From positions 62,001 to 126,000 of the forward strand of contig NZ_BAABAU010000004.1 of assembly GCF_039537585.1 (NCBI RefSeq): 64,000 bases of DNA, written 5' to 3'. Both the position numbers and the translations under genes were made by a program. The notes under the pieces are model-generated. The model ran no database searches and was not told where the DNA came from. It worked only from the letters and a program-made list of their open reading frames with translations. Positions 1 to 64,000 of the stretch are shown one piece after another. Numbering within the stretch: position 1 is the first letter of the stretch; each line of letters opens with the position of its first letter. The DNA comes from Frondihabitans peucedani (GTDB lineage: Bacteria > Actinomycetota > Actinomycetes > Actinomycetales > Microbacteriaceae).

Positions 1-1165
1 CGGCGACGGCGAACTTCGCCATGCCGAGGTGGTAGCCGATGAGCTGCGCGGGCAGCACGTAGAGCAGGGGGCTGAGCGCCTCCGAGACGACCGGCAGGCG
101 CAGGATGTCGTCCGCGATCCCGTCGAAGGCCGTCTCGCCGACGGTCGTCGCCACGTAGAGCGTCCCGCCGTAGCGGTGCGCGTCGCGGCCGGTGTCGACG
201 CCGCGCGGCACCGACGGCCCGCTCGGGGCGAAGAGGAACATCGGCTCGCCCGGCTTCTGGCTGTTGTAGTGGTGGAACTCCTCGACCTGGATCTCGACGG
301 CGTGGTCGGGGCTCGTCTCCTTGACCTTCGCGGCACCGATGATGGCCGCAGCCCAGGTCGGGCCGCCGGCGGAGAAGAGGTACATGGTGCGCTCGGCCTC
401 GATCCGGGCGATCTCGGCCACCTGGTCGTCGAGGTCCTCGAGGACCGTCTCGACGGTCTCGGGCAGGGTCTCGAGCTCGGCGCGGAGGGCCTCCGCGCCG
501 TCGACGCCTCGGAGGCGGCCCACCTCGACCGCGAGGAGGAGCAGCAGCGACAGCGCGGTGGTCGACGACTGGGTCGGCCAGCCCACCCGCGTCGCGGCGA
601 GCAGGAGGGTGTCGCCGCTCTCGACGTCGAGGGTCGAGCCGGGGGTGTTCGTCAGGGCGAGAGTCAGGGCGCCGGCGTGCTGCGCGACGAGGAGGGCCTC
701 GACGGTGCGGGTCGTCTCGCCGGAGCTCGACAGGGCGACGACCAGCGAGTCGGAGGTGACGAGGTGCTGCTGGTAGTAGGCGAACTCGAGGGCCTGCACC
801 GGCTCGCAGGGCACGCGGAGCATCAGCTCGAGGGTGCGGCGGGCGGCGATCATGACGGCGAGCGAGTCGCCGGCGCCGACGAGGAAGACCCGGTCGAGGC
901 GGCGGCCGGCGATGCGCGCCGCGATGCCGGGGAGAGCGTCGGCGTTCCTCTCCCAGGTGGCGCGGATGGCGCCTTGCTGCCCGAGCATCTCGCCGCGGGT
1001 CGCGTCCACGCGGCGTCGGCGCTCGGGGTCCAGCGGGTCGTCCGTGGGGAGGGCCAGGATCCCGGCGCGCTCCTTCGCGGACACGCGCTCCACGACGGCC
1101 TTCTGACGGTCGTCGAGCGGACTGCCGTCGGCGAGGAGCGGGCTGTCGAGGGTCTGGTCGGTCAT
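1..1165 (-). CDS. SIS-domain sugar-phosphate isomerase/deglycase-like protein (partial, C-terminus beyond window)
   Basis: At least 388 residues are visible; the gene runs off the left edge. Two tandem SIS (sugar isomerase) domains can be read: the first holds the GAGDS and SSSGETTRT phosphosugar-binding loops around residues 100-150, and the second begins near residue 250. This is the architecture of the isomerase half of GlmS, of AgaS and of FrlB-type fructosamine-6-phosphate deglycases, which act in the cytoplasm on amino-sugar or glycated-amine phosphates. The ATG at 1165 has a GGAGA sequence just upstream. It follows the BtpA-like gene on the same strand by 65 bp, so the two probably form one operon controlled from the palindrome at 2058. 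The exact substrate cannot be told from the sequence. Confidence 0.8.
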   Translation of the reverse strand, partial: MTDQTLDSPLLADGSPLDDRQKAVVERVSAKERAGILALPTDDPLDPERRRRVDATRGEMLGQQGAIRATWERNADALPGIAARIAGRRLDRVFLVGAGDSLAVMIAARRTLELMLRVPCEPVQALEFAYYQQHLVTSDSLVVALSSSGETTRTVEALLVAQHAGALTLALTNTPGSTLDVESGDTLLLAATRVGWPTQSSTTALSLLLLLAVEVGRLRGVDGAEALRAELETLPETVETVLEDLDDQVAEIARIEAERTMYLFSAGGPTWAAAIIGAAKVKETSPDHAVEIQVEEFHHYNSQKPGEPMFLFAPSGPSVPRGVDTGRDAHRYGGTLYVATTVGETAFDGIADDILRLPVVSEALSPLLYVLPAQLIGYHLGMAKFAVA

Positions 1166-1230
1166 GGCTGTGCTGTCTCCGGGATCGGGGCGAGGCGGGG
1201 GGAACGAGAAGAAGGGGCGGTCGGCGCCGG

Positions 1231-2016
1231 TCAGGCGTCGAGGAGGCGGCCGGCTCGGCCGAGCGCCGTCGCCACCGTGGGGTCGATGCGCGCGTCGTGG
1301 CCGCGGCCGTCCTTCAGGACGCTGCCGAGGATCGCGCCGTCGGCGCCGGCCAGGGCCGTGTCGATCGAGCGCTCGGTCACGCGGCCGCCGATGATCGCGG
1401 GCACGTCGTCCGGCACGACGCCGCTCGCCCGGAGGCTCGCGATGTCCGCCACGGCGTCGTCCACGCCGGAGTCGCGGGTCACGACGACCGCGTCGGCGCC
1501 GCCGAAGTCGAGCGCCTGCGCGGCAGCCCAGGCGAGATCGCCCGCGAGCGCCAGGCTGGTCGCCTCGTGGAGGTCGGCCCAGACCTCGACGTCGCTGCCG
1601 AGGAGGCGCTTCATCTGCGCGACCTCGAGCGAGCAGCCCTCGAGGTAGCCGGTCGGCCCGACCGAGACCCCGGTGAGGACCTTGACGCGGACGAACGAGG
1701 CGCCGATCGCGTGGGCGATGGCGACCGCCGAGGCGCCGTCGTTGTGACCGACGACGACACCGAGGCCGATCGTGGTGGCGGCACGGACGGCGGCGCCGAC
1801 CACGGCGAGCGCGGCGACGGTGGCGGGCCCGACGACCGCGGGCTGCGGCTCGTCGCTGGCATCCTGGACCATGACGTCGGTGAAGCCTGCCTGCTCGAGG
1901 ACGACCGCGTCCTCGGCCGCGTTCCGAGCGATCTCGGCGACGGAGACACCGGCGTAGTTGGCAGCGCCGGGCAGCGGCGGGAGGTGCAGGACGCCGACCA
2001 GTCGGAACGCGTTCAT
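1231..2016 (-). CDS. BtpA/SgcQ family protein
   Basis: 261 aa, (beta/alpha)8-barrel protein of the BtpA family. It starts MNAFRLVGVLHLPPLPGA, the conserved N-terminus of this family, and carries the VVVGHNDGASA and WADLHEATS segments typical of it. BtpA itself affects photosystem I stability in cyanobacteria, while SgcQ sits in a sugar operon of enterobacteria; the enzymatic reaction is not established. The next gene downstream is a SIS-domain phosphosugar protein, so a role in sugar-phosphate metabolism is likely by context. The ATG at 2016 is preceded by a strong GGAGGAG; the longer upstream frame crosses the operator palindrome and is rejected as a start. Confidence 0.8.
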   Translation of the reverse strand: MNAFRLVGVLHLPPLPGAANYAGVSVAEIARNAAEDAVVLEQAGFTDVMVQDASDEPQPAVVGPATVAALAVVGAAVRAATTIGLGVVVGHNDGASAVAIAHAIGASFVRVKVLTGVSVGPTGYLEGCSLEVAQMKRLLGSDVEVWADLHEATSLALAGDLAWAAAQALDFGGADAVVVTRDSGVDDAVADIASLRASGVVPDDVPAIIGGRVTERSIDTALAGADGAILGSVLKDGRGHDARIDPTVATALGRAGRLLDA

Positions 2017-2057
2017 CGGTACTCCTCCGGGTCGCCACCGCCGTTCTGGCGATAGAA

Positions 2058-2073
2058 AAACGGTATACCGTTT
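2058..2073. promoter_or_regulatory. Perfect palindrome, probable GntR-family operator
   Basis: AAACGGTATACCGTTT is a perfect 16-bp palindrome 42 bp upstream of the BtpA-like start, in the 194-bp gap to the divergent gene at 2211. The GGTATACC core resembles GntR/HutC operators (TGGT-N4-ACCA type) that control sugar-phosphate operons. No regulator gene is visible here; it may lie left of the window. Confidence 0.5.
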
Positions 2074-2210
2074 GGTGTTTCGCGCAGGTTTCAGCGCGTT
2101 AAATCGGTGTGACGATGCCCGACGGTAGACAAGGCGCTCCACGACGCCGAGGTCGAGCGCCCCGTGGCACGCTGGCCGGAGACATACCGCACGCCGACGA
2201 CGGAGGCCCC

Positions 2211-2864
2211 GTGACCACCACCCGCACCGCCTCGCCCGCGACCCGGACCGTCCGCTGGCTCGGGATCGTCCTCGCCCTCGAGGTGGTCGGGCTCGTGATC
2301 GCGACGGTCGCGCAGGATCCTGCGGCTCGGCCCGTCAGCGCAGCCCTCGGTGACGCCGCCCGCGAGACGGTCTCGCAGGTCGACGTCCGCTGGGCCCTCG
2401 TGGTGGTGGTCGCCCTCGCCGCCGTGGCCCGCCTCGTCGCCGCGCGGCTCTCTTCGTGGCTCGACCCGCTCCTCACGATCCCCGTCACGCTGTTCGTCGT
2501 CGCCCAGCTGAACGGGATCACCGACCTCGGCGCCCTCGTCGGCGTGTACGCGCTCGCGTCGGCGGGCGTGCTCCTCGCAGCCCTCGACGCCCGCGTCGAC
2601 GTCGTCCACGGGCATCCGCGGCTGCCGCTCTGCTTCGCGGCCGCCGTCGGGATCGTTCCGTGGGGCATCGTCGCGTTCCACCAGGTCGGCGCCGGCATCG
2701 TCGGTCACCCGCTGTCCGGCATCGCGGTCGTGGTGACGCTCGTGGCGCTGGTCTTCGCCGTGGCCGAGTTCGTCGCCGTCTGGCGCCGGGCCGGGGTGGT
2801 GGCGCTGATCCTCCGCCTGGCGGGCTTCTCGGCGGTGGCCTGGCTGGTCGTCGCGGGGCTCTGA
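2211..2864 (+). CDS. Heliorhodopsin-like membrane protein lacking the retinal-binding lysine
   Basis: 217 aa with about seven hydrophobic segments. Compared from memory with heliorhodopsin 48C12, the spacing and key positions line up: TM3-TM4 read SSWLDPLL then AQLNGITDLGALV (heliorhodopsin WVEYS then AQ-x2-GI-x-D-x2-AL), TM5 reads LPLCFAAAVGIVPW (LP-x2-F-x3-GIVPW), and TM7 reads RLAGFSAVAW (SLVAKSALAW). The acidic counterion position of TM3 is Asp85. The Schiff-base lysine of TM7 is Phe206 (codon TTC at 2826-2828). The whole protein has no lysine at all. It therefore should not bind retinal covalently. The GTG start at 2211 has CGGAGG 5 bp upstream. The next gene, a secreted peptidoglycan hydrolase, is read in the same direction 103 bp on. 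Confidence 0.65.
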   Translation: MTTTRTASPATRTVRWLGIVLALEVVGLVIATVAQDPAARPVSAALGDAARETVSQVDVRWALVVVVALAAVARLVAARLSSWLDPLLTIPVTLFVVAQLNGITDLGALVGVYALASAGVLLAALDARVDVVHGHPRLPLCFAAAVGIVPWGIVAFHQVGAGIVGHPLSGIAVVVTLVALVFAVAEFVAVWRRAGVVALILRLAGFSAVAWLVVAGL

Positions 2865-2967
2865 CGCGGCCGGTCGGGTCGTCGGCGGATGCCCGAGCGG
2901 CCCGTCTTCGCGGGGCAATTCGATGAGACCACTGTGAAAGATGTGACTGATGTGACAGGCTCGTCGG

Positions 2968-4359
2968 GTGTCTGCGACCGAAACCAAGCCCTCACCGCTC
3001 CGCGCCCGGGGGCGCCTGGCGACGATCGCGCTGGCTCTCGCCGTCGCCCTGCCGGCCCTGATCGCCGCGCCCGCGCAGGCTGACGACTCGTTCCCGACGT
3101 GGGAGGAGGTGCAGGCCGCCCGCGGAAGCGAGACGGCCAAGCGCAGCGAGATCTCGCGCGTGAGCGCCGCCATCACGCAGCTGCAGCAGGCGACGACGCT
3201 CGCCGCCGCCCGCGCCCAGAAGAGCGGCGCCGACTACCAGAAGGCGCAGGACGCCCTCGACGACGCCACCGGCACCTACGACCAGCTCATGGCCGAGCTC
3301 ACGAAGGCGAAGACCGAGGCGAAGCGCTCCTCGGAGGCCGTCGGCCAGGTCGCCGCGACGCTCGCGAAGCCCGGCGGCGGCAGCCCCACGGCGTCCCTGC
3401 TCTCGGGCGAGGAGAACCCCACCGACGTGCTCCGAGGCCTCGGGATGTCGAGCCAGATCGGCAAGAAGGTCAGGCAGCTCCAGGAGGAGGCCGAGCAGGC
3501 CGCCGGCGTCGTGCGGTCGAAGTCCGACCAGGCCGCGGTCGCGAAGGAGGCCCGCCGCACGCAGGCGAAGAAGGCCGCCGACGCTCTCGCGGAGGCCACC
3601 GCCGCCTCCGAGGCCGCCGCCTCCGCCGAAGCCGCCGAGCGCGACAACCTCGGCACCATGCAGGCGCAGCTCGCGACCCTGAAGAACGACACCCTCACGA
3701 TCGAGCAGGGTTACCAGGAGGGCGTCGCGGCCCGAGCCGCCGCTGCCGCCGCCGAGGCCGCCCGGGTCGAGAAGGCGCGCAGGGCCGCCGCCGCAGCCGC
3801 TGCCGCGGATGCCGAGCGCCGCCGCGCTGCTGCCGCGGCCGCCGCCGCCGCAGCTGCCGCTGCCTCCAACGGCTCCGGCTCCGGCTCGGGCGGGGGCTCG
3901 TCCGCCCCTGCCCCGTCGCGCCCCGTCTCCGGCGGTGGCGCCACGTCGAGCGGCGGCTGGACCAGGCCGATCACGTCGTACAGCTTCTACCAGGCCTACG
4001 GCTACCGGATGCACCCCGTCTACCACACCTACAAACTGCACGCCGGGGCCGACTTCGGGGCCAGCTGCGGCACCTCGATCTACGCGACGGCGGCCGGCAC
4101 GGTCACCTACGCGGGCCCGTACGGCGGCTACGGCAACCTGATCATCGTCGACCACGGCAACGGCATCACGAGCGCCTACGGGCACGTCTTCACGAGCGGC
4201 ATCTACGTCCGCCCCGGTCAGCGCGTCTCCGAGGGTCAGAACATCGCCGGCGTCGGCAACGCCGGCGTCTCGACCGGCTGCCACCTCCACTTCGAGATCC
4301 GCCGCGGGGGCATCGCGACCGACCCGATGGCGTTCCTCCGCACCAAGGGCATCGGCTGA
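2968..4359 (+). CDS. Secreted coiled-coil M23 (LytM) metallopeptidase
   Basis: 463 aa. Residues 1-38 form a signal peptide (Arg-rich start, hydrophobic core, APAQA-DD cleavage). Residues about 45-290 are heptad-like and rich in Ala, Lys and Glu, a long coiled coil that ends in poly-Ala. A GSGSGSGGGSS linker leads to a C-terminal LytM domain (about 330-463). The zinc ligands are visible: HAGADFG (HxxxD) and HLHFE. The layout is that of EnvC/NlpD-type and FtsEX-linked peptidoglycan hydrolases or their activators; with the ligands intact it should be an active endopeptidase cutting cell-wall cross-links. Start GTG at 2968 puts the signal peptide at the N-terminus, although its Shine-Dalgarno sequence is weak. 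Confidence 0.85.
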   Translation: MSATETKPSPLRARGRLATIALALAVALPALIAAPAQADDSFPTWEEVQAARGSETAKRSEISRVSAAITQLQQATTLAAARAQKSGADYQKAQDALDDATGTYDQLMAELTKAKTEAKRSSEAVGQVAATLAKPGGGSPTASLLSGEENPTDVLRGLGMSSQIGKKVRQLQEEAEQAAGVVRSKSDQAAVAKEARRTQAKKAADALAEATAASEAAASAEAAERDNLGTMQAQLATLKNDTLTIEQGYQEGVAARAAAAAAEAARVEKARRAAAAAAAADAERRRAAAAAAAAAAAAASNGSGSGSGGGSSAPAPSRPVSGGGATSSGGWTRPITSYSFYQAYGYRMHPVYHTYKLHAGADFGASCGTSIYATAAGTVTYAGPYGGYGNLIIVDHGNGITSAYGHVFTSGIYVRPGQRVSEGQNIAGVGNAGVSTGCHLHFEIRRGGIATDPMAFLRTKGIG

Positions 4360-4378
4360 CCCCGATCCGAGCTGTGGG

Positions 4379-5254
4379 CTAGGAGTCGCCGTGCTCCGGC
4401 GCGGCCGGGCTCTCGGCGGCCCGGGCGCGGCCCTCTGGCAGACCGCCGGCGAGCGACGCCAGCAGGCGCAGCCTCTCCGCCGCGTCCGAGCCCTCGTCGG
4501 GGTAGTAGAGGACGACGAGGAGCTCGCCGACCGGCAGCTTCTCGCGGTTCAGCGTCAGGTCGCCGACGGCGGGGTGATGGACGGTGGCCGTTCCCCCGAC
4601 GAGACGCCGGACGTCCTGCCGCGCCCAGAGCGACCGGAACCGCGCGCTGCTGATCGAGAGCTCGCCGACGAGCTCCACGACGCGCGCATCGTCGACGTCG
4701 TCGCCGATCGTGCTGCGGAACGCTGCCACGGAGTCGGCGGCGGCCGCCTCCCAGTCCTCGTGGAACTCCCGCTCCTCCGGGTCGAGGAGCAGGTCGCGGA
4801 GCCGATTGCGCCCCGGGACCAGCCGCGGTGACAGCACCTCGGCGAGGGGGTTCGACGCCAGGACGTCGAAGGAGCGGCTCTCGAGGAACGCGGGCACGTC
4901 GAGGGCCGCGAGCAGGTGGTGCAGCCGCGCGGGGACGCGGTCGACCCTCCTCGTCCGGCGGGGCCTCGGCCGGTGCGTGCCGAGCCCGAGCAGGTACTCC
5001 GTCTCGACGCCGTCGAGCTGGAACACCCTCGCCAGCGACTCGAGGACCTGCGGCGACGGGTTGTCGTCCCGGCCCCGCTCGAGCCGCAGGTAGTAGTCGC
5101 CGCTGATCCCGGCGAGCATCGCCACCTCCTCGCGGCGGAGCCCGGGGACCCTCCGGTTCGGCTGCGCCGGGATCCCGACCTGCTGCGGGGCGACCAGGTC
5201 TCGGCGGGCGCGGAGGTAGTCGCCGAGCCTGCCGGCCGATGCGTCGTCGTCCAT
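4379..5254 (-). CDS. XRE-family regulator with MmyB-like ligand domain
   Basis: 291 aa. An N-terminal helix-turn-helix (about residues 12-75) contains RRVPGLRREEVAMLAGIS and YYLRLERGRD, which are signature stretches of the family. The C-terminal two thirds is the PAS-like MmyB ligand domain that is thought to bind a small hydrophobic molecule. It is divergent from the SDR gene at 5420, and three identical 16-bp repeats with inverted symmetry lie between them. MmyB regulators next to a divergent short-chain dehydrogenase are a recurrent actinobacterial pairing, so this protein most likely represses itself and the SDR. The ATG at 5254 starts just before the HTH; a GTG three codons upstream is also possible. 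Confidence 0.85.
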   Translation of the reverse strand: MDDDASAGRLGDYLRARRDLVAPQQVGIPAQPNRRVPGLRREEVAMLAGISGDYYLRLERGRDDNPSPQVLESLARVFQLDGVETEYLLGLGTHRPRPRRTRRVDRVPARLHHLLAALDVPAFLESRSFDVLASNPLAEVLSPRLVPGRNRLRDLLLDPEEREFHEDWEAAAADSVAAFRSTIGDDVDDARVVELVGELSISSARFRSLWARQDVRRLVGGTATVHHPAVGDLTLNREKLPVGELLVVLYYPDEGSDAAERLRLLASLAGGLPEGRARAAESPAAPEHGDS

Positions 5255-5297
5255 GCCGTCCACGGTAGTTCGCAGCCGTCCTGCCTGGGGGTGCCCT

Positions 5298-5345
5298 GTC
5301 GCTCCCCTGGAGCGTCGCTCCCCTGGAGCGTCGCTCCCCTGGAGC
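5298..5345. promoter_or_regulatory. Three tandem 16-bp operator-like repeats
   Basis: The unit GTCGCTCCCCTGGAGC is repeated three times without gap or mismatch (5298-5313, 5314-5329, 5330-5345). Each unit contains the inverted repeat GCTCC-N3-GGAGC. They sit 44 bp from the MmyB start and 75 bp from the SDR start, which is where an autoregulatory operator for both promoters would be expected. Confidence 0.6.
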
Positions 5346-5419
5346 AGCGGGGATCTCCCCCGACTGCTGCGACGGCGGCATCGTGGTCGCGAACCACTCA
5401 CCGAGAGAGAGACACCGTC

Positions 5420-6160
5420 ATGGACATCAGCAGTCGCACCGTTCTCATCGTCGGAGGCACTTCCGGCATCGGCCTGGGCCTCGCCCGCCGGTTCCAGGAC
5501 GCCGGAAGCACCGTCGTCGTCGGAGGCCGTGACACGAGCAGGATCGAGGGGATCGAGACCGTCCGGATCGACGTCACCGACCCCGCTTCGGTCCTGCGGG
5601 CCCGCGACGAGGTCCTCTCGCGGCACCCCGACCTCGACGTCGTCGTCACGATGTCCGGCGTCATGGTCCTCGAGGACCTCCGCGACCCCGCCCACATCAG
5701 CCAGGCCGAGAGCACGATCCAGGTCAACCTGCTCGGGACCATCCGCGTCGTCGACGCGTTCACCCGACACCTGATCGACCGCGGCGCGGGCGACCTCGTC
5801 ACCGTCACGTCCGGGATCGGGTTCCTCCCGTTCCCCCTCATGCCGACCTACGGCGCCTCCAAGGCCGGCGTCCACGCGTACACGGAGTCCCTCCGCGCTC
5901 AGCTCGCCGGCACCGGGGTGCAGGTCACCGAGCTGATCCCGCCGGCCGTCGCCAACGCCGGGCAGGAGAAGCTGAACCCCGCAGCACTCCCCCTGGGCGA
6001 CTTCCTCGACGAGGTCGTGACCCTGATGACGCAGGATCCCACGCCGAGCGAGATCGTCGTCCGGGCCGCCGAGCGACTCCGCTGGGCCGAGAAGGACGGC
6101 ACCTACGCCGAGCTCCTGGAGCAGCGCTCCCAGTCGCTGAGCACGCTCCCGGGTCGCTGA
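5420..6160 (+). CDS. Short-chain dehydrogenase/reductase (DltE-like)
   Basis: 246 aa classical SDR. The Rossmann motif GGTSGIGLG is at about residues 12-20, and the active site is TSGIG followed by YGASKAG (YxxxK). The closest family pattern is DltE-type oxidoreductases, NAD(P)H-dependent cytosolic enzymes of unknown substrate. ATG at 5420 follows a GAGAGAGA stretch. Its probable regulator is the divergent MmyB protein. The last codons and the stop lie inside a 20-bp tandem repeat (6134 onward), so the C-terminal sequence SLSTLPGR is encoded by repeat DNA. Confidence 0.85.
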   Translation: MDISSRTVLIVGGTSGIGLGLARRFQDAGSTVVVGGRDTSRIEGIETVRIDVTDPASVLRARDEVLSRHPDLDVVVTMSGVMVLEDLRDPAHISQAESTIQVNLLGTIRVVDAFTRHLIDRGAGDLVTVTSGIGFLPFPLMPTYGASKAGVHAYTESLRAQLAGTGVQVTELIPPAVANAGQEKLNPAALPLGDFLDEVVTLMTQDPTPSEIVVRAAERLRWAEKDGTYAELLEQRSQSLSTLPGR

Positions 6161-6200
6161 GCACGCTCCCGGGTCGCTGAGCACGCTCCCGGGTCGCTGA
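6134..6200. repeat. 20-bp tandem repeat, three copies plus a partial fourth
   Basis: TCGCTGAGCACGCTCCCGGG is repeated at 6134, 6154 and 6174, followed by TCGCTGA. The first copy is inside the SDR reading frame. The second supplies its stop codon, and later copies repeat the same stop out of need. This looks like a replication-slippage repeat likely to vary in number between strains. Confidence 0.85.
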
Positions 6201-6242
6201 TCCGGTCCGGCGGTGCGGGTGGTGCGCGATCCTGCGGCTGTC

Positions 6243-6833
6243 TCAGGCTGTGGCGGTGCTCGCGCTGCGGGAGTCGGCCAGGGCAGCGTCGATCAGGGTC
6301 TCGGCCGCCGACCTCGCCGCCGCAGCAGCATCGGGGCTGCCGCTGATGGCCGCCGTCGTCTGGGCGCCCTCGGCGAGCAGGGCGAGCTGCGCGGCCAGGA
6401 TCGGAGGGGCGCCGAGCTCGTCGACGAGCCCGGCCACGTACGCCTGGAAGGTCGCCTTCTGGGCGCGCGCCACCTCGGCCACGGCGGGAGAGGTCGCTCC
6501 GAGCTCGCCGAACGCGTTGATGAAGCCGCAGCCGCGGAAGTCGTCGTCGGTGAACCAGATGCCGAGGAAGTCGTAGACGGCGAGCAGCTTGTCACGCGGC
6601 GTCCGCGCTGCCTCGGCCGCGCGCGAGATGCCCGCGTCCCAGAGGCCGGTCGTGAAGTGCAGGACGGCGACGACCAGGTCGTCCTTCGACGGGAACTGGG
6701 CGTACAGGCGCTTCAGCGAGACGCCGGAGGCCGTGCGGACGGCGTCCATGCCGACCGCCTGAATGCCGCGGGCGTAGAAGAGGTCGTGCGCGGCCCTGAC
6801 GATGCGTTCACGATCGGTCGAGGTGTCGTTCAT
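6243..6833 (-). CDS. TetR-family transcriptional repressor
   Basis: 196 aa. The N-terminal HTH (residues about 8-55) reads RERIVRAAHDLFYARGIQAVGMDAVRTASGV (first half) and then SLKRLYAQFPSKDDL, the usual TetR recognition helix region. The C-terminal domain contains FRGCGFINAFGE, seen in TetR proteins that control hydrolase or exporter genes. It is divergent from the alpha/beta hydrolase at 6936, and two palindromes of the same half-site lie in the 102-bp gap. It is therefore probably an autorepressor that also represses the hydrolase. ATG at 6833. Confidence 0.85.
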   Translation of the reverse strand: MNDTSTDRERIVRAAHDLFYARGIQAVGMDAVRTASGVSLKRLYAQFPSKDDLVVAVLHFTTGLWDAGISRAAEAARTPRDKLLAVYDFLGIWFTDDDFRGCGFINAFGELGATSPAVAEVARAQKATFQAYVAGLVDELGAPPILAAQLALLAEGAQTTAAISGSPDAAAAARSAAETLIDAALADSRSASTATA

Positions 6834-6860
6834 GAAGAATCTCCCTTGTCGACTTGCGCT

Positions 6861-7763
<903 letters not shown>

Positions 7764-7788
7764 GGTCTCGCGTCGCTGCGACCCCCTC

Positions 7789-7819
7789 GATCCCCCGCCG
7801 GGCTGCTCGGCGGGGGATC
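7789..7819 (+). terminator. Hairpin terminator after the hydrolase
   Basis: Perfect 12-bp arms GATCCCCCGCCG and CGGCGGGGGATC separated by 7 nt, 26 bp past the stop. There is no T-run, as often in high-GC actinobacteria. Confidence 0.65.
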
Positions 7820-7874
7820 CTGCGTTCTGCGGTCTGTCGGCCGTGCGGCCTGCCCGCCGGCTTAGGCTCACAGC

Positions 7875-8108
7875 GTGTCCGCGCATATCGCCACGCTCAT
7901 CTGGGGCCCGTTCGCCATCGTCTTCGGAACGTGCTTCGTCGTCTTCCGCCAGCACATCTCGCGCCAGGCCCGGGCCCAGCGCGAGCGGCGGGGTATCAAG
8001 ATCGGACCGAACACTCAGTCACCTGCCGTGATGGCCATCGGCGGGGTGATCCTCGTGTGCGCCGGAATCTTCGCGCTCGTCGGCGGTGCGACCGGGCTGC
8101 TGCACTAG
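7875..8108 (+). CDS. Small two-TM membrane protein
   Basis: 77 aa, starts GTG. It has two predicted membrane segments (about 5-24 and 50-72) and a basic cytoplasmic-type loop between them (RQHISRQARAQRERRG). No family recognised with certainty. It stands alone between a terminator and a 270-bp gap with a long palindrome. Confidence 0.55.
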   Translation: MSAHIATLIWGPFAIVFGTCFVVFRQHISRQARAQRERRGIKIGPNTQSPAVMAIGGVILVCAGIFALVGGATGLLH

Positions 8109-8270
8109 GCGTCATCGGCGCTCCTCCGCTCTGCGCGTCACGCAAAGAGGAGTCTCCCGGAGGACTTCCTCCGCCAGCTCACGAATCTCGGGCGGGCTCC
8201 TCAATGACTGCCGCGCAAACCCCCGAACTCCTCTTCGGCTGACCACGGCTCCTCTTTCCGTGCGGCGGAC

Positions 8271-8333
8271 CGCCGAGATCGCACTTCGACGCACTCCCGG
8301 GCGCGCAGACCGTGTCGAACTGCGATCTCGGCG
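8271..8333. repeat. Long intergenic inverted repeat
   Basis: 20-bp arms (8271-8290 and 8314-8333) pair with one mismatch around a 23-nt GC-rich loop. The right arm overlaps the first copy of a 26-bp direct repeat whose other copy is at the end of the next gene. It could act as a terminator for the small membrane gene. Confidence 0.7.
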
Positions 8334-8347
8334 CAGCACCGACGACC
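8322..8347 (+). repeat. 26-bp direct repeat, copy 1 (copy 2 at 9009-9034)
   Basis: The 26-bp sequence beginning GCGATCTCGGCGCAGCACCG is found perfectly at 8322-8347, upstream of the GNAT start, and again at 9009-9034 inside the 3' end of that gene. The two copies thus bracket almost the whole GNAT gene. Confidence 0.85.
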
Positions 8348-8380
8348 GACGACCCGCACAACCGACCGTAGGCTCGACGC

Positions 8381-9049
8381 GTGGACATCGAGCGCGTCTG
8401 GCCCCTCTTCGGACTGTCGCTGCGGTCGCCCCGACTCGAGCTGCGGCCCGTCCGCGACGACGACCTGCCCGCGCTCGTCGACGCGGCGGTGGCCGGGGTC
8501 CACGACCCCGAGCGGTCGCCGTTCGGCGTGCCCTGGACCGACGCCCCGCCCGCCGAGCTCGCCCACTCGTTCGCCGCGTACCACTGGGGACTCCGCGCGG
8601 GCTCGAGCCCCGAGAAGTGGGCCCTCGCGTTCACGATCCTGCACAACGGCGAGCCCGTCGGGGTGCAGCAGCTCGATGCCACGGAGTTCGCCCGCGACCG
8701 CACCGTCGACAGCGGGTCGTGGCTGACGCGCAGGATGCAGGGGCGCGGCCTCGGCACCGAGATGCGGGCCGCGATCCTGCTCTTCGCTTTCGACCACCTC
8801 GGCGCCCGGACGGCGAGGTCGTCGGCCATGGTCTGGAACACTCCGTCGCTGGCGGTCTCCCGGAGGCTCGGTTACGTCGACGACGGCCTGACGCGGATCG
8901 AGCCGAGACCGGGAGAACCGGTGGACGAGCAGCGCCTCCGGCTCGAGCGCGACGCGTTCGTCCGACCGGAGTGGACGCTCGACGTCAGGTACCCGGAGGG
9001 GATCCTGCGCGATCTCGGCGCAGCACCGACGACCACAGACCCAGCCTGA
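8381..9049 (+). CDS. GNAT acetyltransferase (RimJ/RimL type)
   Basis: 222 aa. The N-terminus RLELRPVRDDDLPAL is typical of RimJ/L-like N-acetyltransferases. The acetyl-CoA loop is QGRGLGTEMRAAIL (about 124-137), followed by the conserved WNTPSLAVSRRLGY stretch. It should acetylate an amino group of a protein N-terminus or small amine in the cytoplasm; the substrate is unknown. GTG start. Its last residues (RDLGAAPTTTDPA) are encoded by copy 2 of the 26-bp direct repeat, suggesting the C-terminus was altered by a repeat-mediated event. Its stop is only 3 bp from the stop of the converging lipoprotein gene. Confidence 0.8.
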   Translation: MDIERVWPLFGLSLRSPRLELRPVRDDDLPALVDAAVAGVHDPERSPFGVPWTDAPPAELAHSFAAYHWGLRAGSSPEKWALAFTILHNGEPVGVQQLDATEFARDRTVDSGSWLTRRMQGRGLGTEMRAAILLFAFDHLGARTARSSAMVWNTPSLAVSRRLGYVDDGLTRIEPRPGEPVDEQRLRLERDAFVRPEWTLDVRYPEGILRDLGAAPTTTDPA

Positions 9050-9052
9050 CGC

Positions 9053-9661
9053 TCAGTCGTTCTCGACCTCGAAGTCCCACGACGCGACGATCCTCGAGCC
9101 GCCGGGAGCCCAGCGCAGCAGCCCCTCGCCGACCTTCATGTTCGTCCGCAGCTCGAACGTCGTCGAGGAGCCGGGCTGAAGCTCCGTCGGCGGGGCCTTC
9201 TCGCCGGGCACCGCGTTCAGGCGGTACACGTTGCCGAGCTGGTCGAGCGTCGTCAGATCGCTCAGTCGGATCGGCACGGCGCGAGTGGCGTCATCGAGCT
9301 TCAGCATCCACGTGCAGGTGGTGATGTCGGCCTGCTCGGGCAGTCCCTCGCCCGGGACGACCGGGCCGGTGACCGTCATCCGCACCGTCCCGCCGCCGGG
9401 CAGGGCGACCTTGACCGTGTCGCCCTCCGAGGTGAGTGCCGGGTGCGTGACGCTCCCGACCAGCTCGCCGTCGGTGCCGGCCTTCGCCGTCGGGAGGTAC
9501 GAAGGGAGCCCGCCGTAGGTGTCCTCGACCTTCGGCGCCGCCTGCGAGCAGCCGGCGAGAGCGAGGGGCACCAGGATCGCGACGGTGCCGGCGACAGCCC
9601 GAAGGCCGACTCGACGAGCGAGTCGGCCCCGGGACCGTGCGGTGTCTTCCGACGGAGTCAC
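9053..9661 (-). CDS. Secreted lipoprotein of unknown function
   Basis: 202 aa. A basic N-terminus, hydrophobic core and lipobox LALAGC (Cys38) mark it as a lipoprotein. The mature part has a beta-rich, immunoglobulin-like character with no motif I recognise. It overlaps the upstream phosphoesterase gene by 4 bp (GTGA), so the two are translationally coupled and it may be anchored at the cell surface as a partner of that enzyme. Confidence 0.75.
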   Translation of the reverse strand: MTPSEDTARSRGRLARRVGLRAVAGTVAILVPLALAGCSQAAPKVEDTYGGLPSYLPTAKAGTDGELVGSVTHPALTSEGDTVKVALPGGGTVRMTVTGPVVPGEGLPEQADITTCTWMLKLDDATRAVPIRLSDLTTLDQLGNVYRLNAVPGEKAPPTELQPGSSTTFELRTNMKVGEGLLRWAPGGSRIVASWDFEVEND

Positions 9662-11802
9662 CAGCCGCGCTTCCCGGCGTTCGTGAAGACATCCGGACCG
9701 AAGGGGGCGAGCCCGCCCTGGGCGGCGAAGCCCAGGTGGCCGAGGCCGTCGACGCCGCCCGAGACGCTGCCTCCGGGGAGGGCCTTGTGGTCGCTGCCCT
9801 TGCCCACTCCGAAGATGTCCTCCATGGTGCGGAGCCAGCTGTAGTGGTTGTAGTACGTCGACGAGACGGTGCCGGGCTTGATCAGCGGGCTGATCAGGAC
9901 GCTGCCGGTGTCGCCGCCGCCGGGGGTGGCGTCGGTGGCGTCGTACAGCGGGTCGGCGGTCTGGCCCGCGGCGAGGAAGCCGGGGGCTCCCTCGGCGCTC
10001 AGGGTGAGCTTCGTGACGGCGCCGGTCGGGGTGACCGGGTCGCCCGCCTTGTCGACCAGCTGGAACGAGCCGTTGACGACCGGGCTCGACGGGGTCGAGG
10101 CGGGATTCGGGCCGGTGTCGCTGACGGTCCCGACGAAGGTGTCGGCGGGAATGGGGCTGGTGCCGCCGGGGCCGGTGGTGTCGGCGGTGTCGACGACCTG
10201 GCGTCCGGTGTCGTCAGCGAGGATCGACTGGTCGAGCACGAAGCTCGTCGCGGTGCTCGCCAGGGCGACGTCGGTGCGGGCTCCGGGCGACGTGCCGGAT
10301 CCGCCGCGGACGATGTTCGGGACGCAGTTCGCAGGAACGAGGGTCGGTGTCGTCTGCGTGCAGACCGGCGGCCGGTCGATGAACGAGTTGTTGCCGGGGC
10401 CCGGGTAGAGCTGGTTGCCCTTCGAGTCGGTCTTGAGCGTCGAGTTCGGGCCGGTCGGCTCGGTGGCGACGTTGCGGCCGTAGAGGTTCTCGCCGGCGCG
10501 GTCGGAGGCGAGTCCGGACGAGGCGTCGGGCTTGTCGCCGAGCGTCGGGCCGTAGGCGTTCGCGTTGTTGAAGCTGCCCGAGTAGGTGAAGGGCGGGTTG
10601 GCCTCGTCGAAGGTGACGTCGATCAGGCCGCCGTCTTTGAATGCTGCCGACTTCTCGATCATGGGGATGTAGTACTTCAGGAAGAGGTCGGAGGCGTAGA
10701 GGCCGCCGGTGTAGTTGACCGGGGTGGTCGAGGCGGGGTCCGGGGTGCCCTGGCCGTAGACCGGGTCGCCCGACTTCGTGAAGGCGCCGGACAGGTTGTT
10801 GCCCTTGCAGACGGCGTCGTGGGCGTCGCTGCAGTTGTTCGGCGTGATCCAGCTGAAGGCCGGCGTCGTCGACTCGTGCTGCAGGTCCTTGTAGAGGCCG
10901 TGCGTCGACGAGTCGAGGTTCGCGATGTGGTTCGCGTCGCAGTCGGTGCCGCCGCCCACGGGCTTCGTGAGCGCGGGAGTCGCCTTGCCGTTCTTGTCGA
11001 CGGCCCCCGTGAGGCTGGCGAACCAGGGCATCGGGAAGTGCTTCGCGACGTACTGGTCGTTGGCCTGCGCGCCGGTGAAGCTCGTCACGCCCGCAGGGAG
11101 CGGGTGGTCGGCGGTCGCGCTGAGGTACGTCGGGTTGGTCGTCGGGTTGTTGTCCGCCGAGCCGGGGGCGCCGCAGACGGCGTCCTCGCGGCCGGGCTGG
11201 TTCCCGAGATCCTGCGCGTAGCCCTTCCAGGTCTTGCCGGCGGCGTCGAGCTGATTGAACAGCGTCGGGGTGTCCGTCGGGTAGGTGCAGCCGTTGAGAC
11301 CGTTGGCGGCGTTCGCCTTGCTGGGCTGGCTCGCGTTGGCGAGCGAGGCGACCTGGCCCTTGTTGACGCCGCCCGACTTGATGATCGACGCGTTGCTGCC
11401 GAAGTTCGTGTTCGCGACCGAGCAGTCGGCCTGTGTGTCCTCCTCGGGCGCCTGACCCGAGACCATCGACATGTAGTTGTCCATCGAGGAGTGGCCGGTG
11501 CCGTAGTAGTTCTTCAGCAGGGCGCCCTGGCCCGGCAGCGTCTTCCAGAGGTAGCTGTTCTGATTGAGGCCCGTGAAGATCGCGTCGTACGACTTGTTCT
11601 CGAGGATGATCAGCCACACGTGCTTGACCTGACCCTGCTTGAGACCGGTCGTCGTGATGGTCGTCCCGGTCTGGCGGCCGGAGTCGTGGGGGTTGGCCGA
11701 GGCGGCCGTAGCGACGCCCACGATGCCGGTGGCGAGCAGCGCCGACGCTGCCGCGATGGCGGCGACTCGTCGGCCGCCTTTGAGATCACGCATGATTCGC
11801 AT
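9658..11802 (-). CDS. Secreted phosphoesterase (PF04185: phospholipase C/acid phosphatase family)
   Basis: 714 aa with a signal peptide ending near ATAASANP (residue 37). The family's opening motif VWLIILENKSYDAIF and the GTGHSSMDNYMSMVSGQAP segment, which carry metal-binding and nucleophile positions, are present, as is the FSWITPNNCSDAHD stretch and DVTFDEANPP near the active site. Members cleave phosphate monoesters or phospholipid head groups outside the cell. It is the first gene of a two-gene operon with the coupled lipoprotein. A candidate PHO box lies 45-65 bp upstream, which fits phosphate-starvation control. Start ATG at 11802; an in-frame ATG three codons later is equally possible. 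Confidence 0.85.
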   Translation of the reverse strand: MRIMRDLKGGRRVAAIAAASALLATGIVGVATAASANPHDSGRQTGTTITTTGLKQGQVKHVWLIILENKSYDAIFTGLNQNSYLWKTLPGQGALLKNYYGTGHSSMDNYMSMVSGQAPEEDTQADCSVANTNFGSNASIIKSGGVNKGQVASLANASQPSKANAANGLNGCTYPTDTPTLFNQLDAAGKTWKGYAQDLGNQPGREDAVCGAPGSADNNPTTNPTYLSATADHPLPAGVTSFTGAQANDQYVAKHFPMPWFASLTGAVDKNGKATPALTKPVGGGTDCDANHIANLDSSTHGLYKDLQHESTTPAFSWITPNNCSDAHDAVCKGNNLSGAFTKSGDPVYGQGTPDPASTTPVNYTGGLYASDLFLKYYIPMIEKSAAFKDGGLIDVTFDEANPPFTYSGSFNNANAYGPTLGDKPDASSGLASDRAGENLYGRNVATEPTGPNSTLKTDSKGNQLYPGPGNNSFIDRPPVCTQTTPTLVPANCVPNIVRGGSGTSPGARTDVALASTATSFVLDQSILADDTGRQVVDTADTTGPGGTSPIPADTFVGTVSDTGPNPASTPSSPVVNGSFQLVDKAGDPVTPTGAVTKLTLSAEGAPGFLAAGQTADPLYDATDATPGGGDTGSVLISPLIKPGTVSSTYYNHYSWLRTMEDIFGVGKGSDHKALPGGSVSGGVDGLGHLGFAAQGGLAPFGPDVFTNAGKRGW

Positions 11803-11844
11803 GAGTGTTTTCTATCAATCCGGCGGCCCTCGATCGGGGGTGGC

Positions 11845-11868
11845 CGGATGAACAGGAAGTGAATCTGC
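11845..11868 (-). promoter_or_regulatory. Candidate PHO box (PhoP binding site)
   Basis: On the minus strand two TTCA-containing units (ATTCACTTCCT and GTTCATCC) are spaced exactly 11 bp, the spacing of actinobacterial PHO-box direct repeats (GTTCACC-like). The site lies upstream of the phosphoesterase. The repeats match only part of the consensus. Confidence 0.35.
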
Positions 11869-12053
11869 ACGAGATGCAGCTTTTCAGAGGCCGCAGACTA
11901 GTACTTCTTCTAGTATTCTCCGTTCTCGCCCTCGACCGGGGGTCGCTTCTCGGTCTGGAGGACGATGCCGGGCGCGCCCCTCGGCCGCTAGCGTCGTGCG
12001 ACGGGGGCGTGATCCTGCGCTCCTCTCACGAGCGGGAGCGGGGCGGTCTGACG

Positions 12054-12956
12054 GTGGCGATCACGAGGCGGAGGCTCCTGGTGGGAGGCGCAGCAGCGGT
12101 GGCCCTCGCCGGGGCCGGCGCGGGCGGCGCGGGGCTGGCCGTCGAGGGCGGGCTCCTCCCCGGTCGGTCGACCCTGTACCGGGCCCTGGGTCTCGACGGG
12201 GCCCCCGGGCACGTCCCGGGCACGCAGCCGGGGCCGCTCGTCAGCGGACACTTCACCTCGAAGGCACGACTCGGCGCCTCGGTCGGCTGGACGATCGCGT
12301 ACCCGCCCGGCAGTGCGCCCGGTGACCGGCTTCCGGTCGCCGTGGTCCTGCACGGCTACTCCGAGGATCACACCGACGCGTTCGGCCGGCGGCTCGGCCT
12401 CGAGCACTTTCTCGCGCAGGATCACGCCCGAGGCGGCACCCCCTTCGCCCTCGCGGCCGTCGACGGCGGCGACACCTACTGGCACCGTCGCGTCACCGGA
12501 GAGGATGCCGGAGCGCTCGTCACCGACGAGTTCGTCCCCATGCTGGCCGCGCGCGGACTCGACACCCGGCGGATCGGGCTGCTCGGCTGGTCGATGGGCG
12601 GGTACGGCGCCCTCCACCTGGCCGGCCGCCTGGGCGCGGCCCGCGTCGCGTCGGTCGTCGCCGAGAGCCCCGCCCTCTGGCATCAGGCGTCGCAGGCGGC
12701 GAGCATCGCGTTCGACGGAGCGGCCGACTTCGCCCGCTCCGGCGTGATGGGCCGGCAGCAGGAGCTCGACGGCATCCCGGTGCGGGTCGACTGCGGGACC
12801 GGCGACGCCTTCTGCCCCGCGGCGCGCGACTACGTCGCCGGCTTCGACGCGGCCGACCACCCCGCCGGCGGCTTCGAGCCGGGCGCTCACGACATGGCCT
12901 ACTGGCGCAGGATGGCGCCGGCGCAGCTGGCGTTCGCGGGGGCGCGCTTCGCCTGA
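12054..12956 (+). CDS. Tat-exported alpha/beta hydrolase-fold esterase
   Basis: 300 aa. The N-terminus TRRRLLVGGAAAVALAG is a twin-arginine signal. The catalytic Ser180 lies in GWSMGGYGAL, and a C-terminal GAHDMAYW supplies the His. This is the esterase D / mycolyltransferase-like branch, which hydrolyses or transfers acyl groups outside the membrane. The GTG at 12054 sets the Tat motif at the N-terminus; the open frame extends to 11805 but that part has no coding character. It converges on the nuclease gene. Confidence 0.8.
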   Translation: MAITRRRLLVGGAAAVALAGAGAGGAGLAVEGGLLPGRSTLYRALGLDGAPGHVPGTQPGPLVSGHFTSKARLGASVGWTIAYPPGSAPGDRLPVAVVLHGYSEDHTDAFGRRLGLEHFLAQDHARGGTPFALAAVDGGDTYWHRRVTGEDAGALVTDEFVPMLAARGLDTRRIGLLGWSMGGYGALHLAGRLGAARVASVVAESPALWHQASQAASIAFDGAADFARSGVMGRQQELDGIPVRVDCGTGDAFCPAARDYVAGFDAADHPAGGFEPGAHDMAYWRRMAPAQLAFAGARFA

Positions 12957-13045
12957 GCTGCTGGTCGGCGCCGCGGGCTTCGCCTGAGCGGCCGGTCGGC
13001 GCCGTCCACTCCGCCCGAGCTGCCGATCGGCGCCGCCCGACGGCA

Positions 13046-13073
13046 GCGGCACCAGTCCGCGGACCGGTGCCGC
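13046..13073. terminator. Hairpin between convergent genes
   Basis: GCGGCACC and GGTGCCGC arms enclose the palindrome GTCCGCGGAC, giving a near-continuous 13-bp stem between the esterase (+) and the nuclease (-). It can serve both strands. The flanking 12957-13040 stretch holds imperfect repeats of GGTCGGCGCCG. Confidence 0.55.
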
Positions 13074-13099
13074 CGCCGTCCTGCGGCGCCGCAGCCGAC

Positions 13100-16000
13100 T
13101 CAGTACGTCGGCAGCTTCACCACCACGTTCAGGATGCGGGTCGTCTGCGTCGCACTGAAGTTGTCGTCGCTGATCAGCGAGACCCCGACCGTCCCGGCAG
13201 GACCGCGACCCGTGACGGCCATGCCCTCGAAGTTGTCGAGCAGCGGGTTGGCCTGCGTCTCGAGCGAGGTCGCGCCGAGCGTCGGACCCTTGACGAGGTC
13301 GGCCACGAGCTTCTTGGTGAGGATGCTCTTCGTCGGCGCCGACGACAGGTTCGTCGTCCGGCTGACGTCGGGCGCCCAGGCGAGGCCCGACACCGCGTAG
13401 AGCTTCACCGCGTTGCCGGTCGTCGGCGAGAAGGAGGCCTCCTCGACGAGCAGCCGGTTGTCGTCGACCGCTGCGACCTCGGGGACGCGCATGCCCGCCT
13501 CGGTCCGGTAGCCGACCTGCTTCGTCAGCTTCCAGGTGCCGCGCCAGTCCTGGCTGTACACGAGGAACCGGTGCGACGTCGCGTCGCCCGAGGCCGACAC
13601 GTCGCCCGAGAGCGCGCCCTCCATGGCCGCGACCACGGTGTGGCCGGACGGCGAGATCGTCAGGCCCTCGAGGGTCGCGTTCGACGTGGCCTCACCGGGG
13701 ATGCTCGACCCGGCGAGGCTCGTCCCGGTCACCGCGAAGCGGCCGGGAACCGGCAGCGACGCCTTCTGGACGCCGTCGCGCCCGAAGATGCGGATCGACG
13801 GCTCGGTCTCGGAGCTGACGAGGTAGTCGCCGTCCGGCAGGACGGCGAGGCCCTCGTCGTCGGCGGTGAGCCCCGTGTACGGCGTGCCGTCGGGAGCCTT
13901 CAGCACGAGAGGCGCGCGGGTCACCGTCGGATCGGTCAGGGACGAGAAGAACCAGATGCGCGACGGGTCGTCGGCGTGGTTGTCGACGGCTGAGATCCAC
14001 GACTTCGCGCGCTTGTCGTAGGCGAGCGACGACAGGCCGCCGATCTCGGCGCCGTGCGACACCAGCTTGTCCAGCGCGTCGGTGTAGCTCAGCGCGACGC
14101 CCGCGGGCGGGATCACCGGCGACTCGGGCTTCGCCTTGCCGAACAGGCGGACGACCTGAGGATCGTGGTCGCTCACCTGGTTCGCGTACTCGGAGTTGGT
14201 GTGGATGACCTCGTACTGCGTCTTGCCGACCCCGGCCGAGACCAGGATGTGGTCGAGGACCTCGCTCACGCCCTGGTAGTCGTAGGTGTACTGCTCGTTC
14301 GCGGGGAGAGTGGTGATCAGATCGGTGAGGATCCTCGTGCCGGAGGCAGCCCCCGTCAGAGTCTGGAGCGCCGGGCTGAACTGGTAGTCGTTCAGGTCTC
14401 CGGCGACGACCACGTTCGCCTTCTTGTCTTTCGCCAGGACCTGCGAGACGAACCCGTTGACGAGCGCCGCCTGCTTCTGCCGCTGGACGGCGGACGACTG
14501 CTCGGGGTACTGGAACCGGCCGTCCTGGCTCTGGTCGCCGCCCTTGGAGTTGAAGTGGTTGCCGATCACGAAGACCGTCCTGCCCCGGAAGGCGAACTCG
14601 CCCACCAGCGGCTTGCGGCTCGACGACCACGCGTCGGAGTTCGGGTCGATCCGGCCGGGCGAGAGCGTGAGGTCGGGCTTGCCCTTGCTCTTCGTGACGG
14701 CGGTCGCCGTCGTCGCGCGGTCGACGCTCGAGGCGCCGCGATCGACGAACGAGACGCGCTCGGGGTTGAACAGGAAGACGATCCGGATGTTGCCGCCCGG
14801 CTGGCCGCCGTCGGCGTCGTTCACCGGGTCGACGGAGCGCGACTGGTAGGCGGGGCCGCCCGCGGCGGTGATCGCAGCGGTGAGCTTCGCGAGGGTCTGC
14901 CCGGATGCGACGGTCCCGTCGTCGGTGGCGCCGGTGTCGTCCTGGACCTCCTCGACGGTCAGGATGTCGGGCGACGAGAGGTTCGTGACCACGCCCTTCG
15001 CGAGGGCTGCGAACTTGCTGGCCGGATCAGAGGGGGCGAGGTTCTCGACGTTGTAGGTGGCCACCGACAGCTGGTCGGCCGCCGCCTTCGAAGCGACGGT
15101 CGGCGCCAGCCCGGCGGCGGCGACGGTGCCGAGCCGCGTGGCGGCGATGAGGTAGCCGCCGTACTGCGAGTAGTCGATCGGGCCGGTGGTGGCACCGGTG
15201 AAGACGTCGCCGACGCTGACCTCGGGGTTCGACCCGTCGGCCGCGACCACCTCGAGCCGCCCCGAGGGCGTCTTGTTCTCGGCCGTCAGCAGGGCGCCGC
15301 CCCGGACGCTCTTCAGCTGGTCGGGCTTCGTCGTGATGTACTGCTCGCCGTACGAGTCGGACGGGCCGATCACGCGAGCGTCGTCGACCTCGACCCGCAT
15401 GCCCTCGATCGACTCGTAGTAGTCGAGCGCCGACCGGGTCGGCGTCACGGGGGTCGTCTCGATGTTCGCTCCGCCGAGGTCGGGGGCATAGGTCGCGGGA
15501 ACGGTGTCGGGCCCGAGGACGATCGGCGACGGCAGGGCGACGCCGTGCTGGAGGACCACCGCGGTGGCGTTCTGCAGCTCGGTGACGGAGAGGTTCGAGG
15601 TCGTGGCGAGGGTGTCGCCGGACGCGACCTGGTAGTAGTCCTTCACGGTCGCCGAGACGAGGACCGAGTCGCCCACCGCGACCGTCGGCGCCGTGCCGGT
15701 GTAGACGAACACGCCCTCGCTGGTCGCGGCGTCCGCGTCGGCAGCGGGATCCTGGATCCAGTACCCGCGGGTGCTGCCCGACGTGCGGAGACCGGTGACG
15801 ACGCCGGGCACGTTCGCGACCTTCTGGCCGTCGAGCGGCGACTTCCAGCCGGCGCCCTGGATGTCGTGGATGCGGACGTCGCCCGGTGTCGGAGCGGGAC
15901 CGCCCGGGTCGGTCGGCGCCGTGGCCGTCGTGGCCGCGCCCGGGGTGGGGGCGGCGGCCTGGAAGTCGGCGGAGTTCGAGTCGCTGTCGTCGGCGGCGAG

Positions 16001-16540
16001 GCGCTGCACCGAGAGGGTGTTGCTCGCGCCCGAGGCCGGCGACCCCTCGGCGAGCGCGGCACCCCCGAAGCCGACGAGGTCGACTGCGGCGGCCGAGCAG
16101 GACGCCGCGTCGGCGCAGGTGAGCGCGGTCTGCGAGGAGACGAGGGCCACGGTGCCGTCGGTGGCCGACATCGCGATCGTGCCGGTCGCTCGGGGAGTCG
16201 GCAGCGGCGTCGTGCCGCCCGAGCCCTTGCCCTCGGCGACGAGGTAGTAGGAGCCGGGTGCGAGCGTGCCTGTGAGGGGCGTCAGCTGCCAGGCTCCGGT
16301 CGTCGACCTGGAGTGGTACTGCACCGAGTACGCGGACAGGTCGACGGGAGCGGACCCGCGGTTGGCGAGCTCGATGAAGTCGTTGGTGAGGGTCGACCCG
16401 CTGTTGCCTCCTCCCCCGTAGACCTCGTTGATGACGAGGCCGCTCGACGGTGCTGCCGTGGCTGGTGAGGCCACGAGCGCACCCCCGAGGAGGGTGAAGG
16501 CGGCGACGGCCGCTCCGGACACTGCGCGTGATCGTTGCAT
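13100..16540 (-). CDS. Secreted multidomain nuclease: LTD + ExeM/NucH endonuclease + phytase-like esterase domain
   Basis: 1146 aa. Signal peptide (1-30, ending ATA-AP). Residues about 33-190 form a lamin-tail domain starting GLVINEVYGGGGNSGS. Residues about 200-470 are the OB-fold region of ExeM-type extracellular nucleases. Residues about 480-815 are an endonuclease/exonuclease/phosphatase domain with ATYNVENL, GNHFNSKG, VVAGDLNDYQ and SDHDPQVV, i.e. the metal-binding and catalytic set. The C-terminal 320 residues match the 'esterase-like activity of phytase' domain (IGGLSSLAYD, DDEGLAVLPDGDYLVSSE, LEGLTISPSG). It should degrade extracellular DNA and perhaps organic phosphates. The ATG at 16540 has GGGGAGAG upstream; a longer frame lacks support. 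Confidence 0.85.
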   Translation of the reverse strand: MQRSRAVSGAAVAAFTLLGGALVASPATAAPSSGLVINEVYGGGGNSGSTLTNDFIELANRGSAPVDLSAYSVQYHSRSTTGAWQLTPLTGTLAPGSYYLVAEGKGSGGTTPLPTPRATGTIAMSATDGTVALVSSQTALTCADAASCSAAAVDLVGFGGAALAEGSPASGASNTLSVQRLAADDSDSNSADFQAAAPTPGAATTATAPTDPGGPAPTPGDVRIHDIQGAGWKSPLDGQKVANVPGVVTGLRTSGSTRGYWIQDPAADADAATSEGVFVYTGTAPTVAVGDSVLVSATVKDYYQVASGDTLATTSNLSVTELQNATAVVLQHGVALPSPIVLGPDTVPATYAPDLGGANIETTPVTPTRSALDYYESIEGMRVEVDDARVIGPSDSYGEQYITTKPDQLKSVRGGALLTAENKTPSGRLEVVAADGSNPEVSVGDVFTGATTGPIDYSQYGGYLIAATRLGTVAAAGLAPTVASKAAADQLSVATYNVENLAPSDPASKFAALAKGVVTNLSSPDILTVEEVQDDTGATDDGTVASGQTLAKLTAAITAAGGPAYQSRSVDPVNDADGGQPGGNIRIVFLFNPERVSFVDRGASSVDRATTATAVTKSKGKPDLTLSPGRIDPNSDAWSSSRKPLVGEFAFRGRTVFVIGNHFNSKGGDQSQDGRFQYPEQSSAVQRQKQAALVNGFVSQVLAKDKKANVVVAGDLNDYQFSPALQTLTGAASGTRILTDLITTLPANEQYTYDYQGVSEVLDHILVSAGVGKTQYEVIHTNSEYANQVSDHDPQVVRLFGKAKPESPVIPPAGVALSYTDALDKLVSHGAEIGGLSSLAYDKRAKSWISAVDNHADDPSRIWFFSSLTDPTVTRAPLVLKAPDGTPYTGLTADDEGLAVLPDGDYLVSSETEPSIRIFGRDGVQKASLPVPGRFAVTGTSLAGSSIPGEATSNATLEGLTISPSGHTVVAAMEGALSGDVSASGDATSHRFLVYSQDWRGTWKLTKQVGYRTEAGMRVPEVAAVDDNRLLVEEASFSPTTGNAVKLYAVSGLAWAPDVSRTTNLSSAPTKSILTKKLVADLVKGPTLGATSLETQANPLLDNFEGMAVTGRGPAGTVGVSLISDDNFSATQTTRILNVVVKLPTY

Positions 16541-16579
16541 TCGATTCTCTCCCCTGAGTCGGAACACCCCGATCTAAGC

Positions 16580-16595
16580 GCGTTCTCGTGAACGC
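16580..16595. promoter_or_regulatory. Inverted repeat upstream of the nuclease
   Basis: GCGTTC-TCGT-GAACGC, perfect 6-bp arms with a 4-bp spacer, 40 bp upstream of the nuclease start. A repressor site is possible; the regulator is unknown. Confidence 0.35.
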
Positions 16596-16645
16596 CGGGT
16601 TTCTTCTCCACAGACGAGAGGCGCACTCCACAGGCGCGCGGGCGG

Positions 16646-18040
16646 TCAGCCCTTCTTGGCGCAGGTGATCTGGTCGGCCTTCTGGCCGGTGACGGTGTCG
16701 GGCAGCGTGGCTGTCGACGACGCGGAAGCCGACGGCGAGGCGGAGCCGGACGCAGACCCGGATGCGGAGCCAGAAGCAGAAGCAGACGCCGAGGGAGAAG
16801 AGGACGCAGAAGCAGACGGCGAAGAAGAAGCAGACGGCGAAGAGGACCCCTTCGACCCCGGCGCGAGCACGGCGGCCCGCCCGAGGCTGTTCGGCGACAG
16901 CTGGACGGGCTGGTCGTGGAGCAGCGCGGAGTCGAGCAGCTGCGCGGCGTCGGCCTGCGGGATGACGTGCGCGCTGTCGTCGGGATCGTCGGCGACGGGG
17001 TAGGAGAGGAACGTGATGTTCGACAGTCCCACCGACTTGACCGCGAGCCCGATCTTGGCGAGTGTCGTGGGGCTGAGCGACGACGAGAGCTGCACGTTCT
17101 CGGCCGTCGCCGTGGCGAGGCGGTAGACCTTCGCCGGGTCGGTGAGCGTCCCGGTCGAGACGAGCTTGCGCATCATCGCCGACATGAAGGTCTGCTGGTT
17201 GCTGACTCTGCCGAGGTCGCTCGCGTCGGCGACGCCGTGCCTCGACCGCAGGAACGCCATCGCCTGGGCGCCGACGAGCGTGCGGGTGCCGGCCTTCAGG
17301 TCGAGAGCCGGCGTGACGTCGTCGTCGACCACGTCGGTGGCGAGGCACACGCTGACGCCGCCGATGGCGTCAGACATCGCGATCGTCCCGAGGAACGTGA
17401 TCTTGGCGGCGTAGTCGATCTGGAGGCCGGTGAGCTTGGAGATGGTCGAGGCCGCGCACGAGATGCCGAGCTTCTCGCCGCCCCTCGAGATCGCGGAGTT
17501 GAGCGGCGCCTTCGGCGAGCCGGGCGTCAGGCCGCCGGTGTCGTTCGGACAGTCGGGGATGGGGATCTGGAGGTCGCGCGGGAAGCTGACGACCTGCATG
17601 CTCTTGTGGTCCGCCGCGATGTGCAGCAGCAGGTTGACGTCGTTGTTGCCGACGCCGCTGCTGGCCTTCTGGTCGGCGGCGTCCGCGAACATGGCCCCCT
17701 GGCCCGTCCGGGTGTCGGTGGAGACGAGCAGCATGTTGACCGTGCCCGTCTGGGCCGTCAGCGCCGGGATCGGCTTCGTCGTCTTGCCGGGAGGCGCGAC
17801 CAGGTCGACGGTCGGCTGCGCCTCGTCGAGCACGCGCCAGGTGGCGATGGCCCCGACGGAGGCTCCGCTGACCAGGACGACGGCGAGCGCGAGGGCGATC
17901 CCCTTGACGATGCCGAGCGCGGCGTTCGGGGTCGAGAGGCGGCCGTGTCGTGCGGCCGGCTTCGCGCTGACCCGCCTCACGCGGCCAGACGATCTGCGGC
18001 GAGGGCGCGCGCGACAGCCGAGATGAGCGGAGACATGCAC
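16646..18040 (-). CDS. LytR-CpsA-Psr (LCP) cell-wall glycopolymer transferase
   Basis: 464 aa from the upstream GTG (an alternative GTG is at 17980). One membrane helix (GIVKGIALALAVVLVSGASVGAIA) is followed by the extracellular LCP domain with NDVNLLLHI, SFPRDLQIPIP (the conserved Arg-Asp pair) and LRSRHGVADASDLGRVSNQQ. LCP proteins transfer teichoic-acid-like or polysaccharide chains from lipid carriers to peptidoglycan. The C-terminus is a low-complexity Ser/Ala/Pro tail (about 390-450) ending TGQKADQITCAKKG. The tail DNA is purine-rich on the plus strand and repetitive. A second LCP gene at 25544 has the same plan. Confidence 0.9.
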   Translation of the reverse strand: MHVSAHLGCRARPRRRSSGRVRRVSAKPAARHGRLSTPNAALGIVKGIALALAVVLVSGASVGAIATWRVLDEAQPTVDLVAPPGKTTKPIPALTAQTGTVNMLLVSTDTRTGQGAMFADAADQKASSGVGNNDVNLLLHIAADHKSMQVVSFPRDLQIPIPDCPNDTGGLTPGSPKAPLNSAISRGGEKLGISCAASTISKLTGLQIDYAAKITFLGTIAMSDAIGGVSVCLATDVVDDDVTPALDLKAGTRTLVGAQAMAFLRSRHGVADASDLGRVSNQQTFMSAMMRKLVSTGTLTDPAKVYRLATATAENVQLSSSLSPTTLAKIGLAVKSVGLSNITFLSYPVADDPDDSAHVIPQADAAQLLDSALLHDQPVQLSPNSLGRAAVLAPGSKGSSSPSASSSPSASASSSPSASASASGSASGSASGSASPSASASSTATLPDTVTGQKADQITCAKKG

Positions 18041-18107
18041 TTCAGCCTAGCCGCGAGGAGGGCGCCGACCAGCCCCCGTCCGGGTGCGGGGGCGCGATCC
18101 TGCGCGG

Positions 18108-18797
18108 TCATCGGGCCTCGGCGGGCGAGAGGAGACCCAGGATCTCGTGCAGCTCGCCGGCCCTCTCGCCGGGCCAGAAGACGCCGTGGGTGCCGCCCTG
18201 GTTGCCCGGGTGGTCGAGCCAGACGGCTCGCATGCCGAGCTCGGTCGCTCCGGCGAGCTCCGAGCTTCCGCCGTCGCCGACGTACAGGCACGACGCAGGA
18301 TCCACGCCCAGCCGACCCGTGACCACCCGGTACAGGCGGGCGTCGGGCTTCTTGATCCCGTGCGCGCAGGAGAACGCGTGGGCGTCGAACCGGGTGCTGA
18401 GCGCTGTCGTCGGCCACACCAGGGACGTCTCCGAGGAGCAGTCGCTGACCAGGCCGAGCGGCAGCCCGCGAGCGCGGAGCTCGTCGAGGACGTCGAGCGC
18501 CCAGGTCGCGTCGAGGAGCGCCCGGGTCATCTCGAGTCGGAGGTCGGCGGCGCGCGAGACGGCCGCAGCGTCGGGGCTGCCGCCGAGCCTCTCGGCGAGG
18601 AGGGCGAGCGTCTCCTCGAGGCTGCCGGTGCTGCCGATGGTCCGCTCGCGGAAGGTCTCTCCGACCGCCTCCGAGAAGGCGACGGCGTCGACGCCGAGTT
18701 CCCGCGCGACCTCGCGCGACACCTCGTCACGGAGCTCCGCAGTGCCTCCCGGAGCGAGGGTGCCGTAGAGGTCGAAGAGCACCGCGTGGATCGCCAT
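18108..18797 (-). CDS. HAD-superfamily hydrolase
   Basis: 229 aa. HAD motif I is VLFDLYGTL with the second Asp replaced by Tyr, motif II SDCS, motif III Lys in HGIKKPD, and motif IV VGDGGSSEL. The Tyr in place of the general acid/base Asp is as in haloacid dehalogenase-like members, so it may be a dehalogenase-type or altered phosphatase. Substrate unknown. ATG at 18797. Downstream gene LCP is 67 bp away on the same strand. Confidence 0.8.
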   Translation of the reverse strand: MAIHAVLFDLYGTLAPGGTAELRDEVSREVARELGVDAVAFSEAVGETFRERTIGSTGSLEETLALLAERLGGSPDAAAVSRAADLRLEMTRALLDATWALDVLDELRARGLPLGLVSDCSSETSLVWPTTALSTRFDAHAFSCAHGIKKPDARLYRVVTGRLGVDPASCLYVGDGGSSELAGATELGMRAVWLDHPGNQGGTHGVFWPGERAGELHEILGLLSPAEAR

Positions 18798-18832
18798 GAC
18801 GACATGATGCACGATGGAGCGGCGAGAACGGT

Positions 18833-19366
18833 CTACTGCGCCCAGACGTTGGCCGTGATCCTGCGCCAGTGGCTCGCCGCGGTCGGGGCGAAGCCGTCGG
18901 TGGCGAGCTCGATGCGGTGACCGTCGTCGCCGACCATTCCCGTGACGGCGGACGCCCTCTCGAGCGGCCCTCCGGAGCAGACGGAGAACGTGTCGGAGCT
19001 GCGGGTGTCGGGGTTCACGGCGATGAGGCAGGCGCCGCCGGCCGTCGTGGCGGCGATCCAGAAGGTGGTGCCGTCGTCGGCTCCGGCCCGGCGCTGGCTG
19101 TTCAGGACGACGCCGTCGGGGGCGTCCACGCCGGAAGCGGGCAGCGCATCCGTCGCGGCGAACGGCCGTCGCAGGATCGAGAGGCGGTCGCCCGCGAGCG
19201 CCACCGCCGCTGCCGGGCCGCTCGCGCTCGATGCCGTGGTCGAGGTCGGCGACGACACGGGCTTCGCCGTCGTGGCGTCTCCGGTCGCCTGGCCCGCGGT
19301 GCAGCCGGTCGCCGCCAGCGCGAGGACCAGAGCGACTCCCGCCGCCCGCATCGTCTTCGTGATCAT
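18833..19366 (-). CDS. Lipoprotein of unknown function
   Basis: 177 aa. Lipobox ALAATGC (Cys22) after a basic start. A Thr/Ser-rich spacer is followed by a C-terminal domain with the pattern F/V-WIA, G-x-CLI-x-NP and a second Cys, which is shared with the membrane protein encoded at 28930-29757. The two cysteines could form a disulphide outside the cell. It sits divergent from the beta-lactamase gene with a 52-bp gap. Confidence 0.7.
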   Translation of the reverse strand: MITKTMRAAGVALVLALAATGCTAGQATGDATTAKPVSSPTSTTASSASGPAAAVALAGDRLSILRRPFAATDALPASGVDAPDGVVLNSQRRAGADDGTTFWIAATTAGGACLIAVNPDTRSSDTFSVCSGGPLERASAVTGMVGDDGHRIELATDGFAPTAASHWRRITANVWAQ

Positions 19367-19418
19367 CCATCCCCCGATGTTCGTCTGGTCGTGATCCTAC
19401 GGGTGATTGAGTGGTCGC

Positions 19419-20432
19419 ATGGCTCGTCGTCCTCCTCTGCTCGCGGCCGTTGCGACCTCGACGGCGGCCGTGGCCCTCCTGCTCGCGGGATGCACGGCAG
19501 GATCGGGGCCCACGGCGTCGGAGCCGCGGCTCACGGCCGCTCCGTCGAGTTCGACGACGTCGACGTCGACGTCGACGTCGCGGCCCTCCCCCGCCGGAGT
19601 CTCGACCGCTGCCCGCCAGCGGCTCGACGCCTCCCTGAGGGGGCTCGAAGCGCGGTACGGAGCCCGGCTCGGCGTCGCGGTGCTGGACGCGGGCCCGTCG
19701 GACGCCGCCCCGTCCCGCGATCGGGCCCTGCTCGGCCACCGGTCCGACGAGCGCTTCGCGTTCGCGTCGACCGACAAGGTGTTCATCGCCGCCGCGGTCC
19801 TGAGCAGGATCTCCGATGCCGGCCTCGCCGAGGTTGTCCGCTATGACCGGACGGATCTCCTCGCCTACGCCCCGGTCACCTCGCAGCACGTCGACTCGGG
19901 GATGACCGTCCGTGCCCTCCTCGACGCGGCTCTCCGATACAGCGACAACACGGCGGCGAACCTGCTGATGGAGCGGGCGGGCGGCGCGGCCGGCGTGCAG
20001 GCGTTCCTCCGCACCCTCGGCGACAGCACGACCTCTGTCGACCGCGACGAGCCGAGCCTCAACACGGCGGTCCCCGGCGACACTCGCGACACCACGACAC
20101 CGCAGGCCTTCGCCCGCGACCTCCGAGCGGTCACGACTCGCACCGTCCTGCCGGACTCCCGCCGGAGGCTGCTCGTCTCGCTGATGACCGCGAACACGAC
20201 CGGCGCACCGTACATCCGATCCGGCGTCCCGACCGGCTGGAGCGTCGCCGACAAGACCGGCAGCGCGTCGTACGGAGTCCGGAACGACATCGCCCTCGTG
20301 ACGCCGCCCGCAGGATCGCCTCTCGTCATCGTCCTGTTCTCGACGCGGACCACGCAGGATGCCGCGTCCCAGGACGCCCTGCTCGCCGACGCGACGCGGG
20401 CGCTGGTGGAGGCGCTTCCGACCACCCGGTGA
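19419..20432 (+). CDS. Class A serine beta-lactamase lipoprotein
   Basis: 337 aa. Lipobox LLAGC (Cys25), then a Ser/Thr linker encoded by a run of GACGTC-type repeats, then a full class A fold. All class motifs are present: S117-T-D-K120 (SxxK), S175-D-N177 (SDN), E211-P-S-L-N (ExxLN, the deacylating Glu) and K279-T-G (KTG). It should hydrolyse beta-lactams while tethered to the outer face of the membrane. ATG at 19419; a TTG four codons earlier is the only longer option. No AmpR or BlaI gene is adjacent, so it may be expressed constitutively. Confidence 0.9.
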   Translation: MARRPPLLAAVATSTAAVALLLAGCTAGSGPTASEPRLTAAPSSSTTSTSTSTSRPSPAGVSTAARQRLDASLRGLEARYGARLGVAVLDAGPSDAAPSRDRALLGHRSDERFAFASTDKVFIAAAVLSRISDAGLAEVVRYDRTDLLAYAPVTSQHVDSGMTVRALLDAALRYSDNTAANLLMERAGGAAGVQAFLRTLGDSTTSVDRDEPSLNTAVPGDTRDTTTPQAFARDLRAVTTRTVLPDSRRRLLVSLMTANTTGAPYIRSGVPTGWSVADKTGSASYGVRNDIALVTPPAGSPLVIVLFSTRTTQDAASQDALLADATRALVEALPTTR

Positions 20433-20585
20433 GGCTCGCAGGGGCGTCCGCCAGCGCTGCGGGACGAGCGGCACCGGCAGCGACGGCGGGCCCCGCGGTC
20501 GTCGGGGAGTGAGCGCTGCGTCCGATCGCCCCTCGGACCGTGCCCTGCCACGTTCGACGCGTTCTCGAGAGAGACGAGACCCGGG

Positions 20586-21788
20586 TCAGCCTCGCGCTGA
20601 GAAGGTCGTCCGGCCGACGACGGTGAGGACGAACGCGATCGCACCGAGAACCCCCATGAAGACGCCGAGGATCAGCCCGCCTGAAAGGCCGAGGAGCACG
20701 GCACCGACCACGCCGGCGGCGAAGATGGCGAGGTTGAACGCGACCGGGAGGAATGCGTTGGCCAGGTCGGACTGAGCGCCGCCCGCGATCGACAGGGCGC
20801 TCTGGAGCTGCGGTGAGGCGCCCCCGAATGCCAGCCCCCAGAGCCCGGCCGCAAGTAGGACCGCGACCGGGGACGCGTGCTCGGCGACAAGCACGGCGGC
20901 CGCGATTATGAAGGCGGCGATGCTCGCTTGCAGCAGCAGCCGGGGGTGGTGGTCGATCACGAGGGCGGTGACGATGACACCGCCGATCGAGGCGACCCCG
21001 TAGACGAGGAGCACGAGGTCCGGGGTGAGGCCGCTGCCGCTGTCTCGGAGAAACGGGGCGATGTAGGTGTAGATGGTGTTGTGGCCCACCATCCAGACGA
21101 AGATCACCAGGAGCACGATCGGGATGCCCGGCAGCAGGAACACCCTTCTCAGGGGTTGCCGGTGCGTGGACAGTTGCCCTGGCAGTCCGGGCACAACGAC
21201 CGCAACAACACCGACGAGGACGATCCCCAGGGCGGACAGTCCAGCGAACGACCAGCGCCAGTCAAAAACGCCGCCGACAAAGGAACCGAGCGGTGTGCCG
21301 AGGGCGAACCCGACCGGCGCCCCCGTGGCGACGACCGCCAACGCGAGACCGCCACGGTTGGCCGGGCTGATGCGGCGTCCGTAGGCGGCGAGCATGCCCC
21401 ACAGGATCCCGGTGAAGGCGCCGCCGACGAACCGGGAGACCAGCGAGATGACGACGTCAGAGGACACCGCGGTGACGGCGTTGGCAAGGACGAGCCCCGC
21501 GAGTGCTCCGAGTAGGAGCGGTTTCCGACGGAACCCCTGCGTGTAGGTGATCGCAGGAACGGTGACCACGACCGTTCCCAATGCCCAGACGCTGATGAAC
21601 TGTCCGATGATCCCTTCGTCGACACCGAGGTCGTGCGCCATGACGGGCAGCAGGCCGGCGGGCATGGTCTCTGCAGAAAGCAGAACGAACCCGATGGCCG
21701 CCAACGAGATCAGCGGGAGCCAAGGCATCCGTTCCCGGGTCGCCGATGTGGCGGCCGAGGGGGCCCGGGCCGGTATCGAGGATGTCAA
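20586..21788 (-). CDS. MFS exporter, AraJ/sugar-efflux type
   Basis: 400 aa with 12 predicted membrane segments. Motif A-like GFRRKPLLLG follows TM2, and the first half ends with the TG-x-PVGFALGTPLG stretch (motif C region) of DHA1-type antiporters. It is read 13 bp after the alcohol dehydrogenase gene and is the last gene of the CMD-cupin-ADH-MFS unit. Substrate unknown; by context it may export a product or toxic intermediate handled by the upstream enzymes. Confidence 0.85.
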   Translation of the reverse strand: MTSSIPARAPSAATSATRERMPWLPLISLAAIGFVLLSAETMPAGLLPVMAHDLGVDEGIIGQFISVWALGTVVVTVPAITYTQGFRRKPLLLGALAGLVLANAVTAVSSDVVISLVSRFVGGAFTGILWGMLAAYGRRISPANRGGLALAVVATGAPVGFALGTPLGSFVGGVFDWRWSFAGLSALGIVLVGVVAVVVPGLPGQLSTHRQPLRRVFLLPGIPIVLLVIFVWMVGHNTIYTYIAPFLRDSGSGLTPDLVLLVYGVASIGGVIVTALVIDHHPRLLLQASIAAFIIAAAVLVAEHASPVAVLLAAGLWGLAFGGASPQLQSALSIAGGAQSDLANAFLPVAFNLAIFAAGVVGAVLLGLSGGLILGVFMGVLGAIAFVLTVVGRTTFSARG

Positions 21789-21801
21789 TTCTGTCCCGTT
21801 G

Positions 21802-22836
21802 CTAGGGGCGGATGAGGACTTTGAGGGCCTCGCGGTCGTCCATCAGCTTGTAGGCATCGGAGATCTGGTCGAGGGGCATCTCGCGGTCGAACACGCGGCC
21901 GGGGTCGATGGTGCCGTGAAGGACCTGCGGGATAGCAGCCTCGAGGTAGGCGCGGACGGTCGCAGGGCCACCGGTGAGAGTGGCGTTCTTCCCGAACAGG
22001 GAACTCATCCCGACGGCGGCTTCTTCGTACTGGGGCACTCCGACGCGGCTGATGGTTCCTCCGGGGCGGACGATGCCGACGGCCTGGTCGTAGGCGGGCA
22101 TGTGCCCGACGGCTTCGAGGACGACGTGCGAGCCCTCTCCCCCGGTGATGTCCATCACCTTGGCAACACCCTCGTCGCCGCGCTCGGCGACGACGTGGGT
22201 GGCGCCGAAGTCGCGGCCGAGGTCGGTGCGGTCGGTGTGGCGGCCCATCAGGATGATGGTCTCGGCGCCGAGCTGCTTCGACGCCAGGACGGCCGAGAGG
22301 CCGACGGCACCGTCACCGATGACGGTCACGATCTTCCCGGGCCCGACGTCGCCGCGGATGGCAGCGTGGTAGCCGGTCAGGTACACGTCGGACAGGGTCA
22401 GCAGGGACGGCATGTAGGACTCGTCTGTGCCGGCAGGGATCGTGACGGCGGTGCCGTCGGCTTCGGGGACGATCAGCTTCTCGGCCTGGGTGGCGGAGGG
22501 GGCGCCGTCGAAGAACCCACCGTGGATGCAGGAGGTGGTGATGCCGTCCTGGCAGAAGGCGCAGGTCCCGTCCGACCAGGCGAACGGGACGATGACAGTG
22601 TCACCCACGGAGAGGGTGCGTACGTCGTCGCCGACCTCTTCGACGACGCCGATCGCTTCGTGGCCCATTCGGCGACCCTCGGGGGTGTCCTCGAGGTCGT
22701 GGTAGGGGTGCAGGTCCGACCCGCAGACGCACGCGTAGGTGACGCGGATGAGCGCTTCCGTGGGGTGCTGGATGACGGGGTCGGGGACCTCGACGACGCG
22801 GACGTCGCCGGACTTGAACATGAGGGTGGCTTTCAT
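21802..22836 (-). CDS. Zinc-dependent medium-chain alcohol dehydrogenase
   Basis: 344 aa. Catalytic zinc ligands CGSDLH and GHEAIG are present (Cys38, His and Glu region). The structural zinc lobe is altered, with only two cysteines (CAFCQDGITTSC) in the usual four-Cys stretch. The NAD-binding motif is VIGDGAVGLSAV (about 182-193). It should oxidise an alcohol or reduce an aldehyde in the cytoplasm. It is flanked by the cupin and MFS genes on the same strand, the usual arrangement of this mobile-looking module. Confidence 0.85.
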   Translation of the reverse strand: MKATLMFKSGDVRVVEVPDPVIQHPTEALIRVTYACVCGSDLHPYHDLEDTPEGRRMGHEAIGVVEEVGDDVRTLSVGDTVIVPFAWSDGTCAFCQDGITTSCIHGGFFDGAPSATQAEKLIVPEADGTAVTIPAGTDESYMPSLLTLSDVYLTGYHAAIRGDVGPGKIVTVIGDGAVGLSAVLASKQLGAETIILMGRHTDRTDLGRDFGATHVVAERGDEGVAKVMDITGGEGSHVVLEAVGHMPAYDQAVGIVRPGGTISRVGVPQYEEAAVGMSSLFGKNATLTGGPATVRAYLEAAIPQVLHGTIDPGRVFDREMPLDQISDAYKLMDDREALKVLIRP

Positions 22837-22901
22837 CGCTGCTTCTTTCGATCGTTACGCTGGTGACGCGGTTGCGGGGTCTGTTCTGGCGGGGCCGGCG
22901 C

Positions 22902-23312
22902 TCAGGCGGTGGGGGTGCCGTTGTAGTCGTCGTCGGTGATCTGCTCGAGCCACGTGGTGGTCTGGCTCGGGTCATCGGCGGCTTCGAGGATCGCGATGTG
23001 CTCCATGAAGCTGCCCTGGCTGGCGGCGTGGAAGTGCTCTTCCCCGGGGGCGATCGAGATGGTCTGCCCGGGGTGAACGTCGACGACGTGTCCGTCACGG
23101 GTGCCGAACCGGGCGATGCCCTCGGTGACGTGCAGGAACTGGCCGCGGGCGTGGTGGTGCCACGCCGTCCGGGCACCGGGCGCGAACCGCACCTTCGCTA
23201 CGGTCACTCGCTGGTCGTCGGTCTGCGGTGCCACGATCGGATCGACCCACACCTGCCCGGGGAACTGCTCTTCCGGGTTCAGGCTGGTGGGTTTCTGCGG
23301 CTGGATCTGCAT
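22902..23312 (-). CDS. Cupin-fold protein
   Basis: 136 aa. One conserved cupin domain: motif 1 as ARTAWHHHARGQFLHVTEG and motif 2 as PGQTISIAPGEEHFHAA, giving a 3-His/1-Glu metal site. The N-terminus resembles the manganese cupins annotated as hydroxynitrile-lyase-like, which usually sit beside CMD-family genes. Reaction unknown here. It lies 12 bp after the CMD gene and is probably co-translated from the same message. Confidence 0.8.
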   Translation of the reverse strand: MQIQPQKPTSLNPEEQFPGQVWVDPIVAPQTDDQRVTVAKVRFAPGARTAWHHHARGQFLHVTEGIARFGTRDGHVVDVHPGQTISIAPGEEHFHAASQGSFMEHIAILEAADDPSQTTTWLEQITDDDYNGTPTA

Positions 23313-23324
23313 GAGGGCGGTTCC

Positions 23325-23657
23325 TTACTTGTCGTCGGTGAAGAGGTTTTTCGCGACGCCCATCGCGGCCATGCCGCGCGGCCAGCCGGAGTAGAGCATC
23401 ACGTGGGTGATCGCCTCGATGAGTTCTTCCTGGGTGACGCCGTTCTCGACGGCGCGGCCGAGGTGAAAGCCCAGCTGCTCCGTGTTGCCCTGCGCGGTCA
23501 GGACCGCGACGGTGACGAGGCTGCGGTCGCGGGCGGAGAGCTCGGGGCGGTTCCAGACATCTTCGAAGAGGACGTCGTCGGTGAGGGCGGCCATCTTGGG
23601 GGCGAAGTCGCCGAACATGGCGCGACCGCCACCGACCTGCTTCTTCTGTTCGGGCAT
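23325..23657 (-). CDS. Carboxymuconolactone decarboxylase (CMD) family protein
   Basis: 110 aa, all-helical CMD fold: LSARDRSLVTVAVLTAQGNTEQ (first half) then HLGRAVENGVTQEELIEAI and HVMLYSGWP. There is no CxxC, so it is not an AhpD-type peroxidase. First gene of the four-gene unit. ATG at 23657 has GGAGAG 6 bp upstream; the ten extra residues of the longer frame are unlikely. Function is probably breakdown or modification of an aromatic or lactone compound. Confidence 0.8.
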   Translation of the reverse strand: MPEQKKQVGGGRAMFGDFAPKMAALTDDVLFEDVWNRPELSARDRSLVTVAVLTAQGNTEQLGFHLGRAVENGVTQEELIEAITHVMLYSGWPRGMAAMGVAKNLFTDDK

Positions 23658-23734
23658 GACGCTCTCCTTCTCCTTGGGCAGCCCCACGACCGGGGCTCAC
23701 CACCCAGCCAACGCGGGCCGGGAACGGAAAGGAA

Positions 23735-23776
23735 TGCCCTGCTGTGACGTGTACCGACAGGGCACCCCACAGGGCA
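23735..23776. promoter_or_regulatory. Candidate operator of the CMD module
   Basis: TGCCCTG at 23735 faces CAGGGCA at 23758 and again at 23770, upstream of the CMD gene. The compact palindrome CCCTGACAGGG at 24801-24811, 39 bp upstream of the MmyB-type gene, uses the same half-site. The sharing suggests binding of that regulator at both promoters. Confidence 0.45.
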
Positions 23777-23865
23777 GCGGACCTGGAACCGTTGCTCGCA
23801 TCCTCGTGAGAGGCGCCACCGACGGGCCCACCCGGGAAGCAGCGGACAGCCCGAGCGGTGTCGCA

Positions 23866-24762
23866 CTACCGTGGCGACGACTCTCGACCCTCAGCGGTCT
23901 CGGAGGCGTGCATCGGGGCATTCCACGACGCGAGCAGCCGCAGGCGCTCCGCGGAGGTGGAACGGGGCTCGGCCGTGTACACCATGAGCACCAGGCCGGG
24001 GTCCGCCGTGATGACGAGCTCTTCGTACGAGAGGATCAGCTCCCCGACATCGGGGTGGTGGAACCGCTTCGTCCCCGAGCCGTGCGATCGGACGTCGTGG
24101 GCACCCCAGAGCCGACGGAACGTGTCACTGCGCGTGGACAGCTCCCCGACGAGGTCCTGCATCTCCCGGTCGTGAGGGTCCCTTCCCGCATCCGCTCGCA
24201 TGACCGCGACGCACATGCCCGCGAACAGCTCCCAGTCGGGGTAGAAATTGCGGGACTCCGGGTCCAGGAACTGGAATCGGGCCAGATTCGGCATCCCCGA
24301 CCCGTCACCGATGACAGACGTGTAGAACGCCCGAGCCAGGGCATTCGTCGCCAGGATGTTCTGCCGCTGATCGCGGACCACAGCGATCCCGTCCGTGATG
24401 ACCGACAACACCTGCTGCAGGCTCTGACGCTGCACCTGATGAGCGCCTCGGCGTCCGCGTGGACGGGCAGCAAGACTGTCTCCGTCCGCGGCGCGCGCCA
24501 GGTCGAAGAGGTGGCTCCGTTCCGGATCGGACAGCTGCAGAGCGCGAGCGACGGCCTCGAGGACACTGGAGGATGCTCCGGCGATCATGCCGCGCTCCAA
24601 CCGGGAGTAGTACTCGACACTCACCCCGGCAAGCGTGGCGACTTCACCACGGCGGAGCCCTTCCACGCGACGCCGCCCACCCGCAGCAAGGCCGGCCTGC
24701 TCGGGGGTGAGTCGTGCTCGCCGCGACATCAGAAATTCGCGAACGTCCTGTTTGTTGTCCAC
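23866..24762 (-). CDS. XRE-family regulator with MmyB-like ligand domain
   Basis: 298 aa. HTH at about 8-75 with GGRRRVEGLRRGEVATLAGVS and EYYSRLERG (split here), then a PAS-like MmyB domain with ILATNALARAFY, PNLARFQFLDPESR and FRRLWGAHDVR. It is the paralogue of the protein at 4379. It lies on the same strand just upstream of the CMD-cupin-ADH-MFS genes and is their likely regulator. ATG at 24762. Confidence 0.85.
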   Translation of the reverse strand: MDNKQDVREFLMSRRARLTPEQAGLAAGGRRRVEGLRRGEVATLAGVSVEYYSRLERGMIAGASSSVLEAVARALQLSDPERSHLFDLARAADGDSLAARPRGRRGAHQVQRQSLQQVLSVITDGIAVVRDQRQNILATNALARAFYTSVIGDGSGMPNLARFQFLDPESRNFYPDWELFAGMCVAVMRADAGRDPHDREMQDLVGELSTRSDTFRRLWGAHDVRSHGSGTKRFHHPDVGELILSYEELVITADPGLVLMVYTAEPRSTSAERLRLLASWNAPMHASETAEGRESSPR

Positions 24763-24800
24763 GAGTCCGACACTATGACCGATCCTCGTCGCGAGGCACG

Positions 24801-24811
24801 CCCTGACAGGG
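24801..24811. promoter_or_regulatory. CCCTGACAGGG palindrome
   Basis: 11-bp palindrome 39 bp upstream of the MmyB-type regulator start; same half-sites as at 23735-23776. Probable autoregulatory site. Confidence 0.4.
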
Positions 24812-24894
24812 AACGGATCTGCCCACCGGTCGGCGGCCCAGCTCCTTCACCTCGTCCACCGAGCGTGGCGGGCCGAAGTCACCTAGAACAAGCG

Positions 24895-24922
24895 AAAGCC
24901 CCCGGTGAGAACCGGGGGCTTT
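24895..24922 (-). terminator. Terminator of tRNA-Ser(GCU)
   Basis: AAAGCCCCCGGT and ACCGGGGGCTTT arms around a 4-nt loop, 58 bp downstream of the tRNA 3' end on the minus strand, followed by a T-containing stretch. It is also symmetrical enough to stop plus-strand transcription. Confidence 0.75.
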
Positions 24923-24979
24923 TCGGCCGGGGTCGAGACGCGGCATCATTCACGATGGCAGACGTCGACGATCCTTCTG

Positions 24980-25069
24980 CGGAGCCGGTGGGATTTGAAC
25001 CCACGGTGCCCAAAAAGGGCACTCCACCTTAGCAGGGTGGTGCACTCGACCGGACTATGCGACAGCTCC
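24980..25069 (-). tRNA. tRNA-Ser(GCU)
   Basis: About 90 nt with a long variable arm, as in tRNA-Ser. Acceptor strand GGAGCTG pairs with CGGCTCC (one G-U), anticodon stem CCACC/GGTGG encloses CTGCTAA (anticodon GCT), and the T arm reads GTGGGTTCAAATCCCAC. CCA is not encoded. It reads AGC/AGU codons. TATAGT at 25101-25106 (minus strand) fits a -10 box. Confidence 0.93.
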
Positions 25070-25543
25070 TGAGTGCTCGACTGGCGAGCACACGGCCACC
25101 ACTATACCGGCTGGATCGCCCCCGACCCATTCGGCGGCCACGGCAGGCTCGGTCACGGGCCGAATACGGCATCCGTCCCCCATCGTGTCCTCCTTAAGCC
25201 CCGCAAAATGCCCCCCGATCTGGGTGGAACTGTCCCCTTGTCCGCATTTAGGCGGACCCATAGAGTTCTAACCACAGCCCGTTCCACCCGGTGAAACCCG
25301 AAGTCCCTGGAAGGCCCGAAACTCTCCAGGGGCCACCGGAAACGGAATGTCCGTCGCGCACCGTAGCCGACACAGCCCCCTGCGGGACCGAACACCCCTG
25401 ATCCCGGTCTCGCAGGGTTCCACTCCCGTTCCCCTGAGCGGTCGAGTGACACCTGGGCCGCCCCGAGAGCTGGTTACTCGCGGGGCGGCCCTTTGTCGTT
25501 CCCGGACGCGCGTGCCGGCATCGCGCGCCCCGAGAGCACCAGG
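25070..25543. other. 474-bp gene-free stretch of lower GC beside tRNA-Ser
   Basis: Hand-counted lines here are 57-62% GC, below most of the window. The part next to the tRNA holds its promoter. A 44-codon minus-strand ORF (ATG at 25183, good AAGGAGG site) runs into the tRNA and is probably chance or a relic. A strong hairpin with a T-run at 25455-25491 faces the plus strand with no recognised gene before it. No RNA family is recognised. Confidence 0.5.
25455..25491 (+). terminator. Strong hairpin with CTTTG tail
   Basis: GGGCCGCCCCGAG pairs with CTCGCGGGGCGGCCC almost perfectly around an 8-10 nt loop, followed by CTTTG on the plus strand. It may end an unrecognised plus-strand transcript or act as the back-stop of the LCP gene at 25544. 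Confidence 0.6.
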
Positions 25544-26953
25544 CTAGAACTTGTAGGCCACCGAGCAGGTCTGGTCGGCGGCGGTCTGGCCGGTCAGGCC
25601 GGAGATCGTCGAGCTGGCGGGGGCCGAGGACGCGGGGGTGGCCGGGCTCGTCGAAGCCGGCGCAGAGGCAGGAGCGGCGGGGGCCGAGGACGCCGGGGCC
25701 GCCGGCGACGTCGCGGCCGGGGTGCTGCCACCTGATCCTGCGCCGGCTGAACCCGTGCTCTCGGACCCGATGCCGGTGCTGCCCGCCGGGATCGTGAACG
25801 GCTTGTCGGCGCGGATCGCGTCGAAGAGCTCGCTGGCGGTCGCCACGTCGGGCTGGACCTTGCCCTCGTACACGCCCGTGCCGCCGGTCGACCCCGGGTA
25901 CTGCACGAAGTTGACGTTCTGCAGGGGCAGGTCTTTGAGCGCGGAGCCGATCTCGATCATCGTGGAGGTGTTGTTGAGGCTGTTCGACAGGGTCATGTTG
26001 CTGGCCGCCGCTCGAGCCAGCTTGTAGAGCTTCGCGGGGCTCTGGAGCACGCCGCCCGACTTGATGGTCCGGAGCATCGACGAGAGGTAGACCTGCTGGC
26101 TCGAGATGCGGCCGAGGTCGGAGCCGTCGCCGACGCCGTGGCGGGTCCGGAGGAACGCGAGCGCCTGGGCGCCCTGCAGGATCGTCGTGCCGGCACCGAG
26201 GTCGAGGTCGGTGTAGGGATCGTGGATCGGCTTGTTGACGCAGACCGGCACGCCGCCGATGGCGTTGGTCATCTCGATGACGCCGTTGAACGAGATGAGC
26301 CCGGCGAACGGCACGTCGAGACCGGTGAGCTGCTTGACGGTCTGCACGACGCAGTTGAGTCCGCCGTACGAGTAGGCGTTGTTGATCGGCTGAGCCGACA
26401 TCGCGCTGTAGTAGCCCTTGCCGTCCTCCCTCGCGCAGGACGGGATCGGGACGACCAGGTCGCGCGGGATGCTCACGGCCGTCGCGTTCGTGTGGTCGGC
26501 CGAGACGTGGAGCAGGATGTTGACGTCGTTGAGGGTGGCGGTGCGGTGCCCGAACTCCTTCGTGCTCTGCTTCGCGTCGTTGTCCGTGCCGACGATGAGG
26601 ATGTTGAAGCCGCCCGCGTAGGCGCCGATGCCGGTGCCCTGCTGGATCGCGGGCTCCGTCTTCTCTCCCGCCAGCGTGACGCCGGTGCCGAGGTCGGAGC
26701 GGATCTGCCCGAGAGCGATCGCGCCCACCGAGACGCCGCTGACGAGGACGACGGCGAGCGCCACGGCGATCGTCCGCACGACGAGGCCGACCGGTCCGCG
26801 CTTCGGCAGGCGGCCGTGGCGGGCGATCCCCGGGTCGGTCGGGCGAGCGGCACGACCGGCTCGATCGGACCGCGCGGCGCGTCGAGGGCTGCGGCGGGAG
26901 GGGCCGGACGGGTCGGAGGGGATCTCGGCGGGGCGGTCGGTGAAGTCGCTCAC
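25544..26953 (-). CDS. LytR-CpsA-Psr (LCP) cell-wall glycopolymer transferase
   Basis: 469 aa. A 60-residue Arg/Pro-rich cytoplasmic N-terminus, one membrane helix (TIAVALAVVLVSGVSVGAIAL region) and the LCP domain with NDVNILLHVS, SIPRDLVVPIPSC and LRTRHGVGDGSDLGRISSQQ. The helix and domain are close to those of the LCP protein at 16646, so the two are paralogues. The extracellular tail is Ala/Ser/Pro-rich (about 395-450) and ends TGQTAADQTCSVAYKF, again matching the other protein's terminal TGQ-x-ADQ-x-TC. Attaches glycopolymers to peptidoglycan. Confidence 0.9.
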   Translation of the reverse strand: MSDFTDRPAEIPSDPSGPSRRSPRRAARSDRAGRAARPTDPGIARHGRLPKRGPVGLVVRTIAVALAVVLVSGVSVGAIALGQIRSDLGTGVTLAGEKTEPAIQQGTGIGAYAGGFNILIVGTDNDAKQSTKEFGHRTATLNDVNILLHVSADHTNATAVSIPRDLVVPIPSCAREDGKGYYSAMSAQPINNAYSYGGLNCVVQTVKQLTGLDVPFAGLISFNGVIEMTNAIGGVPVCVNKPIHDPYTDLDLGAGTTILQGAQALAFLRTRHGVGDGSDLGRISSQQVYLSSMLRTIKSGGVLQSPAKLYKLARAAASNMTLSNSLNNTSTMIEIGSALKDLPLQNVNFVQYPGSTGGTGVYEGKVQPDVATASELFDAIRADKPFTIPAGSTGIGSESTGSAGAGSGGSTPAATSPAAPASSAPAAPASAPASTSPATPASSAPASSTISGLTGQTAADQTCSVAYKF

Positions 26954-27056
26954 ACGGGTCCTTTCACGCGGGTGTCGGGGAGGACGGCACTCCGAGCTTA
27001 CGAGGCGCGCCGACCCGGAAGCGGGAGCACCGGCGGATGCCCCTTCGGCCAGGGTG

Positions 27057-27959
27057 TCAGCGGGGAGCGCCGGCCTCCGCGACCAGCGCGTCGAGGGCGA
27101 GCCGGACGACCCCTCGGGCGGCGCGCTCGGGACGCAGGAGGGCCTCGATCCTGCGCCCCGCCCTCATGTCGGACAGGGGCTTCAGCAGGAACCTCCCGGG
27201 CGCCCGCTGCGACGACGATGTGCGCGGCAGCAGCGCGACGCCGTGCCCGGTGGCGACGAGGTTCTCGATGAGGGGCAGGTGGACCGTGCGGTGGACGACC
27301 TCGGCGCGGACGTCCGACTGGAGCGACATGGTGCGGAGCACCCGGTCGAGCGGGTACCCCTCGGGCACCCCGACCCAGGGCTCGCCGATGACGTCGGCCA
27401 CCGTGACCGTGGGCAGGGCCGCCAGGCGGTGGTCGAGCGGCAGAGCGACGTCGAGCGGCTCGCGGAGGAGCGGCACGACCACGAGGCCCGCCGACTGCGC
27501 CGAGGTGACCTCGTCGGAGCGGTGCCCGACCACGAGGTCGTGGTCGGCTGTCCGCGGCGCGAACTCCTCCTGCCCGACGTCGAGGTCGACCAGGTGCAGC
27601 TCGACGTCCGGGTAGGCGGCCATGCGGTCGAGGAGCCCCGGCACCAGCAGCTCGGCCGCGGAGGCGAACAGCGCGACCTCGACCCGGCCCGAGAGGCCGC
27701 CCTGGAAGGCGCGCCAGGTGGTCTCGGCCTCCGCGATCGCGGTGTCGATCCGCACCGAGCTCGCGGCGAGGGCGCGTCCGGCGTCGGTGAGCTCCACGCC
27801 GCGGCCCACCCGCCGCACGAGCTCGGCGCCCAGCTGGCGCTGCAGGGTCTTGAGCTGCTGCGATATGGCGCTCGGCGACCGGTGCGTCGCGCGGGCGACG
27901 GCGGTCACGCTCCCCCGCTCTCCGAGTTCACGCAGGATCGAGAGCGCGGCGACGTCCAT
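27057..27959 (-). CDS. LysR-family regulator
   Basis: 300 aa. N-terminal winged HTH (ILRELGERGSVTAVARATHR then SPSAISQQLKTLQRQLG) and a substrate-binding C-terminal domain. It is divergent from the EamA exporter at 28031 with a 71-bp gap and most likely controls it. ATG at 27959. Confidence 0.85.
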   Translation of the reverse strand: MDVAALSILRELGERGSVTAVARATHRSPSAISQQLKTLQRQLGAELVRRVGRGVELTDAGRALAASSVRIDTAIAEAETTWRAFQGGLSGRVEVALFASAAELLVPGLLDRMAAYPDVELHLVDLDVGQEEFAPRTADHDLVVGHRSDEVTSAQSAGLVVVPLLREPLDVALPLDHRLAALPTVTVADVIGEPWVGVPEGYPLDRVLRTMSLQSDVRAEVVHRTVHLPLIENLVATGHGVALLPRTSSSQRAPGRFLLKPLSDMRAGRRIEALLRPERAARGVVRLALDALVAEAGAPR

Positions 27960-28030
27960 GAAGGCACCCTACACAGTCGATGCACGACTCTGCGCTTCTC
28001 CTTCACGAGGATCTGCGGGACGCTGGAGCC

Positions 28031-29095
28031 ATGTCATCCCGGGACCGCCTCCTCGCCGCCCTCGTCGCCGTGCTCTGGGGAATCAACTTCCCGGCGACCG
28101 AACTGGCGCTCGGCCACTTCCCGCCGTTCCTCATGGTCGCCGTCCGGTTCGGCCTGCTGGCCGTCCCGACGATCCTGTTCGTGCCGAGGCCGACCATCCC
28201 GGTGCGGTGGCTCCTCGCGATCGGTGCCGGCCTCGGGATCCTGCAGTTCGCGTTCCTCTACCTGGGCATGTCGGCGGGAGTCTCGAGCGGCCTGGCGTCG
28301 ATCGTGCTCCAGGCCTCGGCGCCGTTCACGGTGCTGATCGCCGCGGTGGCTCTCCGCGAGCGCATCTCGGGGCGTCAGGCGGTCGGGATCGGGATCGCCG
28401 TCGCCGGACTCGCGACGATCGCCGTGCACCGGGCGCAGGTGTCGGCGATCCTGCCGGTCGCCCTGGTGCTCTTCGGCGCCCTCGGCTGGGCCCTCGGCAA
28501 CGTCGCGTCGCGAGCGGCCTCGAGCCGTGCGGCCGGCCGAGGCGCGCCGACGCCGAATCCGCTGCACCTCACGCTGTGGATGTCGGTCGTGCCGCCGCTC
28601 CCCCTGCTCGCCCTGTCGCTGCTCGTCGAGGGGCCGCCCCGCATCGCGCGGTCGCTGTCGACCGTCTTCACGCCGGACGCGCTGCCGGCCGATCTCGGAC
28701 TGCTCTACGTGGTGCTGATCGCGACGATCGTCGGCTACGGCCTGTGGAACCGGCTGCTCGCCACCTACCCGTCGGGCACGGTGGCGCCGTTCTCGATGCT
28801 CGTCCCGGTGATCGGCGTCCTGGCGTCGTGGCTGGCGTTCGGCGAGGTCCCCGACATCGTCGAGCTCGCGGGCGGCGCCCTCGTGATCGGCGGCGTGCTC
28901 GTCGCGAGCCGGCGGCGGCGCCCGGCCGGTCAGTTGCCGAGCGCCACGGTCACCCGACCGCCCTTCCAGGTGACGTCGTACCCGTTGGCCGACAGAGACA
29001 CCCCCGTCGCCACGAACTCGTCGGGCAGGGAGCAGGAGGCCAGCGCGAGCCCCTCGCCGGCCTTCGGCGCAGGATCGAGCGACAGCAGGCAGTAG
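28031..29095 (+). CDS. EamA/DMT-family transporter with antisense-overlapping tail
   Basis: 354 aa. Ten membrane segments in two EamA repeats (LLAALVAVLWGINFPATELAL at the start; VLFGALGWALGNVASR begins the second half). DMT exporters of this group (RhaT/YdcZ-like) pump amino acids or metabolites. The ATG at 28031 follows CTGGAG. The EamA fold ends near residue 299; the remaining 55 residues are polar, lack family character and overlap the 3' end of the converging gene at 28930 by 166 bp. That suggests loss of an earlier stop. Probably controlled by the divergent LysR protein. Confidence 0.8.
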   Translation: MSSRDRLLAALVAVLWGINFPATELALGHFPPFLMVAVRFGLLAVPTILFVPRPTIPVRWLLAIGAGLGILQFAFLYLGMSAGVSSGLASIVLQASAPFTVLIAAVALRERISGRQAVGIGIAVAGLATIAVHRAQVSAILPVALVLFGALGWALGNVASRAASSRAAGRGAPTPNPLHLTLWMSVVPPLPLLALSLLVEGPPRIARSLSTVFTPDALPADLGLLYVVLIATIVGYGLWNRLLATYPSGTVAPFSMLVPVIGVLASWLAFGEVPDIVELAGGALVIGGVLVASRRRRPAGQLPSATVTRPPFQVTSYPLADRDTPVATNSSGREQEASASPSPAFGAGSSDSRQ

Positions 29096-29757
29096 CCGCT
29101 GCTCGCGCCGGCCTCGTGCGCGATCCAGACGCGGGTCTTCGACGGCGTCGTGGCCACGAGCCGGGTCGACGACGGCACGTAGGTGACGTTCGCTCCGAGG
29201 GTCACCGGGTACCTGTCGTCGGCCGTCGGCGTCTCGGCCAGGAGCACCTCGGCGGCGAGGATCTTCTCGCGCGACGACGCGACGACCGAGGGGTCGCTGT
29301 CGAAGCGCGACGACCCCGGGGTGGCAGTCGCGGTGGCGAGCGACGCGGGCTCGACGACCGTGACCGAGGGGCGGACGGCGCGGTCGATCAGGACGCCGCC
29401 GACGAGGCCCACCGCGACGGCGCCCGCGAGGCAGGCGACGAAGGCGGAGCGGCGGGTGGGCGCGGTCCTGTGCGGGGCAGAGGCGTCGGAGGTGATGCCT
29501 GCGGGAGCGACTGCGGTGGCGCCTGCGTTGGTGCCTGCGGCCGCGCTGCCCGGGGCCGGCTCGGCGGGAGCGCCGGCGTCGGCCCCGCCGCTCGCCGCGC
29601 TCGGGCCGCTCGCCGCGCTCGGGCCGCTCGCGGCGCTCCGGGCGGCCTCCGCGTCGTCCAGCTCGAGGGCGCGCCGGGCCGCGGCGCTCTCGGCCGGGGA
29701 GGCGGTCCCGCCGTACGCCGTGAGCTCGAGAGAGCGCCGATCCTCGTCGTCCAACAC
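28930..29757 (-). CDS. Single-pass membrane protein of unknown function
   Basis: 275 aa. An acidic, Ala-rich cytoplasmic N-terminus with SAASGP repeats (from an 18-bp DNA repeat near 29590-29645), one membrane helix (AFVACLAGAVAVGLVGGVLI) and an outer domain with VWIAHEAG, YCLLSLDP and a second Cys (ASCSLP). The outer domain resembles the lipoprotein at 18833. GTG start. The topology recalls anti-sigma factors, but no zinc-binding motif is seen, so I do not call it one. Confidence 0.6.
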   Translation of the reverse strand: MLDDEDRRSLELTAYGGTASPAESAAARRALELDDAEAARSAASGPSAASGPSAASGGADAGAPAEPAPGSAAAGTNAGATAVAPAGITSDASAPHRTAPTRRSAFVACLAGAVAVGLVGGVLIDRAVRPSVTVVEPASLATATATPGSSRFDSDPSVVASSREKILAAEVLLAETPTADDRYPVTLGANVTYVPSSTRLVATTPSKTRVWIAHEAGASSGYCLLSLDPAPKAGEGLALASCSLPDEFVATGVSLSANGYDVTWKGGRVTVALGN

Positions 29758-29836
29758 GCCAGCAGCCTAGGCCTCGTGACCGTGTGTGACGCTGCCGTCG
29801 ACAGGGAATGCGCGTGCTGCGACAGTGGTTCTACGC

Positions 29837-30012
29837 AGCAGCTTCAGGGACGGTGAGATTCCGTACCGGCGGTGACAGCCCGCGAACCCCGTGCGATCAC
29901 GGGGCCGAACCGGTCAGCGGGGCCCGAGAGGGTCCGGCGACTCCGGTGCCGACAGTGCCCTGTCGACCACGTCCGTGGCCGATACGGCGAGAGTCTGGAT
30001 GGAAGAAGCTGC
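29837..30012 (+). promoter_or_regulatory. FMN riboswitch (RFN element)
   Basis: The conserved core is clear: AGGGACGGTGAGATTCCG then ACCGGCGGTGACAGCCCGCGA, CCGAACCGGT, and at the 3' end GAGAGTCTGGATGGAAGAAG. P1 pairs GCAGCTTC (29837-29844) with GAAGCTGC (30005-30012). The start codon of the transporter gene is 17 nt further on, with GGAG between, so FMN binding probably blocks translation initiation when flavin is plentiful. Confidence 0.95.
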
Positions 30013-30028
30013 AGCAGGAGAGACGACG

Positions 30029-30721
30029 ATGCACGCGATCACGTGGCTTTTCGACGCGACCTTCACGGTCGGCAACCAGACGGTCCTCTGGCGGGAGGTG
30101 ATCGGCAACCTGTTCGGCCTCGTCAGCGCCCTCGGCGGGATGCGCCGCCGCGTCTGGGCCTGGCCCATCGGCATCGCCGGAAACGCGCTGCTGTTCACCG
30201 TCTTCCTCGGTGCCGTCTTCGACACCCCGAACCCGGTCAACCTCCTCGGTCAGGCCGGGCGCCAGATCATGTTCATCGTCGTGTCGATCTACGGCTGGTA
30301 CGCCTGGAAGCGCGCGAAGGACGGCGGCAGCGCTGCGGTCGACCCCCGCTGGGCCGGTGCGCGGTCCCGGATCCTGCTCGTGGTCGCCCTCGTCGGCGGG
30401 ACCGCGATCCTGACCCCGGTCTTCACCGCTCTCGGCTCGTACGCGCCCGTCTGGGCCGACGCCTGGATCTTCATGGGCTCCCTCCTCGCGACCTACGGCA
30501 TGGCGAAGGGCTGGGTGGAGTTCTGGCTCATCTGGGTCGCCGTCGACATCGTCGGAGTGCCCCTGCTGCTGAGCGCGGGCTACTTCGCCTCCGCGTTCAT
30601 GTACATCTTCTACGGGGCGTTCACGCTGACCGGCTTCTTCGTGTGGGCCCGCACCCGCAGGATCACGCCGGTGCTGGTGGCCCCGGAGCCGGCCGTCCCT
30701 CAGGTGGTCGCCCCGCGCTGA
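30029..30721 (+). CDS. pnuX: PnuX-type riboflavin transporter (PnuC family)
   Basis: 230 aa PnuC-fold membrane protein with about seven TM segments (EVIGNLFGLVSALGGMRRRV; WPIGIAGNALLFTVFLGAVF; FIVVSIYGWYAW with the family's WYAW-like substrate motif). PnuC proteins move nicotinamide riboside, but members under an FMN riboswitch in actinobacteria (PnuX) take up riboflavin by facilitated diffusion. The perfect RFN element directly upstream is the reason for this call. ATG at 30029 sits 8 bp after GGAG; longer frames run through the riboswitch and are rejected. Confidence 0.88.
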   Translation: MHAITWLFDATFTVGNQTVLWREVIGNLFGLVSALGGMRRRVWAWPIGIAGNALLFTVFLGAVFDTPNPVNLLGQAGRQIMFIVVSIYGWYAWKRAKDGGSAAVDPRWAGARSRILLVVALVGGTAILTPVFTALGSYAPVWADAWIFMGSLLATYGMAKGWVEFWLIWVAVDIVGVPLLLSAGYFASAFMYIFYGAFTLTGFFVWARTRRITPVLVAPEPAVPQVVAPR

Positions 30722-30818
30722 TCCTGCGGCACCCTCCACAGGCTGCGGGCCGCTCGGCACTCTCCACAGGCCGAAGCCACTCAGCCCGCTGCCGCCCCGC
30801 CCTCGCCATACTGGGGCG

Positions 30819-31331
30819 ATGGATCTCACCCGCGAGCAGCTCGCCACCTCGATCGCCGACGCCGCCCGGAGCACCTGGCGCGAGCTCTGCGCCGACCGGC
30901 CCGGCACCGCGTTCGCCGGCTTCGCCCTGTACTCCGACGAGTCGGCGATGACACTGCTCTGCTCGGCGAACACGCCGGAGAACCTCGAGCGGCTCGACGA
31001 GGACGACGCGGAGGTGGCCGACGTCGTGCGCTGGACCCCTGCCGAATGGGACCTCGAAGACATCGGCTCGTGGTTCTTCGACGACATCAACGAGGCTCTC
31101 CTCGAGTCGTTCCGCGCCGAGGAGCCCGCCGAAGACCGGGCCGTCGTCTTCGACGCCGCGGTCGATGCGCTCGAGCGGCTCCGCGAGGAGGGCGAGTTCC
31201 AGTCGCACCCGGAGGTCGTCGTGATGTTCCGCCTCAGCGACGACGAGCACGACGAGCGCGACGCCGAGTGGATGGGCCGGTTGAACCCCGCCGACATCGT
31301 CGAGGCGTACGAGGAGTGGCTCGAGGCGTAG
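30819..31331 (+). CDS. DUF4303 family protein
   Basis: 170 aa, acidic, soluble. The pattern FAGFALYSDES then SANTPENL, RWTPAEWDLE and HPEVVVMFRLSDDE is that of DUF4303 proteins, which are small cytoplasmic proteins of unknown role, sometimes seen with polymorphic toxin immunity genes. Stands alone here. Two CCTGTGGA-type sites lie upstream (30735, 30763). Confidence 0.65.
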   Translation: MDLTREQLATSIADAARSTWRELCADRPGTAFAGFALYSDESAMTLLCSANTPENLERLDEDDAEVADVVRWTPAEWDLEDIGSWFFDDINEALLESFRAEEPAEDRAVVFDAAVDALERLREEGEFQSHPEVVVMFRLSDDEHDERDAEWMGRLNPADIVEAYEEWLEA

Positions 31332-31445
31332 GGCTGCCGCTGCGCGGCGGGCCGGCTGCCGCTGCGCGGGCGGCTGGCTGCACGCCCGCCGCGAACACGG
31401 CGAGAGTCGGCGTCGATGTCGCACCCCAGGCGTAGCGTGGCACCG

Positions 31446-32831
31446 GTGAACCGCCCAACAGAAGCAACCGTCGGCGAGCTCCGCGCTGCGGGGCACGTCC
31501 AGAAGACGCTGCGCCAAGAGATCCGCGACAACCTCCTCACCGCCCTCCGCGAGGGCCGCGACCCGTGGCCCGGCCTCCACGGCTTCGAGACCACCGTCAT
31601 CCCCCAGCTCGAGCGCGCCCTCATCGCCGGCCACGACATCGTCCTGCTGGGCGAGCGCGGCCAGGGCAAGACCCGCCTGCTCCGCACCCTCTCCGGCCTG
31701 CTCGACGAGTGGTCTCCCGTCATCGAGGGGTCCGAGCTCGGCGAGCACCCGTACGAGCCGATCACCAGCGAGAGCCGTCGCCTCGCGGCCGAGCAGGGCG
31801 ACATCCTGCCGGTATCCTGGCGCCACCGCGACGAGCGCTACGTCGAGAAGCTGGCCACGCCCGACACGAGCGTCGCCGACCTCATCGGCGACGTCGACCC
31901 GATGAAGGTCGCCGAGGGCCGCAGCCTGGGCGACCCCGAGACCATCCACTTCGGCCTGATCCCCCGCAGCCACCGCGGCATCGTCGCGATCAACGAGCTG
32001 CCCGACCTCGCCGAGCGCATCCAGGTCGCGATGCTCAACGTGATGGAGGAGCGCGACATCCAGATCCGCGGGTACGTCCTGCGGCTGCCGCTCGACGTGC
32101 TGGTCGTGGCCTCGGCGAACCCGGAAGACTATACGAACCGCGGCCGCATCATCACGCCGCTGAAAGACCGCTTCGGCGCCGAGATCCGCACGCACTACCC
32201 GACCGAGCTGGCCGACGAGATCGCCGTGATCCGCCAGGAGGCGGAGCTGGTCGCGGAGGTCCCCGACCACCTGATCGAGATCCTGGCGCGCTTCACCCGC
32301 GGGCTCCGCGAGTCGAGCGCGGTCGACCAGCGCTCGGGCGTCAGTGCCCGCTTCGCGATCGCCGGAGCCGAGACCATCGCGGCGGCGGCCATCCACCGCG
32401 CCACCCGGCAGGGCGAGGAGCAGGCAGTCGCCCGCCCCATCGACCTCGAGACGGCGGTCGACGTGCTCGGCGGCAAGATCGAGTTCGAGTCGGGCGAGGA
32501 GGACCGCGCCGACGACATCCTCGACCACCTCCTCCGGACCGCGACCGCCGAGACCGTGCGCGCGCACTTCCGGGGCATCGACTTCGGCATCCTGGTCGAC
32601 GCTCTCGAGGGCGGCGTGATGGTGACCACCGGCGAGCAGGTGACCGCCCGCGACTTCCTCGCCGGGCTCCCGTCGCTCGGCGAGTCCGAGCTGTACGACG
32701 AGGTCTGCGAGCGGCTGGGCGCGACGAGCGACGGCGAGCGCGCCGGCGCCGTCGAGCTCGCTCTCGAGGGCCTCTACCTCGCACGGCGTCTGAGCAAGGA
32801 GTCCGGCGGCGGGCAGGCCATCTATGGCTAG
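31446..32831 (+). CDS. AAA+ ATPase of the magnesium-chelatase (ChlI) type, paired with a VWA protein
   Basis: 461 aa from the GTG at 31446 (a start at 31416 is possible). Walker A is GERGQGKT (69-76), Walker B and sensor stretches follow in GIVAINELPDLAERIQVAMLN and VVASANPEDYTNRGRI. The family resembles the ChlI/BchI chelatase subunit, though with a long C-terminal part. The downstream VWA gene overlaps by 8 bp. Such pairs act as a motor (AAA+) plus a metal-dependent adhesion subunit that remodel or load metal into a target protein. The target is unknown for this actinobacterial pair. Confidence 0.85.
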   Translation: MNRPTEATVGELRAAGHVQKTLRQEIRDNLLTALREGRDPWPGLHGFETTVIPQLERALIAGHDIVLLGERGQGKTRLLRTLSGLLDEWSPVIEGSELGEHPYEPITSESRRLAAEQGDILPVSWRHRDERYVEKLATPDTSVADLIGDVDPMKVAEGRSLGDPETIHFGLIPRSHRGIVAINELPDLAERIQVAMLNVMEERDIQIRGYVLRLPLDVLVVASANPEDYTNRGRIITPLKDRFGAEIRTHYPTELADEIAVIRQEAELVAEVPDHLIEILARFTRGLRESSAVDQRSGVSARFAIAGAETIAAAAIHRATRQGEEQAVARPIDLETAVDVLGGKIEFESGEEDRADDILDHLLRTATAETVRAHFRGIDFGILVDALEGGVMVTTGEQVTARDFLAGLPSLGESELYDEVCERLGATSDGERAGAVELALEGLYLARRLSKESGGGQAIYG

Positions 32832-34917
32832 ATCGAACCGCCGCCTGACGCGCGACTCGCGCTACGGCAGGTACACCGGAGGCCCCGATCCCCTGGCGCC
32901 GCCCGTCGACGTGCGGGAGGCCATGGACGCCATCGGCCAGGACGTCATGGCCGGCTACTCCCCCGAGCGCGCGCTGCGGGAGTTCCTGCGGCGCGGCGGC
33001 CGCGATCAGAACGGCCTCGACGACCTCGCCCGGCGCGTCGCCGAGAAGCGCCGCGAACTGGCGCAGAAGCACAACCTCGACGGCACTCTCAACGAGATCC
33101 GCGAGCTGCTCGACCACGCCGTCCTCGAGGAGCGCAAGCAGCTCGCCCGCGACGCGCTGATGGACGACGGCGACCGCGCCCTCGCCGAGATGCAGCTCGA
33201 CAGCCTGCCGCCGAGCCCCGCCGCGGCCGTGAACGAGCTCTCCGACTACGCCTGGCAGAGCCCCGCCGCGAAGGCCGACTTCGAGAAGATCAAAGACCTG
33301 CTCGGCCGCGAGATGCTCGACCAGCGGTTCGCCGGCATGAAGAACGCGCTCGAGAACGCGTCCGATGCCGACCGGGAGGCGATCGACGCGATGCTCGGCG
33401 ACCTCAACGAGCTCCTCGAGGCCCACCGTGCCGGGACCGACTCGGCGGAGGACTTCGACGACTTCATGGAGAAGCACGGCGACTTCTTCCCCGAAGGACC
33501 CCAGAACATCGACGAACTGCTCGACGCTCTGGCGGCGCGAGCCGCTGCGGCCCAGCGGATGCGCAACTCGATGACGCAGGAGCAGCGCGACGAACTCGAC
33601 GCACTCGCCCAGCAGGCCTTCGGCTCCCCCGCCCTGATGGACTCCCTTGCGCAGCTCGACGAGAACCTCCAGGCCCTCCGGCCCGGGGAGGATTGGGGAG
33701 GCTCGGAGTCGATGGACGGCGAGCAGGGCCTCGGCCTCGGCGACGGGACCGGCGTCTTCCAAGACATCGCCGACCTCGACGCCCTCGCCGAGCAGCTCGC
33801 CCAGTCGCACAACGGCAGCCAGCTCGACGACCTCGACCTCGAGAAGCTCACGAAGCAGCTCGGCGGCGAGGCCGCCGTCGATGCCCGGACCCTGCAGCAG
33901 CTCGAGAAGGCGCTGCGCGACTCCGGCACGATGAAGCGCGGCAGCGACGGCAGCCTCAAGCTCACGCCGAAGGCCATGCGCGAGCTCGGCAAGGCCCTCC
34001 TCCGCGACGTCGCGTCGTCGCTGTCCGGCCGTCAGGGCAACCGCGACATCCGTCAGGCCGGCGCCGCGGGCGAGCGCTCCGGGGCGACCCGCGAGTGGGC
34101 GTTCGGCGACACCGAGCCGTGGGACGTCACCCGCACCATCACGAACGCCATCACCCGCACCGCCGCCGGCCGCACGTCGGGTGGCGGCTCGGGCGCCGGT
34201 GTCCGCATCGAGATCGGCGACGTCGAGGTCCAGGAGACGGAGGCTCGCACCCAGGCCTGTGTCGCCCTCCTCGTCGACACGTCGTTCTCGATGGCGATGG
34301 AGAACCGCTGGGTGCCGATGAAGCGCACCGCCCTCGCGCTGCACACTCTCATCACGAGCCGGTTCCGGGGCGACGAGCTCCAGCTCATCGGCTTCGGCCG
34401 GCACGCTGAGGTCATGGACATCGAGCAGCTCGTCGGCCTCGACGCGCAGTGGGACAAGGGCACGAACCTCCACCACGCGCTCCTGCTCGCGAACCGCCAC
34501 TTCCGGAAGCACCCCAACATGCAGCCGGTCCTGCTCATCGTCACCGACGGCGAGCCCACGTCCCACCTCGAGCCGGGCGGCGACGTGTACTTCAACTACC
34601 CGCCCGACCCGCTGACCGTCGCCTACGCCGTGCGCGAGCTCGACAACTCGAGGCGGCTGGGAGCCCACACGACGCTCTTCCGCCTCGGCGACGATCCTGG
34701 CCTCGCGCGCTTCATCGACGCGATGGCGAGGCGGGTGGACGGCACCGTCGTGGCACCGGAGGCCGACGACCTCGGCGCTGCCGTGGTCGGGTCGTACCTC
34801 GGTTCGCGGCAGGCCGGCGGTGGAGGCTTCGGTGCTGGCGGTTTCGGCGGCTTCGACTCCGGCGGCTTCTCGGCCGGCGGCGACTTCGACGGCATGTTCG
34901 GTCGCGGCTGGTACTAG
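32824..34917 (+). CDS. VWA-domain protein, partner of the upstream ATPase
   Basis: 697 aa. A long charged helical N-terminal and middle region (about 1-460) precedes a C-terminal von Willebrand A domain. The metal-ion site is intact: D485-T-S-F-S, GTNLHH and TDGEP. A Gly/Phe/Ser-rich tail (GGGGFGAGGFGGFDSGGFS) ends in GMFGRGWY. It corresponds to the ChlD-type subunit in the paired system. The 8-bp overlap with the ATPase gene argues for coupled translation. A large palindromic terminator follows. Confidence 0.85.
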   Translation: MARSNRRLTRDSRYGRYTGGPDPLAPPVDVREAMDAIGQDVMAGYSPERALREFLRRGGRDQNGLDDLARRVAEKRRELAQKHNLDGTLNEIRELLDHAVLEERKQLARDALMDDGDRALAEMQLDSLPPSPAAAVNELSDYAWQSPAAKADFEKIKDLLGREMLDQRFAGMKNALENASDADREAIDAMLGDLNELLEAHRAGTDSAEDFDDFMEKHGDFFPEGPQNIDELLDALAARAAAAQRMRNSMTQEQRDELDALAQQAFGSPALMDSLAQLDENLQALRPGEDWGGSESMDGEQGLGLGDGTGVFQDIADLDALAEQLAQSHNGSQLDDLDLEKLTKQLGGEAAVDARTLQQLEKALRDSGTMKRGSDGSLKLTPKAMRELGKALLRDVASSLSGRQGNRDIRQAGAAGERSGATREWAFGDTEPWDVTRTITNAITRTAAGRTSGGGSGAGVRIEIGDVEVQETEARTQACVALLVDTSFSMAMENRWVPMKRTALALHTLITSRFRGDELQLIGFGRHAEVMDIEQLVGLDAQWDKGTNLHHALLLANRHFRKHPNMQPVLLIVTDGEPTSHLEPGGDVYFNYPPDPLTVAYAVRELDNSRRLGAHTTLFRLGDDPGLARFIDAMARRVDGTVVAPEADDLGAAVVGSYLGSRQAGGGGFGAGGFGGFDSGGFSAGGDFDGMFGRGWY

Positions 34918-34952
34918 CGCGGCCGCGCCGTCGGCCCCTCACGCCTGCCGCT

Positions 34953-35016
34953 AAACCCTCGCGATCGGCCGCCGCGGTGGTCCTAGGACCACCGCACCAG
35001 CCGATCGCGAGGGTTT
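34953..35016. terminator. Large bidirectional palindromic terminator
   Basis: Perfect 17-bp arms (AAACCCTCGCGATCGGC and its complement) enclose a further 22-bp perfect palindrome, with A-run and T-run outside. It lies between the convergent VWA and SCO1664-type genes. Confidence 0.85.
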
Positions 35017-35047
35017 TGTGGCGATCTCGGGTCCCCGGCAACCGCCC

Positions 35048-35833
35048 CTAGAAGATCGGCCAGGGCACCGCGGGCATCTGCCCGCGCGGGGCCGGGAACC
35101 GCCGCTTCGCGAGCAGCCGGTCGCAGCGCGCAGCGAACGCCCCGAGCTCGCCCTCGCTCAGGAGCTCGCCGAGCGCCTCGCCGAGCGACCCGTCGAGCTC
35201 AGCGCGAACCCGCGCGACACCGGCGACCTCGTCGTCGTTGAGCTCATCGCCGATCCAGCCCCAGAGCACGGTGCGGAGCTTGTGCTCGACGTGAAACGTC
35301 AGGCCGTGGTCGACGCCGTGCCGGTGGCCGCCCGGCATGGCCAGGATGTGGGCACCCTTCCGGTCGGCGTTGTTCACGACGACGTCGAAGACGGCCATGC
35401 GTCGGAGCGCCGCGGAGTCCTCGTGGATGAGTGTCACGGGCCGGTCGTACTCGTCCTCGCCGTCGAACACGGTGCGGAAGCCCTCGTCCGGCACCTCGTC
35501 TGCGGGGACCAGGTCGACGGGATCCTGCTCGGGGTCGAGCTCTCGGAAGAGCTGCACCATGCCGATGCCGAGCGGTCCGTCGCGGAGCCAGGTGCGAGGG
35601 ACGACATCCCAGCCGAAGGCCTCCGACACGAGGTACGCCGCGGCCTCGCGGAGTGACAGGTCGCCGCCGGGGAAGTCCCAGAGCGGCTTCTCGCCGGCGC
35701 TCGGCTTGTACACGACCACCGCGTCGCCGATGGTGCCGAGGAACGTCGCGTTGGAGGCCGTCGTGATCCTGCCCGTGATCTCGAGCGGCGCATTCTCGAG
35801 GGCCTCGGCGTCAGGGACGACCTCGGGAGGCAT
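35048..35833 (-). CDS. SCO1664-family protein (PI3/PI4-kinase-like fold)
   Basis: 261 aa. ITGRITTASNATFLGTIGDA (start of the domain), VVYKPSAGEKPLWDFPGG and the kinase-like FDVVVNNADRKGAHIL and VDHGLTFHVEHKLRTVLWGW mark the actinobacterial SCO1664/TIGR03843 family. The fold suggests a protein or lipid kinase; no substrate is known. It overlaps the DUF3090 stop by one base (TGATG), so it is translated from the same message. Confidence 0.85.
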   Translation of the reverse strand: MPPEVVPDAEALENAPLEITGRITTASNATFLGTIGDAVVVYKPSAGEKPLWDFPGGDLSLREAAAYLVSEAFGWDVVPRTWLRDGPLGIGMVQLFRELDPEQDPVDLVPADEVPDEGFRTVFDGEDEYDRPVTLIHEDSAALRRMAVFDVVVNNADRKGAHILAMPGGHRHGVDHGLTFHVEHKLRTVLWGWIGDELNDDEVAGVARVRAELDGSLGEALGELLSEGELGAFAARCDRLLAKRRFPAPRGQMPAVPWPIF

Positions 35834-36402
35834 CAGAGGTCGTCGGGCTGCGAGTGGACGTGGCCCTCAGGATCGATGGGCGAACCGCACACGGGGCAGA
35901 TCGGCCGGCCCGCCCCGACCACCTCGAGGGTCCGCTTCGCGAACGCCCGGGCGGTGCCGACGGGGATCCTGACCAGCATCACCTCCGGCGGCTCGACCTC
36001 GATGGCCTCGTCGCTGCCGAAGAACTCCTCGGCGTCGGCCTCGTCGACCTCGATGATCGGGTACGCCTCGATGACGACCTGAGCTGTGGTCGGATCCCAG
36101 CCGAGGCTGAGGGCGCCGGTGCGGAACTCGGGCTCGACGGGCTGCTCCAGCGGGTCGTTGTCGACGAGCTCGACCGGAGTCGCCGAGGGCACGCTGATCG
36201 GGTTGCCCTCCTGCGACATGAGCTGGTCGAGGATCTCCTCGATCTTCTCGGCGAGGAGGGCCGACTGCTCCTTCTCGAGCGCGACGCTCACGAGCCGCGA
36301 ACCGGCTCGCGCCTGGAGGTAGAAGGAGCGCTGGCCGGGCTGGCCGACGGTGCCGACGACGACTCGATCCGGCCAGTCGAAGCCGTGGACGATGGTGGGC
36401 AT
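35833..36402 (-). CDS. DUF3090 (TIGR03847) family protein
   Basis: 189 aa. Starts MPTIVHGFDWPDRVVVGTVG, conserved in DUF3090, and ends with a small zinc-ribbon-like element, CPVCGSPIDPEGHVH. Middle gene of the three-gene actinobacterial unit phosphatase-DUF3090-SCO1664. Function unknown; probably an adaptor for the two catalytic neighbours. Confidence 0.85.
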   Translation of the reverse strand: MPTIVHGFDWPDRVVVGTVGQPGQRSFYLQARAGSRLVSVALEKEQSALLAEKIEEILDQLMSQEGNPISVPSATPVELVDNDPLEQPVEPEFRTGALSLGWDPTTAQVVIEAYPIIEVDEADAEEFFGSDEAIEVEPPEVMLVRIPVGTARAFAKRTLEVVGAGRPICPVCGSPIDPEGHVHSQPDDL

Positions 36403-36411
36403 GCGCTTATC

Positions 36412-37122
36412 CTACGAGCGCGCCGTCGAGGGCGTCTCAGGGTTCCCGGCGCCTCCGCCGACCGGGGCGTCGGCAGCGGGAGGAGCGGCCGCCAGCCACG
36501 AGAGATCGCCCGAGTCGGTGTTGGTGGAGACGACGTCGGGCCGCTGAGCGCCGTAGTGCACGATCGACACCGACGCGGGTCCGACGCTGATGCGCTGGAA
36601 CAGGTCGAGGTGCATCCCGTACGCGTCGGCGAGCACCGACTTGATGATGTCGCCGTGGCTGACCGCGACCCAGACGGCGCGAGGACCGTGCTCGGCCTCG
36701 AACGCAGCGTCGAGCCGACGGATGGCCGCCACCGACCGCGCCTGCATCGCCTGCAGCGACTCGCCCCCGGGGAAGACCGCCGCCGACGGCTGGTTCTGCA
36801 CGACCTTCCAGAGGTCCTCTTTAGCGAGCTCGCTCAGCTTGCGGCCCTGCCAGTCGCCGTAGTCGCACTCGGTGATGGCGCGCTCGATGGGCGTCGACGG
36901 CTCGGAGGCCTGAAGGCGCAGGATCGCCCTCGCCGTCTGCCGGCAGCGCTCCAGCGGGCTCGAGACCACCCCGACCAGAGGCACCGCGGCGAGCCGCTCG
37001 GCGGTGCGCTGCGCCTGCGCACGCCCGACCTCGTCGAGCCGCACCCCCGGCGTCCTGCCTGCCAGGGTGCCGGAGGCATTGGCGGTGGTGCGGCCGTGTC
37101 GGACGAGGAGGACTGTGGCCAT
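36412..37122 (-). CDS. Histidine phosphatase-superfamily protein (MSMEG_4193 type)
   Basis: 236 aa. Phosphoglycerate-mutase-like: RHGRT (catalytic His8), SSPLERCRQTA, ECDYGDWQGR and SHGD near residue 150. It is the family described as 'MSMEG_4193 putative phosphomutase', always beside DUF3090 and SCO1664. Likely a phosphatase. First gene of the trio; the next stop-start is 9 bp away. C-terminal 30 residues are Pro/Ala-rich. Confidence 0.85.
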   Translation of the reverse strand: MATVLLVRHGRTTANASGTLAGRTPGVRLDEVGRAQAQRTAERLAAVPLVGVVSSPLERCRQTARAILRLQASEPSTPIERAITECDYGDWQGRKLSELAKEDLWKVVQNQPSAAVFPGGESLQAMQARSVAAIRRLDAAFEAEHGPRAVWVAVSHGDIIKSVLADAYGMHLDLFQRISVGPASVSIVHYGAQRPDVVSTNTDSGDLSWLAAAPPAADAPVGGGAGNPETPSTARS

Positions 37123-37186
37123 GCACCCAGCCTACGTCGGCACCGGGTTGGTGCCGGTCGGTCGGTCGGGCGCTCGGTCGGTGTCG

Positions 37187-37534
37187 CTAGGCCGCCGGGA
37201 CCTCGCGCACCAGCGCGACCGCCTGCGACGTCGTCCAGGTCGGCTGGCCGTCGAAGGCCGCCGCGCGCTCGGGGGAGGCCAGGTAGTCGGCCTCGACGGC
37301 GCGGAACGCGTCGGCGTCGCCCGGGAGGCTCACGGCCCAGACGAACTCGGACGTCTCGGGCAGCGCGTACGAGAACTCGATGTCGAAGCCGTACGCCCGG
37401 CGCGCCGGGACCAGGCGCGACCGCCACCACGCGGTGAAGTCGTCGAGCAGGCCGTCGACGAGCACGTAGCGGCGGAGCTGGACGGTGCGGCCGGTGCCGC
37501 TCGGGGTCGCGCCCTCGGCGCTCGTGGTGCTCAT
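37187..37534 (-). CDS. Small alpha/beta-barrel-type protein, possibly NIPSNAP-like
   Basis: 115 aa. The central part (VQLRRYVLVDGLLDDFTAWW, then FEFVWAVSLP-like and FRAVEADYLASPERAA) has the spacing of NIPSNAP/EthD-type ferredoxin-like domains. Assignment is weak. The ATG at 37534 is only 2 bp from the 3' end of tRNA-Ser(UGA), so it is probably transcribed from within or through the tRNA unit. Confidence 0.45.
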   Translation of the reverse strand: MSTTSAEGATPSGTGRTVQLRRYVLVDGLLDDFTAWWRSRLVPARRAYGFDIEFSYALPETSEFVWAVSLPGDADAFRAVEADYLASPERAAAFDGQPTWTTSQAVALVREVPAA

Positions 37535-37535
37535 G

Positions 37536-37620
37536 CGGAGGGCGTGGGATTCGAACCCACGAAGGTTTTACCCTCACTTGTTTTCAAGACAAGCTCCATC
37601 GGCCGCTCGGACAGCCCTCC
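37536..37620 (-). tRNA. tRNA-Ser(UGA)
   Basis: 85 nt, long variable arm. Acceptor GGAGGGC/GCCCTCC, anticodon stem CTTGT/ACAAG around CTTGAAA (anticodon TGA), T arm GTGGGTTCGAATCCCAC. CCA not encoded. It lies 98 bp after the HAD gene that is coupled to serS, on the same strand. Confidence 0.95.
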
Positions 37621-37718
37621 CGGCGTGCAGCCCCGTGCAGGATCGCAGCCGGTGCGAGTCTATCCGACAGGGTGCCCGGGGATCCTGCGGCCCTGCGTCG
37701 AGGTCGAGTGCTGCAGGA

Positions 37719-38561
37719 TCAGAGCGTCGCCAGCACCGCCGCGAGGCCGTCGTCGACGTCGGCGCCGGTGACCTCGGAGGCGACCGCGAGCACGTCGTCG
37801 GGCGCCTGGCCCATGGCGACACCTCGACCCGAGCGAGCAGCCCAGGTCAGCATGTCGATGTCGTTGCGGCCGTCGCCGACCGCCATCACCCGGTCGGCCG
37901 GGATGTCGAGGAGCGAGCGGACCCGCTCCATCGCGGTCGCCTTCGTGACACCGAAGGGGGCGATGTCGAGCCAGGCGGTCCAGCCGACGTTGTACGAGAC
38001 CTTGTGGAGGCCCATGCTCTCGACGATCTCGAGGAACTCCTCGAGGCTGTGGCTGGGCGACAGCACGACGACGCGCGTCGCCGAGATCGTCAGCAGCTCG
38101 TCGAAGTCCACCTCACGACTGGTGTCGGTGATGCTCGCCTGGGGGAAGTCGCCCTTGTAGAACATGTTGCCGTGGGCGTCCTCGACCGCGTAGCCGGCAC
38201 CCTCGAGCTTGTCGCTGATGGTCGTCAGGACGTCGCGCGGGTCGAACTCCTCGATGTACACGGGAGAGTAACCGGTGTTGTCGGTGTCGTCTCGGCCCAG
38301 GGTGATCGCACCGTTCGAGCAGACGACGTAGTCGGAGTGCAGGTCGAGCCGCTCGAGCACCGGCAGTGTCATGTCGACCGACCGGCCCGTCGCGATCATG
38401 ACCTGGTGGCCCTGGTCGCGGAGGCGCTGGATCTCGCCCCGGACGGCGTCGCTGATGGAGCCGCCCTCGGTCATGATCGTGCCGTCGACGTCGAGCGCGA
38501 CGAGCCAGGTGTCGCCGGGTGCCACGCGCGCGGGAGCGGTGGTCTCGCTGGGGGTGCTCAC
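37719..38561 (-). CDS. Cof-type HAD phosphatase coupled to serS
   Basis: 280 aa. Motif [10 protein letters not shown], motif II in IATGRS, Lys in GVTKATAME and motif [12 protein letters not shown], with a large C2 cap: a Cof/YbiV-type sugar-phosphate or nucleotide phosphatase. Its GTG start overlaps the serS stop (GTGA, 38558-38561), so it is translated with seryl-tRNA synthetase. A physiological link to serine or phosphoserine metabolism is possible but is only inferred from the coupling. Confidence 0.88.
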
Positions 38562-39823
38562 GCGACCGGCTCCAGCACTTCGAGACCGCCGAGGTAGGGG
38601 CGGAGGGCCGTCGGCACGACCACCGACCCGTCGGCCTGCTGGTGCGTCTCGAGGATCGCGACGATCCAGCGCGTGGTGGCGAGCGTGCCGTTGAGCGTCG
38701 AGACGGGAGCCGTCTTGCCGCTCTCGGTGCGGTACCGGATGTCGAGGCGCCGGGCCTGGAACGTGGTGCAGTTCGAGGTCGACGTCAGCTCGCGGTAGGT
38801 GCCCTGCGTCGGCACCCACGCCTCGATGTCGAACTTGCGCGCGGCGCTCGACCCGAGGTCGCCCGCCGCCACGTCGATGACGCGGTAGCTCAGCTCGCAC
38901 GCCTGGAGCATCTGCTCCTGGAACGACACGAGCCGCTCGTGCTCCGCCTCGGCCTCGTCGGGGTGCACGTAGGTGAACATCTCGAGCTTGTTGAACTGGT
39001 GGACCCGCAGGATCCCGCGGTTGTCCTTCCCGGCAGCACCGGCCTCGCGCCGGTAGCAGGTCGACCAGCCCGCGTACCTGATCGGCCCCGAGGACACGTC
39101 GAGGATCTCGTCGGCGTGGTACCCGGCGAGCGCGACCTCGCTCGTGCCGGTGAGGTAGAGGTCGTCGGCCGGGAGGTAGTAGACCTCGTCGGCGTGCGAG
39201 CCGAGGAACCCAGTGCCGGCCATGACCTCGGGCCGCACCAGGGTGGGGGTAATGAGCGGAGTGAAGTCTTCGGCGATGGCCTTGTCGAGGGCCATGTGCA
39301 TGAGGCCCAGCTCGAGGCGCGCACCGACGCCGCGGAGGAAGTAGAAGCGCGAGCCCGACACCTTGGTGCCGCGCTTGATGTCGATCGCGCCGAGCTTCTC
39401 GCCGAGGTCGGCGTGATCCTGCGGCTCGAAGTCGAACGTCTTCGGCTCGCCGTGCGTGCGCAGCGTCGCGAAGTTCTCTTCACCGCCGGCGGGGACGCCC
39501 TCGAGGACGGGGTTCGCGATGGCTCGGATCGCGGCGTCGAAGGCCTCGTCGGCCGCGGTCGACACCGCGCTCGCCTCTTTGACGCGGCCCGCGAGGAGCT
39601 GGGCCTCGGCGACGAGCTGCTTCTTCTCGTCTTTGGGCGCCTTCGCGACCGTCTTGCCGAAGGCGTTCTGCTCGGCACGGAGGTCTTCGAAGGCGGCGAT
39701 CGCGCGTCGCCGCTCGATGTCGGCGGCGACGGCCGCGTCGACCACGTCGGTGGACTCACCCCGCGCCAGCTGACTCTGCTTGAGGAGGTCGGGGGCGTCG
39801 CGGAGGAGCTGGGGATCGATCAC
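38558..39823 (-). CDS. serS: Seryl-tRNA synthetase
   Basis: 421 aa, the usual length. An N-terminal coiled-coil tRNA arm (about 25-100) precedes the class II catalytic core: motif 2 as [18 protein letters not shown] and [10 protein letters not shown], the [10 protein letters not shown] stretch, and motif 3 as [17 protein letters not shown]. Charges tRNA-Ser and tRNA-Sec precursors with serine. ATG at 39823. Two tRNA-Ser genes are in this window, one 0.9 kb downstream on the same strand. Confidence 0.96.
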
Positions 39824-39982
39824 GGGTCCATCCTAAGGAATCGCCGTCGCGCTCGTCGGGCTCGAGCAGCACCTGTGGAGAAGCAGAGGCGCAGCAGCAG
39901 GGCACCTGTGGAGAGCGGCAGAGGCAGCCGCTCGTAACACGACCGGCACACGACGGCACTTCCTGTCGAATACGGTTGGGCC

Positions 39983-41008
39983 ATGAACTCCCCCTCCTCG
40001 TCCGCCGGCCCCGCGAGCCCGGCTGCGGCCCGAGCCGAGGCGGAGACGGCCCGGAAGACGGCCGCGGTCGTGTACAACCCGATCAAGGTCTCGCTCGCCG
40101 ACATCGAGAAGTCGGTCAAGCGACACCAGAAGACAGCGGGCTGGAACGAGACCCTCTACTACGCCACCTCGGTCGAGGACCCGGGCGGAGGCGTCACGGC
40201 GCAGGCCCTCGCCGCCGGAGCCGACGTGGTCGTCGCGGCCGGCGGCGACGGCACGGTCAGGAGCGTGGCCGAGGCCCTTCGCGGCACGGACGCCGCCCTC
40301 GGCCTCCTCCCGTCGGGCACCGGCAACCTGCTGGCGCGCAACCTGAAGCTGAGCCTCGACCACCTCGACACGGCCATCTCGACGGTGTTCCACGGCGTCG
40401 ACCGCCCGATCGACGTGGGCGTCGTCGACATCGAGAACGCCGACGGGTCGCGCGACCGCCGCGTCTTCGTCGTCATGGCCGGTCTCGGGCTCGACGCGAA
40501 GATGCTCGCCAACACGAACGACAAGCTGAAGAAGCGCGTGGGCTGGCTCGCCTACGTCGACGCGATCATCCGCTCGCTCCGCGACGACAACCGGATGACG
40601 ATCCGCTACGACCTCGACGGCACCGGCCGCAAGACCATGCGGACGAACACGATCATCCTGGGCAACTGCGGCCTCCTGCCCGGCAACCTGATGCTGCTGC
40701 CCGACGCCGCGATCGACGACGGCATCTTCGACATCGTGGCGCTCCGGCCGGAGCACAGGATCGACTGGATCGGCATCTGGCTCAAGATCGTGTGGGAGAA
40801 CGGGGTGCTGCGCAGGAGCCGCACCGGCCGCAAGATCATGGAGCACACGCCCGAGATCAAGACGGTCCGCTACATGAAGGGCGCGCAGCTCGTGGTGCGC
40901 CTCGACTCGCCGCAGGACTTCGAGCTCGACGGCGACTCGCACGGCCTCGCGGTCGCGATCAAGGCCTGGGTCGACCCGCTGGCACTCCGGGTGCGGGTCC
41001 CGGCCTAG
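39983..41008 (+). CDS. Diacylglycerol/lipid kinase family protein
   Basis: 341 aa. The ATP-grasping glycine motif AAGGDGTVRSVAEAL and the PSGTGNLLARNL segment identify the DAGK catalytic domain (about 25-160), followed by the beta-sandwich C-terminal domain. It phosphorylates a lipid at the membrane, e.g. diacylglycerol to phosphatidate, feeding PI/PG synthesis; sphingosine- or other lipid-kinase activity cannot be excluded. Two CCTGTGGA sites lie upstream (39872, 39905). Confidence 0.85.
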   Translation: MNSPSSSAGPASPAAARAEAETARKTAAVVYNPIKVSLADIEKSVKRHQKTAGWNETLYYATSVEDPGGGVTAQALAAGADVVVAAGGDGTVRSVAEALRGTDAALGLLPSGTGNLLARNLKLSLDHLDTAISTVFHGVDRPIDVGVVDIENADGSRDRRVFVVMAGLGLDAKMLANTNDKLKKRVGWLAYVDAIIRSLRDDNRMTIRYDLDGTGRKTMRTNTIILGNCGLLPGNLMLLPDAAIDDGIFDIVALRPEHRIDWIGIWLKIVWENGVLRRSRTGRKIMEHTPEIKTVRYMKGAQLVVRLDSPQDFELDGDSHGLAVAIKAWVDPLALRVRVPA

Positions 41009-41016
41009 GCCGCCGC

Positions 41017-42060
41017 CTACTGCGGCTCGCCCGCCACCAGGCCGCGGAGCCAGTCGCGCGCCTCGACGAAGGCCGCGTTGTCGTAGCGCGGAGTGACGGT
41101 GACCTCCTGCCGGTCGGCCCGCGGGTACGACCCGAGGAAGATCACGTTCGGGCTGAAGCGCTTGAGCCCGAGGAGGGCGTCGGCGACCCTCTCGTCGAGG
41201 ATGTGCCCGTCGAGGTCGATGACGAAGCGGTACCGGCCGAGGGCGTCGCCGATGGGCCGCGACTGCAGCAGGCTCATGTTGATGCCGCGCGTCGCGAACT
41301 GCTCGAGCATGTCGAGGAGCCCGCCGGCCCGGTCGTCGGGCAGCTCGGCGATGATCGACGTCTTGTCGGAGCCCGTGGCCGGCGGCACGGCCGAGGCCCG
41401 CCCGACGAGCACGAACCGGGTGACCGCGTTGGGGTTGTCGCCCACGCCGCGGGCGAGGACCTCGAGCGGGTAGTGCTCGGTGATGCCGGGCGGCGCGATG
41501 GCGGCGTCGGCGAGCACCCCGACGACGTCGTCGCCGTCGGAGGGCGGGAGGAGCGCCGCGGCCGCTGCGACGTTCGACGTCGCCGGCAGGTGGCCGTGGG
41601 CGGGGAGCGTGCGGTCGAGCCACAGCCGCGACTGGGCGTAGGCGACCGGATGCGCGTTCACCACCCGCACGTCGTCGAGCGTCTTGCCCGGCCGGGCGAC
41701 GAGGTCGAACGTCACGGGCACCAGGTACTCGCCCAGGATCCGGAGCCCGGGCACCTTCGCGAGGGCGTCCTGAGTGGCGCTGACCCCGCCGTCGATGCTG
41801 TTCTCGATGGCGATCATCGCCGCGACGCTCCGGCCTGCGACGACGTCGGCCAGAGCCTCGCCCACGTTGTTGACGCTGCGCCACGACCTGCCCTGGGCCT
41901 CGGGCACCTGCTTGAGGGCGGCCTCGGTGAAGGTGCCCGCGGGGCCGAGGTAGCTGTAGGTCGTCGCGGGGTCGCTCACGCGGGGGTCGCTCACGTCGTG
42001 GTCGGCCGAGTGGTCGGCCGAGTGGTCGGCCGAGTGGTCGGCCGAGTGGTGGTCTGGCAT
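41017..42060 (-). CDS. pheA: Prephenate dehydratase with His-rich repeat N-terminus
   Basis: 347 aa. Catalytic domain from about residue 34 (YSYLGPAGTFTEAAL) with AIENSIDGGVSATQD and NAVTRFVLVG (the T-R-F catalytic motif). The ACT domain follows (SIIAELPDDRAGGLLDML and QSRPIGDALGRYRF); the usual ESRP is QSRP here. It converts prephenate to phenylpyruvate and is normally inhibited by phenylalanine through the ACT domain. The first 33 residues are odd: SADH is repeated four times, encoded by a 12-bp tandem repeat. A downstream start after the repeats is possible. Confidence 0.92.
   Translation of the reverse strand: MPDHHSADHSADHSADHSADHDVSDPRVSDPATTYSYLGPAGTFTEAALKQVPEAQGRSWRSVNNVGEALADVVAGRSVAAMIAIENSIDGGVSATQDALAKVPGLRILGEYLVPVTFDLVARPGKTLDDVRVVNAHPVAYAQSRLWLDRTLPAHGHLPATSNVAAAAALLPPSDGDDVVGVLADAAIAPPGITEHYPLEVLARGVGDNPNAVTRFVLVGRASAVPPATGSDKTSIIAELPDDRAGGLLDMLEQFATRGINMSLLQSRPIGDALGRYRFVIDLDGHILDERVADALLGLKRFSPNVIFLGSYPRADRQEVTVTPRYDNAAFVEARDWLRGLVAGEPQ
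42000..42054. repeat. 12-bp tandem repeat in the 5' end of pheA
   Basis: GTGGTCGGCCGA is repeated four times in a row, then GTGGTGGTC. It encodes SADH x4 in pheA. A multiple of three, so copy-number change would keep the frame. Confidence 0.85.
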
Positions 42061-42111
42061 GGATCAGAGCCTAGGGCAGGATCGCGACGGGTCGACGGCG
42101 CCGGGAACGCC

Positions 42112-42120
42112 TGTGGACAA
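42112..42120 (-). promoter_or_regulatory. DnaA-box-like site upstream of pgm
   Basis: TGTGGACAA (TTGTCCACA on the minus strand) equals the actinobacterial DnaA-box consensus. A second exact copy is at 51503-51511. Each is alone and 30-40 bp from a start codon, so this is not an origin. Confidence 0.4.
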
Positions 42121-42149
42121 CTCGGCGGAGGCCCTCGTCCAGTGCCACT

Positions 42150-43778
42150 ATGAGACGCATGACCGATCGTGCCGGCACCTACGCCCAAGACTCCGACCTC
42201 ATCGACCCGGAGGCGGTGACCGCTGCCTACTACGACCTGGTCCCCGATGTCGCCGACCCCTCGCAGAAGGTCGTCTTCGGCACCTCGGGCCACCGGGGCT
42301 CGTCGCTCGACGCCGCGTTCAACGAGGCGCACATCGCTGCGATCACGCAGGCGATCGTGGAGTACCGCACCGGTCAGGGCATCACCGGGCCGCTGTTCAT
42401 CGGGCGCGACACCCACGTGCTGTCGGCTCCGGCCGAGCGCACGGCGCTCGAAGTCCTGGCCGGCAACGGGGTGACGGTGCTCGCCGACGCCGAGGGCGGC
42501 TACGTGCCGACGCCCGTGGTGAGTCACGCGATCCTGGTCTACAACAACGACCCCTCCCACGACGACCAGGCCGACGGGATCGTGGTGACGCCGAGCCACA
42601 ACCCGCCCCGCGACGGCGGCTTCAAGTACAACCCGCCGCACGGCGGCCCCGCCGACAGCGACGCCACCTCGTGGATCGCGAACCGCGCCAACGAGATCAT
42701 CGCGGCCGGCAGCGGCGACGTGCGGCGCGGCGAGGCCGCCCCCGGCAGGCACGACTTCCTCCGCGGCTACGTCGACGACCTGGCGAACGTCATCGACTTC
42801 GACGCGGTCAAGAAGGCCGGCGTGCGTATCGGCGCCGACCCCCTCGGCGGCGCGAGCGTCGAGTACTGGGCCGCGATCCGCGACACCTACGGTCTCGACC
42901 TGACGGTCCTGAACCCCGAGGTCGACCCGACCTGGCGTTTCATGACTCTCGACTGGGACGAGAAGATCCGCATGGACCCGTCGAGCGCGTCGGTCATGGC
43001 GAGCGTCGTCTCCCGGAAGGACGAGTTCGACATCGTCACCGGCAACGACGCCGACGCCGACCGCCACGGCATCGTGACGCCCGACGGCGGGCTGATGAAC
43101 CCCAACCACTACCTCGCGGTCGCGATCGACTACCTGTACGCGCACCGCCCCGACTGGCGGCCCGACGCGGCGATCGGCAAGACGCTCGTGTCGTCGTCGA
43201 TCATCGACCGCGTCGCCGACGACCTCGGCCGCCGGCTGTGGGAGGTGCCGGTCGGGTTCAAGTGGTTCGTCCCGGGCCTGGTCGACGGGAGCGTCGCCTT
43301 CGGCGGGGAGGAGAGCGCCGGTGCGTCGTTCCTCCGCCGCGACGGCTCGGTCTGGACCACCGACAAAGACGGCATCATCCTCGCCCTCCTGGCCAGCGAG
43401 ATCCTGGCTGTCACGGGCAAGTCGCCCTCCGCGCTCTACCGCGGACTCACCGAGAGGTTCGGCGACCCGGTCTACCAGCGCGTCGACGCGGCAGCCTCGA
43501 AGGAGCAGAAGGCTCGCCTCGGCAAGCTCAGCGGCGACGACATCACCGCGACCGAGCTGGCCGGCGACCCGATCGTCGCAAAGCTCAGCGAGGCGCCGGG
43601 CAACGGCGCAGCCGTGGGCGGCGTCAAGGTGGTCACCGAGAAGGCCTGGTTCGCAGCCCGGCCGTCCGGCACCGAAGACGTCTACAAGATCTACGCCGAG
43701 TCGTTCGAGGGCCCGGAGCACCTGAAGCGGGTGCAGGAGGAGGCGAAGACGATCGTCGACGCCGCGCTCGGGGCCTGA
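42150..43778 (+). CDS. pgm: Phosphoglucomutase (alpha-D-glucose-specific)
   Basis: 542 aa, full length. Active phosphoserine loop GIVVTPSHNPPRDGGFKYN, metal loop TGNDADADRHGI, sugar loop FGGEESAGAS and C-terminal phosphate loop RPSGTEDVYKIY are all present. Interconverts glucose-1-P and glucose-6-P, linking glycolysis to UDP-glucose and cell-wall precursors. ATG at 42150 or 42159. Confidence 0.95.
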   Translation: MRRMTDRAGTYAQDSDLIDPEAVTAAYYDLVPDVADPSQKVVFGTSGHRGSSLDAAFNEAHIAAITQAIVEYRTGQGITGPLFIGRDTHVLSAPAERTALEVLAGNGVTVLADAEGGYVPTPVVSHAILVYNNDPSHDDQADGIVVTPSHNPPRDGGFKYNPPHGGPADSDATSWIANRANEIIAAGSGDVRRGEAAPGRHDFLRGYVDDLANVIDFDAVKKAGVRIGADPLGGASVEYWAAIRDTYGLDLTVLNPEVDPTWRFMTLDWDEKIRMDPSSASVMASVVSRKDEFDIVTGNDADADRHGIVTPDGGLMNPNHYLAVAIDYLYAHRPDWRPDAAIGKTLVSSSIIDRVADDLGRRLWEVPVGFKWFVPGLVDGSVAFGGEESAGASFLRRDGSVWTTDKDGIILALLASEILAVTGKSPSALYRGLTERFGDPVYQRVDAAASKEQKARLGKLSGDDITATELAGDPIVAKLSEAPGNGAAVGGVKVVTEKAWFAARPSGTEDVYKIYAESFEGPEHLKRVQEEAKTIVDAALGA

Positions 43779-43886
43779 CGAGCAGCGCCGGCCCGGGCCT
43801 GACCCGGGTCGGCCCCGCGCGGCCCGGCCCCCCGCCCGGCCCGGCCACGCGCCCGGCCCGGCGCCGCGCCAGGCCAGCGCGACGAC

Positions 43887-45596
43887 CTACTTGCCGGTGA
43901 CCTTGCCCGGGTTGAAGTTGCGCTTCGGGTCGGCGGAGTCGAGGAGCCCCTGCATGAGGGCGAGGCCCGGCAGCGAGACATCCTGCCCGAGCCACGGTGC
44001 GTGCTCGAGACCGACCCCGTGGTGGTGCGAGACGGTCCCGCCCTCCTGGATGAACGCATCCTGGATGGCCTTCTTCACCACGTCGTACTGCTCGAGGGCG
44101 TTGTCGCCGTGCTCGAACGCGAAGGTGAAGTAGAGGCAGGCGCCCGAGTGGTACGAGTGCGACAGGTGCGCCATGATCAGGCCCTGCACGCCGACCTTCT
44201 CGAAGGCGCGGTTGGCCGCGGCGTAGACCTCGGTGTAGAGCGGCAGCAGCTTCGACCAGGGCGCGGACGTCTCCGAGACGTCGGCCGCGCCGCCGTGGTC
44301 GAGGAAGAAGTCGCGAAGGTAGGGCGTGTCGAATTTCTTCTGGTCGTAGAGAACACCCGGACCCTTGCCGACGCCGATCCCGCCGTGCTTCTTGACGATC
44401 TTGGCGACGAGCTTCTGGTTGATGGAGACGTGCTCCTCGGAGCCCTCGTAGCCGATGAACGACAGGCACATCTTGGTGAGGTCCCAGCCCTTCACCTTCA
44501 GGAAGCGCTGGAGCCCCTGCATGACGAGCGCCGAGACGCCCTTGCTCTCCTTCGACGTCGCGAACGACATCTCGGTCTCGATCTCGTTCGAGACGCGCGT
44601 CACCGAGGGGTTGGCGTCGCTCTCCGCGATCGCCTGCATGGCGGCGAGGCCGGCCTCCCAGGTGGGGAAGAGGTAGGCGAGGATCTCGCGCTGCTCGGGG
44701 ATCCGGTGCACCTGCACGGTGACCTCGGTGATGACGCCGAGGCGGCCCTCGGAGCCGAGGATCATCTCGCGGAGCGACGGTCCGGTCGAGGCCGACGGCA
44801 CGGCGCGGATGACGACGACGCCGTCGGGGCGCACCATCCGGAGGCCCTTGGTCATATCGGCGATGTCGCCGAACTTGTCGGACTGCATGCCCGACGAGCG
44901 GGTGGCGACCCAGCCGCCGAGAGTGGAGTGCGTGAAGCTGTCGGGGAAGTGCCCCATGGTCCAGCCCTTGGCGTTGAGCTGCTCCTCGATGTCAGGACCC
45001 TGCGCACCGGCCTGGATCCGGGCGACGCGGCCGTCCTCGTCGATGTCGAGCACGCGGTCGAGGCGGCCCATGTCGAGCGAGACGACCATGCGCTCCTCGT
45101 CGGGCATGGGCTCGAGCGAGCCGACGATGTTGCTGCCGCCGCCGAACGGGATCAGCACGAGGTCGTACTCGACGGCGGCCGCGACGATCTTGGCGACCTC
45201 GGACTCGGTGGCCGGGTAGACGACGGCGTCGGGCACGCGCGGGAAGATGTTGCCGCGGATGCGGATGAGGTCGCGGATGCTCTTGCCGTAGGTGTGCACG
45301 ACCCGCTCGAGGTCGCCGGTGACGACGTTGCCCTCGCCGACGACGAGCGACAGCGACGACGCGACCTCGGAGCTGAGGCGCGAGGCCGGGATGTCGAGCT
45401 CGTCGAAGGCGGGTGCGGCGGTGATCGCGTCGGATCCGAGGTCGACGCCGACCATCTTCTTCACGAACGGTGCGAACGCGGGCTTGTCCTCGTGGTGGAA
45501 GGCCGTGCCCTCGACACCCCAGCCCCACCACTTCATGTGCTTGACGTCGGGACCGTCGACCGCCCCTGCGGTCGTCTTCGGCTTCAGATCGGTCAC
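43887..45596 (-). CDS. agpS: Alkyldihydroxyacetonephosphate synthase homologue (FAD enzyme)
   Basis: 569 aa. From N to C: MKWWGWGVEG (AGPS reads MKWNGWG), the PCMH FAD-binding domain with IPFGGGSNIVGS (149-160), HSTLGGWVATRSSGMQSDKFG (split at 223-236 and on; AGPS STVGGWVSTRASGMK), SLREMILGSEGRLGVITEVT (275-294), and in the C-terminal domain SYHSGACLYFTFAF and the catalytic GGTVSHHHGVG with His524-526. AGPS replaces the acyl chain of acyl-DHAP by a fatty alcohol, making the ether bond of ether lipids. These features go well beyond generic FAD oxidases such as D-lactate dehydrogenases. GTG start at 45596 overlaps the plsC stop (GTGA). Last gene of an SDR-plsC-agpS operon. Confidence 0.8.
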   Translation of the reverse strand: MTDLKPKTTAGAVDGPDVKHMKWWGWGVEGTAFHHEDKPAFAPFVKKMVGVDLGSDAITAAPAFDELDIPASRLSSEVASSLSLVVGEGNVVTGDLERVVHTYGKSIRDLIRIRGNIFPRVPDAVVYPATESEVAKIVAAAVEYDLVLIPFGGGSNIVGSLEPMPDEERMVVSLDMGRLDRVLDIDEDGRVARIQAGAQGPDIEEQLNAKGWTMGHFPDSFTHSTLGGWVATRSSGMQSDKFGDIADMTKGLRMVRPDGVVVIRAVPSASTGPSLREMILGSEGRLGVITEVTVQVHRIPEQREILAYLFPTWEAGLAAMQAIAESDANPSVTRVSNEIETEMSFATSKESKGVSALVMQGLQRFLKVKGWDLTKMCLSFIGYEGSEEHVSINQKLVAKIVKKHGGIGVGKGPGVLYDQKKFDTPYLRDFFLDHGGAADVSETSAPWSKLLPLYTEVYAAANRAFEKVGVQGLIMAHLSHSYHSGACLYFTFAFEHGDNALEQYDVVKKAIQDAFIQEGGTVSHHHGVGLEHAPWLGQDVSLPGLALMQGLLDSADPKRNFNPGKVTGK

Positions 45597-46534
45597 GGGC
45601 GGGCTCCTTCGGATGGTGCGGACGTCCCCAGGATATCCGCGGAGTACTGGGACTTCAGGTGCAGTATCTCGTCGCGGAGACGGTTCGAGAACGCGATGGC
45701 GGTCTCTCCCGTCGCGGGTCGCATGGGGGTCCCGAAGGCGACGCCGACGGGCAGCCGCCCGGGCCTCGGCCAGTGCGAGCCCCGCGGGTGCGCGATATTC
45801 GCACCGATCAGGGCGAGCGGGACGATGGGGACGTCGCAGGCGGCGGCGAGGCGGGCGGCACCGGGCTTGAACGGGCCCATCTCGCCGTCCTTCGAGCGCG
45901 TGCCCTCCGGGAAGACCAGGACCGGGAACCCCCGGGTGAGGAGCGACGCGGCGCTGACCGCGGACTCCGACGCGCGCGAGGCGGGCCTCTTCTTGGAGCC
46001 GCGCTTGCCGCCCCGCTGGATCGGGAACGCGTTGAAGAACAGCGACGTCAGCCCGCGGCGCCACCAGACGTCGAAGAAGTAGTCGGCCGCCGCCCCGGTC
46101 GCGAGGTAGCGCGACAGCTTGCGGGGCAGCGCGCCGACGATGAGCGGTGCGTCGAGGTGGCTCGAGTGGTTCGCGACGAGCACGAACCCGCCGTCGAGCC
46201 CGGTGAGCTTCTCACGACCGAGCACGGTCACGTCGGTGATCGACCAGATGGTGGGCTTCATGACCCAGCGCTGGGCGACGAAGCGGGCCATCGCGTGGAC
46301 GCGCGAGTTGAAGCGGTCCGAGACGTCGACGGCGGTGTCGCCGAGGCGTGCGCGGACGTCCTCCGCGGTGTCGGTGACCCGGCCCGCGACCGCGGCGAGG
46401 CGCGGGTGGACCGGAGTCGCAGGATCCTGCGCGCCCTCGGCCTCGATCGGCACGCGCCCGACCGGCTCGCTGTCCGCCCCCGGCTCCGAGGTCTCGTTCT
46501 TCGGCGGTTCGCTCTGCCGATCGTCCACGATCAT
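45593..46534 (-). CDS. 1-acyl-sn-glycerol-3-phosphate acyltransferase (PlsC family)
   Basis: 313 aa. A hydrophilic N-terminus of about 85 residues is followed by the acyltransferase domain with NHSSHLDAP (HX4D, catalytic), PIQRGGKRG, VFPEGTRSKDGEMGPFKPGA and PIVPLALIG. It acylates lysophosphatidate or an alkyl analogue at the membrane. Its start overlaps the SDR stop (ATGA) and its stop overlaps the agpS start (GTGA), so all three proteins come from one translationally coupled message. Confidence 0.88.
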   Translation of the reverse strand: MIVDDRQSEPPKNETSEPGADSEPVGRVPIEAEGAQDPATPVHPRLAAVAGRVTDTAEDVRARLGDTAVDVSDRFNSRVHAMARFVAQRWVMKPTIWSITDVTVLGREKLTGLDGGFVLVANHSSHLDAPLIVGALPRKLSRYLATGAAADYFFDVWWRRGLTSLFFNAFPIQRGGKRGSKKRPASRASESAVSAASLLTRGFPVLVFPEGTRSKDGEMGPFKPGAARLAAACDVPIVPLALIGANIAHPRGSHWPRPGRLPVGVAFGTPMRPATGETAIAFSNRLRDEILHLKSQYSADILGTSAPSEGARP

Positions 46535-47310
46535 GCCTCCACCGGTTTCTTCCTGCTTGACGAGATGGCGCCGGAGACGCCTCTCACGGCGCTCTTGGGT
46601 GCGTGACGCAGCAACCCGACGAGCATTTTGTACCGAACCGTTGGAATGGAGATCACTCTGCCCTTGTCGACGTCGCGCAGGCACGCGGACACCAGTTGTT
46701 CGGCGTCGAGCCAGAGGGAGTTTGGGATGCTCGAGGTCGTGATGGCGGCGCGCTCGTGAAACTCGGTGCGGACCCAGCCGGGCAGGACCGCCGTGACGGT
46801 GACGCCGGTGCCCTTCAGCTCGACTGCGAGGCCCTCCGAGAAGGAGGTCACCCACGCCTTGATCGCCGAGTAGGCGCCCATGGCGAGCAGGCCCGCGGTG
46901 GACGAGACGTTGATGATCCGGCCGTAGCCGCGGTCGCGCATCGCCCGGGCGGCAGCGCCGGAGAGAACCAGCACGGCGCGCACCATGACGTCGAAGCCGA
47001 GGTCGAGCTCGTCCTGTCGACCGGAGGTCAGCGGCACGTGCATGCCGAAACCGGCATTGTTCACCAGGAGGTCGACGGGCCGGTCGGGATCTTCGAGGCG
47101 AGCGGCGACGCGGTCGACGGCGTCGCGGTCCGAGAGGTCGGCGGAGAGGACCTCGACCGATCGACCGAGGGCGCGGAGCTCGCCCGCCGTGGCGTCGAGT
47201 CGGGCCTCGTCTCGGGCGACGAGAACGAGGTCGTATCCACGTTGTGCGAGCTGGCGGGCGAATTCGGCACCGATGCCGGATGTGCCCCCGGTCACGAGCG
47301 CTACAGCCAT
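46531..47310 (-). CDS. Short-chain dehydrogenase, candidate alkyl/acyl-DHAP reductase
   Basis: 259 aa classical SDR. TGGTSGIG (7-14), NNAGFG (84-89), NVSS (134-137), Y147-S-A-I-K151. The C-terminal extension (about 230-259) is basic and hydrophobic (YKMLVGLLRH), suggesting membrane contact, as in DHRS7B/PexRAP-type SDRs that reduce alkyl-DHAP. That substrate is inferred from the coupled plsC and agpS genes, not from the sequence itself. ATG at 47310. Confidence 0.7.
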   Translation of the reverse strand: MAVALVTGGTSGIGAEFARQLAQRGYDLVLVARDEARLDATAGELRALGRSVEVLSADLSDRDAVDRVAARLEDPDRPVDLLVNNAGFGMHVPLTSGRQDELDLGFDVMVRAVLVLSGAAARAMRDRGYGRIINVSSTAGLLAMGAYSAIKAWVTSFSEGLAVELKGTGVTVTAVLPGWVRTEFHERAAITTSSIPNSLWLDAEQLVSACLRDVDKGRVISIPTVRYKMLVGLLRHAPKSAVRGVSGAISSSRKKPVEA

Positions 47311-47387
47311 GCCGCTTACGATACGGTCTTCACGGGCAACTTCGTGCATCGATCACCGCTGACGCCCGCTCCGGAGGCAGACGTTCC

Positions 47388-48212
47388 ATGACCACCCGTC
47401 ACGACGATCCGCGGAACGAGGGCCCCTTCGACATCCGCGCGTTCACGCGGACGGCGCAGGGCAGCTTCCGCGCCGAGCTCGACCTGACGTCGTTCGCAGA
47501 CGCTCCGCTCGACACGGCCACCCTCGATCTGGTCCGGTACCTCGAGCGGCTCGAGGCCGCCACGATGGAGCACCTCCGCAACCTGCTGGTCACCGCGACG
47601 CACAAAGACGCGCGGGTCACGGCGTTCCTCGTCACCTGGGCCTTCGAGAAGTTCTGGATCGCCGACGCCCTCGACAGCGTGCTCGAGGCCCACGGTCTCC
47701 CCCGCACCCGCGAGATCCCCGAGGGCGCGCCCCGGAAGAGCGCCGACGAGGCGATCCAGCGGAGCGGCCCCATCCGCCGGGCCGTGGCCGCCGTCGGACT
47801 CGGTGCCCCGATCGTGGCCATCCACATGACGGCCGGGCTCATCGACGAGTGGATACTCCGAGCGGCATACGACCGGCTGCGCGAGACGACCTCGTCCGAG
47901 GCGCTCCGGGCGGCGATCCTGCGGATCCAGTCCGTCAAGACCCGCCACGAGGCCTTCTTCGCCGACGAGACCGATTGGAGGCTCCGCGACTCCCCGCGGG
48001 CCGTGCGACAGGTCAAGACGGCCCTCCGCACCGCCGCCTGGCCGATCGGAGGCGTCGAGCGCGCCGCCGTCGACCGCGACCTCTTCGAGCGCTTCACCTT
48101 CGGGGGCGTCGACGGGGTCGCCCGTGCCGAAGAGATCGGGCGCAGGATCGCGGGTCTCCCGGGGCTCGACGACCGCGTGGCCCAGGCCACCGTCCGGAAG
48201 CTCCTCCCGTGA
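47388..48212 (+). CDS. Ferritin-like protein with degenerate diiron site
   Basis: 274 aa, helical. It aligns along its length with the intact ferritin-like protein encoded at 50647 (RYLERLEAAT/RYMADVEYHT; THKDARVTAF/SHKEGEISTF; KTRHEAF/ETRHVAF). Of the six expected ligands E56, E154 and H187 remain, while the ExxH of helix 2 is K88-x2-I91 and the Glu of the last ExxH is K184. It therefore should not hold a diiron centre and may be a scaffold or regulatory partner. ATG at 47388 has CCGGAGG upstream. Divergent from the SDR-plsC-agpS operon by 77 bp. Confidence 0.7.
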   Translation: MTTRHDDPRNEGPFDIRAFTRTAQGSFRAELDLTSFADAPLDTATLDLVRYLERLEAATMEHLRNLLVTATHKDARVTAFLVTWAFEKFWIADALDSVLEAHGLPRTREIPEGAPRKSADEAIQRSGPIRRAVAAVGLGAPIVAIHMTAGLIDEWILRAAYDRLRETTSSEALRAAILRIQSVKTRHEAFFADETDWRLRDSPRAVRQVKTALRTAAWPIGGVERAAVDRDLFERFTFGGVDGVARAEEIGRRIAGLPGLDDRVAQATVRKLLP

Positions 48213-48300
48213 CGCCCCGGGAGCTCGCCGCGTGACGGCGACCCGCGACGCCGGAGCACCAGACGAAGACACGCCCCCGACCGGGCAGGAAGGACGAACC

Positions 48301-50598
48301 GTGGCCGAATCAGGCGACATCACCATCGACCTCGGAACGCAGCACGTCCTCCTGACGGGCGGCACCGGGTTCGTCGGGCAGGCGATCCTCGAGCGGCTCC
48401 TCGCCGACCACCCCGAGACGACCGTCTCGCTGCTCATCCGCGTCAAGAGCGGCACCAGCGGCGTCGACCGCCTGCGCCACCTCCTGCGGAAGCCCGTCTT
48501 CAAGTCGTGGCGCGACCGCGTCGGTGCCGAGGCCGTCGAGCACGCTCTGACGACGCGGCTCCGCGTGCTGGAGGGCGGCCTCGACAGCGTCCCCCCTCTG
48601 CCCGACGACCTCGACCTCGTGATCCACTCCGCCTCCAGCGTCTCGTTCGACCCGCCGATCGACCAGGCCTTCGAGACGAACGTCGGCGGCGCCGTCGGAC
48701 TCTACGAGGCCCTCCTCGCGACCGGCACCTCGCCCCACGTCGTCCACGTCTCGACGGCGTACGTCGGAGGGCTGCGCAAGGGCGTGTTCCCCGAGGCCGG
48801 CCTCACGCACGACGTCGACTGGCGTGCCGAGTTCGAGGCGGCGCGGGCCGCCCGCTCGCGCGTCGAGCTCGCGTCGCGCCAGCCCGAGGTGCTCCGCCGC
48901 TTCATGGCCGACGCCCGCGGGAAGCACGGCAAGGAGGGGCCGCTCGCGGTCTCGCGCGAGGCCGAGGCGGCTCGCGCCGAGTGGGTCAAGGCCAAGCTGG
49001 TCGACCACGGCAGGATGCGGGCAGAGAGCCTCGGCTGGACCGACGTCTACACGCTGACCAAGGCGTTCGCCGAGCGTGCCGCCGAGCAGATGTGGGCCGC
49101 AGCCGGACACCGTCTCTCGTTCGTGCGCCCCGCGATCGTCGAGAGCGCTCTCCGGCACCCCTATCCCGGCTGGATCGACGGCTTCAAGGTCGCCGACCCG
49201 CTGATCATGGCCTACGGCCGCGGGATGCTGCCCGAGTTCCCCGGCGTCCCGGACAGCGTGCTGGACGTGATCCCGGTCGACTACGTCGTGAACGTCATCC
49301 TGGTGGTGTCCGCGAACCCCGCCGGGGCCGGCGACGCCCAGTACTTCCACATCAGCTCGGGAGCGAGCAACCCGCTCCCGATCCACCGCATGTTCTCGAA
49401 CCTCAGCATGTTCTTCACGGCGAACCCGCTGCCGACGCCCGACAGCGGCTCGATCGAGGCGCCGGTGTGGCGGTTCCCGGGCGGACGCAAGGTCGAACGG
49501 GCCGTGCGGCTCCAGGGGCGGCTGAACGACGCCCGCGAGCGCGTCTTCATCCGCATGCCCTCCACCGACCGGACCCGTCGGGCCCTCGCCCAGGTCGACC
49601 AGCGCCGGAGCGACCTCGAGTCGCTCCAGAGCCTCACCGACCTCTACCGCCACTACATCCAGTCCGAGATCATCTTCGACGACCGCCGGACCAAGGCGCT
49701 CCAGAAGGCCCTGGCCGACAGTCAGCCTGCCGACGTCGTCGCCGACATCGGCTTCGACGTGGCCGACATCCAGTGGGAGGACTACTTCCAGGGCATCCAC
49801 TTCCCCGCCGTGACGACGATGACCCGGGCGTTCAGCGTCCGACCGGCGTCGTCGGCCCGCAAGGAGGAGGCTCTGCCGCAGCGCAGCGACGTCGTGGCCG
49901 TCTTCGACCTCGAGGGCACGGTCGTCGACTCGAACATCGTCGAGCAGTACCTCTGGGTGCGCGGCGAGGGCTTCGGCAAGGCCAGCTGGCCCGGCGAGGT
50001 CGCGAGCCTCCTCGCCTCCCTCCCCGGCTACCTCCGCGCCGAGCAGCGCGACCGTGGCGAGTTCATCCGCGCGTTCCTCCGCCGCTACGAGGGCATGCCC
50101 GTGAAGAGGCTCGAGGAGGTCGTCTCGGGCGGCTTCGCGCAGACGATGCTGCGGCACACGATGCCCGAGGCGCTCGAGCGCCTGGCCGCCCATCGCGCAG
50201 CCGGCCATCGCACGATCCTGGTCACCGGATCGATCGGCGCACTCGCCGCACCCCTCGCCGACCTGTTCGACGAGGTCGTCGCCGGGACGATGCATGCCCG
50301 AGACGGCATCTTCACCGGATACCTCGCGAGACCCCCGCTGGTCGACGAGGCGAGGGCCGCGTGGCTGGTCCAGTACGCCGAGCGGAACGGCTTCGACCTG
50401 GCGGCCTCCTATGGATACGGTGACAGCCATTCCGACCTCGTGTGGCTCGAATTGCTGGGAAATCCAAGCGCAGTGAACCCCGACGCCAATCTGTCGCGGG
50501 AGGCGCTCCGAAGAAAGTGGAGGATCCGCGATTGGAAGCGCGGGCCTTTGCAGCTAACCTCGTCCTATGTCGCAGGGGCCGCCCGCACCGACGACTAG
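48301..50598 (+). CDS. Fatty acyl-CoA reductase domain fused to HAD-IB phosphatase domain
   Basis: 765 aa. Residues 10-370 form an extended SDR of the male-sterility/fatty-acyl-reductase type: TGGTGFVG (19-26), HVSTAYV with Ser151, and DVYTLTKAFAE with Tyr250/Lys254, close to the VYTFTKALAE signature of FAR enzymes. A helical linker (400-525) leads to a HAD-IB domain (530-765) with FDLEGT (D536, the second Asp is E538), TGS (motif II) and GYGDSHSDL (motif IV). FARs reduce fatty acyl-CoA to a fatty alcohol, the substrate AGPS needs. The HAD part may dephosphorylate a lipid intermediate, though the D-to-E change may weaken it. GTG at 48301 follows GGAAGGA. Confidence 0.78.
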   Translation: MAESGDITIDLGTQHVLLTGGTGFVGQAILERLLADHPETTVSLLIRVKSGTSGVDRLRHLLRKPVFKSWRDRVGAEAVEHALTTRLRVLEGGLDSVPPLPDDLDLVIHSASSVSFDPPIDQAFETNVGGAVGLYEALLATGTSPHVVHVSTAYVGGLRKGVFPEAGLTHDVDWRAEFEAARAARSRVELASRQPEVLRRFMADARGKHGKEGPLAVSREAEAARAEWVKAKLVDHGRMRAESLGWTDVYTLTKAFAERAAEQMWAAAGHRLSFVRPAIVESALRHPYPGWIDGFKVADPLIMAYGRGMLPEFPGVPDSVLDVIPVDYVVNVILVVSANPAGAGDAQYFHISSGASNPLPIHRMFSNLSMFFTANPLPTPDSGSIEAPVWRFPGGRKVERAVRLQGRLNDARERVFIRMPSTDRTRRALAQVDQRRSDLESLQSLTDLYRHYIQSEIIFDDRRTKALQKALADSQPADVVADIGFDVADIQWEDYFQGIHFPAVTTMTRAFSVRPASSARKEEALPQRSDVVAVFDLEGTVVDSNIVEQYLWVRGEGFGKASWPGEVASLLASLPGYLRAEQRDRGEFIRAFLRRYEGMPVKRLEEVVSGGFAQTMLRHTMPEALERLAAHRAAGHRTILVTGSIGALAAPLADLFDEVVAGTMHARDGIFTGYLARPPLVDEARAAWLVQYAERNGFDLAASYGYGDSHSDLVWLELLGNPSAVNPDANLSREALRRKWRIRDWKRGPLQLTSSYVAGAARTDD

Positions 50599-50615
50599 TC
50601 CAACCCGAAGGGAGT

Positions 50616-50638
50616 GGAAGAGGACATATTCCTCTTCC
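50616..50638 (+). promoter_or_regulatory. Short hairpin before the second ferritin-like gene
   Basis: GGAAGAGG and CCTCTTCC are perfect 8-bp arms around ACATATT. The hairpin would hide the purine-rich stretch ahead of the ATG at 50647 and could attenuate its translation relative to the upstream FAR gene. Confidence 0.4.
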
Positions 50639-50646
50639 GACATGCA

Positions 50647-51441
50647 ATGGCATTCGATATCGACAAGTACGCCGCGACCTCTGAGCGCCTCGGCTGGGAC
50701 GACCTCGATCTCGATCACTTCCGCGAGAACCCCCTCTCGCCCGAGACGCTGCGCACGCTCCGCTACATGGCCGACGTCGAGTACCACACGGTCTGCTACA
50801 CCCGCGACCTGCTGACCACCCCCTCCCACAAGGAGGGCGAGATCTCGACCTTCATGACCATGTGGAACCGCGAGGAGTTCTGGCACGGCGAGGCCCTCGG
50901 AGCCGTCCTCGAGGTGCACGGCATCACGGTCGACTACGACGCCCTCCGCGCCTCGCGCCTCAAGCTCGGCTGGCGCGACCGCCTCGACCCGATCAAGCAG
51001 TCCATGCTGGGCAAGATCGTCGGCAGCGACTTCGTCGCCGTCCACATGTCGTGGGGCGCCGCCAACGAGTGGTCGGCCGTCAGCGCGTACAAGCGCATGG
51101 CCGAGCTCGAGACCGACCCGGTGCTCGGCGAGCTCCTCCGCAGGATCGCGAAGCAGGAGACCCGCCACGTCGCCTTCTACGTGTCGCAGGCCCGCGCCCG
51201 CCTCGAGAAGAGCAAGCGCGCCCAGAAGCTCACCCGTCTGCTCCTGTCGAAGTTCTGGGCCCCCGTCGGTTCCAGCATCATGGACCGCGACGACGTCCAG
51301 TTCGTCTTCGGCCAGATCATGTCGGGCGTCGACGGCCGCCGTGAGATGCGCAAGCTCGACAACAACATCGCGAGCCTCCCCGGCATGAAGGGCCTCACCA
51401 TCTTCGAGAAGGCCCTCGACGGCCTCGGGGTCGCGGCCTGA
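50647..51441 (+). CDS. Ferritin-like diiron protein
   Basis: 264 aa, all-helical. The full diiron ligand set is seen: E45 (VEYHT), E77-x2-H80 (EEFWH), E141 (NEW) and E171-x2-H174 (ETRH). This places it with ferritin-like oxygenases/desaturases (AurF, acyl-ACP desaturase superfamily) rather than iron-storage ferritins. Its substrate may be the acyl or alkyl chain of the lipid made by the neighbouring enzymes. The start MAFDIDKY at 50647 is preferred; the GTG at 50614 has its purine-rich site only 3 bp away and lies before a hairpin. Last gene of the three-gene plus-strand unit. Confidence 0.75.
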   Translation: MAFDIDKYAATSERLGWDDLDLDHFRENPLSPETLRTLRYMADVEYHTVCYTRDLLTTPSHKEGEISTFMTMWNREEFWHGEALGAVLEVHGITVDYDALRASRLKLGWRDRLDPIKQSMLGKIVGSDFVAVHMSWGAANEWSAVSAYKRMAELETDPVLGELLRRIAKQETRHVAFYVSQARARLEKSKRAQKLTRLLLSKFWAPVGSSIMDRDDVQFVFGQIMSGVDGRREMRKLDNNIASLPGMKGLTIFEKALDGLGVAA

Positions 51442-51502
51442 CACAGCCCCTCTGCGGGCTGACGCAGGCTCTCACGCGGGCTGGCACAGGCTCTCTCCGG
51501 CC

Positions 51503-51511
51503 TGTGGACAA
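51503..51511 (-). promoter_or_regulatory. DnaA-box-like site upstream of the MoxR operon
   Basis: TGTGGACAA, exact copy of the site at 42112, 40 bp upstream of the first gene of the operon at 51551. Confidence 0.4.
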
Positions 51512-51550
51512 CGGAGAGCCACGCGGCCGCGGTCGGGTAGCGTCGATTCC

Positions 51551-52321
51551 ATGAGCAGCGAGAGCACCGAGACCGAGGAGCGCACCAGGCGCGTCCCGGT
51601 CGCCGCGCTGCTCGCGGGCGTCCTCGCGATCCTGATCGCCGTGGGCGCCGCCGTCGGAGGCTCGCTCCGGTTCACCGGTCCGCGGTGGTTCCCGGGCATG
51701 ACGATCACGCCGAGGCCGCTCGTCCAGACGAACTCGCCTCGCCCGATCGCGAGCTCCACGCCTCCGCCCGCGCCTCGCACGCACCCGGGTCCCGACCTCA
51801 CCTGGCTCGTGGTCCTCCTCGCCGTCCTGGCCCTCGCGGCGGTCGCCTTCTTCGTCGTGCGCTGGCTCGTCAAGCGCCTCCGCGCCCGCACCACCGGCGT
51901 CGTCGCGCCCCTCAGCGACATCACCGACCTGACCGACGTGCCCGACGACCCCTCGGTCGAGACGAGCATGCCCTACCTCCGGCGGGGGCTCCGACGGGCC
52001 CTGGCCGCCCTCGACGAAGACCGGTCGCCGCGCGACGCGATCATCGAGGCCTGGCTGGGCCTCCAGGAGGCAGCCGAAGACGCAGGATTCCGCCGCACCG
52101 AGTCGGAGACGCCGACCGAGTTCACCTCCCGCATCCTGGAGCGCGTCGAGGTCGACCCGGTCGCGCTGTCGACGCTGCGGCGGCTGTACCTCGCCGTGCG
52201 CTTCGGCGACGCGACCGCGAGCCCCGACGACGTCGCCTCGGCGCGGCGGTCGCTCGAGACCCTGCAGGCCCAGTGGGAGCAGCACGGCACGGCCGAGCCC
52301 GACGGCGAGGCGGCCCCGTGA
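51551..52321 (+). CDS. DUF4129-domain membrane protein
   Basis: 256 aa. Two membrane segments (PVAALLAGVLAILIAVGAAV and WLVVLLAVLALAAVAFFVV) and a C-terminal DUF4129 domain with PYLRRGLRRALAALDED, ETPTEFTSRILE and RLYLAVRFGDA. DUF4129 is usually the C-terminal module of transglutaminase-like membrane proteins in MoxR-DUF58 operons; here it stands without the transglutaminase. First gene of a five-gene operon; the next start overlaps its stop (GTGA). Confidence 0.8.
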   Translation: MSSESTETEERTRRVPVAALLAGVLAILIAVGAAVGGSLRFTGPRWFPGMTITPRPLVQTNSPRPIASSTPPPAPRTHPGPDLTWLVVLLAVLALAAVAFFVVRWLVKRLRARTTGVVAPLSDITDLTDVPDDPSVETSMPYLRRGLRRALAALDEDRSPRDAIIEAWLGLQEAAEDAGFRRTESETPTEFTSRILERVEVDPVALSTLRRLYLAVRFGDATASPDDVASARRSLETLQAQWEQHGTAEPDGEAAP

Positions 52322-52863
52322 TCGAACCCGACGACGACAGGATCCAGCGCCCGCTCCGACCGGTCCTGCGTCTCTTTGCGCCCCCGCTCCGCCGTCTCAC
52401 CGTCCTCGTCCTGGTCCTCGCCCTCGTCGTCGGGGCGACCTGCTGGTACTTCGGGCTCGAGATCCCCCGGTCCGCCCTGGTGTCGGTCGCGGCCGCCGCG
52501 ATCGGCGTCACCTGGATCGCCGTGCAGAAGGCCGACGCCGCCGTCTGGCCCGCACGGCCCGCACGGAGGTCCCCGGGGGCGCGACGCGACGTCGAGACGC
52601 TGAGCTGGTCGATGAAGACGCGCGGCGGCGTCCACGAGAAGACGCTCGGCCGGGCGAGGGAGGCCGCACGGCACCGGCTGCTGTTCCTGTACGGTCTCGA
52701 CCTCTTCGATCCTGCCGACCGCGACGAGATCGAGCAGGTGCTCGCGCCCGGCGTCGTCCGCACCCTGATGACGCGGCGGCGCTCCAACCTCGACCTCGTC
52801 TCCTTCACCCGCCTGCTCAGCGCCATCGAGGCGCTGGGAACACCGACCGAGAGGCACTCGTGA
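52318..52863 (+). CDS. Membrane protein of the MoxR-DUF58 operon
   Basis: 181 aa, GTG start overlapping the previous stop. Two hydrophobic segments (LTVLVLVLALVVGATCWYF and ALVSVAAAAIGVTWIAVQ) and a charged C-terminal half (VETLSWSMKTRGGVHEKT; RRRSNLDLVSF). No known domain recognised; conserved position in actinobacterial MoxR operons. Overlaps the moxR start by 4 bp. Confidence 0.75.
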   Translation: MIEPDDDRIQRPLRPVLRLFAPPLRRLTVLVLVLALVVGATCWYFGLEIPRSALVSVAAAAIGVTWIAVQKADAAVWPARPARRSPGARRDVETLSWSMKTRGGVHEKTLGRAREAARHRLLFLYGLDLFDPADRDEIEQVLAPGVVRTLMTRRRSNLDLVSFTRLLSAIEALGTPTERHS

Positions 52864-53903
52864 CCACCTCGACCCCCGCTCCCGCCCTGTCGATCGACGA
52901 GGTCGCCGATCTCAGCCGCCGCATCCTCGACGAGGTCGGCCAGCTCGTCGTCGGAATGCGGCGTCCCCTCGAGCTCGCCCTCGCGAGCATCCTGGCGGGC
53001 GGTCACGTGCTGTTCGAAGACGTGCCGGGCCTCGGCAAGACCCTCGCGGCCAGGAGCCTCGCGCAGGCCTCCGGCCTCGACTTCCGGCGCCTGCAGTGCA
53101 CGCCCGACCTCCTCCCCGCCGACATCACCGGCTCGTTCCTGTACGCGCCGGCGACGGCCGAGTTCGTCTTCCGGCCCGGCCCGGTCTTCACGGGCCTCTT
53201 CCTGGCCGACGAGATCAACCGCACCTCGCCGAAGACGCAGTCGGCGCTCCTCGAGGCGATGGCCGAGGGCCAGGTGACGGTCGAGGGGCAGAGCTTCCCG
53301 CTGCCGAGGCCGTTCCACGTCATCGCGACGTCGAACCCGATCGAGTACGAGGGCACCTACGCTCTGCCCGAGGCGCAGCTCGACCGCTTCATGGTGCGGC
53401 TGGCCGTCGGCTATCCGGCCCGCGAGAGCGAGCAGCAGGTGCTCCTCAACCGGGTCGACCGGCGCCGCGAGGTCGGCGCCGTGTCGGCGGTGACGACGGC
53501 CGAGACCCTCGCGGCGATGCAGGCGACGGTCGAGAGCGTCCACGTCGACCCCGACATCGCGCTGTACTGCGTCGACCTCGTCCACGCGACGCGCGGCCAC
53601 CGCGACGTCCAGGTGGGCGCGTCGCCCCGAGGCGCGCAGGGGCTCATGCTGGTCGCGCGGGCTCGGGCCGTCATGGACGGCCGCGACTTCGTCGCCCCGG
53701 AGGACGTCAAGGCCGCGGCGATCCCCGTCCTCGCGCACCGCATCTCGCTTACCCCGCAGGCCTGGGCGAACGGCGTCGTCGCGGCCGCCATCATCGGCGG
53801 CATCGTGGCGCAGGTGGCCGGGCCCCCGGCGGTCGGCGTGAGCTCGTCCGCGGGTGCCGTCCGCACCGCGGGCGCTGCCGACGACACCCGGGAGGCGCGG
53901 TGA
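52860..53903 (+). CDS. MoxR-family AAA+ ATPase
   Basis: 347 aa. Walker A EDVPGLGKT (53-61), Walker B LFLADEINRTSP, sensor 1 IATSNPIEYEGTY and arginine-finger/sensor 2 region LPEAQLDRFMV, all intact. MoxR ATPases act as chaperones that mature or insert partner proteins, usually VWA/DUF58 proteins from the same operon. GTG start in a 4-bp overlap. Confidence 0.92.
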   Translation: MTTSTPAPALSIDEVADLSRRILDEVGQLVVGMRRPLELALASILAGGHVLFEDVPGLGKTLAARSLAQASGLDFRRLQCTPDLLPADITGSFLYAPATAEFVFRPGPVFTGLFLADEINRTSPKTQSALLEAMAEGQVTVEGQSFPLPRPFHVIATSNPIEYEGTYALPEAQLDRFMVRLAVGYPARESEQQVLLNRVDRRREVGAVSAVTTAETLAAMQATVESVHVDPDIALYCVDLVHATRGHRDVQVGASPRGAQGLMLVARARAVMDGRDFVAPEDVKAAAIPVLAHRISLTPQAWANGVVAAAIIGGIVAQVAGPPAVGVSSSAGAVRTAGAADDTREAR

Positions 53904-55231
53904 CCGACGGCGGTCCTCCCGCACCGCGCGCCGACACGACGCGCCGGGCTCCGCGCTGGTCGGTGAACCCGCCCGTGGCCTACGGGGCGTCGGCCGCCGT
54001 GCTCCTCGCGGGCCTCGCTCTCGTCACCGCGCATCCTGCGTTCGCGCTCCTCGCCCTGCCGCTCTTCCTCGCGGTCGCCGCCGGCGTCGACCGTCGGCCG
54101 CGCCGCGGCTCCGAGGTGACCGTCTCGACGCGCCTGAGCCCGGACCGCGACGGCAGCGGAGTCGGCTACGAGATCGCGTTCCGACTGCCCGAGGGCGTGG
54201 AGGGCGTCGCGATCCTGCTGAACGCCGCCGACGACCGGTCGCACCGCTTCGCCGCCGATCGCGCCACGGCCGGGCGCCTGGCCGGGACGATCCCGATCAC
54301 GCACTCCGGCCCGCAAGAGATCGCCGAGGTCTTCTACTCCCTGCTCGGGGCCTCCGGCATCGCGCTGACCTCGCCCGATCCCGGGCCGAGCAGCTCGAGG
54401 CTGATCCCCGCGCCGCGCCTCCGCATGGAGAGCCTGCCGATGCCCCACCGCGTCTTCGGCATCACCGGCGCCCACGGCTCGACCACGCCGGGCGACGGCG
54501 GCGAGTTCCGCGACGTCGCCCTCTTCACCCCCGGCGACCGCCTCCGCAGGATCGACTGGAAGGCGACCGCGCGCCGTGCCCAGGTCCCGGGAGAGCTCTA
54601 CGTCCGGCGCTCCTTCTCCACCGCCGACGCGATCGTCGTCCTGGTCGTCGACGACCGAGACGAGGTCGGCGCCGACGTCACCCGCTGGGCGGGCGCCAAG
54701 GGCGGCGTCACGACCTCGACCTCCCTCGACCTCGCCCGGGAGGCGGCGTCCTCGCTCGCGGCGGCCTACCTCGCGGCCGGCGACCGCGTGGGCTTCCGCG
54801 ACCTGGCCGGGACGGCCCGCTCCGTCGAGCCGGGCGGCGGCACCCGCCACCTCGAGCGCCTCCAGTCGACGATCGCCACGATCGCTCCCACCGGCGAGCC
54901 CGTGCGCTCCGTCCGAACCCCGATCGTCCCCGCCTCCTCCCTCGTCGTCGTCCTGTCGACCTTCCTCGACGAGCAGGCGGCCACGATGGCGATCACCTGG
55001 GCCTCGACCGGCCACCGGGTCGTCGCCGTCGACGTCCTGCCCGAGCCGGAGCTCCAGAGCGCCACCCGCGAGGAGCAGACGGCGTTCCGGCTGCTGATGC
55101 TCGAGCGGACCGATCGGCTCGACGGCATGACCGCCTCCGGGGTCGAGCGGATCCGCTGGGACTCCGCCGACGGCGGCGCCGTGCCAGCCGTTCAGCTCCG
55201 GCTCCTCAGCCGCCCGCGGAGGATGCGGTGA
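53900..55231 (+). CDS. DUF58 (VWA-like) membrane protein
   Basis: 443 aa. Two N-terminal membrane segments (VAYGASAAVLLAGLALVTAH; FALLALPLFLAVAAGV) and a DUF58 domain with FRDVALFTPGDRLRRIDWKA, the family signature, then a VWA-like fold with VVLVVDDRDEVG. It is the usual client of the MoxR ATPase encoded just upstream. GTG overlaps the MoxR stop. Confidence 0.88.
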   Translation: MTDGGPPAPRADTTRRAPRWSVNPPVAYGASAAVLLAGLALVTAHPAFALLALPLFLAVAAGVDRRPRRGSEVTVSTRLSPDRDGSGVGYEIAFRLPEGVEGVAILLNAADDRSHRFAADRATAGRLAGTIPITHSGPQEIAEVFYSLLGASGIALTSPDPGPSSSRLIPAPRLRMESLPMPHRVFGITGAHGSTTPGDGGEFRDVALFTPGDRLRRIDWKATARRAQVPGELYVRRSFSTADAIVVLVVDDRDEVGADVTRWAGAKGGVTTSTSLDLAREAASSLAAAYLAAGDRVGFRDLAGTARSVEPGGGTRHLERLQSTIATIAPTGEPVRSVRTPIVPASSLVVVLSTFLDEQAATMAITWASTGHRVVAVDVLPEPELQSATREEQTAFRLLMLERTDRLDGMTASGVERIRWDSADGGAVPAVQLRLLSRPRRMR

Positions 55232-55785
55232 GCGGCGTCGGCCGGCTCCTCGGCCGTCCGCAGGGATTCCCCGACATCGGCCCGACCGTCCCCGCCGCCG
55301 CCGTCACCGCGCTCACCGTCGTGGTCGGGGGCCTCACGTCGTTCCTCGTGATCGGCGTCAGCGGGTGGCTCGTGGTCGCCCTGCTGCTCGTCGTCGGGGC
55401 CGCCTCGCTTCCTCGCGGGCCGTTCGCGGCGATCCTGTCCGTGCTTCTGGCGGCGGCGCTCGTGGTCGACGGTCTGGACGGCTACACGGGCCGCTTCGTG
55501 ATCCTGCTGGCCGCCGTCCACCTGCTGCTGGTGGTCGCGTCGCTGTCGGCCTGGCTGCCGCTCCGCGCCCGGGTGCAGGTGGCCCTGCTGCGCCGGCCGC
55601 TCGTCCGCTACGTCGTCGTCCAGCTCATCGCCCAGGCCGTGGCGTTCGCCGTCCTGACGGTCGTCGCGCCGCAGGCAGACACCTCCGGGCCCGGGCTCGT
55701 CTGGCTCGGGATCGTCGCCGCCGCGGCCGCGCTCGCCCTGGCCGTCGCGATCCTGGTGCCCGCGCTCCTGCGTCCGTCCCGCTGA
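55228..55785 (+). CDS. Membrane protein at the end of the MoxR operon
   Basis: 185 aa, GTG start overlapping the DUF58 stop. About six hydrophobic helices (VTALTVVVGGLTSFLVIGVS; LVVALLLVVGAAS; YVVVQLIAQAVAFAVLTVVA; LVWLGIVAAAAALALAVAI). No recognised family; function presumably linked to the MoxR/DUF58 complex. Confidence 0.75.
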   Translation: MSGVGRLLGRPQGFPDIGPTVPAAAVTALTVVVGGLTSFLVIGVSGWLVVALLLVVGAASLPRGPFAAILSVLLAAALVVDGLDGYTGRFVILLAAVHLLLVVASLSAWLPLRARVQVALLRRPLVRYVVVQLIAQAVAFAVLTVVAPQADTSGPGLVWLGIVAAAAALALAVAILVPALLRPSR

Positions 55786-55831
55786 CGCGACGCCGGCACG
55801 ACAGGCGTCGATGCCGTCGCGCTGAGGGAGG

Positions 55832-56776
55832 CTAGAGCGAGGCCGGGACCTTATAGAACCACACGGTCGCGCCGGGGTGGTCCTTCGTGATGGCCGTGTC
55901 GAGGTCGCGGTAGTCGTAGTCGAGGTTGTGCCCGACGAGGGAGACCTGAGTCTTGCCGTCGACGGTCGCGAGGCGCGACACGATCATGACGTGGTCGGGC
56001 ACCCCGTTGCCGTTCCAGTCGAAGTAGGCGAGGTCGCCGATGGAGAGCTGCGACCGCTGCGTGCCGTCGAGCCGCGTGAAGCCGAGTGACGGCGTGCTCT
56101 TCAGCAGCGAGTCGAACGCCGGCGCGTAGCCCCACGACTCGCTGTGCGAGCCCGAGGAGTTGTAGTACCAGGCGTCGCTCTGCTTGAGACCGCGTGCGGC
56201 GAGGGCCTGGCTCACGAAGTTCTGGCAGTCGCCGCCCACGGCGTTAAAATTCGTGTACGAGGCGTTGTAGGTCGACGCGTTCCAGTGCGCGAAGGCGTAC
56301 TGCATCTCCTTGTCGACACCGGTCGTGGGCGCCCAGGTGTACTTCAGGGCCGAGCCGGAGACCTGCGCCGCGCCCTTGTAGACGGCGACGGCGCCGCTCG
56401 ACGGCTGGTAGTCGACGGCCGCCGGGACGGTCGCGGTGACCGTCTTCGCGTTCACGACCGTGACGTCGGTCGCGGCGACGCCGTTGAAGGTCACCTTGTC
56501 GACGCCGGTGAGCGAGGTGCCGCTGATCGTGGCCTTCTCGCCGCTGACGAGCGAGCCGCTCGCGGGCGTCACGGCCACCACAGCGGCGGGGCGAGACGAG
56601 CCCGACGATGAGCCAGACGAGCCCGAGCTTGAGCCGGAGCCCGCAGCGCTCGACTTCAGCGGCGACGCCTCCCCGAGCGTCGCGGGGGCGGCGGGCCCCG
56701 CTCCGGACGTGCAGCCGGCCATCAGCGCGGTCGTCACCAGGGCGGCGGAGACGGCTCCGGCCAGCTTCTTCTTCAT
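55832..56776 (-). CDS. Lipoprotein with IPT/TIG domain and putative amidase (amidase_6) domain
   Basis: 314 aa. Lipobox LMAGC (Cys21), then a Gly/Ser linker (GSGSSSGSSGSSSGSS), an IPT/TIG immunoglobulin-like domain (about 66-145: VVAVTPASGSLVSGEKATISG in part) and a C-terminal amidase_6 domain with NAVGGDCQNFVSQALAARG (catalytic Cys-type DCxNFVSQ), IGDLAYFDWNGNG and DHVMIVSRLA (His). The family is thought to cut cell-wall or peptide amides. ATG at 56776; the longer frame reads backwards through the neighbour's promoter. Confidence 0.8.
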   Translation of the reverse strand: MKKKLAGAVSAALVTTALMAGCTSGAGPAAPATLGEASPLKSSAAGSGSSSGSSGSSSGSSRPAAVVAVTPASGSLVSGEKATISGTSLTGVDKVTFNGVAATDVTVVNAKTVTATVPAAVDYQPSSGAVAVYKGAAQVSGSALKYTWAPTTGVDKEMQYAFAHWNASTYNASYTNFNAVGGDCQNFVSQALAARGLKQSDAWYYNSSGSHSESWGYAPAFDSLLKSTPSLGFTRLDGTQRSQLSIGDLAYFDWNGNGVPDHVMIVSRLATVDGKTQVSLVGHNLDYDYRDLDTAITKDHPGATVWFYKVPASL

Positions 56777-57000
56777 GCGGTCGATCCCCACTCGTTCGGC
56801 GGGCGTCACGTTACCATCCGGCCTTCCGAGGCAGCCGAGCGCAGGATCAGGAGCGCACCGTGACCGATCCGGAACCCGTCCGTCTAGGAATACCTCTGGC
56901 AGTCGTGTAAATTTGCATCGCGCGCAAGGAACGTCGAACAGAGGCAGCCCGTGCGTGCGCCGCCCGGCGAGGCGGTACCACCACAAGAGAAAGAGACACA

Positions 57001-58854
57001 ATGTCCCGGGTAGCAACAGCCGGTCCAGAGACGGCACCCGTCGAGCAGCAGGGTCTCATGACTCACCGGCAGATCCTGTTCGTCATCTTCGGCCTGATGG
57101 CGGGCATGTTCCTGTCGTCGCTCGACCAGACCATCGTCGGCACGGCGATCCGCACGATCGGCGACGACCTCCACGGCCTCGACCACCAGGCGTGGGTCAC
57201 CACCGCCTACCTCATCTGCTCGACGATCGCGACGCCGATCTACGGCAAGCTCTCCGACCTCTTCGGGCGTCGGCCCCTCTTCATCATCGCGATCGTGATC
57301 TTCCTCGTCGGCTCCGCCGCGGCGTCCTTCTCGACCTCGATGTACATGCTGGCCGCCTTCCGCGGCCTCCAGGGCCTCGGCGCAGGTGGCCTCATGGCGC
57401 TCCCGCTGACGATCATGGGCGACATCCTCGCTCCCCGTCAGCGCGCCAAGTACCAGGGCTACTTCCTCGCCGTCTTCGGCATCTCGAGCGTCATCGGCCC
57501 GCTGATCGGCGGCCTGTTCGCCGGCGCCGACCAGATCCTGTTCATCACCGGCTGGCGCTGGGTGTTCCTGCTCAACGTCCCGATCGGCGTCATCGCCCTC
57601 GTGATCGTCGGCATCTTCCTGCACATCCCCGGCCAGAAGCGCAAAGACAACATCCGCATCGACTGGTGGGGCGCCGCGATGGTCATCGTCGCCGCCGCGC
57701 CGCTGCTTCTCGTCGCCGAGCAGGGCCGCGAGTGGGGCTGGGGCTCGCTGAACGCCTGGGTCTGCTACGTCATCGGCGGTCTCGGCGTCATCGCCTTCAT
57801 CGTCGCGGAGCGCGCCATGGGCGACGCCGCGCTCATCCCGCTGAAGCTCTTCAAGAGCCGCACCTTCTCGATGGCCACCATCCTCGGCGTCCTGGTCGGC
57901 TTCGGCATGTTCGGCGCACTGCTGACCGTCCCGCTCTACCTGCAGCTGGTCAACGGCTCGACGCCCACCGAGTCGGGCTTCCAGATGCTCCCGATGATCC
58001 TGGGCCTGATGATCTCGTCGATCGTGTCGGGTCAGATCATCTCGCGCACCGGCAAGTACAAGATGTTCCCGCCGATCGGAACCGCCTTCATGATCCTGGG
58101 CTTCGCCTGGTTCACGCAGGTGTCGTACGACAAGCCCTGGTGGTACCTCTCGATCGGCATGGTCTTCGTCGGCCTCGGCCTCGGCCAGCTGATGCAGACG
58201 CTGACCCTGGCGTCGCAGAACTCGGTCGGCCCGCGCGACATCGGCGTGGCCACCTCGTCGTCGACGTTCTTCCGCCAGATCGGCGGAACGCTGGGCACGG
58301 CGATCCTGTTCTCGGTGCTCTTCTCGCGCCTGTCGTCGACCATCCCGGCGGCGTTCCGCGACAAGACCCTGGCCGCCGACCTCGCGAAGGCGTCGGCCGA
58401 CCCGAAGGTGGTCTCCGACCCGGCCAACTCCGGCATCCTGAAGCTGCTGTCCGAAGTGAAGTCGGGCAGCACGGCCGCCCTCGGCAACGCTCTGAACGGC
58501 GACACGTCGTTCCTGAACAAGGCCACGCTCGCCCTGAAGGCGCCGTTCCTCGACGGCTTCGCGAACGCGACGGTGACCGTCTTCACGATCGCGCTCGTCG
58601 TGGTGGCGGCGGCGTTCGTCCTGAGCTTCTTCCTCCGGCCGGCGCCGCTCCGCACCCGCTCGGCGATGGACGAGGCGGCCCACCAGGATCGCGAGGCCAA
58701 GGCAGCCGACGACGACGAGACCGCGCGCGCAGCGGTGGCCGCTCAGGCCGCAGCCAACGCGATGGGCTCGCCCGTCTCGCCCGACACCGGCAGCATCCGG
58801 GTCGTCACGCGCGACGAGACCGACGGCGACGACGAGACCGGTCGCCGCTCGTAG
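57001..58854 (+). CDS. MFS drug/proton antiporter, 14 TM (DHA2)
   Basis: 617 aa. Fourteen predicted membrane segments. Signature SSLDQTIVGTAIRTIGDDL (DHA2 motif D1), YGKLSDLFGRRPLF (motif A) and GISSVIGPLIGGLF (motif C). A 100-residue insert with KASADPKVV and a charged C-terminal tail are common in actinobacterial members. Exports drugs or lipidic compounds with proton exchange. Divergent from the amidase lipoprotein (224-bp gap); a hairpin follows the stop. Start ATG at 57001 after GAGAAAGAGA. Confidence 0.88.
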   Translation: MSRVATAGPETAPVEQQGLMTHRQILFVIFGLMAGMFLSSLDQTIVGTAIRTIGDDLHGLDHQAWVTTAYLICSTIATPIYGKLSDLFGRRPLFIIAIVIFLVGSAAASFSTSMYMLAAFRGLQGLGAGGLMALPLTIMGDILAPRQRAKYQGYFLAVFGISSVIGPLIGGLFAGADQILFITGWRWVFLLNVPIGVIALVIVGIFLHIPGQKRKDNIRIDWWGAAMVIVAAAPLLLVAEQGREWGWGSLNAWVCYVIGGLGVIAFIVAERAMGDAALIPLKLFKSRTFSMATILGVLVGFGMFGALLTVPLYLQLVNGSTPTESGFQMLPMILGLMISSIVSGQIISRTGKYKMFPPIGTAFMILGFAWFTQVSYDKPWWYLSIGMVFVGLGLGQLMQTLTLASQNSVGPRDIGVATSSSTFFRQIGGTLGTAILFSVLFSRLSSTIPAAFRDKTLAADLAKASADPKVVSDPANSGILKLLSEVKSGSTAALGNALNGDTSFLNKATLALKAPFLDGFANATVTVFTIALVVVAAAFVLSFFLRPAPLRTRSAMDEAAHQDREAKAADDDETARAAVAAQAAANAMGSPVSPDTGSIRVVTRDETDGDDETGRRS

Positions 58855-58870
58855 CACCCGCGTCGCACGG

Positions 58871-58907
58871 ACGGCCCGGCAGTCTCCTCGCGGAGCTGCC
58901 GGGCCGT
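58871..58907 (+). terminator. Hairpin terminator after the MFS gene
   Basis: ACGGCCCGGCA and TGCCGGGCCGT, perfect 11-bp arms, 16 bp after the stop. The inner sequence TCTCCTCGCGGAG adds a small second stem. Confidence 0.65.
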
Positions 58908-59146
58908 CGGCCTGCCGGGCCGTCGGTCTGCCGAACCGCGTGTCGCGCAGATCACGCATCTCCGATGCCGCCCGGCCACCCCGAATCCTCGAAGTCTCTG
59001 AGACGACGCAGGATCGCGCACGATCCGGCGTAGAACAGGATGCGGGCACGACCGCGCAACAGAACGACATGTGCCCGCCGTCGAGACGACGATCCGCGGT
59101 CGGAGTGTCACGATGGAAGCACCTCCCCGACGAAGGAACCCCGCAC

Positions 59147-59650
59147 ATGGCACTGATCCCGTACTCCCCCGACCCGCAGCTGCTGCGGACCACGTTCTCG
59201 TACTTCCCGTCGGGTGTCGTCGCGCTGGCCGCCGAGGTCGACGGTGCGCCCGAGGGGCTCGTCGCGTCGTCCTTCACCGTCGGGGTCTCGCTGGAGCCGC
59301 CGCTCGTCCTGTTCTCGGTGCAGAACACGTCGACCACCTGGCCGGTCCTGAAGCGGGCCGAGCGCATCGGCATCTCGGTCCTCGGCGAGACGCACGGAGA
59401 GACCGCGAAGCAGATCGCTGCGAAAGACAAGTCGACCCGCTTCGAGAACCTCGCTCTCGAGCGGAGCGACGACGGCGCGCTGTTCGTCCAGGGGTCGCCG
59501 GTGTGGCTCGAGACGAAGTCGTACGCCGAGTACCCGGCCGGCGACCACACGCTGATCCTGCTCGAGGTCACCGGCCTCTACGCCGACGCGACGCTCGAGC
59601 CCCTCGTGTTCCACGGCAGCGCCTTCAAGCAGCTGCTGAAGTCCGCGTAG
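59147..59650 (+). CDS. Flavin reductase (FMN-binding split-barrel) domain protein
   Basis: 167 aa. TTFSYFPSGVVALAAEVDG, GLVASSFTVGVSLEPPLVLF and HGETAKQIAAKD follow the pattern of the HpaC/PheA2-type flavin reductases. It reduces FMN/FAD with NAD(P)H and hands it to a monooxygenase; no such partner lies next to it. ATG at 59147 after CGAAGGAA. A hairpin follows the stop. Confidence 0.85.
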   Translation: MALIPYSPDPQLLRTTFSYFPSGVVALAAEVDGAPEGLVASSFTVGVSLEPPLVLFSVQNTSTTWPVLKRAERIGISVLGETHGETAKQIAAKDKSTRFENLALERSDDGALFVQGSPVWLETKSYAEYPAGDHTLILLEVTGLYADATLEPLVFHGSAFKQLLKSA

Positions 59651-59666
59651 TCCGGGGCGCCGCCCA

Positions 59667-59720
59667 ACGTCTCGCGGACTGTGCACCGTGCCGCGGCAGG
59701 GTGCAGTGTCCGTGAGACGT
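59667..59720. terminator. Intergenic hairpin between convergent genes
   Basis: 21-bp arms (59667-59687, 59700-59720) pair with four mismatches around a 12-nt GC-rich loop, between the flavin reductase (+) and the DNA methyltransferase (-) genes. Confidence 0.65.
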
Positions 59721-59742
59721 CGGACGGCAGCCGCTGCTCCGG

Positions 59743-60591
59743 CTAGACGAAGTCCGCGCCGGGCAGACGCCGCTGCATGACGGCGATGGCCTCGGGGTTG
59801 GAGTCGACGAGCACGAACCGGCGCCCGAGAGCCGCGGCCACGGCACCGGTGGTGCCGGATCCTGCGAAGAAGTCGAGCACCCAGTCGCCCTCGCGGCTGG
59901 AGGCCTGCACGATCCTGCGCACCACGCCCTCCGGCTTCTGCGTCGGGTAGCCCGTCTTCTCGCGGCCGGTCGGCGACACGATCGTGTGCCACCAGACGTC
60001 GGTCGGCAGCTTGCCTCGGGCGGCCTTCTCGGGCGTGACGAGCCCCGGCGCCATGTACGGCTCGCGGTCGACCGCCTCGGAGTCGAAGTGGTACTTCGCG
60101 GGGTCTTTGACGTAGACCAGGATCGTGTCGTGCTTCGTCGGCCAGTGGCTGCGGCTCTTCGCGCCGTAGTCGTAGGCCCAGATGATCTCGTTGAGAAACG
60201 AAGCGCGGCCGAACAGCGCGTCGAGGAGCACCTTCGCGTAGTGCGCCTCGCGGTAGTCGAGGTGCAGGTAGAGCGTGCCGTCGTCGGCGAGGAGCCGCCA
60301 CGCCTCGGCCAGCCGCGGCTCGAGGAACGACCAGTAGTCGTCGAACCGGTCGTCGTACTTCATCAGGTCGCCGCGGATCCGCTCGTACTGCACCCCCTTG
60401 AACCCCGTCACGGCGCCCGTCCGAGAGCCCCGCACGGAGTGCGTCTCGTGCCGGGTCTGACTGCGGCCGGTGTTGAAAGGCGGGTCGAGGTAGACCACCG
60501 TGAACGCGCCGTCGGGGAGGCCCGGCAGGATCTCGAGGTTGTCACCGTGGACCACGCGGTCGGCCGACTCGGGGGTCCAGGGCGGGAGCAT
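59743..60591 (-). CDS. Orphan site-specific DNA methyltransferase (N4/N6 type)
   Basis: 282 aa. Catalytic motif IV DPPFN (36-40) comes first and the AdoMet-binding motif I FFAGSGTTG late (about 245), the order of beta-class amino methyltransferases. No restriction endonuclease gene adjoins it, and the recognition sequence cannot be read from the protein. Such solitary enzymes may have housekeeping or regulatory roles. ATG at 60591; the extra 47 residues of the longer frame would overlap the divergent GNAT gene. Confidence 0.85.
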   Translation of the reverse strand: MLPPWTPESADRVVHGDNLEILPGLPDGAFTVVYLDPPFNTGRSQTRHETHSVRGSRTGAVTGFKGVQYERIRGDLMKYDDRFDDYWSFLEPRLAEAWRLLADDGTLYLHLDYREAHYAKVLLDALFGRASFLNEIIWAYDYGAKSRSHWPTKHDTILVYVKDPAKYHFDSEAVDREPYMAPGLVTPEKAARGKLPTDVWWHTIVSPTGREKTGYPTQKPEGVVRRIVQASSREGDWVLDFFAGSGTTGAVAAALGRRFVLVDSNPEAIAVMQRRLPGADFV

Positions 60592-60688
60592 GCACCTATT
60601 CTGGCGGGCCTTGGAGCCCCGCCCGACCAGCGGCCGGGCGACGAGAAGGCTCGGGTCGGCGTGAGCATCGCGGCGTAACGTTCTCGGC

Positions 60689-60973
60689 ATGACCATCGAA
60701 GTCCGGAACGACGAAGCCCAGCACCAGTACACGATCCTCGACGACGGCCGCCCGGTGGGGCTCGCCGCCTACGACATCTCGGGCGGACAGATCGCGTTCA
60801 CGCACACCGAGGTCGACCCGAGGGAGCAGGGCAAGGGGCTTGCCGCGATCCTGGTCAAGCACGCCCTCGACGACGTCGCGGCCACCACGTCGCTGCGGGT
60901 CGTGCCGGCCTGCTCGTACGTCGCCGACTACGTCCGCAAGCACGCCGAGTACGAGGAGCTCACGCGGCGCTGA
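60689..60973 (+). CDS. Small GNAT-like acetyltransferase (YjdJ/Gtn-type)
   Basis: 94 aa minimal GNAT domain. FTHTEVDPREQGKGLAAILV contains the acetyl-CoA loop (QGKGLA), and VVPACSYVADYVRKH is the family's C-terminal signature. These small proteins (YjdJ, human GTDC-like) may acetylate a metabolite or protein, or bind acyl-CoA only. Divergent from the methyltransferase gene. Confidence 0.85.
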   Translation: MTIEVRNDEAQHQYTILDDGRPVGLAAYDISGGQIAFTHTEVDPREQGKGLAAILVKHALDDVAATTSLRVVPACSYVADYVRKHAEYEELTRR

Positions 60974-60989
60974 CGCGGGCGGCGCAGGA

Positions 60990-62039
60990 TCACGGGACTC
61001 TCGCGAGCCACTCCTTCGTCGCGAACTTGGTGCGCACGAGCTCCTCGGCCTGGGCCAGCTCGTCGGCCGTGACGTGCCCCTCCGTCGCCCCGTAGAGCCC
61101 CGAGAACGTCTGCTTCAGGCGCTCGATGATCTCGGCGCGGGGCAGACCGGTCTGCGAGCGGAGCGGGTCGACGCGCTTGGCGGCGCTGGTGGTGCCCTTG
61201 TCGCTCATCTTCTCGCGGCCGATCCGGAGCACCTGCACCATCTTCTCGCCGTCCATGTCGTAGCTCATGGTGGCGTGGTGCAGCAGGGCCCCGTTGCCGA
61301 GCCGCTTCTGGGCGGCCCCGCCGATCTTGCCCTTGTCGCTCGTGATGTCGTTGAGCGGCTGGTAGAACGCGTCGATGCCGAGCGACTTGAGGCCGGTGAT
61401 GACCCACTCGTCGAGGTAGGCGTAGGAGTCGGCGAAGCTCATGCCCTGCACGAGGTCGCCAGGGGCGTAGAGCGAGTACGTGACGATCGACTGGGCGTCC
61501 ATGAACATCGCGCCGCCGCCGGAGATGCGGCGGACGACCTGGAACCCGTACTTCTCGGCGTTCTCGGGGTCGACCTCGTTCTTCAGCGACTGGAAGCTGC
61601 CGATGACGACGGCCGGTTCGTCCCACTCCCAGAAGCGGAGCGTCGGGCCGCGGCGGCCGGCGCCGACCTCCTCGGTCAGCACCTGGTCGAGGGCGAGGTG
61701 CACGTTCGGCGAGACGGGGCCGTCGTGGATGATCTGCCAGTCGTAGTCGCGCCAGTCGGTCGCCCGGCTGAGGCTGCGGCGGATGGCGACGGCGATGGCC
61801 TCGCCCGTCACGCCGAGCATCGTCGTGCCCTCGGGGAGGCCGCGCTTGATCGCGTCGACGATGGTCGCCGAGTCGGACGCCGCATCGAGGCCGTTGACCG
61901 CCCGGTCGATCGCCTCGAGGGCGTCGTCGGGCTCGAGGAAGAAGTCGCCGGCCAGGCGGAAGCCCGACAGCTTCCCGTCGACCACGTCGAGGTCGACGAC
62001 GACCAGCTTGCCCCCGGGGACCTTGTATTCACCGTGCAT
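60990..62039 (-). CDS. Lipoate-protein ligase with the accessory domain at the N-terminus
   Basis: 349 aa. Residues 1-85 (GEYKVPGGKLVVVDLDVVDG then FRLAGDFFLEPDDALE) match the small accessory domain that is C-terminal in E. coli LplA and separate (LplB) in some archaea. Residues about 100-349 are the catalytic domain, with RRISGGGAMFMD (170-181) and the lysine loop KGKIGGAAQK (K238). It activates lipoate with ATP and attaches it to E2/H proteins. The domain order is permuted relative to LplA. ATG at 62039. Confidence 0.85.
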   Translation of the reverse strand: MHGEYKVPGGKLVVVDLDVVDGKLSGFRLAGDFFLEPDDALEAIDRAVNGLDAASDSATIVDAIKRGLPEGTTMLGVTGEAIAVAIRRSLSRATDWRDYDWQIIHDGPVSPNVHLALDQVLTEEVGAGRRGPTLRFWEWDEPAVVIGSFQSLKNEVDPENAEKYGFQVVRRISGGGAMFMDAQSIVTYSLYAPGDLVQGMSFADSYAYLDEWVITGLKSLGIDAFYQPLNDITSDKGKIGGAAQKRLGNGALLHHATMSYDMDGEKMVQVLRIGREKMSDKGTTSAAKRVDPLRSQTGLPRAEIIERLKQTFSGLYGATEGHVTADELAQAEELVRTKFATKEWLARVP

Positions 62040-62090
62040 GGGGTCAGCCTACGACCGGCCGCCGACGGCCGAGGGGCTCTCGCCGCGCGG

Positions 62091-62148
62091 AGTACGTTCT
62101 GACGTCGGAAGTACGGTCTGGATCGTACTTCCGACGTCAGAACGTACT
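62091..62148. repeat. Perfect 25-bp intergenic inverted repeat
   Basis: Arms at 62091-62115 and 62124-62148 are perfect complements around GTCTGGAT, between two genes of the same strand. It may terminate the lipase-like gene. The next 50 bp contain GGGCGGCTAGGCGAC-type tandem repeats. Confidence 0.85.
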
Positions 62149-62198
62149 CGGGCGGCACCGCCGGGCGGCTAGGCGACGGGCGGCTAGGCGACGGGCTG

Positions 62199-63071
62199 TT
62201 AGGCGGCAGGGTATCGGCTGTCGAGCCAGTCGACGAGGTCGGCCATGACCTCCTCGCGGTTCGTCTCGTTGAAGACCTCGTGCCGAGCGCCGTCGTAGAC
62301 GATGAGCTCGACGTCGGTGAGGCGGCTGCGGTTCAGGTAGGCGTGGGCGAGCTTCTCGGCGCTGGCCGTGCCGCCGAGCGGATCGTCGCTGCCGACCTGG
62401 ATGAGCAGCGGCAGGTCGCGCGCGAGCTTCTTCGCCGGCCGCCCGTAGAGCCGCAGCGCGTCGCGCAGCCCGAAGAGCTTGAGCACGCTGGCCTCGACGA
62501 CCAACGGGTCGACGGCCATGGCAGCGGCGATCGCAGGATCGCGGCTCAGCCACTCGAACCCGGTGGTCCCGAGGTGGGCGTGCCGCTTGTTGAGGTCGCC
62601 GCCGTTCATGGTCCGCGGAGTTCGGAGCGCCGTCCCGGTCAGGACCACCCCGTCGAAGTCGTCGGCGTGGGCATCGACCAGGATCTGCGCCATGAGCGAC
62701 CCCCAGGAGTGACCGAGCAGGATCACGGGGACCCCGTCCGCCTCCTCGCGGATCAGCCCCGTGAGCTGTCGGATCGCGTCCATCGTCGCGCGGAGGCCGC
62801 CGGGACCGAGGTGGCCGAGCATCCTGCTGCCCTCGCCCCACTGCCCGACGCCGGTCTGGCCGTGCCCGCGGTGGTCGTCGGCGTAGACGCTGTAGCCGGC
62901 CCGGACCAGGTGGTTCGCGAGCTCCTCGTAGCGGAGGGCGTACTCGCCGACGCCGTGCGCGATCTGGACGACGCCGCGCGGCTTCGCCGCCTTCCAGGCG
63001 TAGTAGTGGATGGTCACGCCGTGGGCGTCGACGAACTCGTAGTCGCCGCGCGCGGCCTCGAAGGTGGGCAC
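62199..63071 (-). CDS. Alpha/beta hydrolase, monoacylglycerol-lipase type
   Basis: 290 aa. VQIAHGVGEYALRYEELANHL (first part), DDHRGHGQT, nucleophile elbow GHSWGS, acid in GSDDPLGG and catalytic His in GARHEVFNE. The HGxGE and hydrophobic lid pattern fit monoacylglycerol lipases/lysophospholipases, which free a fatty acid from monoacylglycerol in the cytoplasm or at the membrane. ATG at 63071. Confidence 0.85.
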   Translation of the reverse strand: MPTFEAARGDYEFVDAHGVTIHYYAWKAAKPRGVVQIAHGVGEYALRYEELANHLVRAGYSVYADDHRGHGQTGVGQWGEGSRMLGHLGPGGLRATMDAIRQLTGLIREEADGVPVILLGHSWGSLMAQILVDAHADDFDGVVLTGTALRTPRTMNGGDLNKRHAHLGTTGFEWLSRDPAIAAAMAVDPLVVEASVLKLFGLRDALRLYGRPAKKLARDLPLLIQVGSDDPLGGTASAEKLAHAYLNRSRLTDVELIVYDGARHEVFNETNREEVMADLVDWLDSRYPAA

Positions 63072-63124
63072 GGCGTCAGTCTGCCAGGCGGGGTGCCGTG
63101 GCGGGAGTGCCTGTGCGGCAGCCC

Positions 63125-63877
63125 TCAGTGCGCGGAGTACCCGCCGTCGACGAGGTGGTACGAGCCCGTGATGAACGACGCCTCGTCGCTCAGGAGGAAC
63201 AACACCAGCGCCGCGACCTCGTCGGACGTGCCGAGGCGGCCGGTGGCGTGCTGCGCCTCGAGGCCCGCGAGCGCGTCGGCGTCGAGCGACGACCGGACGA
63301 GCGGGGTGTCGATGAAGCCGGGGCCGACCGCGTTCGTGCGGACGCCCTGCTTGGAGTACTCGAGCGCCGCGACCTTGGTCAGCCCGACGAGCGCGTGCTT
63401 CGATGCGACGTAGGCGGCGTTCTGCGCGATGCCGACCGACCCGAGGACCGAGCTCATGTTTACGATCGCTCCGCCGCCCGCGGCGACGAGGGCCGGGAGC
63501 TGATAGCGGAGCCCGTAGAAGACGCCGCTGAGGTCGACGCCGACGACGCGGTCCCAGGCGGCGACGTCGTAGTCGCCGATCCTGGCCGGCGCCGCGCCGA
63601 TGCCCGCGTTGTTGACGGCGAGGTGGAGCGCGCCGTAGGTGGAGACCGCGAAGTCGACGGCCTTCTCGCTGTCGGCGGCGATCGCCGTGTTGCCGGCGAA
63701 GGCGGCTGCGGTGCCGCCGGCGGCTGCGATCTCGTCGACGACGCGGGTGGCCGCGTCGAGCGCGATGTCGGTGACGATGACCGAGGCGCCCTCTGCGGCG
63801 AGCGCCTTGGAGACGGCCTCCCCGATGCCGGAGCCTCCGCCGGTGACGATCGCGACCCTGTTCTCGAACCTGCCCAT
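63125..63877 (-). CDS. Short-chain dehydrogenase/reductase (FabG-like)
   Basis: 250 aa classical SDR: TGGGSGIGEAVS (about 11-22), NNAGIG, MSSVLGSVG, Y-V-A-S-K (YxxxK) and the C-terminal VDGGYSAH. Residues and length fit FabG-type alcohol/ketone reductases with NAD(P). ATG at 63877 begins MGRFENRVAIVTGG. Upstream are operator-like TTAGC/GCTAA repeats shared with a probable divergent MarR gene. Confidence 0.88.
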   Translation of the reverse strand: MGRFENRVAIVTGGGSGIGEAVSKALAAEGASVIVTDIALDAATRVVDEIAAAGGTAAAFAGNTAIAADSEKAVDFAVSTYGALHLAVNNAGIGAAPARIGDYDVAAWDRVVGVDLSGVFYGLRYQLPALVAAGGGAIVNMSSVLGSVGIAQNAAYVASKHALVGLTKVAALEYSKQGVRTNAVGPGFIDTPLVRSSLDADALAGLEAQHATGRLGTSDEVAALVLFLLSDEASFITGSYHLVDGGYSAH

Positions 63878-63945
63878 GGTGATCCTGCGCCCTTCTCTAC
63901 ACGACACTCGTTGTCTAACCGACACGATACGCCCTACCGGTTTAG

Positions 63946-63971
63946 TTAGCAAAGCTAATTTGTTAGGCTAA
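63946..63971. promoter_or_regulatory. Operator-like palindromes between SDR and probable MarR gene
   Basis: TTAGCAAAGCTAA (63946-63958) and TTAGGCTAA (63963-63971) share TTAG/CTAA half-sites in an AT-rich stretch, unlike the surrounding DNA. MarR-family repressors commonly bind such sites between divergent genes. Confidence 0.5.
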
Positions 63972-63977
63972 TGACCG

Positions 63978-64000
63978 ATGACAGACACCAGAGACGCCGC
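63978..64000 (+). CDS. Start of a divergent gene, probably a MarR-type regulator (partial)
   Basis: ATG at 63978 reads MTDTRDAA before the window ends. The call rests only on position: divergent from an SDR with MarR-like operators between. Only eight residues are visible; an ATG at 63971 in another frame is the alternative. Confidence 0.3.

Follow-up and report, generated by a model that had tools for sequence, protein, structure and literature searches.

Six genes at positions 43887–51441 of the window, the 64,000-nucleotide stretch of Frondihabitans peucedani DNA that was analysed, behave as one module beyond chance, and judged from their sequences their reading as an ether-lipid cluster is well supported. 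We consider it somewhat more likely than not that the cluster serves aerobic plasmalogen synthesis, with the two ferritin-like proteins DI1 and DI2 acting as a 1'-desaturase independent of CarF. This unstudied pair is the most interesting part of the cluster; the first-pass annotation of the DNA had merely called it ferritin-like.

Organization of the locus

All six genes were confirmed within the interval, matching the earlier description. On the reverse strand lie agpS, encoding a 569 aa homologue of alkyl-DHAP synthase (AGPS) predicted to form the ether bond (43887–45596), the gene of a PlsC-like acyltransferase (45593–46534) and an SDR oxidoreductase gene (46531–47310, or with its start at 47349). 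The gene overlaps described before are real: agpS and the plsC-like gene share GTGA at 45593–45596, the plsC-like and the SDR gene ATGA at 46531–46534. The forward strand carries DI1 (47388–48212), whose ferritin-like product is paralogous to that of DI2 and has a degenerate metal site, two Glu ligands being changed to Lys, a FAR-HAD fusion gene (48301–50598) and DI2 (50614–51441), whose ferritin-like product has six diiron ligands and is the candidate catalytic subunit of a 1'-desaturase. For DI2 the ATG at 50647 is a likelier start than 50614, the equivalent position in an alignment of relatives being ATG or GTG. Promoters are presumed in the intergenic region between the divergent operons (47311–47387); a sigma-70 scan across 43700–51600 returned 0 sites.

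The FAD enzyme is closest to AGPS

That the agpS product is a close AGPS homologue had been claimed before, and the claim stands. With HMMER the protein scored 410 bits against Dictyostelium AGPS (2uuu, residues 94–566) and 305 bits against peroxisomal AGPS (4bby, residues 39–561), versus no more than 79.6 bits, and only along parts of the sequence, against D-lactate/glycolate-type enzymes. It contains the domains PF01565 and PF02913 as well as the motifs MKWWGWG, STLGGWVATRSSGM and SHHHGVG. In an alignment with 4bby the protein keeps the counterparts of R419, R515 and Y578 and of the HHH motif, which we take to be the catalytic residues of mammalian AGPS (numbering counted by hand). SHHH[GAS]VG is present in 109 of 113 AGPS matches from the loci, a redundant set, and in the other 4 the alignment misses the region. 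By sequence the FAD enzyme is AGPS-like across nearly its whole length and resembles AGPS more than other FAD oxidases. A lactate or glycolate dehydrogenase is ruled out by score, coverage and conserved residues. Since the enzyme is AGPS-like over nearly its full length and the genes co-vary, the grouping with dehydrogenases that had been named in advance as a refutation was not found, as judged by HMMER score, coverage and residues rather than by a tree. AGPS homologues of Actinobacteria have already been reported from MAGs (PMC11868695).

Acyltransferase, SDR and FAR-HAD proteins

The PlsC-like protein matched PF01553 with 82.9 bits, and its HxxxxD and PEG motifs are kept in relatives. The acyltransferase domain assigned earlier is present, but acylation of sn-2 is not the sole option for its role: it could just as well act as the DHAP acyltransferase on which AGPS depends. 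The SDR (PF00106, 154.8 bits, YxxxK motif) is predicted to be the alkyl-DHAP reductase, its substrate being deduced solely from gene context. The fatty-acyl reductase domain proposed at 48301 was borne out by a PF07993 match of 147.6 bits at residues 18–333, and its relatives retain the NADPH and YxxxK motifs; a C-terminal Sterile domain stayed below threshold (22.2 bits, cut-off 35.4). The HAD component is likewise present, fused to FAR in one protein (PF12710; HAD-IB domain at about 49897–50448), and its motif I is mostly DxE among FAR-HAD relatives.

DI1 and DI2 are paralogues with different metal sites

The earlier "ferritin-like diiron protein(s)" proved to be two paralogues with 32% identity, of which DI2 has intact ligands and DI1 does not. 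In DI2 the ligands E56, E88, H91, E152, E182 and H185 are kept in 121 of 121 distinct sequences, giving the pattern E, ExxH, E, ExxH of ferritin-like diiron enzymes and acyl-ACP desaturases. DI1 lacks the complete set of six: counted without those DI1-position proteins that match the DI2 query better, its distinct relatives have Lys or Arg at position 88 in 114 of 117 and at position 184 in 107 of 117 cases, with EKIEKH as the commonest signature. Pfam returned weak sub-threshold matches for DI2 (FA_desaturase_2 with 18.8 bits, cut-off 22.7) and no domain match for DI1; PF10520 (Lipid_desat, CarF/PEDS1) was absent from both. Structure prediction gave models with a pLDDT of 86.6 (DI2) and 93.6 (DI1). 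By Foldseek both models looked acyl-ACP-desaturase/R2lox-like, although no match reached E≤0.001; the top match of the DI2 model was 7t63, an acyl-ACP desaturase (E 1.9e-3, TMq 0.62, probability 1.00).

CarF itself was searched for in the genomes. Its family (PF10520) gave 0 matches in 80 of 80 genomes, in a search run without a positive-control genome, and no match in 11 AGPS-bearing Kineococcus genomes. CarF was not apparent beside AGPS in one Kineococcus neighbourhood (L246), in which ORF starts were read by eye without a domain scan. A 2022 review describes myxobacteria as exceptional among aerobic bacteria in possessing plasmalogens and states that, outside this group, true CarF homologues had been reported only from Leptospira (PMC9131029).

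Conservation and co-occurrence

The first-pass annotation had suggested checking whether the six genes stay together across Microbacteriaceae. They occur in the same order in 36 of 45 loci of a sample of the family and in 65 of 80 loci of a second set of species-named genomes, the two sets having some genomes in common. Among these 65 full sets AGPS is cut by the contig end in two (L165, L190) and lies in two pieces in three (L117, L147, L183). Another family has a rearranged, co-directional operon (DI2-DI1-FARHAD-SDR-PLSC-AGPS), and a Streptomyces plasmid carries all six genes. The gene set, earlier thought unfamiliar in any actinobacterium, recurs in many genera of Microbacteriaceae and also in further families of this order. 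It is not limited to a single actinobacterium, and dimethyl acetals of aerobic family members are already published (PMC5945732, PMC7472656).

In the family sample 40 genomes contain DI and AGPS, 5 DI only, 1 AGPS/FAR only and 104 neither; here a weak DI1-like match in G045 is omitted, G113 counts as DI-positive (DI1 present, DI2 past the contig end) and G107 is scored by its FAR (AGPS past the contig end). Across 396 genomes of the order, DI2 and a close AGPS were found together in 48, DI only in 8, AGPS only in 27 and neither in 313. Fisher tests of this co-occurrence ignore shared ancestry and used counts entered by hand, which were rechecked as sets. Genomes of some lineages contain both DI and AGPS at unlinked positions.

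There are exceptions on both sides. None of the 11 Kineococcus genomes listed with a close AGPS is among the DI2 matches listed, and AGPS clusters without DI occur in genomes G101 and G784. Conversely, 14 distinct DI2 sequences (Agromyces, Leifsonia, Humibacter, Glaciibacter and others) have no AGPS in their stretch. In whole-genome searches of eight such DI-bearing Microbacteriaceae, AGPS at E≤1e-40 was missing from 7, and the eighth contains a 37% AGPS homologue. A common neighbour that would explain the DI-only loci was not apparent in their ORF lists, read by eye without a domain scan. The idea that the DI2 family is tied to the cluster everywhere was dropped: more distant single relatives (about 29–46% identity; 54% for one fragment) turned up in further actinobacterial families, where the stretches fetched lacked the six-gene set.

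Lipid phenotypes

Dimethyl acetals (DMA) are markers of plasmalogens. They are reported from four aerobic genera, namely Subtercola, Agreia, Frigoribacterium and Kineococcus (PMC5945732, PMC12823222, PMC7472656), Subtercola being the strongest producer. Where fatty acids are given for single taxa, Frigoribacterium faeni is listed with a-15:0 aldehyde/DMA (PMC12823222) and Agreia with low iso-15:0 DMA, though its entry in a table of genera in that paper shows no major DMA (PMC5945732). Species-named genomes of F. faeni and Agreia contain the full six-gene set. Frondihabitans is described as without DMA (PMC5945732), and for F. endophyticum, of which one named strain contains the cluster, DMA is unreported (PMC12823222). 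In Kineococcus rubinsiae, for which 2.9% a-15:0 DMA is stated, GC-MS identified a peak called 14:0 2-OH by MIDI as a-15:0 DMA (PMC7472656). Published lists name 14:0 2-OH as a major acid in Frondihabitans (PMC5945732) and F. adelgis (PMC12823222); mislabelling may not explain every such entry, because F. adelgis D8 is listed with 14:0 2-OH and a-15:0 DMA side by side (PMC12823222). Polar lipids of Subtercola, Agreia and Frondihabitans are given as PG, DPG, and glycolipids or others (PMC5945732), whereas the lists of two new Herbiconiux species include PE.

Proposed pathway and alternatives

The proposed pathway builds on which genes were observed, how they are conserved and co-occur, the preserved ligands and the fold prediction; from these we infer its reactions, the order of its steps and a complex of DI1 with DI2. 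FAR would convert the branched acyl chains of the cell to alcohols, while the source of acyl-DHAP would be the PlsC-like enzyme or else an acyltransferase of the housekeeping kind. AGPS would turn acyl-DHAP into alkyl-DHAP, which the SDR would reduce to alkyl-glycerol-3-phosphate, and sn-2 acylation would follow. The diiron protein DI2 with its metal-less paralogue DI1 would then desaturate the alkyl chain at C1'-C2' with O2 to a vinyl ether, so that ether phospholipids and finally plasmalogens would be formed under air. The DMA reported for F. faeni and Agreia and the lack of CarF matches in the 80 genomes also speak for this pathway. For the pair itself we tentatively suggest, at close to even weight, an independently invented plasmalogen 1'-desaturase of aerobic actinobacteria unrelated to CarF/PEDS1: a soluble ferritin-like heteromer with the diiron site in DI2 and a Lys-Glu mimic in DI1.

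Several observations count against these assignments. The Kineococcus genomes listed with AGPS show no DI, yet K. rubinsiae, linked to them by genus, gave DMA; a clade of Microbacteriaceae has DI and no nearby AGPS; Frondihabitans is described as lacking DMA, Agreia has no major DMA in the table of genera and F. endophyticum has none reported (PMC5945732, PMC12823222); and the Foldseek matches fall short of E 1e-3. The separability of DI and AGPS (the AGPS-less DI clade; DI-less AGPS in Kineococcus, G101 and G784) would suit an AGPS route to alkyl-ether lipids in which DI1/DI2 catalyse another oxidation, either desaturation elsewhere in an acyl or alkyl chain or 2-hydroxylation, any vinyl ethers coming from another enzyme. 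An acyl-ACP-desaturase/R2lox-like fold is compatible with several reactions, and 14:0 2-OH as a major acid of Frondihabitans and F. adelgis points the same way. We nevertheless regard this as less likely: DI co-occurs with AGPS even where the two are unlinked, and the "14:0 2-OH" peak was a-15:0 DMA in K. rubinsiae (PMC7472656).

Quite improbable, in our view, is a cluster that makes no ether lipids and builds another lipid or wax, the FAD enzyme having a different alkyl-transfer role. The functions of the cluster enzymes rest on prediction, an ElbD homologue occurs in Pontiella without ether lipids (PMC11868695), and plasmid FAD enzymes at about 29–35% identity carry no AGPS annotation; however, score and catalytic residues fit true AGPSs, and DMA occurs in cluster-bearing genera. 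Because gene order is conserved, the operon is rearranged elsewhere, a plasmid copy exists and the genes co-occur, we read the six genes as one module. The same findings contradict the view that widespread lipid genes merely happen to lie together here without a shared function, a view of negligible probability even though SDR, PlsC-like and HAD proteins belong to common families (239 models match SDR).

Significance and comparison with known systems

With plasmalogen synthesis as our preferred reading, the cluster offers a concrete and testable set of genes for Microbacteriaceae; soil and plant relatives of Frondihabitans share these six genes, which resemble the animal ether-lipid route. Should DI1/DI2 prove to be the desaturase, O2 chemistry would have invented the vinyl-ether bond at least two times, and a soluble enzyme would be expected that is more tractable than a membrane-bound one. 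This would also concern the taxonomy of actinobacteria, where "14:0 2-OH" may in some entries be a wrong label for a-15:0 DMA.

The animal plasmalogen pathway comprises FAR1, GNPAT, AGPS, PexRAP/DHRS7B and PEDS1/TMEM189. The cluster shares AGPS with it (305 bits to 4bby), and FAR, SDR and the PF01553 acyltransferase fit the same steps; it differs in that FAR is fused to HAD and two ferritin-like proteins are present, no PEDS1/CarF having been found, and the polar lipids listed for related genera are a further difference. Myxococcus xanthus (MXAN_1676–1674, elb operons, CarF) is likewise aerobic and has AGPS together with a FAR domain and companion proteins of the HAD and NAD-dependent kinds (PMC9131029). 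Its FAR, however, is joined to a GNPAT-like domain, its main route runs through ElbD and CarF acts as desaturase, whereas in the cluster AGPS is the ether-forming candidate, accompanied by the DI1/DI2 pair. With anaerobic PlsA/PlsR the cluster would share the product class; those enzymes reduce diacyl lipids without O2 (PMC9702350), and the cluster contains no PlsA/PlsR-type gene. In predicted fold DI1/DI2 appear to resemble acyl-ACP desaturases and R2-like ligand-binding oxidases, with Foldseek matches short of E 1e-3, and DI2 resembles them in its ligand pattern; they differ from both in their identity of about 15%, in the sub-threshold Pfam match of DI2 and in the pairing with a conserved metal-less paralogue.

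Locus layout and identity of the FAD enzyme

The genome containing the window measures 3.69 Mb, and the six genes (43887-51441) form two divergent operons in the window: agpS, the plsC-like gene and the SDR gene on the minus strand, and DI1, FAR-HAD and DI2 on the plus strand. The overlap coupling of three genes noted in the first-pass annotation is present on the minus strand in the form of GTGA and ATGA overlaps. DI2 shares 94-95% identity with the DI2 proteins of three named Frondihabitans, followed by Frigoribacterium at 83%, which places the host in Frondihabitans; G004 of the family sample belongs to this genus too. Phosphoglucomutase and DUF4129 genes flank the cluster at all three named Frondihabitans loci as well. 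Near the cluster an ORF with a GGDGT motif (39983-41008, plus strand) presumably resembles a diacylglycerol/lipid kinase.

Among sequences of solved structures, the FAD enzyme aligned over most of its length with Dictyostelium AGPS (410 bits) and the peroxisomal AGPS 4bby (305 bits). Lactate, glycolate and hydroxyglutarate enzymes were rejected as candidates, reaching at most 79.6 bits with partial coverage, and the NCBI glycolate oxidase model scored 135 bits, far under its cut-off of 567.9. Residues aligned with R419, R515, Y578 and HHH of mammalian AGPS (numbering counted by hand), which have catalytic roles in that enzyme, are kept. Judged by scores, coverage and conserved residues, the sequence identifies the enzyme as an AGPS; the earlier description as a close AGPS homologue stands, and on the same three measures the enzyme lies closer to AGPS than to the dehydrogenases with which it might have been grouped.

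Conservation of the gene set

DI-type proteins occur in 46 of the 150 sampled Microbacteriaceae genomes. All six genes are found in the same order and orientation at 36 of 45 loci from this sample; two further loci are truncated by contig ends, six carry the DI pair without the rest in the stretch, and one (L066) has only a weak DI1-like match. At one of the six pair-only loci (L063, genome G097) AGPS and FAR lie ~7-12 kb off. A set of 80 named loci, retained out of 255 matches and sharing some genomes with the family sample, shows the full order in 65, the DI pair alone in 11 and a partial set in 4. Whether the genes stay together across Microbacteriaceae, a question raised with the original annotation, is answered in the affirmative for most of the loci examined. 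AGPS is uncut and in one piece in 60 of the 65 full-order loci; at L117, L147 and L183 the AGPS match is split into two pieces, which may reflect a broken gene or an assembly frame error. Named genomes carrying the full set belong to Frondihabitans, Frigoribacterium, Agreia, Galbitalea, Glaciihabitans, Salinibacterium, Pseudolysinimonas, Protaetiibacter, Herbiconiux, Arenivirga and Amnibacterium, and include two Microbacterium.

The genes are rearranged in family f86 of the same order, where the five uncut loci examined from genera g330 and g339 have one co-directional operon, DI2-DI1-FARHAD-SDR-PLSC-AGPS; at three of these, the DI2 query gave the best match to the protein in the DI1 position. 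A 2.35-Mb linear plasmid of Streptomyces sp. NBC_01450 (NZ_CP109481.1; L244, 7816-15792) also carries all six, which suggests transfer of the cluster as a unit. Since the set is conserved despite rearrangement and apparent transfer, gene organization indicates a shared function of the six genes.

At two loci of one genus (L058 in G007, L062 in G090) FAR-HAD and DI2 are separated by an additional PlsC-like gene (31% identity). In Actinoplanes sp. NBRC 103695 (NZ_BSTL01000013.1; L193) DI1-DI2 adjoin a FAR-HAD in reverse orientation and a PlsC-like gene, and no AGPS was seen within the 20.8 kb examined.

Co-occurrence of the DI pair with AGPS

Across the 150 family genomes, 40 carry the DI pair with AGPS/FAR, 5 DI only, 1 (G101) AGPS/FAR only and 104 neither (Fisher p 1e-29, shared ancestry ignored). 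In the sample of 396 Actinomycetales genomes DI2 was found in 56 (E<=1e-10) and close AGPS in 75 (E<=1e-140): both in 48, DI only in 8, AGPS only in 27 and neither in 313 (p 7e-34, shared ancestry again ignored). Genomes of families f84 and f76 and of genus g362 carry a FAR-SDR-PLSC-AGPS cluster with the DI pair at a separate site (examined in G690, G821, G755 and G622), and close AGPS was present in 12 of 12 genomes searched from these groups. As DI and AGPS also co-occur unlinked, linkage alone is not the source of the association.

The DI1 and DI2 proteins

DI1 and DI2 are paralogues with 32% identity. The DI2 ligands E56, E88, H91, E152, E182 and H185 are kept in all 121 distinct sequences, and DI2 is the only protein of the cluster predicted to have a site of the O2-activating type. 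In DI1, position 88 is Lys/Arg in 114 of 117 distinct sequences and position 184 in 107, position 91 is I, L, V or M in 112, and E56 is retained in 113. The two Lys at the places of two Glu ligands suggest a metal-free DI1 site held by salt bridges. AlphaFold models had a mean pLDDT of 86.6 (DI2) and 93.6 (DI1); for both, Foldseek ranked an acyl-ACP desaturase first; R2-like ligand-binding oxidases and further desaturases came next, and the best E-values were modest, at 1.9e-3 (DI2) and 4.0e-3 (DI1).

The two genes occur together in most loci examined in the order, even where AGPS is elsewhere or absent, and this pairing suggests that the products could form a two-subunit protein. At L240 and L241 DI2 is present and no DI1 was detected beside it. 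Other actinobacterial families contain DI2 relatives, mostly one per locus (L097-L116), and the six-gene cluster was not found in the stretches examined there.

Dimethyl acetals and the proposed pathway

Dimethyl acetals (DMAs) are methanolysis products of plasmalogens. The section of PMC12823222 on F. adelgis D8 gives an a-15:0 aldehyde/DMA under aerobic growth, reported earlier for the type strain of Frigoribacterium faeni, and a table section of PMC5945732 lists iso-15:0 DMA up to 4% in Agreia; all six genes are present in named genomes of both F. faeni and Agreia. The same table sums to ~21-29% total DMAs in each of its four Subtercola species, with chain types mirroring their fatty acids (PMC5945732). 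For Frondihabitans the paper counts 14:0 2-OH among the major acids and gives no DMA (PMC5945732), and in an excerpt on Kineococcus rubinsiae a MIDI '14:0 2-OH' peak was a-15:0 DMA by GC-MS (PMC7472656). By analogy the Frondihabitans entry may be the same mislabelled DMA, although F. adelgis lists both compounds together (PMC12823222). In Actinobacteria, anteiso-15:0 DMA may be what some fatty-acid tables list as '14:0 2-OH' (PMC7472656, PMC5945732). PE is among the polar lipids listed for Herbiconiux.

Formation of a vinyl ether under air requires an O2-dependent desaturase. Passages of two reviews describe CarF/PEDS1 in this role (PMC9131029, PMC9702350). Searches for its family, PF10520, run without a positive control, gave no match in the genome containing the window or in any of 80 genomes.

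The most likely scheme runs from FAR, which would yield branched fatty alcohols, through AGPS (acyl-DHAP + alcohol to alkyl-DHAP) and reduction of alkyl-DHAP by the SDR to acylation at sn-2, with C1'-C2' desaturation by DI1/DI2 as the putative last step. The PlsC-like protein may supply acyl-DHAP, which the overlap with agpS would suit, or acylate sn-2. The HAD domain of FAR-HAD (49897-50448) has DLEGT, DFEGT or DMEGT as motif I in most relatives and DLHGT in five. The consensus has Asp at the second acidic position (DxD, not DxE), so that phosphatase activity is possibly altered or lost.

Some results run counter to this role of DI1/DI2. Close AGPS is present in 11 genomes of Kineococcus, the genus of K. 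radiotolerans (G583, recognized from a 100% match to a pKRAD01 protein whose coordinates agree), and none of them is among the DI2 matches of the order sample (E<=1e-10). G597, from a genus related to Kineococcus within its family, carries both AGPS and two genes of the DI2 type. For K. rubinsiae the excerpt gives 2.9% a-15:0 DMA (PMC7472656); DI would therefore not be the sole route to DMA, unless this species differs from its DI-less relatives.

Conversely, 14 distinct DI2 sequences, including those of Agromyces, Leifsonia, Humibacter and Glaciibacter, come from stretches that lack AGPS. A single clade (support 0.957) unites them, nested within cluster-bearing sequences and next to one of these; a single derived loss, or transfer of the pair alone, is the best reading of this placement. 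Whole-genome searches of eight such Microbacteriaceae (G025, G102, G057, G079, G142, G835, G905, G767) found no AGPS at E<=1e-40 in seven and a homologue at 37% in G142. Elsewhere in the phylum, distant DI2 relatives that occur singly had no adjoining AGPS in the stretches examined; two of eight such genomes searched whole (G420, G283, G262, G337, G511, G233, G229, G189) contain AGPS homologues (~34-36%). AGPS-PLSC-SDR-FAR clusters without DI genes were seen at L243 (G101) and L250 (G784). These two genomes offer natural test cases, in which alkyl ethers would be expected without vinyl ethers.

Comparison with known systems

In the open-licence PMC literature we found no link of the six-gene set or of the ferritin-like pair to plasmalogens or DMAs. 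Plasmalogens of aerobic bacteria, actinobacterial AGPS homologues and the DMAs of Microbacteriaceae are all known already. The proposed six-gene pathway is a variant of the known ether-lipid/plasmalogen route, and a DI1/DI2 desaturase, if confirmed, would be its new element.
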